Source: a virus
Virus record (IMG/VR): IMGVR_UViG_3300043775_001227
Location: 1-23,747 of that record
Reading direction: 5' to 3' (one strand)
Length of the DNA: 23,747 nucleotides
Within the stretch, counting starts at the first letter, position 1, and each line of letters begins with the position of its first letter. The notes beneath the pieces are model-generated. The model had not been told where the DNA came from. It worked only from the letters and a program-made list of their open reading frames with translations, and ran no database searches. Of the stretch, positions 1-23,747 are shown one piece after another. The position numbers were made by a program, and so were the translations under genes.

Positions 1-1959
1 ATCGGCGATGAAACGACCGGCCTCGTTAGAGATGTCACGACGCTTAGCGTTACGGCAAATCAGAAACGGGTCTATTATCAATCCTCGCAGCCAACCGCTC
101 CCGCGAATTCATCCTTTTTTAATGGCGACGTTTGGATCGACTCCGACGACGGCAACAAGCAATATGTGTGGAACGGCTCGTCCTGGACGAACAGTAGCGA
201 TAGTCGGTTTGGAACTATCACTAAAGTTTATCGGCAATCAATACAGCCAGCAGGATCGGTTGTTGGCGACATTTGGTTTGATACTGCTAACAATAATAAA
301 TCCAAATACTGGAATGGTTCTTCTTGGGTAGATACAAGCGATACCAGACTGAATAATATACCGGCGCTATTCAATCAGACCAGCGCTCCAAGCTCAGCCG
401 GGCGAGTTGTCGGAGACTTGTGGTTTGATAGCGATGACGACAACAGACTGTATTTCTGGAATGGGTCTATTTGGGACGACGTTAGCGACGGTCGTATAGA
501 TTATATCACATCGGTATACAGACAGCCTAACCAGCCTACAGGCTCTGTTACAGGCGATGTTTGGTTTGATACAGATGACGGCAACAAGGCGTATTATTGG
601 ACCGGTAGCGCATGGGCTGACACAAGTGATGTCCGTCTAGGAAACATACCGGCAATCATAAGCCAAATTAGCCCTCCGTCTAGTTCGGGCAGAGTAATCG
701 GTGATCTCTGGTTTGATACTGACGATAATAATCGCCAATATATATGGAACGGATCGGCTTGGGACGATGTAAGCGACGGTCGGATTGATCTTATTCCGAC
801 CGTTTACCGTCAGGATGACGAGCCGTCTGGAAGCGTTGTCGGAGACATTTGGTTTGATACAAACGCAAATAATCGAGCCAGATATTGGACAGGAACGGCG
901 TGGGAGGATACGAGCGACACGCGGCTTGGCACAATTCCGGCGATTATATCGGACTCCGCAGAGCCTACCAGCACGGGAAGAAATATCGGAGACATTTGGT
1001 TTGATACAAATGACGGTAATCGACAATACTATTGGAACGGGATAGATTGGGTTGATAAAAGTGATGCGCGGTTTGATACTATACCAACTGTTTATCGGCA
1101 AAGCACATCTCCATCAGGCAAGGTAGTAGGTGATCTTTGGTTTGATACCGGAAATAATAATGCGCCATATTACTGGAGTGGAACAACATGGATTCCGATA
1201 GGTGATAATAATAAAGCAACTGTTGCTTCTGTAACTGATGAAAAAATAGCGAGAGTTAATTCGGACTCCGCTATTGCACGATTGGTTACAACAGCCAGTG
1301 CGGGAACTGCTAGGGTATATGTTCAAGAAACACAGCCCGGCAATACATCTGGCCAGCCAGGGTATCCAAGGCAACGCGGCGACGTTTGGTATAATACCGC
1401 GATTGATCTAGCTACCCTCACTCCGAAATTCGAGCCTTGGGTTTGGGCTCCATCAAGTTCATCTTCTACAGACGACACATGGCGACTCAATACGAATGGC
1501 GCTTATTCGGTTTATATAGGCGCTCTTGCAACCGTTACGCAAAGTTCGAGCGCTGCTTATTCATTAGCCGATCAAGCAAATACAAATGCAAGCACGGCAG
1601 ACGGAAAAGCTGTAGCGGCGCAATCAAAAGCTGATCAGGCGTTCACTAATGCTGGAACTGCTGATGGCAAAGCAGTTGCTGCTCAAAATACTGCCGATAC
1701 AGCAAAGGCTCTTGCGGAGGGTGTAGCTTATCAATGGGTAGTCCAAGGGTCGATTGACGGTGTTCCAGCAGGATCAATCAAGCTGGCTGGCGGAAAATTC
1801 TACAATCAGTCAACCCAGCAATGGGAAACGAGAAGCAACTTTATCGTAGACGCGACACTTATTGTTGGCGTCGCGCAGTCCGTTGCCAAGGCGTCCGACG
1901 GCGTGACGCCGGTCATGAAAATTGACCTAGACGGCGGCACAATCACGATTTCTGACTAA
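1..1959 (+). CDS. Tail tip/fibre-like virion protein, repeat-rich (5' end outside window)
   Basis: The frame is open from base 1, so the N-terminus lies upstream; 652 residues are visible. Residues 42 to about 400 hold eight copies of a 47/49-residue module with the core GD(I/L/V)WFDT, then an acidic/Asn turn, Y(Y/I)WNGS.W and SD.R. A ninth, diverged core (GDVWYNT) is near residue 460. Two Ala-rich 21-residue repeats (ADQA.TNA.TADGKAVAAQ) start at residues 523 and 544 and look helical. The C-terminal region (QWVVQGSIDG, then KIDLDGGTITISD) recalls the end of lambda-J-like or central tail proteins. The repeated aromatic/acidic modules suggest a beta-structured fibre or receptor-facing stalk; this is inference. 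The stop overlaps the next ATG (TAATG), which points to translational coupling. Its A+T content is higher than in the genes at 6400-8400. Virion role is fairly secure; the exact tail position is not. Confidence 0.7.
   Translation: MGDETTGLVRDVTTLSVTANQKRVYYQSSQPTAPANSSFFNGDVWIDSDDGNKQYVWNGSSWTNSSDSRFGTITKVYRQSIQPAGSVVGDIWFDTANNNKSKYWNGSSWVDTSDTRLNNIPALFNQTSAPSSAGRVVGDLWFDSDDDNRLYFWNGSIWDDVSDGRIDYITSVYRQPNQPTGSVTGDVWFDTDDGNKAYYWTGSAWADTSDVRLGNIPAIISQISPPSSSGRVIGDLWFDTDDNNRQYIWNGSAWDDVSDGRIDLIPTVYRQDDEPSGSVVGDIWFDTNANNRARYWTGTAWEDTSDTRLGTIPAIISDSAEPTSTGRNIGDIWFDTNDGNRQYYWNGIDWVDKSDARFDTIPTVYRQSTSPSGKVVGDLWFDTGNNNAPYYWSGTTWIPIGDNNKATVASVTDEKIARVNSDSAIARLVTTASAGTARVYVQETQPGNTSGQPGYPRQRGDVWYNTAIDLATLTPKFEPWVWAPSSSSSTDDTWRLNTNGAYSVYIGALATVTQSSSAAYSLADQANTNASTADGKAVAAQSKADQAFTNAGTADGKAVAAQNTADTAKALAEGVAYQWVVQGSIDGVPAGSIKLAGGKFYNQSTQQWETRSNFIVDATLIVGVAQSVAKASDGVTPVMKIDLDGGTITISD
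124..1206 (+). repeat. Eight-copy coding tandem repeat, alternating 141/147 bp (288-bp dimer)
   Basis: The Gly-Asp codons that open each module begin at bases 124, 265, 412, 553, 700, 841, 988 and 1129. Spacings are 141, 147, 141, 147, 141, 147, 141. The basic unit is therefore a dimer of a 47-residue and a 49-residue module. One module type ends in VYRQ and the other in IP(A).(I/F).Q. The copies are diverged at DNA level but keep GDxWFDT and the YxWNGS core. Confidence 0.9.
1567..1692 (+). repeat. Two 63-bp coding repeats (Ala-rich helical)
   Basis: Two tandem 63-bp units begin at 1567 and 1630. Each encodes 21 residues of the form ADQA.TNA.TADGKAVAAQ, followed by a shorter partial copy. 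The Ala pattern fits a trimeric helical linker in a fibre; that is inference. Confidence 0.75.
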
Positions 1960-2438
1960 TGACAAAGCGCGTTCTCATCGGGAAGTTTCCTGACGGCGGC
2001 TATGGTATGCGGGTATCTGAGCCCGGATATGATGTGACATCAAACCCTGTAAATAATGAAAGGCTTGTATTTAGCTCTGACTGGCAGTCTCTGTTGCCTA
2101 TTCATGCGGTCGGGACAATATCGGTCAATAATTCCACAGCATCGGCAAATTTCGCTGATCTGGGTTATATTCCTCACAGTTCGTCATTAGTGAAAGTTCT
2201 GACATCCGGTTGGCCTTCGGACTGGCAACAGTATGGAACGACAAATAGCATAGTGCGTCCGACCGAAACATATGGAATCGTAGGAAGCACGGTGAATATG
2301 TCTCAATTATATGATTTTGGATATGAGGAGGATGATAACGACAGGCTTCAGATTAATGTGAAAAGCAACATGATAACGGTTTTTAGTAATTTGTCGGTTC
2401 AGGTGTATTACACTATTTATAAATTAGTGGCTTTCTGA
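1959..2438 (+). CDS. Small virion-associated protein (159 aa), paralogue of the next gene's N-terminus
   Basis: I do not recognise a named family. The start overlaps the upstream stop (TAATG) and the stop overlaps the next start (TGATG), so it is embedded in the tail operon. The first 26 residues (RVLIGKFPDGGYGMRVSEPG) match the N-terminus of the next protein (RVIIGKHP..KYGMWVSKPG), showing a shared module. The rest is rich in Ser, Asn, Tyr and Val with predicted beta character. There is no signal peptide or membrane segment. A tail-tip or fibre-associated structural role is inferred from position and shared module only. Confidence 0.6.
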   Translation: MTKRVLIGKFPDGGYGMRVSEPGYDVTSNPVNNERLVFSSDWQSLLPIHAVGTISVNNSTASANFADLGYIPHSSSLVKVLTSGWPSDWQQYGTTNSIVRPTETYGIVGSTVNMSQLYDFGYEEDDNDRLQINVKSNMITVFSNLSVQVYYTIYKLVAF

Positions 2439-3487
2439 TGCCGCGCCGGGTCATCATTGGCAAGCATCCGATCAATTCAAAATATGGTATGTGGGTATCA
2501 AAGCCGGGCGTGGACGCTGCAAGCTCGATTGAAGATGATCTTTTGCTCGACACGACAAAGTTTAATATACAGCCTTTATTAAAAGGAAGCATTACAGGTC
2601 CGGTTCTGACAAAAAATGCTTCAAAATCGAACGAGAAGGGATACGAACAATCATTTTCACCGGCTACGCCCAGTGATGGTCAGATTTGCTATGAATACGA
2701 CATATTATTCGGTGTGGATTACGGATTTATTCCGGCTTGCTTTGTAACATATAGCTCGACAGAGGGTGGCGAGCCATATCCTGCGGTATTGGTCAAAAGT
2801 GATCGGCTGACGTTACAATATTGGAGGCAGCATCAGTCATATTATACTGGTCAGTTCCAGCAAGGTGGTTTTACAATTTATCAGTTTAATGCAAACGCGG
2901 CTCCGTCCACATATCAGTTTGCGACCACAATTCATTATACAGTTTTCAATCAGCCCATAACAGATACGTATCCAACAGGTTCTGCGTCTGGCATAGATAG
3001 AGTGATCCTCTCCAAGGATAAAATAAAGATTTCAAGAGACGGTTATGATGTAAATACATCAACCGCTCCGCAGACATCGTTCAATGTTGATTTTAATTCC
3101 GCCGACAGCAACCAGCGCAAATATAGTGGCGTATTTATGCGCGGAACGGCTCGAACAGATACGGGAACATGGAGTTCAGTTCAGATTTCAAACAGGTTAA
3201 TGTCGGGAACGCAAATAGTCACCCGGAAATATATGACGATTCCGTTTGGGAAAACATTTTCTAGTCCGCCTCAAATACTTTATGCAATCAGACATTTAAA
3301 TAATTTATCAGCAGGAGCGTATCAACGCTATTCGGCAATAAGAGCGGTTACAGGCGGAACAATCGGAACGGTTGTTTGGGTCTCTGCATCAACGACAGAA
3401 CTCACACTCCGCGTCGATTACAACACATTTGGAACGGCTGTTGGAAATAAAGACTGGGAATTTTCCTACGTCGTCTTTCAAGCATAG
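2438..3487 (+). CDS. Tail-associated virion protein with duplicated N-terminal module (349 aa)
   Basis: It starts inside the upstream stop (TGATG). Residues 4-25 carry the RVIIGK...YGM.VS.PG module seen in the preceding gene. A degenerate second copy occurs mid-protein near residue 188 (RVILSKDKIKISRDGYDV), so the protein seems to be two related halves, each a short module followed by a beta-rich domain. There is no catalytic motif. The gene is AT-rich like its two left neighbours and unlike the genes to its right. A distal tail or receptor-facing role is likely from position, but no function can be stated from sequence. Confidence 0.6.
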   Translation: MPRRVIIGKHPINSKYGMWVSKPGVDAASSIEDDLLLDTTKFNIQPLLKGSITGPVLTKNASKSNEKGYEQSFSPATPSDGQICYEYDILFGVDYGFIPACFVTYSSTEGGEPYPAVLVKSDRLTLQYWRQHQSYYTGQFQQGGFTIYQFNANAAPSTYQFATTIHYTVFNQPITDTYPTGSASGIDRVILSKDKIKISRDGYDVNTSTAPQTSFNVDFNSADSNQRKYSGVFMRGTARTDTGTWSSVQISNRLMSGTQIVTRKYMTIPFGKTFSSPPQILYAIRHLNNLSAGAYQRYSAIRAVTGGTIGTVVWVSASTTELTLRVDYNTFGTAVGNKDWEFSYVVFQA

Positions 3488-3496
3488 GTCATCGAC

Positions 3497-4564
3497 ATGA
3501 ACATGAGTCTTATCGCCAACGCTATCGCCGCGCGGAACGCAGACGCTGCGGCGAGAGACGCGCAATCTACCATTATGGCCGGTCAGGATCGCTCTCTGGC
3601 GGCTCTTGGACAGGGTTATAATACGGCGCGCGGAGACATTACGGGCGCGAACACGTCGGCTATCAACGCCATCAATCAGGGCGGCACGGCAGCGCAGGGT
3701 TTCTTTGATCAGGGCCTTGATCGGTCGCTGTCGGCTCTGAGTGGCGGCTTTGATCGGGCATTTGGTGCGATGGATCGCGGATACTCGGATGCGACGGGTG
3801 CGGTCAATCGCGGGATCGACGTAAACCAGCCGTTCTATAATACCGGCGTTTCGGCTAATACGATGTATGGAAACGCGCTTGGCCTCGGCGGCGCGGGCGG
3901 CAACGAAGCGGCTGTTGCTGCCTATAAGGCAAGCCCTGGCTATCAGAATGCCGTTAATTCTGCGGTTGACACGATAGCGCGCAGAGCCTCGGCGCTTGGC
4001 GGAGTTGGTGGTAATGCGCTATCCGCCATCGGTGATTCCGTCGGTAAATTAGCTCTCGATGATTATGGTAGCTGGCTTAACCGTCTTTCTGGCGTGTCTG
4101 CGGCTGGTCAGAACGCCGCTGGCAATATGCAGAGCGGCTTTAATACGCTTGGGTCGGTCGCCAATAATTACGGGAACAACACGGCAAATCTCGCTACGAA
4201 CCTTGGCACGAATACCGCCAATCTTTACGGCAGCTACGGAACGAACTCCGCCAATCTCGCCAATAACAACGCGGGAAATATCGCGAACATTTTCGGCAAT
4301 CAGGGAACGGCTCTCGGTAGCCTTGCGACGGGCTTCGGCACAAATCAGGCGAACGTCATTACTGGCGCGGCGAACAATTCGGCTGAAGCTGGCCTTCGTG
4401 GCGTTCAGCTTGGGAACGAGGCGTTTACGAGCGGCGCGGCGGCTTTGGATGCCCAGAACAACGCGGCGCAGAACAGGCGAACGGCGCTTGTCGGCGGAAT
4501 TCTTGGCGCGCTCGGCGGCGTCGGGTCAGGGTTTGCGACTGGCTATGGGATGAGGGCTCGATAA
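3497..4564 (+). CDS. Gly/Ala/Asn-rich candidate internal (ejection) virion protein, 355 aa
   Basis: Composition is dominated by Ala, Gly and Asn. Residues about 220-300 form an imperfect repeat of about 11 residues around (N/G)NxxANL (for example GTNTANLYGSYGTNSANL). The C-terminus ends in a Gly-rich hydrophobic stretch (GGILGALGGVGSGFATGYG) that could insert in a membrane. Such low-complexity, glycine-zipper proteins are typical of phage internal or DNA-transfer proteins. It directly precedes a gene with a muramidase-like domain and another Gly-zipper protein, a trio reminiscent of podoviral ejection proteins. The ATG at 3497 has no clear Shine-Dalgarno; the ATG at 3503 is an alternative. 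The stop abuts the next ATG. Confidence 0.6.
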   Translation: MNMSLIANAIAARNADAAARDAQSTIMAGQDRSLAALGQGYNTARGDITGANTSAINAINQGGTAAQGFFDQGLDRSLSALSGGFDRAFGAMDRGYSDATGAVNRGIDVNQPFYNTGVSANTMYGNALGLGGAGGNEAAVAAYKASPGYQNAVNSAVDTIARRASALGGVGGNALSAIGDSVGKLALDDYGSWLNRLSGVSAAGQNAAGNMQSGFNTLGSVANNYGNNTANLATNLGTNTANLYGSYGTNSANLANNNAGNIANIFGNQGTALGSLATGFGTNQANVITGAANNSAEAGLRGVQLGNEAFTSGAAALDAQNNAAQNRRTALVGGILGALGGVGSGFATGYGMRAR

Positions 4565-6145
4565 ATGGTTGCATTCACCGGCTGGTCGAACGAAGGCGTC
4601 AATTCCCTCGCCAATAGCCTTTCCGGCCTTGGCCAGAGCTTTGGCAATGCGTATCTGAAAAATCAGCAGATGCAGCAAGAGCGTGAGCTTTTGTCTGACT
4701 TTGGCAAAAAATACACATCTGGCGATTTCGAAGGCGCAATGCAGTCGGCTATTGCGATGGGCAAGCCGGAACTCGCAATCGACATCAAGAGCAAAATTGA
4801 TCAGCAGGCGGCTGATAGTCTGGCGATGGCTCCGATCTCAGGCGTTGGCGCGTCGCCTTTGGCTGCGGTTTCAAACCCGAATGATCCTCGCGGTATTCGT
4901 AACCTCAATCCCGGAAATATACAGGATGGCGACTTTGCCAAATCGCAGCCCGGTTATGTTGGGTCGGACGGTCGATTTGCCAAATTCGACACGATGGAAC
5001 ATGGAGCCGCTGCAAACGCTTCGCTGTTGCAGAATTATGCCAATAAGGGCCTAAACACGGTCGAAGGCATTATTTCACGCTATGCGCCGCCAAGCGAAAA
5101 TAACACCAAAAACTATATATTGAATGTGGCGCACGATATAGGCGTTGATCCGCGACAGCCTCTTAATCTTAATGATCCTGCTGTTATGGGTAAGCTACAG
5201 CAGTCAATATTTAAGATTGAGAATGGGCAGAACGTCAACCTTGGCGGACAGCCGCAGCGCGTTCAGGTTGCAGACGCCTCCGGCGCGATCCCGCAGAGCG
5301 CAAATGTCGATGCTTTAATCAAAAAGCGTGACAACATTGTTCGCGGTCTCTCAATGCCGGGTATCAGCAATAACGCGAGGCAATCCCTATCGGCGCAGTT
5401 GCAGGTCGTAAACAGCGACATTGAGCGGGCCGATAAAGTTTCGCAGCAACCGGGAATGCGGGTTCAGGCCGAGGCGGATCAGCGCGCGGTTTTGGCTGAC
5501 CGTTACAACTTAACCGGAGAAGCAAAACAGCAATTTGTCCTGACAGGAAAGCTGCCAAAAGAAGATCAGCAGCTTACGGCGGGTGATAGAGACGCAATCC
5601 GCACCGCCGATGAGAATATTCAGGCGGCAAACAGTGTAATCGGCGCACTGACTCAGGCAAAGTCATTGAGTAAACAAGCCTGGGGCTTCCCAGGAGCCGG
5701 TGTCGCAGCAAAGGCTGGCTCTTTAGCCGGTAACGAAACAGCAATAGCGACGACTGAGCTTGATAATATGATCAGCGGTCAGGCGCTCGACTCATTGCGC
5801 GCGATCTTTGGCGGAAACCCGACTGAGGGTGAGCGCAAAATCCTGCTTGATATTCAGGGCTCATCGTCACAACCCGACGCAGTTCGTCAGAAGATATTTG
5901 ACCGGGCTATTTCTGCGGCCCAGAGGCGGTTGCAGTTTAATCAGGATCGAGCAAACGAACTGCGCGGCGGAACCTATTACAAGCCGCGCGATGGCTCGCA
6001 GCCGCAAGGCTCCGGCAACGTCACAGCCGCAAAGCCTATCCCGTCAAATATCCTCGAAGAAGCGCGTGCCGCGATCCCTCGGAAGGGTCGGGAGGCTGTC
6101 ATCAATCTCTTGCGTCAGCAAGGGTTCGATACGAGCGGGCTCTAG
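4565..6145 (+). CDS. Ejection/internal virion protein with muramidase-like domain (526 aa)
   Basis: The ATG follows the upstream stop without a gap. Residues about 108-225 contain RGIRNLNPGNIQDG, DGRFAKFDT, GLNTVEGIISRYAPP and an NY..NVA.D.GV stretch. This set is known from phage virion proteins often annotated as structural lysozymes or lytic transglycosylase-like. The remainder is long, polar and helical (Gln/Ala-rich, about residues 235-520) with no signal peptide, as expected for a packaged protein. The likely role is local peptidoglycan opening during DNA entry, with the helical part forming the ejection conduit. The hydrolase assignment rests on motif memory; I cannot name the catalytic residue with certainty. 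Confidence 0.65.
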   Translation: MVAFTGWSNEGVNSLANSLSGLGQSFGNAYLKNQQMQQERELLSDFGKKYTSGDFEGAMQSAIAMGKPELAIDIKSKIDQQAADSLAMAPISGVGASPLAAVSNPNDPRGIRNLNPGNIQDGDFAKSQPGYVGSDGRFAKFDTMEHGAAANASLLQNYANKGLNTVEGIISRYAPPSENNTKNYILNVAHDIGVDPRQPLNLNDPAVMGKLQQSIFKIENGQNVNLGGQPQRVQVADASGAIPQSANVDALIKKRDNIVRGLSMPGISNNARQSLSAQLQVVNSDIERADKVSQQPGMRVQAEADQRAVLADRYNLTGEAKQQFVLTGKLPKEDQQLTAGDRDAIRTADENIQAANSVIGALTQAKSLSKQAWGFPGAGVAAKAGSLAGNETAIATTELDNMISGQALDSLRAIFGGNPTEGERKILLDIQGSSSQPDAVRQKIFDRAISAAQRRLQFNQDRANELRGGTYYKPRDGSQPQGSGNVTAAKPIPSNILEEARAAIPRKGREAVINLLRQQGFDTSGL

Positions 6146-6409
6146 TTTCTCGTCGAGGCTTTGGAAAAGTTCAATTTCATTAAAAAGGCAACACGCTGAG
6201 TAGATGGCGTGGCTCCAGAACGGAAACACGGTGAACCCGGCAACCACGAAATAAAAGTTCGCCGCGTTTTCGTAAGTCGCTGAAATACCGATCATCGACA
6301 GACCTTTAATGGCTGCTTCAAACGCAAGCCATCCCAACGCCACGTACACAGCAATCTCAAACATACGAGTGACGATCCAGATGGGAATGTTTGACGCTTT
6401 ACCTGACAT
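6044..6409 (-). CDS. Antisense small membrane protein (121 aa) inside the late operon
   Basis: This leftward frame fills the only sizeable gap between rightward late genes (6146-6380), overlapping the 3' end of one neighbour and the 5' end of the other. It encodes about three hydrophobic segments (MFEIAVYVALGWLAFEAAI, IGISATY, FYFVVAGFTVFPFWSHAIY) and a charged cytoplasmic-looking tail (LDEKLEPARIEPLL). A GAGGA Shine-Dalgarno lies at 6419-6423, nine bases before the ATG. There is a TTGACG further upstream but no good -10 that I can see. No family recognised. The hydrophobic pattern and RBS argue for a real gene, perhaps a lysogenic-conversion or exclusion gene expressed separately from the late operon; that role is speculative. 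Confidence 0.55.
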   Translation of the reverse strand: MSGKASNIPIWIVTRMFEIAVYVALGWLAFEAAIKGLSMIGISATYENAANFYFVVAGFTVFPFWSHAIYSACCLFNEIELFQSLDEKLEPARIEPLLTQEIDDSLPTLPRDRGTRFFEDI

Positions 6410-8438
6410 CGATCCGAATCCTCAGAAAAAGTCCGTCAAATCGTCAGGCATGTTTGAGGTTTTGCCCGATGTTGCGCCGAACCCGCGCGGTCAAGTCTGG
6501 CCTCCGCAGGTGGATTTTGAACCTACTACCGACGCCGAGAAGAAGCTAGCTGGCGAACTGCGGAACGTAGCCGACCGGGAGCTTCTTTCCATGGCTGGCG
6601 CGGAAAGCCCAGCTTACGCTGCAACCACGCAGTTTGCCAACACCATTGGCCTCAATATTCCGCGAAATCTTGCCGCCGCCATCCGGGCGGCTGGATCGGA
6701 CGAGCGAACCTTCCAGCAGGAATACGACTACCTCAAAAATGTAGACGAAGCGGCGGCCCGACAAAGCCCGCGCGCGGCGGTCGCAGGTATGGTCGGCGGT
6801 GCGCTAGGGCAGGGCTTGGCGCTGGCTCCGGCGGCTGCAACGTCGATGGCTGGACGGGCCATCCAAGGCGCTGCAATGGGCGCAGGGCTCGGTTACGCAT
6901 CTGAGGCGCTGGATAGCAAAGACCCGACAAAAGCCGCACAGGCAGCCGGTTTTGGCGCTTTGGGCGGCGGTCTTGGCGTTCCGGTCGTTGAGGGCGCGGG
7001 CGCGGCGCTCGGAGCGGTCGCCCGTCCTTTCATAAACACCGCCAGCGGGCTCATTAACCCGGAAAGAGAGGCGGCCCGCCGTGTTGGTGCGGGACTGGCC
7101 GCCGACTTTGGCATGGGCGGCGAGAACCTGACGGCTGCGGAAGCCGCTGGAGCCGGGCGCAGAGGTCAGGAACTGGTCGTAGCCGACTTTGGCGGCGAGA
7201 CGACCCGCGCTTTGGCCAGATCGGCGGCCAACACGTCGCCGGAGGCCCGGATGGCGCTTGGCGATGTCATTGAGCGCCGGTTTTCGACACAGGGCGACCG
7301 GTCGAGCGATTTCATCAATTCGCTTGGCTCCGGGCAGTCCGCCGTCAATACCCTCGACCAGTTGCAGACGGCGGCGCGGGCGGCCAACAAACCGGCATAC
7401 GCGCGAGCCTATAGCGATCCTGCCGGGCAGGCGGTCTGGAACGAAAATCTGGCCGATCTGATGCAGGCTCCGGCGGTTCAGGACGCGATCCGGGCCACAA
7501 TGAAGACCGGCGCGAACAAGGCTGCCGCGCAAGGCTTTAAGGCTCCTAGAAATCCGTTCGTAGAAGACGCGAACGGCAATTTCGTCCTTCGCACGAACCC
7601 GGATGGCTCTACGGCAGTCCCGAATATTCAGTTCTGGGATTACGTCCAGCGCGATCTCCGCGACGCACAGGAAACGCTCGCCCGTCAGGGCGCGAAAGGC
7701 GCATCCAGCGACATCAAGGTTTTGCGAGACCAGCTTAATAGCGTTCTCGATACGACTGTCCCTGAGTTTGGAAAGGCGAGGGCGGGCGCTGCAAGGTTCT
7801 TTGGCGCAGAAGATGCGCTTGAAGCCGGGCAGAAGTTCGTCAAGTCGAAGCTCGACAATGCGGCAGCGGCAAAAGAACTTGCCAAAATGTCGAAAGCCGA
7901 ACGCGACCTGTTCGCCGAAGGCTTTATCTCCGAAATGGTCAACGACGTTCGCAACATTGGCGACCGTCAAACAGTCATCAATAAAATCTACAATACGCCA
8001 AACGCTCGTCAGCGCGTCAACATGGCGCTTGGCTCGCAGCGGGCAAAAGAGCTTGAAGCGTTTCTGCATGTTGAGACTATCGCCGACCGGCTCAGAAATG
8101 CCGTTGGAGCTAACTCAACAACGGCGAGACAGCTTGCAGAAATGGGTCTTGCTGGCGGCGGAAGCGGCGCGTTGCTTGGCGCGGGCGCAGGCTATGCAAG
8201 CGGTCAGGATGTTTCGACGGGTGCCATTGCAGGAGCTTTGTTCCAGCGTGGCGCAACCAAGATTGATGCTCGCGTCGCCAGAAAAGTCGGCGAACTTCTC
8301 GCATCAAATAATCCCGCTGATTTTCAGAAGATCGTGCAAACGGCAATCAAAAACCCATCGGTCATGCGGGCGCTTAAAACATTTAATCTCAAGTCGATTA
8401 GCTCGGCCTCCGGCGCAGCATCGGAAGAACGCCAATAA
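6381..8438 (+). CDS. Large internal/DNA-ejection virion protein (about 685 aa)
   Basis: The frame is open from 6309, but the protein-like start is MGMFDALPDIDPNP at 6381 (or the ATG at 6387). The motif MF(D/E).LPD..PNP is duplicated within the first 30 residues. Two glycine-zipper hydrophobic regions are present, one near residues 135-215 (GMVGGALGQGLALAP, GAALGAVARP) and one near 590-630 (GGGSGALLGAGAGYASG). The middle is helical with many Ala, Arg and Gln. This resembles large ejection proteins that insert into the cell envelope. The gene is notably GC-rich (42 of 60 bases G+C at 7081-7140). It is the third of three candidate ejection proteins. Long frames seen in other phases here are by-products of this composition. 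Confidence 0.65.
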   Translation: MGMFDALPDIDPNPQKKSVKSSGMFEVLPDVAPNPRGQVWPPQVDFEPTTDAEKKLAGELRNVADRELLSMAGAESPAYAATTQFANTIGLNIPRNLAAAIRAAGSDERTFQQEYDYLKNVDEAAARQSPRAAVAGMVGGALGQGLALAPAAATSMAGRAIQGAAMGAGLGYASEALDSKDPTKAAQAAGFGALGGGLGVPVVEGAGAALGAVARPFINTASGLINPEREAARRVGAGLAADFGMGGENLTAAEAAGAGRRGQELVVADFGGETTRALARSAANTSPEARMALGDVIERRFSTQGDRSSDFINSLGSGQSAVNTLDQLQTAARAANKPAYARAYSDPAGQAVWNENLADLMQAPAVQDAIRATMKTGANKAAAQGFKAPRNPFVEDANGNFVLRTNPDGSTAVPNIQFWDYVQRDLRDAQETLARQGAKGASSDIKVLRDQLNSVLDTTVPEFGKARAGAARFFGAEDALEAGQKFVKSKLDNAAAAKELAKMSKAERDLFAEGFISEMVNDVRNIGDRQTVINKIYNTPNARQRVNMALGSQRAKELEAFLHVETIADRLRNAVGANSTTARQLAEMGLAGGGSGALLGAGAGYASGQDVSTGAIAGALFQRGATKIDARVARKVGELLASNNPADFQKIVQTAIKNPSVMRALKTFNLKSISSASGAASEERQ

Positions 8439-8450
8439 ACAGGATCAAAC

Positions 8451-9608
8451 ATGGCTAACTACGTCCCGCTCAGCCTACAGCCGATCTTCTTTAACGGTCG
8501 GCCACAGGTTGGAGCCAAAATCTACGTCTATAACGCAGGCGGCAACACTCCGAGAGAGTGCTACTCTGACGGCGTTTCCGGCGCGTTGCACGCCTGGCCG
8601 CTTCTTTCCGACAGTAACGCCTGTATCCCGGCCTTTTGGGTTGGAGATGGCGACATCAAGATCGTCATTACGACGGCTGATAATCAGGTCATCCGCTCGG
8701 TCGATAATATCCCGATTGTGTCGTCTGCGAGCGGTGGCGGCGGTGGTGGCGAAACGCCTCCGGCGACGGACATTCCGGCTGGCTTCATTATGCCCGCTCA
8801 CATGGACGGACCAGTAACCGGATGGGTCCGCTGCAACGGCAAATCAATCGGAAAAGCCGGTTCGGGTGCTACAGAACGCGCCAATGCCGACTGCTACGAC
8901 CTTTTCGTAAAGCTCTGGCTCGAAGACGCGAACCTTTCTGTCACGGCTGGTAGAGGCGCAAGCGCAGATGCCGACTGGAACGCCGGTAAAATGATTTCTC
9001 TGCCCGACTATCGCGGCAGGGCGCTTGTCGGCCTCGATGACATGGGATCGACCGCCGCCAATCGTCTGAGCGGCGCGACATATCTTGCCGGAAACGCAAC
9101 GACGCTTGGCGCGACGGGCGGCGCTCCGACCGTAACGCTGTCTCTTGGTCAGATGCCTGTTCATGCTCATACCGGAACGGCCTCGGCTAGCGGCGAGCAT
9201 ACGCATACGAATACGGTCTCATCGGCGGGCAATCATAATCACGCCAACGCGAACACAAATACGACAGGCGAGCATTCCCACGGCGTTACCGATCCCGGCC
9301 ACAGCCACTCGGAAAACCGCTTTACGGCAAATACAGGACTATACGCCGCTGGCGCATTTGGCGCACTCGGTAGTGGCAGCAATAGCCTAACCAACACCAC
9401 ATCCAGTTCAACAGGCGTTACGATTAACAACAATGGAAGCCATTTCCATTCCGTTTCGATGGATGACGCTGGCAACCATTCCCACACCGTGACGATAGCG
9501 AACTCTACGACGCACACTCATACCGTGACGATTGCGAATTCTGGGTCGGGTGAGGCGCATAACAATATGCAGCCGTTTGTCCTGCTGACATATTACATCA
9601 AGCTGTGA
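8451..9608 (+). CDS. Tail fibre protein with phage tail-collar domain and HxH repeats (385 aa)
   Basis: An AGGA lies shortly before the ATG. Residues 1-90 form an N-terminal attachment domain (LSLQPIFFNGRPQVGAKIYVY). A Gly linker (residues 95-100) leads to a collar domain at 108-210 (IPAGFIMP, GWVRCNGKS, LPDYRGRALVGLDDMG). From residue 238 on there are eight HxH motifs (HAH, HTH, HNH, HSH, HSH, HFH, HSH, HTH) in Thr/Ser/Asn-rich repeats, and the protein ends MQPFVLLTYYIKL, the usual end of this family. In T4 gp12 and similar spikes, HxH pairs bind metal along a trimer axis, so a metal-stabilised trimeric fibre is likely here. Host receptor unknown. Confidence 0.85.
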   Translation: MANYVPLSLQPIFFNGRPQVGAKIYVYNAGGNTPRECYSDGVSGALHAWPLLSDSNACIPAFWVGDGDIKIVITTADNQVIRSVDNIPIVSSASGGGGGGETPPATDIPAGFIMPAHMDGPVTGWVRCNGKSIGKAGSGATERANADCYDLFVKLWLEDANLSVTAGRGASADADWNAGKMISLPDYRGRALVGLDDMGSTAANRLSGATYLAGNATTLGATGGAPTVTLSLGQMPVHAHTGTASASGEHTHTNTVSSAGNHNHANANTNTTGEHSHGVTDPGHSHSENRFTANTGLYAAGAFGALGSGSNSLTNTTSSSTGVTINNNGSHFHSVSMDDAGNHSHTVTIANSTTHTHTVTIANSGSGEAHNNMQPFVLLTYYIKL

Positions 9609-9615
9609 GGCGATA

Positions 9616-9954
9616 ATGTTTCATGCGCGGCTGCAACCGATCTCTAAAGGATCGGATTGGATCGAAATTGTCGAACTCGCTGACATAGAAACCGGAGAGC
9701 CTGTCGATTTCACCGGAGCGACGTTTAGAGTGACGCTCCGTCGGAAAGGCGACACAAGCCCGGAGATCACGGGAACAAGCTCAACTGGCGAAGTGATCTC
9801 TCCAGAAGCCGGTATCGTTCATATTCAGTTTCTGGCGTCTTCTCTCGGTTCGCTTGATCCGGGCGAATATGACATCGGCCTTAAAATTGAGCGCGACGGC
9901 TTCGCCGAGGCTCTGATCATCGGAACTCTGCCAGTTATAGACGGGATCGCCTGA
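9616..9954 (+). CDS. Small beta-sandwich fibre/baseplate accessory protein (112 aa)
   Basis: It lies seven bases after the fibre gene, with GAGG before the ATG. The pattern TGEPVDFTGATFRVTLRRKGD, then GIVHIQF and DPGEYDIGLKIERDG, then IIGTLPVIDGI matches small Ig-like or BppU-N-terminus-like proteins encoded beside fibres in alphaproteobacterial phages. No signal peptide. It probably attaches or decorates the neighbouring fibre. The family link is from memory of the pattern, not a search. Confidence 0.55.
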   Translation: MFHARLQPISKGSDWIEIVELADIETGEPVDFTGATFRVTLRRKGDTSPEITGTSSTGEVISPEAGIVHIQFLASSLGSLDPGEYDIGLKIERDGFAEALIIGTLPVIDGIA

Positions 9955-9955
9955 C

Positions 9956-12900
9956 ATGACGCTTTTTACGACTTCTCGCCCGACGATCTCTGTTAAATCG
10001 GTCACGCGTTATCCGACCCGGATTACGACCAGCGCGGGCTTGTCATACAGCTACACGAACGGCACGCTCAACATTAGCCTTGATTATTCCGACATCCCGG
10101 ATTCGGCGCAGATTTCTGATCCGACAAATTATACGACGGTTGTTTACAACAAAACGACCCAGCGGCTGGAAGAAGTCCAGCTAGACTATATCCCGACAAC
10201 GGTTGTCGAAGACCCGGTTTATACGCGTGGCGACTCAAACTTCACTATTCCGAATGATTATCGGGTTCTTGCGCTTGTCGCGAATTTAACGGCCTCGCGG
10301 ACGTGGACGCTGCCTTTGGCGGCCAATGTAACGTCCGGCAAAAGCATCTTTATTTTCGACAATGTTGGCGGCATTTCCGCTGTCAATACGCTTATTATCT
10401 CCGCTCCGACCGGAAATACGATCAACGGCGCAGCCAGCATTACGCTTAGCAATGCCTTTGCTGGTATTACAATCGTCTCGAACGGCGGCACTCAATGGAC
10501 TGCCGTTCTCACCAATGTTGACTCGGTTGGCGGCCTCGGAACCAATGTCGCAAACGCGCTCAAACAGCCGGTCAACGCAGCCAACGGCCTTGTTCGGCTT
10601 GACGGCAGCGGAAACGTCCCGGCGCTTAATGGCGCGGCGCTTACCAGCCTCAATGCCTCCAATCTTGGCTCTGGAACGGTCCCGGCAGCGCGTCTTCCCG
10701 GCCCGACGCTTTCGACCATTGGCGGCGTCAAGGCGAAGGCCGCCGAAACGTCGAAATTTGTCAACCAGATCGACACGGACGGCAGCGTCAATCTCGCCCG
10801 GCCAGCCGCAAGCGACATCAGCGGTCTAGCCGCATCTGCCACCACAGACACCACCAATGCCTCCAACATTAGCTCAGGGACGCTCGCAGTAGCCCGTGGC
10901 GGCACTGGTGCTACAGCAACTACCGGCACTGGCAACAACGTGTTGTCCACAAGCCCAACGCTTGTTACTCCGGTTCTTGGCACGCCCACTTCAGTTACGC
11001 TAACAAATGCTACTGGCCTCCCGTTGACCACGGGCGTCACAGGGACGCTCCCGGTAGCTAACGGCGGCACCGGGCTCTCTTCGCTTACGACCGGCTACAT
11101 CCCGTATGGCAATGGGACGAATGCATTTCAGTCGTCAGAAGACGTCTCCTACACTGGATTGGCGCTCAAGATCGGCGGCGCATCAAGCACAGGATATGTG
11201 ACAGTCAATAAGGGAGCCTCCAACTCCAGCGGTTTCTTTGCGTCATTTGACCAATCTGGCGTGCGAAACGCTTACTTTGGTTATGCGCTGTCAACCGCTG
11301 TCTATGGCTCATGGGTAGAAGTCAACAAGCCTCTTCTGTTTGCTACGAATAACACTGAACGTATGCGTATTGATGGCTCTGGTAACGTAGCCATTGGAAC
11401 GACCACGTTTTCAGCGGGCTCAAAACTTGAGGTTGCAGGGAACGCGGTATTAACTGCGGCGACATATGCATTTCTTGGTGTTAACAGCGGGGCTGTCCAA
11501 TCTCAATTTGCGGCGAATGGCGGCGGAACAGTTGATGTCCGCGCTGTGTCAAACCACCCACTGACGTTCTTCACGAATAATACTGAGCGTATGCGTATTG
11601 ATACCAGTGGTAGGGTTGGCATCGGCACAAGCTCTCCTACCGCAAGACTGACGGTGCTAAATCTAGGCACAACTGATCCGCGAGCTTTGGTGTTGCGTGG
11701 CCAGAGGAGTTTTGCTGCCGAGACGCATGGCGCAACGTCTCTTATCGCCTTGTCACAGGGAACGGAAGGTACGCACGATCTAGGTGCAATTCGATTTGAG
11801 CAAAACCCAAGCACCGCAGATGGTCACGGCGCTTTGGTCAGCTTTTTTGTCGGTGGAAACTCGTCTTCGTTCCCATCAAGCTCTGAGTTTATTAGAGGGA
11901 CATCGATTACCTCTTCTGTTGGTGTTGACAATGTTCAAATCCGCACAGCCGGTTCTGAGCGTATGCGCATAACCAATACCGGTAACGTAGGTATAGGGAC
12001 GACTGCTCCGCTAGGAGCATTGCAGGTTTCAGGTGACATATACACATACTTTGGCGGCAACTCTGCTGGTTCTGGTGGTTCGTATTATTTTGGTATTGCA
12101 ACATTCCCAACCTACTCTCCAATGGCTGCAATCAAGGGTTCATTGGTAAATGCCGCTGGATCAGAGTTGCAAGGTGATCTTGTATTACAAACGAGAAGTT
12201 TTGGAACAGCAGGACAGTCACTTTCAGAACGTATGCGCGTCACTAATACCGGTAACGTAGGTATTGGAACGTCGAGCCCGCGCGCACCACTAGCATTTCC
12301 TTCAACCGTTTCAACTGCTGGTGTGCCAAACAAAATCCGCTTGTTCGATGATGGCGCATCAAATCTCTATGGCTTCAATGTCTCGTCTGGGCTCTTGGAT
12401 ATAATTGCAGGAACGGGCGGTGGAATTGCGTTCTATACCAATAATGCTAACGAGCGTATGCGTATCGATAACGCTGGCAACGTAGGTATCGGAACCACAT
12501 CTACATCAAGTGCAAGAGTATCCATCAGTGGTGCAGGTTCAGCCGCTGCATTGATTTTAACTGGGCTAAGTTCGTCAAATTTGGTTGGCGATATCTACAT
12601 CAACCGCTCGTCGTCAACTACCTCCATAGCTGCTGCACCAAATATATATTTCGCTGATGGAACGTATAACCGTGTAATTCAATCCGGCCAAGGGAACCTA
12701 CAATTCTTCCGCTATACCACTTCGTGGATTGAGGACATGCGTTTGGACGCATCCGGCAACCTCGGGCTGGGTGTTACGCCGAGTGCTTCTGACGTAACAA
12801 ATAAAGGGTGGTTTCAGGGCATAGGGTTTGTTCTTGGAACGCCGGGTAATGGCGGCCTAGATACATTATCGTTGGCTTCAAACGCATACAATTCGACAGG

Positions 12901-13468
12901 GTCAACATGGTTATATCGTGTAGGCGGCGCTAACGCCTCAAGATACGATCAATTTAGCGGCAGTCACAGGTGGTTCACCGCACCCTCCGGCACCGCAGGC
13001 AATGCCATCAGCTTCACGCAGGCGATGACGCTGGATGCTAGTGGTAACTTGGGTATCGGGACGACCTCGCCATCTGAAAGGCTCTCTGTCTCTGGTGCAA
13101 TCGGCGCAACAACAACCATCCGATCATCTGGCGCAACATCTGGCATCGGCTACGCAACCGGCGCTGGAGGAACGGTCACTCAGGCTACATCCCGCACAAC
13201 CGGCGTAACCATCGACAAGGTGTGCGGCCAGATCACACTTGTGTCAGCCGCTGGCTCAACATCGTGGCAGAGCTTCACGGTGACGAATAGTGCCGTGGCG
13301 TCCACTGATACCATTATTGTCAATCAAAAAAGTGGCACGGACTTGTATCAAATCTTTGTCACCAACATAGCTGCTGGCTCATTCAGAATTACTTTTGCGA
13401 CCACCGGCGGCACCACGACTGAGCAGCCTGTCTTTAACTTCTCTGTCATCAAGGCTGTTGCAGCATAA
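9956..13468 (+). CDS. Large tail fibre protein with ERMRID-type repeats (1170 aa)
   Basis: The N-terminal 90 residues are a likely virion-attachment region. Residues about 290-380 show the common fibre linker (ARGGTGAT..., LSTSPTLVTPVLGTP, GTLPVANGGTG). From residue 468 there are seven copies of the ERMRI...GNVGIGT motif, each spaced by 75-125 residues of beta-rich sequence. The C-terminus (GIGYATGAGGTVTQ, TTGVTIDKVCGQIT, then a Thr/Ala-rich beta domain ending FNFSVIKA) matches a widespread fibre end domain. I see no S74 chaperone domain. This is presumably the main receptor-binding fibre. It is followed by a DUF7936-like accessory gene, as is usual for such fibres. Confidence 0.85.
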   Translation: MTLFTTSRPTISVKSVTRYPTRITTSAGLSYSYTNGTLNISLDYSDIPDSAQISDPTNYTTVVYNKTTQRLEEVQLDYIPTTVVEDPVYTRGDSNFTIPNDYRVLALVANLTASRTWTLPLAANVTSGKSIFIFDNVGGISAVNTLIISAPTGNTINGAASITLSNAFAGITIVSNGGTQWTAVLTNVDSVGGLGTNVANALKQPVNAANGLVRLDGSGNVPALNGAALTSLNASNLGSGTVPAARLPGPTLSTIGGVKAKAAETSKFVNQIDTDGSVNLARPAASDISGLAASATTDTTNASNISSGTLAVARGGTGATATTGTGNNVLSTSPTLVTPVLGTPTSVTLTNATGLPLTTGVTGTLPVANGGTGLSSLTTGYIPYGNGTNAFQSSEDVSYTGLALKIGGASSTGYVTVNKGASNSSGFFASFDQSGVRNAYFGYALSTAVYGSWVEVNKPLLFATNNTERMRIDGSGNVAIGTTTFSAGSKLEVAGNAVLTAATYAFLGVNSGAVQSQFAANGGGTVDVRAVSNHPLTFFTNNTERMRIDTSGRVGIGTSSPTARLTVLNLGTTDPRALVLRGQRSFAAETHGATSLIALSQGTEGTHDLGAIRFEQNPSTADGHGALVSFFVGGNSSSFPSSSEFIRGTSITSSVGVDNVQIRTAGSERMRITNTGNVGIGTTAPLGALQVSGDIYTYFGGNSAGSGGSYYFGIATFPTYSPMAAIKGSLVNAAGSELQGDLVLQTRSFGTAGQSLSERMRVTNTGNVGIGTSSPRAPLAFPSTVSTAGVPNKIRLFDDGASNLYGFNVSSGLLDIIAGTGGGIAFYTNNANERMRIDNAGNVGIGTTSTSSARVSISGAGSAAALILTGLSSSNLVGDIYINRSSSTTSIAAAPNIYFADGTYNRVIQSGQGNLQFFRYTTSWIEDMRLDASGNLGLGVTPSASDVTNKGWFQGIGFVLGTPGNGGLDTLSLASNAYNSTGSTWLYRVGGANASRYDQFSGSHRWFTAPSGTAGNAISFTQAMTLDASGNLGIGTTSPSERLSVSGAIGATTTIRSSGATSGIGYATGAGGTVTQATSRTTGVTIDKVCGQITLVSAAGSTSWQSFTVTNSAVASTDTIIVNQKSGTDLYQIFVTNIAAGSFRITFATTGGTTTEQPVFNFSVIKAVAA
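11357..13070 (+). repeat. Seven dispersed direct repeats encoding ERMRI(D/T)..GN(V/L)GIGT
   Basis: Copies begin near 11357, 11585, 11957, 12227, 12452, 12731 and 13019. The first five share GA(A/G)CGTATGCG; the last two are diverged (EDMRLDASG, QAMTLDASG). They mark segment borders in the fibre and could support recombination between segments. Confidence 0.8.
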
Positions 13469-13481
13469 CAGGAGAGAAACA

Positions 13482-13811
13482 ATGGCTATCACATATGACT
13501 GGCGGGTAGAGCAGATGGAATGCTACCCGCAACATGAAGGACACACGGACGTTGTGTTTACGGTCCACTGGCGCGTCAATGCGGCTGATGGCAACCATAA
13601 CGCCACCAGCTACGGCAGCGTGGGCGTTACGCTTGAGCCGGATGCTGACTTCACGCCCTACGACAACCTGACGCAGTCTCAGGTCATTGGGTGGGTGAAG
13701 GATGCTCTCGGCGAAGAACAGGTTACTCGGATTGAAACCGCCCTTGATGGGCAGATCGCAGACCAGATCAACCCGCCGGTAGTTCGTCCGGCGCTTCCGT
13801 GGGTGGCGTAA
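13482..13811 (+). CDS. DUF7936-like tail fibre accessory protein (109 aa)
   Basis: The ATG at 13482 is chosen because GGAGAG lies about six bases upstream; the open frame continues further left into the fibre gene without an RBS. The protein has MAITYDW.VEQMECYP, DVVFTVHWRVNA, a segment FTPYDNL, QVIGWV and NPPVV.P.LPW. This is the pattern of a family found next to phage tail fibres (DUF7936, recalled rather than searched). The stop overlaps the next start (TAATG). Likely a fibre assembly or cap protein; activity not shown. Confidence 0.7.
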   Translation: MAITYDWRVEQMECYPQHEGHTDVVFTVHWRVNAADGNHNATSYGSVGVTLEPDADFTPYDNLTQSQVIGWVKDALGEEQVTRIETALDGQIADQINPPVVRPALPWVA

Positions 13812-13969
13812 TGGAAAACAAAAATCTTTCGATTGAGCTTCCGGTTGAAGCGTGGAACATCGTTATGAACGCGCTGGGTCAGCGACCGTATGTGGAGGTG
13901 TCCGCCGTGATTGCGGAGATCAGGAAGCAGGCGGATGCGCAGACCGAAAAGCCTCCAGAAGATAGCTGA
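13811..13969 (+). CDS. Small hypothetical protein (52 aa)
   Basis: It starts in the upstream stop (TAATG) and ends in the next start (TGATG). The sequence begins MENKNLSIELPVEAWNIVM and contains PYVEVSAVIAEIRKQA. The pattern (ELP...W..V...L...PY..V..VI..I..Q) is common in tiny phage genes beside tail or lysis genes. Soluble and helical, no known function. Confidence 0.6.
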   Translation: MENKNLSIELPVEAWNIVMNALGQRPYVEVSAVIAEIRKQADAQTEKPPEDS

Positions 13970-14082
13970 TGCCAGAAGAAGACATTCGGTTTGTTCAAGG
14001 GCTGTGCCTCATCGGTGCGGCCCTTTTTCTTTTGCGCCTACTGCTTGACATCTGGCGCTTGGTTAGTCGGGAACTGCCATGA
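13969..14082 (+). CDS. Tiny single-span membrane protein (37 aa)
   Basis: Coupled on both sides: TGATG with the upstream gene and ATGA with the endolysin. One hydrophobic segment (LCLIGAALFLLRLLLDI) is followed by a basic end. Its place just before the endolysin makes a lysis-related role possible, but nothing in the sequence proves it. Confidence 0.5.
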   Translation: MPEEDIRFVQGLCLIGAALFLLRLLLDIWRLVSRELP

Positions 14083-14456
14083 CGAAGCTAAACTCCACAA
14101 GCATCGCCCGGATGCGAGGCGTTGATCCAAACCTGATCTCTCTTGCCAAAAAGGCTCGCGAGATTTCTCCGATCCCGTTCGAGATCACGGAGGGTATACG
14201 GACCAAGGACCGGCAGGCGTATTTGGTCAAGACCGGCAAGTCCCGCACGATGAAATCCTACCATTTGCGCGGCAAGGCCATTGATTTTGTCGCTATGCCG
14301 GGCGGCAAGGTTTCGTGGAACATCAAGGACTACAAGACCATCGTGGAGAAGGCGTTTAAACCGGCTGCAAAGGCTCTTGGTCTCACTGGCGCGATCACAT
14401 ACGGGCTTTATTGGAAAAGCATCGTGGACGGCCCACACGTTCAAATCGAAACGTGA
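14079..14456 (+). CDS. Endolysin, M15-type L-alanyl-D-glutamate peptidase (125 aa)
   Basis: The family signature of T5-type endolysins is clear: YHLRGKAIDF at residues 61-70 gives His62 and Asp69 as zinc ligands, and DGPHVQ near the end gives His120 as the third. EGIRTKDRQAYL (residues 38-49) is the usual N-terminal substrate motif. The length of 125 residues is normal for the single-domain enzyme. There is no signal peptide, so it depends on a holin for access to the wall. It starts in the ATGA overlap with the tiny membrane gene before it. It cleaves peptide stems of peptidoglycan during lysis. Confidence 0.9.
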   Translation: MTKLNSTSIARMRGVDPNLISLAKKAREISPIPFEITEGIRTKDRQAYLVKTGKSRTMKSYHLRGKAIDFVAMPGGKVSWNIKDYKTIVEKAFKPAAKALGLTGAITYGLYWKSIVDGPHVQIET

Positions 14457-14461
14457 CCATC

Positions 14462-14641
14462 ATGGAAGCTGTGCGGTTTCTGATCGTTTCTATGATCTAT
14501 ACCGCCGTTCTTTTTGGGTTCGCGTTCCTATTGACCGGCTGCGCGGTTGAAGGCGCGGGTTTTGAGAATAGCGGGCGACACGCAAAGCCGGTTGTGTGTC
14601 GTGAGATACGGCCCGGCTACACGCAATGCAGGAGTGAATGA
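14462..14641 (+). CDS. Small lipoprotein (59 aa), lysis cassette
   Basis: The ATG at 14462 gives a signal peptide (hydrophobic LIVSMIYTAVLFGFAFLL) ending in a lipobox LTGCA, then a short mature part with two more Cys (VVCREIRPGYTQC). The open frame extends further upstream inside the endolysin gene but would spoil the signal peptide. No clear Shine-Dalgarno is visible, so coupling from the endolysin is likely. It might be an accessory spanin or an entry-blocking lipoprotein. It is not the best o-spanin candidate because one is embedded in the i-spanin gene downstream. Confidence 0.6.
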   Translation: MEAVRFLIVSMIYTAVLFGFAFLLTGCAVEGAGFENSGRHAKPVVCREIRPGYTQCRSE

Positions 14642-14823
14642 TGATGCTTGTCGGATTTCGGACCTATATCGTTTCCGCCCTGACGGCGGCTTTCGGTGCG
14701 CTTGCCGTCGTTGACTGGGAAACCTTCCTGCACGATCCGAAGGCTGGCTGGTCGATCATCGCCATGTCGGTCGTCATGGCTGTCATGCGGTCGATCACCA
14801 CGACGCCGCCGGCCCTGAAATGA
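14641..14823 (+). CDS. Holin-like small membrane protein (60 aa)
   Basis: There are ATGs at 14638, 14641 and 14644. GGAG at 14631-14634 favours 14641 or 14644. Two hydrophobic segments (TYIVSALTAAFGALAVV and WSIIAMSVVMAVMRSI) and the ending RSITTTP fit a conserved small phage membrane protein found in lysis cassettes. A second holin candidate lies at 15200, so one of the two could be an antiholin or an unrelated membrane protein. Confidence 0.6.
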   Translation: MMLVGFRTYIVSALTAAFGALAVVDWETFLHDPKAGWSIIAMSVVMAVMRSITTTPPALK

Positions 14824-15056
14824 TCAGCGCGATCCTGTCGGTTGTCAGCGGCTTGTTTTCAGTCGCTGGCAAAATATTCGAATGGCTTTACGCCAAGCAA
14901 CTGGTGGACGCAGGCCGTGTTCAGGAAAAGCTCTACGCCCTTAACAAACAAGTGTACGAAGCCCAGATCGCTGTTGCGGCTCGCGAAGCTGTCCGTGCTG
15001 CTACCATTCGTGACGGCGTGTCAATCGACGACAACGATCCCTTCCTTCGCGACTGA
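14820..15056 (+). CDS. Rz-like inner-membrane spanin (78 aa)
   Basis: Starts in the ATGA overlap with the holin-like gene. An N-terminal membrane segment (ISAILSVVSGLFSVAGKIF) is followed by a charged, heptad-like periplasmic helix (KQLVDAGRVQEKLYALNKQVYEAQIAVAAREAVRAA). This is the topology of an i-spanin. The out-of-frame lipoprotein inside and beyond its 3' end supports this. Short for the family, which varies widely. Confidence 0.65.
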   Translation: MISAILSVVSGLFSVAGKIFEWLYAKQLVDAGRVQEKLYALNKQVYEAQIAVAAREAVRAATIRDGVSIDDNDPFLRD

Positions 15057-15198
15057 TCGGCCCGCATTCTGTGACGCTGCGCGGGCGATCTATTACAGCA
15101 GGCATGACAGTCCGCCGACGATCGCCCAGATAAAGGAACATAACGCGGTTGGTGTGGTATTAAAATGCGGGTGGCTACCCGCAAAGAAGGCGAAGTGA
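14974..15198 (+). CDS. Rz1-like outer-membrane lipoprotein spanin, embedded out of frame (about 74 aa)
   Basis: The frame is open from 14842, but only a start at the TTG at 14974 gives a proper signal peptide: basic RLAK, then LSVLLPFVTAC with the lipobox Cys. The mature part contains FCDAARAIYYSRHD, then T..QIKEHNAVG and KCGW, a pattern seen repeatedly in alphaproteobacterial phage lysis cassettes. The gene starts inside the i-spanin gene in another frame and runs about 140 bases past its stop, like lambda Rz/Rz1 but extended. No strong RBS precedes the TTG, so the exact start is uncertain. Confidence 0.65.
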   Translation: MRLAKLSVLLPFVTACQSTTTIPSFATDRPAFCDAARAIYYSRHDSPPTIAQIKEHNAVGVVLKCGWLPAKKAK

Positions 15199-15199
15199 C

Positions 15200-15448
15200 A
15201 TGAAAGACGGGCACCATGAAACCTTGTGGGATTTTGTGTCATCATTGTTTGAAACAACGAATGAAAAGATAACCGCAGCAATATCGGGTGCCGCTATTAT
15301 CAGTCCAGCTTTTCCAACCTTTAAGCAAACGTCCGACACGGCGACGTTATTGATGCCGATCCTTGGTTGTCTTTGGCTGCTCAGTCAGATCGCCTTCAAG
15401 TGGTATGGACACTTCTCGCGGCCAAAGGACGGGCCTGATGGCACATAA
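15200..15448 (+). CDS. Holin candidate, two membrane segments (82 aa)
   Basis: It starts one base after the o-spanin stop. Hydrophobic segments are AAISGAAIISPAF and LLMPILGCLWLLSQIAFKWYG, separated by a short polar turn (KQTSDTA). The N-terminus is charged and soluble. This SGAAIISP / LP.LG..WL.(V/S)QI layout is familiar from alphaproteobacterial phage holins. The 3' end overlaps the start of the next gene by 11 bases. Confidence 0.6.
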   Translation: MKDGHHETLWDFVSSLFETTNEKITAAISGAAIISPAFPTFKQTSDTATLLMPILGCLWLLSQIAFKWYGHFSRPKDGPDGT

Positions 15449-16526
15449 GCCGGGACTGACGCGCGACGAGCTTGATCAAACCCGACGCGCGCTTGAAGCC
15501 AACGGCGGCAACGTCCGGGCAACGGCTGTTGCCTTGGGCATATCCCGCCGGGCCATGCAGCACAGGATGGCGAAGCTACGGAAATTCACGGCACCGTTAC
15601 TGCCAAGCCCTATACGCGATCTCGACGAACTGATTGCTGATCGCATTAAGGAAAGCCGTAGATCAAAGAACGCTGACGACGCGCGCGATCTGATCAAGAT
15701 CAGCGTCAATATCGACGGCCCGTTTGGGTTATTGATCTTCGGCGATCCGCATGTTGACGACGCCGGATGCGACTTTGAGACACTGGCAAAGCACCGACAG
15801 CTTGCAATCGATCATCCGTTTATCCTCGCCGGGAACATCGGCGACAATTTGAATAACTGGGTTGGTAGGCTGGGCCAATTATACGCGCACCAAACGACTA
15901 CAGCCGCCGAAGGATGGAAGCTGGTTGAGTGGCTGATCCGTCCGATCAACTGGCTGTTCCTGATCGGCGGCAACCACGATCTCTGGATGGGCAATGGCGA
16001 TCCGCTTCAATGGATAGCATCGCAGGCCGGTAGCATATATGAGCCGCACGGCGTCAGAATGGCGCTAAAACAGCCTTGCGGCACAGTGACAAGAATAGCA
16101 GCACGGCACGATTATCCGGGCCACTCAATTTACCACAGCCTCCACGGCCCAAAGCGGGAAGCCCTTATGGGTTTCCGAGATCACCTGATAATTGCTGGCC
16201 ATAAACACATCGGCGCGTCGGAGCAGTTTGTCACGCCGGACGGGCTTGTTTGCCAGATTGTCCGCGTGTCTGGATACAAGATCGTCGATGCGTATGCCAA
16301 GCAGTTAAACCTCAAGAAAATGCTCATGCATCAGGCGGCGCTTATCATTATCGATCCGCGCGAGCCTGACACAAGTGCTGGCCGCTGCTGGTGCGCGCCA
16401 ACCGTGGAACGCGGCGTCATGTTTCTGAATGCCCTGCGTGCCGACTACGAACAAGGGACAACAAATGTCAGCAAAAGAAAACCGGCGGCTGGTGGAAGCA
16501 AACGCGTTAGCACAGGGAATACATAA
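15438..16526 (+). CDS. Calcineurin-like metallophosphoesterase with N-terminal Fis-type HTH (362 aa)
   Basis: The ATG at 15438 is preferred: AAAGGA lies upstream at good spacing and the protein begins with a folded domain. Residues 10-48 form a Fis-like helix-turn-helix (ANGGNVRATAVALGISRRAM). The phosphoesterase follows with all its motifs: GDPHVD (102-107), GDN (135-137), GGNHD (177-181), an isolated His (224) and GHKH (254-257). The metal-binding set is intact, so it is probably active on phosphodiester substrates, perhaps DNA, with the HTH giving targeting. It sits at the end of the lysis cassette, an unusual place for a nuclease. The role, such as host DNA degradation or packaging, is not shown by sequence. 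Confidence 0.8.
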   Translation: MAHKPGLTRDELDQTRRALEANGGNVRATAVALGISRRAMQHRMAKLRKFTAPLLPSPIRDLDELIADRIKESRRSKNADDARDLIKISVNIDGPFGLLIFGDPHVDDAGCDFETLAKHRQLAIDHPFILAGNIGDNLNNWVGRLGQLYAHQTTTAAEGWKLVEWLIRPINWLFLIGGNHDLWMGNGDPLQWIASQAGSIYEPHGVRMALKQPCGTVTRIAARHDYPGHSIYHSLHGPKREALMGFRDHLIIAGHKHIGASEQFVTPDGLVCQIVRVSGYKIVDAYAKQLNLKKMLMHQAALIIIDPREPDTSAGRCWCAPTVERGVMFLNALRADYEQGTTNVSKRKPAAGGSKRVSTGNT

Positions 16527-16743
16527 CCGGCTGCTGGAAACGAATACCGGCCTTCAGGACGCCTACGAAGACGCCTGCGTATGGATCGGTGAGCTTTATC
16601 TTGCCCTTGAAGCCGCTGAGCGATCTGTGTCGGCGGGCTATGTCAGGACAAATACAGCGCACCTGAAATGGCAGGCAGACAGGTCTATAAACCCGGTTGA
16701 TGACGGCGACGCGTGGATTTCGACGGGAGGCGCAAATGGCTGA
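16465..16743 (+). CDS. Hypothetical helical protein (92 aa)
   Basis: AGGGA precedes the ATG at 16465, which lies inside the 3' end of the phosphoesterase gene (62-base overlap, other frame). The protein is mostly helical (NRRLVEANALAQGIHNRLLE, YLALEAAERSVSAGY), soluble, without Cys pairs or a signal peptide. No family recognised. Its stop overlaps the next start region. It is probably a late gene because it is in the same operon. Confidence 0.55.
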   Translation: MSAKENRRLVEANALAQGIHNRLLETNTGLQDAYEDACVWIGELYLALEAAERSVSAGYVRTNTAHLKWQADRSINPVDDGDAWISTGGANG

Positions 16744-16969
16744 TGAAGACTACGAATTCGTCGTTTCACCGGACGGCATGTCGAACCTGATCGCGGACAA
16801 GGTAGCAAGCCGGACTGCTGCGTATATTGATCTGCTAGTGGAAACCAACAAGCTGAAAGACGACGCGCTTGTTGCCGAAGCGTTGGAAATGCTGAAGCGC
16901 GTTAGGTTGTCGATCAGCGTGAATTCAGAAGCGACGCTCAGCACCCTGAAAGGCGGGAAGGCTAACTAG
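16736..16969 (+). CDS. Hypothetical acidic protein (77 aa), last gene of the late operon
   Basis: GGGAGG precedes the ATG at 16736, a strong RBS. The protein has an acidic start (MADEDYEFVV), then a helical part (YIDLLVETNKLKDDALVAEALEML) and a Ser-rich end. No family recognised. It ends nine bases before the hairpin pair that separates the two convergent operons. Confidence 0.6.
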   Translation: MADEDYEFVVSPDGMSNLIADKVASRTAAYIDLLVETNKLKDDALVAEALEMLKRVRLSISVNSEATLSTLKGGKAN

Positions 16970-16977
16970 GCGGCTTT

Positions 16978-17010
16978 GCGTATAAAAGTTAAATATACGC
17001 TTTCGCGTAT
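16978..17010. terminator. Overlapping alternative hairpins between convergent operons
   Basis: GCGTATA at 16978-16984 pairs with TATACGC at 16994-17000 (7 bp, 9-base loop). The same 16995-17000 segment pairs instead with GCGTAT at 17005-17010 (6 bp, TTTC loop on the + strand, GAAA loop on the - strand). The leftward transcript has a U-rich stretch after its hairpin. It sits in the 41-base gap between two gene ends, so a bidirectional terminator is likely. Confidence 0.6.
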
Positions 17011-17145
17011 TCAGTCGTCTTCCTGATCCCACATTTTGTATCGCCCGCTGTTGCCTGTCCTGTCGCCCATGAGCGCCAGCACGATCCGCACGAAGCACAT
17101 GCCTACGGTGTAAACGCCGATGGCTGTGAATAGATGGACGATCAT
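17011..17145 (-). CDS. Tiny membrane protein (44 aa)
   Basis: Its ATG overlaps the stop of the upstream gene (TGATG arrangement at 17142-17145). One hydrophobic segment (HLFTAIGVYTVGMCFVRIVLAL) is followed by a polar C-terminus (YKMWDQEDD). It is the last gene of the leftward operon, ending next to the terminator hairpin. Function unknown. Confidence 0.55.
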   Translation of the reverse strand: MIVHLFTAIGVYTVGMCFVRIVLALMGDRTGNSGRYKMWDQEDD

Positions 17146-17237
17146 CCAACGCCTCCGCCGTTGTCTTTGTTGAACAAATACCACAGCATGACGTAGATGC
17201 CGACGAATGCCAGCACGGTGAAAATGGCTTTAAGCAT
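17142..17237 (-). CDS. Tiny membrane protein (31 aa)
   Basis: GGAGG lies about six bases before the ATG at 17237, and the gene start overlaps the stop of the HTH gene by eight bases. It is one hydrophobic helix (AIFTVLAFVGIYVMLWYLF) and a Gly-rich tail. Very short, but the RBS and tight coupling on both sides support it. Function unknown. Confidence 0.55.
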   Translation of the reverse strand: MLKAIFTVLAFVGIYVMLWYLFNKDNGGGVG

Positions 17238-17490
17238 CGCTATCCTCCACTCGGACGACGAGGCGTGCGCCAAGAGCGTTTATAACGGCTTCTAGCTCTA
17301 TAATTCTTGGGTTCCTGTTATTCAGCCGCCATTTCCGCATGGCGGATGCGGATACGCCGGAGCGAGCCGAAACGTCATGCTGCGAGCATTTCTGATTGTT
17401 GATCTCGCGCCATATCCACCGCACGAGCGGATGAACGCCGTTTTTGACAATCGGCACATTTGCGCGTCTGTATCGGATCATCTCGCTCAT
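17230..17490 (-). CDS. XRE-type helix-turn-helix protein (86 aa)
   Basis: The start at 17490 is chosen because it forms an ATGA overlap with the upstream DUF6378-like gene; the open frame continues further but without support. Residues about 28-70 form an HTH (CSQHDVSARSGVSASAMRKW) followed by LEAVINALGARLVV, as in small Cro/CI-type regulators. A basic N-terminus precedes it. It is probably a late-acting or accessory regulator. It is separated from the main repressor by the whole early operon. Confidence 0.65.
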   Translation of the reverse strand: MSEMIRYRRANVPIVKNGVHPLVRWIWREINNQKCSQHDVSARSGVSASAMRKWRLNNRNPRIIELEAVINALGARLVVRVEDSDA

Positions 17491-17747
17491 CGTGTCGCAA
17501 ACTCCGCTGCAAACGCGAGATAGTTCGCGCAGTCCAGATAATTGTCTCGCTTGTATGGGCTGGACCGCATTCGTGCGAGTTTTACGGACGCCAATATAAT
17601 TGCCACGTCGTAGCAAGAAAGCTCGCGACCAAGGATCGTCCCGGCAATCTCTGCCGCTCTGTCAAAGTTCTTCTCTATCCCTCCATAATCCTGCCCGCGT
17701 TCTCCGATTAGTCCGGCAGCCTCTGACAAAAAATCATGCGGATTCAT
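17487..17747 (-). CDS. DUF6378-like protein (86 aa)
   Basis: The pattern ERGQDYGG.EKNF, then LSCYDVAIILASVKLARM, then RDNYLDCANYLAFAAE is that of DUF6378, a small helical family frequent in phages (recalled, not searched). The ordered acidic residues recall all-alpha nucleotide pyrophosphohydrolases, so a nucleotide-pool role beside the dCTP deaminase is plausible but unproven. Coupled by ATGA overlaps to both neighbours. Confidence 0.7.
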   Translation of the reverse strand: MNPHDFLSEAAGLIGERGQDYGGIEKNFDRAAEIAGTILGRELSCYDVAIILASVKLARMRSSPYKRDNYLDCANYLAFAAEFATR

Positions 17748-18211
17748 CTGGCGGGCTCCATAATTGCTGCGACCGGCGCGTCGGCCTGATTTTGGTATTT
17801 GCCCGCGTACGGGCTCTCTGTTGGTTCGGCCAAGAGGTGGAAAATTATCTGGGCGATTGGCGAACCGGCCTCGATGTCAATCGGCGCATAGCCGTGGTTC
17901 GTAAGCTCAAGCGTAAGCCATCCGGTCCACGACGGTTCGATAATGGTGTTTTGAACGGCGAGGCCGCGCCTCGCCCATGTGGATTTATCGGCGACATGCG
18001 CCAGAACGTCGGCGGGCATATGAAACCGCTCTACGGTTGACGCCAGAGCAAATTCGCCAGCCATTAGCGTCAGCCGTTGCTTGATGCGAACATCGTATCC
18101 AGCCGGGCCGAGGCCGTAGCTCATACCGTGGATGACGGTGCGCTCGGCGAACGGTGAGACCATTTTAGATTGCAGGCACCGGGATCGGATCATTTGTGCG
18201 GGCAAAATCAA
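17744..18211 (-). CDS. dcd: dCTP deaminase/dUTPase-fold protein (155 aa)
   Basis: Motifs run GPAGYDVRI (36-43), DKSTWARRGL (75-84), IEPSWTGWLTLELTN (91-105) with Glu102 matching the catalytic Glu of dCTP deaminases, and GSPIAQIIF (116-124). The family makes dUMP or dUTP from dCTP in trimers. The start is a TTG at 18211 with GGAG at 18219-18222, seven bases upstream; the ATG at 18193 is an alternative without a comparable RBS. The gene lies immediately on the other side of attP from int, and the left integrase arm repeats lie just upstream of its RBS. Confidence 0.8.
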   Translation of the reverse strand: MILPAQMIRSRCLQSKMVSPFAERTVIHGMSYGLGPAGYDVRIKQRLTLMAGEFALASTVERFHMPADVLAHVADKSTWARRGLAVQNTIIEPSWTGWLTLELTNHGYAPIDIEAGSPIAQIIFHLLAEPTESPYAGKYQNQADAPVAAIMEPAR

Positions 18212-18234
18212 AGCGTTGCTCCTTCAATGCAATG

Positions 18235-18252
18235 TGCGGCAGTTTGCGGCAG
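18235..18252 (+). repeat. Left attP arm sites: two TGCGGCAG direct repeats
   Basis: TGCGGCAG occurs at 18235-18242 and 18245-18252, 10 bp apart, about one helical turn. The same octamer occurs twice on the other side of the tRNA-derived core, in the same direction. This suggests arm-type binding sites for the integrase N-terminal domain. Confidence 0.65.
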
Positions 18253-18337
18253 AAATAGCCCAAAAAAGGCCATTCCTGACGCACCTAAAAGATCGTAGAT
18301 GTTTGAATTATAAAGAGATTGCGGTTTACGCCGCGCG

Positions 18338-18381
18338 CTCATAACGGCTTGGTTGGGGGTTCGAGTCCCTCCCGGCCCACC
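18338..18381 (+). other. attP core: 3' part of a CAU-anticodon tRNA
   Basis: The segment reads as tRNA: anticodon loop CTCATAA (18338-18344), stem strand CGGCT, variable TGGTT, T-stem GGGGG, loop TTCGAGT, CCCTC, acceptor strand CCGGCCC (18372-18378), discriminator A and CC. The anticodon CAT fits Met or Ile2. No matching 5' half (an acceptor GGGCCGG) is present upstream, so the tRNA is only a 3' fragment, as carried by phages that integrate into tRNA genes. After ACC the sequence reads G, not A. Confidence 0.8.
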
Positions 18382-18428
18382 GGCGAAATCAATGGTTTGC
18401 GGGCTCGGATTTGGCGGCAAGGTTCGCT

Positions 18429-18454
18429 TGCGGCAGATATGCGGCAGATTGCGG
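18429..18454 (+). repeat. Right attP arm sites: TGCGGCAG direct repeats
   Basis: TGCGGCAG occurs at 18429-18436 and 18440-18447, then a partial TGCGG at 18450-18454, at 10-11 bp spacing. This matches the pair at 18235 and lies just after the int stop codon. Core and both arms together make a complete-looking attP. Confidence 0.65.
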
Positions 18455-18467
18455 TTCATGCGCCGTT

Positions 18468-19556
18468 CTATTTCCTTCCGAGGATTGCGATTTCATCCCG
18501 CAGGTGATCCGGCGCGAGATGCCCGTAGTGGCGCTCAACCATGACTTCGCTGGTCCCTAAAATCTCCGCCACCTTGCGCGTTGAGACGCCTTTCTGGATC
18601 AACCAGGAGGCCGTCGTATGCCTGAGCGTATAGGCTGTAACAGCCGTATCTAGCCCGGCGAGCTTTACGGCCCGTCCAAGCGCGACTTTTACCGACAGGA
18701 CGGATTTACCGTTCCAGCGGATTACCGGCCCTGTGTGGCCGTCTCTGGCCGCCCAACGGGCCATATGCCGGGTTAGCGTCGGAGCCATCGGGACCGGCGG
18801 CTGGCGCTTGTTCGTCCGGCGGGCTCCAGAGGCCAGCCGGTAGATCATGCCGTTTTCTGTGTCTACATAGCCGCGCCCGATCTCATGGTGCCATGACAGG
18901 CCGAGGATGGCTCCGGGCCGAGACCCTGTGTAGACGCCGATCAGAATGAACCGGGCCAAATGCCGCAGCGGGCGGCGAACCGTTGCCGAGCCTTCCTGAT
19001 TTTCGCGGGTGACGAGGCAGACCCACAAGAGCCGGGCGACCTCTGCCCGCGTTAGCCAACGAAGCCGTGAAGATCCGGCTGGCGGCAAAACAACGCGGAT
19101 CAGTTCGCGGTGATACCCTTCCTTGTGGTGGTGATTTATTGCGGCGGCCAAATCCTGTAGGTCGCGCCGGGCTCCGCCCGTATTGCCGCGCCATTCGGCA
19201 TATTTCCGGCACAGCGCGCCCGTTATATCGTTGAGCGTATATTCTCCGAAAAACTCGATAAGCCTCTCGGCCCGGCCAGCTGCGCTTACGCGACTTGCCT
19301 GACCCGGCACTACGTCTTTCAGGTAAATGTTTATAACGTCTGCCATCATTATTTTTGCAAGCGGACGATCTCTGCGGACGGGCTCATGTTTGGCTGCGAG
19401 ATAGTCAGCGAGCCGTTTTTCAGCGCCCGCGCGGTCGCTAGCGCCGCAGCCTGTGCCAATTTTCTTCGATCCATCTCGGATGACCCATAGCCGTCCGTCT
19501 CCCGGCCTTCGTTCTGGCATGAGGTAGAGTCTTGGGCCTTTGGCTTGACGCGGCAT
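18468..19556 (-). CDS. int: Tyrosine-recombinase integrase (362 aa)
   Basis: The ATG at 19556 is preferred: GGAG sits six bases upstream. A GTG at 19568 would overlap that RBS. In this numbering the active-site residues are Arg213 (YTGSRPGAI), Lys250 (TNKRQ), Arg312/His313 (YTLRHTTASWLIQKG; the first His of the usual HxxR box is Tyr, common in this group) and Tyr344 (ERHYGHL). The N-terminal 60 residues (MPRQAKGPRLYL, WVIRDG) form the arm-binding domain. Length is normal. The gene points at attP and is overlapped at its 5' end by the excisionase-like gene. It should mediate recombination with the CAU tRNA gene. Confidence 0.92.
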   Translation of the reverse strand: MPRQAKGPRLYLMPERRPGDGRLWVIRDGSKKIGTGCGASDRAGAEKRLADYLAAKHEPVRRDRPLAKIMMADVINIYLKDVVPGQASRVSAAGRAERLIEFFGEYTLNDITGALCRKYAEWRGNTGGARRDLQDLAAAINHHHKEGYHRELIRVVLPPAGSSRLRWLTRAEVARLLWVCLVTRENQEGSATVRRPLRHLARFILIGVYTGSRPGAILGLSWHHEIGRGYVDTENGMIYRLASGARRTNKRQPPVPMAPTLTRHMARWAARDGHTGPVIRWNGKSVLSVKVALGRAVKLAGLDTAVTAYTLRHTTASWLIQKGVSTRKVAEILGTSEVMVERHYGHLAPDHLRDEIAILGRK

Positions 19557-19732
19557 CGTGATCTCCACTCATCTACTGCGGCTGGCGTCGTGATAACACG
19601 TCGGCCAAGCCTCTCCACCATAAGCTCGCCGCGCTCAACCGCGACGCGCAATGTAGCAACTTTCACAAGGCCGCGCAGACATATCTCTGCGGCTTCTTGC
19701 AGTGATATTGGCGAATCCGGCGAAAGGCTCAT
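19349..19732 (-). CDS. Excisionase-like winged-helix protein (127 aa), overlapping int
   Basis: ISLQEAAEICLRG, then TLRVAVERGELMVERLGRRV and ITTPAAVDEW (residues 8-58) form an Xis/HTH_17-type DNA-binding domain. The second half is low in structure (Gln, Ser, Ala, Pro) and is read over the first 208 bases of int in another frame. The family pairing of this Xis with an integrase starting MPRQAKGPR is familiar from Hyphomicrobiales genomes. It starts in an ATGA overlap with the HNH gene. Likely role: directionality factor for excision. Confidence 0.75.
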   Translation of the reverse strand: MSLSPDSPISLQEAAEICLRGLVKVATLRVAVERGELMVERLGRRVITTPAAVDEWRSRCRVKPKAQDSTSCQNEGRETDGYGSSEMDRRKLAQAAALATARALKNGSLTISQPNMSPSAEIVRLQK

Positions 19733-20103
19733 TTTGTGTCCTCATACATATTTCTTGGCGGCAAGCTCTGTTTTGCTATGCGAGGCTGCCTTCCAGAACT
19801 CGGAAACCCTCGGCTCTTGATCGTGCCTTTCGGTTCGACGGCTCCGATATGACGACGATGTTGGCGGCGTGTTTTAGCAATCTGCGGTATATCCTGTTTT
19901 GCTGTCTTCTCTTTATGACAGGACTCGCAAAGAACCTGACAGTTTTGGATTTCACCTGTCCCGCCCAGCCGACATGGTATGATGTGATCGAAATGAATTT
20001 TCCCAATTTGCAAGGGCAGACCGCATAATTTATTTTCGCACCGACCTTTACTGCGTTCATACGCCTGTTCCTTTGTCTTTGCGGTGAATTCATCGCGCTT
20101 CAC
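19729..20103 (-). CDS. HNH endonuclease (124 aa)
   Basis: Residues 21-71 hold the HNH/zinc-ribbon set: Cys22 and Cys27, HFDHIIP with catalytic His40, LGG, Asn54, then CESCH with Cys59, Cys62 and His63, and KT..D. The start is a GTG at 20103 in a GTGA overlap with NinB. The C-terminal 50 residues are basic and unstructured. It lies between NinB and Xis in a recombination block. It could assist recombination or packaging, or be homing-like; the sequence does not decide. Confidence 0.8.
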   Translation of the reverse strand: MKRDEFTAKTKEQAYERSKGRCENKLCGLPLQIGKIHFDHIIPCRLGGTGEIQNCQVLCESCHKEKTAKQDIPQIAKTRRQHRRHIGAVEPKGTIKSRGFPSSGRQPRIAKQSLPPRNMYEDTK

Positions 20104-20492
20104 GATGCGTCGGCCTCATCCGACAGAGTGACTCCACGCTCAGCCGCAAACGCGCTGATCAGTTCTAGTAGGGCCGTCATCTGTTCGCGGCTCAAACTGC
20201 TTGTGCGAAGTCCAAGCGGCACGCGCGTATTTGGATTAAGTCCGGGAACGACCCTGTATTCGCGCAGCGCGGCTGTGAATATGTCCTTCCAGCAGTCCGG
20301 CGTTAGCTTTTCGCCATACCATTCAACCTGCGCTGCGATTTCCGATAGCCGCGACCACATCAAGGCGTTTTGCTCGATGGACCGCGCATCGTGCTTTTTA
20401 AACGCGACCATGGTTCCGGGCGGAGCTTTTCCAACCCACCCGGCAACCTTGCGTCGATCAGTGTCGCTGACTATCGGAATCCAGTTTGGCAT
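20100..20492 (-). CDS. ninB: NinB-family recombination protein (130 aa)
   Basis: The family pattern is clear: ARSIEQNALMWSRLSEIA, VEWYGEKLTPDCWKDIFTAAL, then GLRTSSLSREQMTALLELI and a Glu/Arg-rich end. NinB (lambda Orf) binds ssDNA and helps recombination mediators load. Length is normal. It lies in the same operon as an annealing protein and an exonuclease, as expected. The gap to the upstream gene is four bases. Confidence 0.85.
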   Translation of the reverse strand: MPNWIPIVSDTDRRKVAGWVGKAPPGTMVAFKKHDARSIEQNALMWSRLSEIAAQVEWYGEKLTPDCWKDIFTAALREYRVVPGLNPNTRVPLGLRTSSLSREQMTALLELISAFAAERGVTLSDEADAS

Positions 20493-20496
20493 TGGC

Positions 20497-20751
20497 TCAC
20501 CCGAAAGGAATATCGTCGTCCAACTGATCTGTTAAAGAACCGCGCGGCGCTGGTGTGGAAGCCGCGTCACGTTCCCGTGGCTCCTTGCAGGACAGCCAGA
20601 TGTTGCCTTCCTTGTCAGGCAGCGGCAAAGCGTCCAGCTTGATCGTCCATCCCTGTCCGTCTTTCGACAAGAATTGCGCGCCGACCTTTAGCCAATAGGT
20701 TTTTCCGTCCTTACCGGGACGCGGAGATAAAACATCGAACCGTGTTGTCAT
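20497..20751 (-). CDS. Small protein with SSB-like acidic tail (84 aa)
   Basis: The N-terminal part (FDVLSPRPGKDGKTYWLKVG, GWTIKLDALPLPDKEGNIWL) is a short beta-rich domain found as a conserved hypothetical in Hyphomicrobiales phages and plasmids (recalled). The last residues are DQLDDDIPFG, close to the DDDIPF tip that bacterial SSB uses to recruit partners. It is coupled to its upstream neighbour by ATGA and sits between exonuclease and NinB genes. An ssDNA-binding or SSB-mimic role is a reasonable guess, not a proof. Confidence 0.65.
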   Translation of the reverse strand: MTTRFDVLSPRPGKDGKTYWLKVGAQFLSKDGQGWTIKLDALPLPDKEGNIWLSCKEPRERDAASTPAPRGSLTDQLDDDIPFG

Positions 20752-20957
20752 GCCACTTCCTTTCTGTCTTGCAGTTCTTTCATTATTTCCAGATAAACAT
20801 CTTTTAGATGTTTGATGTCAGACTCAGACATTCGTTCCTTGATGATTGCGGCATGTTTCGTCGCCCATGCGCGCAATTCAATTTCATCTCGCGACATACG
20901 CATGACCGTTTCGAGAAAATCGCGCACCAACTCGCGCTCTTTATCGATGTCGATCAT
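20748..20957 (-). CDS. Small helical hypothetical protein (69 aa)
   Basis: ATGA overlaps join it to the exonuclease upstream and the SSB-tail gene downstream. The protein is charged and wholly helical (ERELVRDFLETVMRMSRDEI, HLKDVYLEIMKELQDRKE). No family recognised. Position suggests an accessory to the recombination module. Confidence 0.6.
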   Translation of the reverse strand: MIDIDKERELVRDFLETVMRMSRDEIELRAWATKHAAIIKERMSESDIKHLKDVYLEIMKELQDRKEVA

Positions 20958-21589
20958 GCAGCCTCGCTGATCTTCGTCGTATAAGCGCGCAGCGCGGCGA
21001 TCTTTTCGTCGATCTCATTCAGGAACGCCTGAACCTTGGCTTCAAGGTCCGCGATCATTTCGTCGTCGCGGTGAACGCGCTTTGTCCAGTAGCGCATTTC
21101 CTCCGGCAAGCGCGGATCGTATGAGACGAAATCAACCCATTGCAGATCGCAACAAGCCGCCTGCCACATCATCTGAATAATGTATTTTTTCGGGATGACG
21201 CCTGACAGCATGTATTCAATATGCGTTGAGGTGTTCGGGCATTTTATTTCTACACCGCCCGCCAAGCCCGCAATAAGACCGTCTGGCGATGCGCCCGACA
21301 TCAGTATTTTGGGATGATCCACAAACGGCACTTGCAGGATTTCGACGCCAGCATAGAAAGCATGAGCTTTCCGCGCTTCGTCCTCGAAGTCGGTCCCGTG
21401 TTGCATGGCGGCGGACGTGAATTTATCCGACCATGTGCCGGTCAGTCGCTCGGCAATTAGCTCGCCCATATACGTCGCGCGCGAAGCTGCTGGGCCGCTC
21501 TTTGTCTCAGCGACAACATCCGGTATACGGCTTGCCGTAGCCTTGCCGAGCCGCATGATTTTCCATTCGTCTGTGCCTTGCTTGATCAT
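20954..21589 (-). CDS. YqaJ/lambda-Exo-type recombination exonuclease (211 aa)
   Basis: Motifs: GTDEWKIMRLGKATASRI (5-22), HGTDFEDEAR (64-73), SPDG with Asp103, then GGVEIKCPN with Glu114 and Lys116, and Gln139 in QMMWQAA. This is the PD-(D/E)XK exonuclease family that makes 3' ssDNA for annealing. The active site appears complete. It starts in an ATGA overlap with the annealing protein gene, the usual partner. The C-terminus is a charged helix. Confidence 0.9.
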   Translation of the reverse strand: MIKQGTDEWKIMRLGKATASRIPDVVAETKSGPAASRATYMGELIAERLTGTWSDKFTSAAMQHGTDFEDEARKAHAFYAGVEILQVPFVDHPKILMSGASPDGLIAGLAGGVEIKCPNTSTHIEYMLSGVIPKKYIIQMMWQAACCDLQWVDFVSYDPRLPEEMRYWTKRVHRDDEMIADLEAKVQAFLNEIDEKIAALRAYTTKISEAA

Positions 21590-22326
21590 TTCGACACCTT
21601 GTTGGCTAAAGCTGTTTTTGCGCGGGCAAACTGCGCTGCTGGCAGATCGAAGATCGTTTCGATGCCAAAATACTTGCAGAACGTAGTCTCAGCGTCCGGC
21701 TTGCCAATTTTGGCGATCAGTTCCTTCAAAGCGTGAACCTGTTCGCTACTGATTAACGGCGCAGCGCCGCCAGCCATGCCGTCGTCGTCACGATCTGGCC
21801 CGCCATCGCGGCTGGTCAGATTGAGCAAAGCGGAGGCCGTGTAGCGTTTCCCGTAGCTGACGCTCGATCCGATAGATTGAACCGCGTTCTTGCTACCGGA
21901 TGTGTCAGCCGGGAGCGTCAGTGTCGTTTCTTCGTAGTGGCCGAGTTCATGTGCGACCTTGCAGGTAACGCGGACTCTGCCATCGAGAACGTCGGTATTA
22001 AAGAAGATCGAGAAGCCAAACGATCCGAGAACCGGGACGATGGCGTCGTTGATGTCTTCCCATTTGGCGAAGCTGATCGGTTTGCCGCGCCCGATGTCGA
22101 TTACGCCGTCTTTACGGATCGACGGCAGTTCCGGGCGCATAGTCGCCATCGCTGCGTAATAGGCTTTACGGGCCTGCTGCGCCTCGACGCGTTCGCGCAT
22201 TTCCAGCAGTCGTTCAAGTTTATCGAGATCAACGTCAGGGTTGGACGCTGCGCGCTCGATTACTGATAGGATCGCAGCCGTTTCTGTTACGACCGGATCG
22301 CTTATTTCACGCTTTACGACAGACAT
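21586..22326 (-). CDS. erf: ERF-family single-strand annealing protein (246 aa)
   Basis: ARKAYYAAMATMRPELP (52-68), FAKWEDINDAIVPVL (86-100) and GSSVSYGKRYTASALLNL (153-170) are diagnostic for the ERF superfamily. An acidic linker (about 172-183, DRDDDG) leads to a small C-terminal domain (190-246) of the kind that binds partners. GGGAG precedes the ATG at 22326. Together with the exonuclease it forms a two-component recombination system, probably for end-joining or circularisation after infection. Confidence 0.9.
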   Translation of the reverse strand: MSVVKREISDPVVTETAAILSVIERAASNPDVDLDKLERLLEMRERVEAQQARKAYYAAMATMRPELPSIRKDGVIDIGRGKPISFAKWEDINDAIVPVLGSFGFSIFFNTDVLDGRVRVTCKVAHELGHYEETTLTLPADTSGSKNAVQSIGSSVSYGKRYTASALLNLTSRDGGPDRDDDGMAGGAAPLISSEQVHALKELIAKIGKPDAETTFCKYFGIETIFDLPAAQFARAKTALANKVSK

Positions 22327-22429
22327 AGTATTCTCCCGATATGTATAAGGCCGCCGTAAAACCGGCGATGACGTATGCTGCGGGCGTTAAAAGGCCGAGC
22401 GTAAAAACAGCGACGGATTGCACGATCAT
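22307..22429 (-). CDS. Tiny membrane protein (40 aa)
   Basis: AGGAG precedes the ATG at 22429 at six bases. The protein is one or two hydrophobic segments (SVAVFTLGLLTPAAYVIAGF, TAALYI) and a short basic end (VCRKA). Its 3' end overlaps the erf start by 20 bases. No family recognised. Confidence 0.55.
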   Translation of the reverse strand: MIVQSVAVFTLGLLTPAAYVIAGFTAALYISGEYYVCRKA

Positions 22430-22438
22430 CGCTGGCTC

Positions 22439-22741
22439 CTATTGTCTGTAGGAATATTCGATTTCGGAATCGCGGATCGCTTCGCGCTGCCGCCGCTGGT
22501 CAGCGTCGTATGCTTCCATGAGCGCGTCGTGATTTTTCAGAAGCGCGGCTTCAACGAGCTTCCAGATTGGATCGGTGCTGCCCGACACTGTGATCCAAAA
22601 CGCGGGCCTGCCGCAGCCTAGCGAGAGGCCGGTCATTTCAAACTTGCCGTTTACAAGAATGAAGTCGGCCTCGCCGTTCGCGTAGACGCCCGGATAGATC
22701 ATTAGATCGTCAAAGGCGTATTCGAAGCTATGGAGGATCAT
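22439..22741 (-). CDS. Hypothetical protein (100 aa)
   Basis: GGGAGG lies five bases before the ATG at 22741, which also overlaps the upstream stop (TGATG). The N-terminal half is beta-rich (LHSFEYAFDDLMIYPGVYAN, DFILVNGKFEMTG); the C-terminal half is a charged helix (KNHDALMEAYDADQRRQREA). No family recognised. It is one of the first genes read from the early promoter. Confidence 0.6.
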   Translation of the reverse strand: MILHSFEYAFDDLMIYPGVYANGEADFILVNGKFEMTGLSLGCGRPAFWITVSGSTDPIWKLVEAALLKNHDALMEAYDADQRRQREAIRDSEIEYSYRQ

Positions 22742-22872
22742 CAGAGCCTCCCGTCGTTGCGGTCGGTGCTGATTTCGCGGGCGATCTGAATGCCGTCGTG
22801 GATCAGCCATGCCGCGCATAGAAGCAGCGGCGGGATCACGATAATGGCTGTGAAAATCTGTGACGCTGACAT
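22741..22872 (-). CDS. Tiny membrane protein (43 aa), first early gene
   Basis: The ATG at 22872 has GGAG eight bases upstream and lies about 30 bases after the predicted transcription start. One hydrophobic segment (FTAIIVIPPLLLCAAWLI) and a polar tail. No family recognised. Being promoter-proximal it would be the first product after induction or infection. Confidence 0.55.
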   Translation of the reverse strand: MSASQIFTAIIVIPPLLLCAAWLIHDGIQIAREISTDRNDGRL

Positions 22873-22901
22873 TGGCTTGGCTCCATCCGGCGCGCTGCCG
22901 G

Positions 22902-22917
22902 TATAGGAAAACCTATA
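22902..22917. promoter_or_regulatory. Palindromic operator TATAGGAAAACCTATA
   Basis: Perfect 6-bp arms (TATAGG/CCTATA) around AAAA. The right arm is the -10 box of the leftward promoter, so a bound protein would block RNA polymerase. The LexA-like repressor gene immediately upstream is the natural candidate binder; this is inferred from position. Confidence 0.65.
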
Positions 22918-22940
22918 GCCAAACTTATAGAGGTCGTCAA
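22912..22940 (-). promoter_or_regulatory. Leftward early promoter (sigma-70-like)
   Basis: On the - strand, TTGACG (22940-22935) is followed after exactly 17 bases by TATAGG (22917-22912). Both boxes and spacing are near consensus. Transcription should start near 22904 and read the early operon. Confidence 0.75.
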
Positions 22941-22960
22941 TAGGTAAAATTATATAGAGG
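22926..22960. repeat. TATAGAGG direct repeats around the early promoter -35
   Basis: TATAGAGG occurs at 22926-22933 and 22953-22960 (27 bp apart). The first copy lies in the promoter spacer and the second upstream of the -35. ATAGG at 22940-22944 touches the -35. They may be secondary operator or activator half-sites. Confidence 0.45.
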
Positions 22961-22988
22961 AATAGATATTCAAAAACTATGGGTGGCG

Positions 22989-23021
22989 TTTGGGATCAAA
23001 GATACGGGCTAAAATCCCAAA
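22989..23021. promoter_or_regulatory. Inverted repeat downstream of the repressor gene
   Basis: TTTGGGAT (22989-22996) and ATCCCAAA (23014-23021) form an 8-bp stem with a 17-base loop. It lies between repressor and early promoter. It might end repressor transcripts, but no U-run follows directly. Confidence 0.4.
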
Positions 23022-23092
23022 TCCTTATAAGCCATCATATTGAGCGCATCGGCGATGGTGGCCCGGTCGAAAAGGCCCGCCAGGCGGCTCAT
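23009..23092 (-). CDS. Possible micro-ORF (27 aa) after the repressor
   Basis: ATG at 23092 to TAG at 23009 encodes MSRLAGLFDRATIADALNM plus a short end. Shine-Dalgarno support is weak. Composition is protein-like and helical. It is the only frame in the 23022-23103 stretch. It may be real or chance. Confidence 0.3.
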   Translation of the reverse strand: MSRLAGLFDRATIADALNMMAYKDLGF

Positions 23093-23103
23093 GGAGCTTA
23101 GGG

Positions 23104-23747
23104 TCAGGCGTTGTATTTGCCGACCACCCGGTTCGCGTATTTCCACACGGTGCGGTCAAGCGTGAAGACCTTCGGCGGGTTGAATTGCTCGACCTTCCAC
23201 TCAGATTCGGTCACGCTCACCAATCGCTTGATGGTCGCTTTAAAATGACCATCCTCCGGGTCAGTCGTGAAAATGTGGTCCCGCCCGCGCATATACGTCA
23301 GCTTTGGGTTCACAAGAGCCATGTCGCCGGGCTCATAGGCCGGGAACATGCTTTCTCCTGTTATAACAACGCCGTAGGCATTATTGACTTCCGCCAGATA
23401 CCAAGGGCGTGGAACAACATCTATTGGGTCTGAACTCACAACCAGTTCGCCCGATCCGCCTTCGACAGCCGAAAAAACCGGCAAATCGCTCTTTCCAAAA
23501 AACCTATGGTGGATAGGTTTTCTCGAATTATCAAAGATTTGTTCGAGGGTAGACGATCCTTGTATGGCTGCATAGCGCGGATCGAGAGTTCCCGGCGACA
23601 CTCCTAGTGCCTCCGCAACTTCTATGAGCTTCTTTGTGGAGGCTTGCTCGCCTTTTTCCAGTTTATTTATAACGGGTTGGCTCAATCCGACCGCGTTTGC
23701 GAGATCGGTTTGCGACATGCCTCGCAGTTCGCGAAGCTCTTTAATCT
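23104..23747 (-). CDS. LexA/CI-like phage repressor, S24 peptidase type (N-terminus outside window)
   Basis: The frame remains open to the window edge (KELRELRG precedes the internal ATG at 23718), so a few N-terminal residues are missing. Counting from the internal Met, residues 1-45 form an XRE HTH (MSQTDLANAVGLSQPVINKL). The C-terminal half has ITGESMFPAYEPGD with the catalytic Ser, and a Lys in HFKATIKRLVS. Between them, PVFSAVEGGSGEL is the likely linker; no classical Ala-Gly cleavage pair is seen. It should hold lysogeny by repressing the leftward promoter just downstream. An internal perfect palindrome lies within its coding region. Confidence 0.85.
   Translation of the reverse strand, partial: IKELRELRGMSQTDLANAVGLSQPVINKLEKGEQASTKKLIEVAEALGVSPGTLDPRYAAIQGSSTLEQIFDNSRKPIHHRFFGKSDLPVFSAVEGGSGELVVSSDPIDVVPRPWYLAEVNNAYGVVITGESMFPAYEPGDMALVNPKLTYMRGRDHIFTTDPEDGHFKATIKRLVSVTESEWKVEQFNPPKVFTLDRTVWKYANRVVGKYNA
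23499..23521. promoter_or_regulatory. Intragenic palindrome in the repressor gene
   Basis: AAAACCTAT (23499-23507) and ATAGGTTTT (23513-23521) are perfect 9-bp arms around GGTGG. The left arm 9-mer also occurs in the promoter operator at 22908-22916, although the half-sites there point the other way. Possible secondary operator for autoregulation. Confidence 0.5.

Follow-up and report, generated by a model that had tools for sequence, protein, structure and literature searches.

The region at positions 18212-18467 of the viral sequence analyzed here is very probably an intact, unrecombined attP, unintegrated in the assembled molecule, from a tailed, temperate phage that infects Hyphomicrobiales-like alphaproteobacteria. 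It belongs to an already known type of site, the attP of a tyrosine-integrase phage overlapping a tRNA gene. The source, referred to as the window, spans 23,747 bases and is classed as 'linear' in IMG/VR; since genes run open at both of its ends, it represents a fragment of a genome. The site and its neighboring genes comprised the following features.

17487-17747, minus strand, DUF6378 protein, a left-flank phage gene whose homologue adjoins the attP in contig L127
17744-18211, minus strand, dCTP deaminase (PF22769, E = 5e-21), the first gene left of the attP
18208-18459, minus strand, open frame of 83 aa, antisense to the tRNA half (by eye)
18235-18252, plus strand, candidate P-arm pair of TGCGGCAG, copies at 18235 and 18245 (-103 and -93 from CTCATAA)
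18338-18382, plus strand, attP core, 3′ half of a tRNA-CAU, anticodon loop through discriminator and CCG
18386-18399, plus strand, AAATCAATGGTTTG, the local form of a motif of about WWTCAATNNCTTA after the tRNA end
18429-18447, plus strand, candidate P′-arm pair of TGCGGCAG, copies at 18429 and 18440 (+91 and +102 from CTCATAA)
18468-19568, minus strand, tyrosine integrase of 366 aa, 3′ end toward the attP
19349-19732, minus strand, putative excisionase of 127 aa, overlapping the int start (weak phrog_1840 match, E = 5e-5)

The core sequence, CTCATAACGGCTTGGTTGGGGGTTCGAGTCCCTCCCGGCCCACCG, contained the anticodon loop (CAT), the 3′ anticodon stem, the T arm, the acceptor 3′ strand, and the discriminator, and it started exactly with the loop CTCATAA (18338-18344), the expected region of strand exchange. 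As the first-pass annotation had proposed, this CAT-bearing 3′ fragment lay beside int without its 5′ half. The bases upstream of 18338 did not rebuild the missing half, ARAGORN and Rfam called no tRNA in the whole window, and the Rfam scan across the entire window gave no match of any kind. A chimeric tRNA composed of a host 5′ half and the window 3′ half folded into a full cloverleaf in silico. The window encoded CCG rather than CCA at 18380-18382, while most related tRNAs encode CCA; the CCG end was also present in L127 (2443-2487), and L026 had CCC. Since the phage half ends in CCG, the tRNA gene of a lysogen would have no encoded CCA and would need 3′ trimming and CCA addition. The motif near WWTCAATNNCTTA was observed on the phage side of the tRNA end in most relatives, irrespective of the target tRNA (L007, L011, L017, L018, L027, L030, L031, L032, and L087), as well as in the tRNA trailer of genome G001 (contig L004), which is itself probably an attL. 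The 83-aa frame was dismissed as a gene, having no PHROG match and running antisense to the tRNA half.

The four TGCGGCAG boxes were exact copies on the plus strand with spacings of 10 and 11, in agreement with the direct repeats described earlier, two per side at about helical-turn spacing. In the whole window, TGCGGCAG occurred 6 times against 1.63 expected, and the largest number in shuffled sequences was 4. Among 5,000 dinucleotide shuffles of 18212-18467, just 6 contained any 8-mer in four copies, a feature that none of the other 256-bp stretches of the window had.

Phage genes were found on both sides of the site, as had been noted before, with the dCTP deaminase and DUF6378 genes on the left and int, the excisionase candidate, and recombination genes on the right, where HNH, NinB, YqaJ exonuclease, Erf, and an S24 repressor followed. 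Homologues 52% identical to the excisionase candidate adjoined int in L123 and L127. When the S24 repressor was used as a query against the viral contigs, no relative was found. The 709-aa structural protein of the window had no match among named phages, so the window phage is not close to any of them. The related phages L069 and L071 shared two blocks with the window, Erf-NinB and M15/HTH, and L069 had another integrase between them, suggesting that modules are exchanged at the int position. Elsewhere, positions 1-1959 encoded a tail protein of repeated modules like GDVWFDTDDGNKxYYWNGSAWxDTSD, in which IPA and VYRQ linkers alternated.

Two further contigs carried the junction. The first, L003 (5,981 bp, metagenome 3300043468), equaled window positions 14561-20541 with one difference (99.98%), junction included. 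The end of L059, from the same metagenome, overlapped the start of L003 by 127 bases (window 14561-14687), which resembles a k-mer assembly break. The second, L127 (10,163 bp), came from a different phage whose integrase was 72% identical to that of the window, and its junction was the same, with a DUF6378 homologue, the tRNA half, int, and xis. Free attPs of like anatomy were present in L127 and in the phages RHph_Y1_10, PPF1, and 16-3.

The window integrase was a tyrosine recombinase (PF00589, E = 2.5e-11) with the catalytic R, HxxR, H, and Y conserved among four homologues. Pfam reported the catalytic domain alone and detected no N-terminal arm-binding domain; residues 1-65 were the fastest-diverging part relative to L123 and L127. 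In a tree of 29 integrases, that of the window was one of 8 forming a clade (support 99/96), and every member of this clade was located at a tRNA-CAT sequence; the more distant integrases were located at tRNA-Pro(CGG), Val, or Gly. Beside the int gene of POI1126, no att of this kind was found.

The integrated form was seen in relatives. Contig IMGVR_UViG_3300042505_000662 (39,765 bp) represents part of a lysogen, and its integrase is 67% identical to that of the window. Its 38,685-bp element was bounded by attR at 12-58 and attL at 38697-38743, which form a 47-bp direct repeat, CGCTCATAA...CCACCA. The int end carried a complete 76-nt tRNA-CAT starting with GGGCCGG, just as had been predicted for the acceptor 5′ strand of a CAU target, and a bacterial class II aldolase gene (PF00596, E = 4e-48) lay outside it. 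At the far end, the bare 3′ half adjoined genes homologous to window ORF 16429 and, by eye, to ORF 16697, and window-homologous genes were present inside both prophage ends. The prophage in genome G056 had exact 67-bp repeats 33 kb apart with int at the tRNA end, and its attR end carried a DUF6378-like relative (by eye) and an HTH/phosphoesterase-like protein. When its flanks were joined in silico, AATCTCCAA pairs appeared at the corresponding places. Both prophages bore out the expectation that the junction is split to the two ends in a lysogen. The expected layout with dcd at one end and int at the other held for the int end and for homologues of the window flanks, but dcd itself was not fixed; its slot next to att is variable, since another gene filled it in 3300042505_000662. 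Used as a marker of the far prophage end, dCTP deaminase was detected in 4 of 199 genomes of the family at E ≤ 1e-12. In G016 and G088, no attR was found within 60 kb.

The first-pass annotation had named Met or Ile2 as the CAU target. In genomes also carrying an elongator tRNA-Met (GGCGGAG, GG at positions 4-5), the target was the other CAU tRNA, with C4 and C5. On tRNA-Ile2, C4:G69 and C5:G68 act as the dominant identity elements for TilS of E. coli, although identity elements differ among bacteria (PMC12514573); judging from these bases, the CAU target is probably tRNA-Ile2. Within the order that includes Rhodoblastus (Hyphomicrobiales in the NCBI taxonomy), the recommended search of bacterial genomes returned chromosomal matches with at most 3 mismatches in 80 of 398 genomes, versus 7 of 385 in the class. 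The window 3′ half differed from chromosomal tRNA-CAT genes of Hyphomicrobiales at 1-3 positions. The exact 41-nt 3′ half had no match in these 398 order and 385 class genomes, and the nearest sequences, in G440 and G485, had 1 mismatch. The host was likely a member of a Hyphomicrobiales-like group of alphaproteobacteria.

Among known systems, Rhizobium phage 16-3 was similar in having a homologous integrase (35% identity), an int 3′ end facing the attP, a core in the anticodon-to-3′ region of a tRNA, and repeat pairs on both sides. Its record annotates a 260-bp functional attP, and Semsey et al. (2002), as cited in PMC8631192, deals with its integration into tRNA-Pro(CGG). The window differed in its tRNA-CAU target and TGCGGCAG boxes, compared with tRNA-Pro(CGG) and GGCAAYGA-like boxes in 16-3. 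The Rhizobium phages RHph_Y1_10, vB_RleM_PPF1, and phi3LM21 also have complete genomes with a homologous int and a free attP, but with a tRNA-Pro(CGG) core, another box sequence, and an integrase identity of 38%; the records of 16-3, PPF1, and phi3LM21 annotate an attP or attachment site here beside the homologous int. In ICEMlSymR7A, the 283-bp attP of IntS has five P/arm-type motifs, all of which are needed for integration (PMC11963761). It is a conjugative element with the arm motif TGKTGGTATC, and the likeness lies in the attP layout. Also among the closest systems were the 3300042505_000662 prophage and L127, with a tRNA-CAU core, shared neighboring genes, and a left arm pair at the same positions. 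They differed in their boxes (TGCGACA and GCCCCAG, respectively) and in the genes of the attP-adjacent slot, and the 3300042505_000662 element is integrated.

Arm positions were counted from CTCATAA, or from the matching loop of the Pro-tRNA, in seven attPs including the window, the others being as follows.

3300042505_000662, flanks joined: TGCGACA pairs at -103, -93, +82, +93
L127: GCCCC-AG/TG pairs (box GCCCCAG) at about -103, -93, +82, +93
G056, flanks joined: ATCTCCAA pairs at -107, -96, +79, +91
RHph_Y1_10 and PPF1: CGGACCG pairs at -102, -91, about +117, +128, with one further right copy
16-3: weaker boxes at about -102, -92, +105, +117

The best box quadruple of each attP had 0-4 mismatches, compared with at least 5 in shuffled flanks (mean 8-22; 40 shuffles per attP), and the value of 4 for RHph_Y1_10 was a frame-shifted best match. 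The two-pair arrangement of the window had 0 mismatches, and the best of its 40 shuffles came no closer than 6. Across the relatives, all four boxes changed together while their positions stayed nearly fixed. From this comparison of arm positions, the TGCGGCAG pairs are probable arm-type sites, and the view that the window integrase would bind them is well supported. We lean toward a broader interpretation, in which the arm-site recognition of this integrase clade may turn over in concert through TGC-GG-CAG, TGC-GA-CA, GC-CC-CAG, ATCTCCAA, and GCGCAA at nearly fixed positions, with int on the other side of the attP in Rhodoblastus. In the Rhodoblastus contig L002 (9974-11335), int was located on the P-arm side of the attP, while the window int is on the P′-arm side; the attP is thus inverted relative to int between the two, and L008 and L025 looked like L002.

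In the model, we infer both protein binding and the point of strand exchange. The anticodon stem-loop region would serve the integrase as its core binding site and both TGCGGCAG pairs as its arm sites, and strand exchange would take place within the anticodon loop of the host tRNA-CAU gene, probably tRNA-Ile2. At the int-side end (attL), the full tRNA would be rebuilt using the phage 3′ half, and a bare 3′ half would be left behind at the dcd-side end (attR).

The arm pairs may also reveal the state of the assembled DNA. Most attL loci, which have a complete tRNA, carried the right pair, and the attR loci L008 and L025 had the left pair only. In L002, the tRNA half had GCGCAA boxes on the left and CCCCAATGAT boxes on the right, and because these are mismatched, two different elements must abut in tandem there; the matching GCGCAA right pair was found beside a complete tRNA on L004, another contig of the same genome. 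On balance, we favor a rule by which matched pairs would indicate an attP, a right pair only an attL, a left pair only an attR, and mismatched pairs a tandem of different elements. The complete tRNA or host genes that were to speak against an attP were absent beside the core, where phage genes occupied both sides, and the window had neither the single arm pair of an attL or attR nor differing left and right motifs. Since matched pairs of one motif were present on both sides, the window is one element's attP joined to itself, and together with the phage genes on both flanks, this makes the assembled molecule an unintegrated junction. The earlier statement that the sequence is not an integrated prophage therefore holds for the assembled molecule, but not for the population, since a small number of excised circles in a lysogenic population would yield the same junction on assembly.

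The junction may come from virion DNA, an excised circle, or an infecting genome that has circularized, and since the contig is not closed, identical copies in tandem fit as well; the matched boxes and the phage genes on both flanks accord with all the forms originally listed, circular, virion, or tandem, and the non-tandem forms are simpler. We consider it improbable that two or more identical prophages sit in tandem in one tRNA gene and that the sampled DNA is chromosomal. Tandem occupancy of a CAU tRNA is known from L002, where two different elements abut and a second tRNA 3′ end with its trailer lies 5.4 kb downstream (11291-17000, which looks like a tandem series of elements, with IS-like genes, at a single tRNA). 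However, a tandem of different elements would give mismatched arms, so the four identical boxes of the window limit this explanation to identical copies, and no integrated end of the window phage was seen in viral contigs.

An unintegrated attP is also preferred over a fossil att site in a phage that integrates elsewhere, which we regard as highly unlikely. No lysogen of the window's exact phage was found among the genomes and viral contigs searched, and the encoded CCA has become CCG, both of which would fit a decayed site. However, L127 has the same core and the same CCG, the adjoining int is intact, the arm boxes are free of mismatches, and in close relatives the site serves for integration. 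An assembly chimera of two unrelated phage ends has nothing in its favor but the general risk of metagenome data and is equally implausible, since the junction recurs in the second assembly L003 and in L127 and agrees with the joined ends of integrated relatives.

The target (a CAU tRNA and probably tRNA-Ile2), the likely host group, and the candidate arm sites of an uncultured phage could be named from sequence alone. In a limited literature search, neither the concerted box change nor the box-matching rule was found described. By simple box matching, phage DNA in contigs could be recognized as free, integrated, or tandem. With boxes that change in concert while their positions remain fixed, domain swaps offer a direct test of integrase arm specificity, and the concerted series, if true, would reveal which N-terminal residues of the integrase select the arm sequence.
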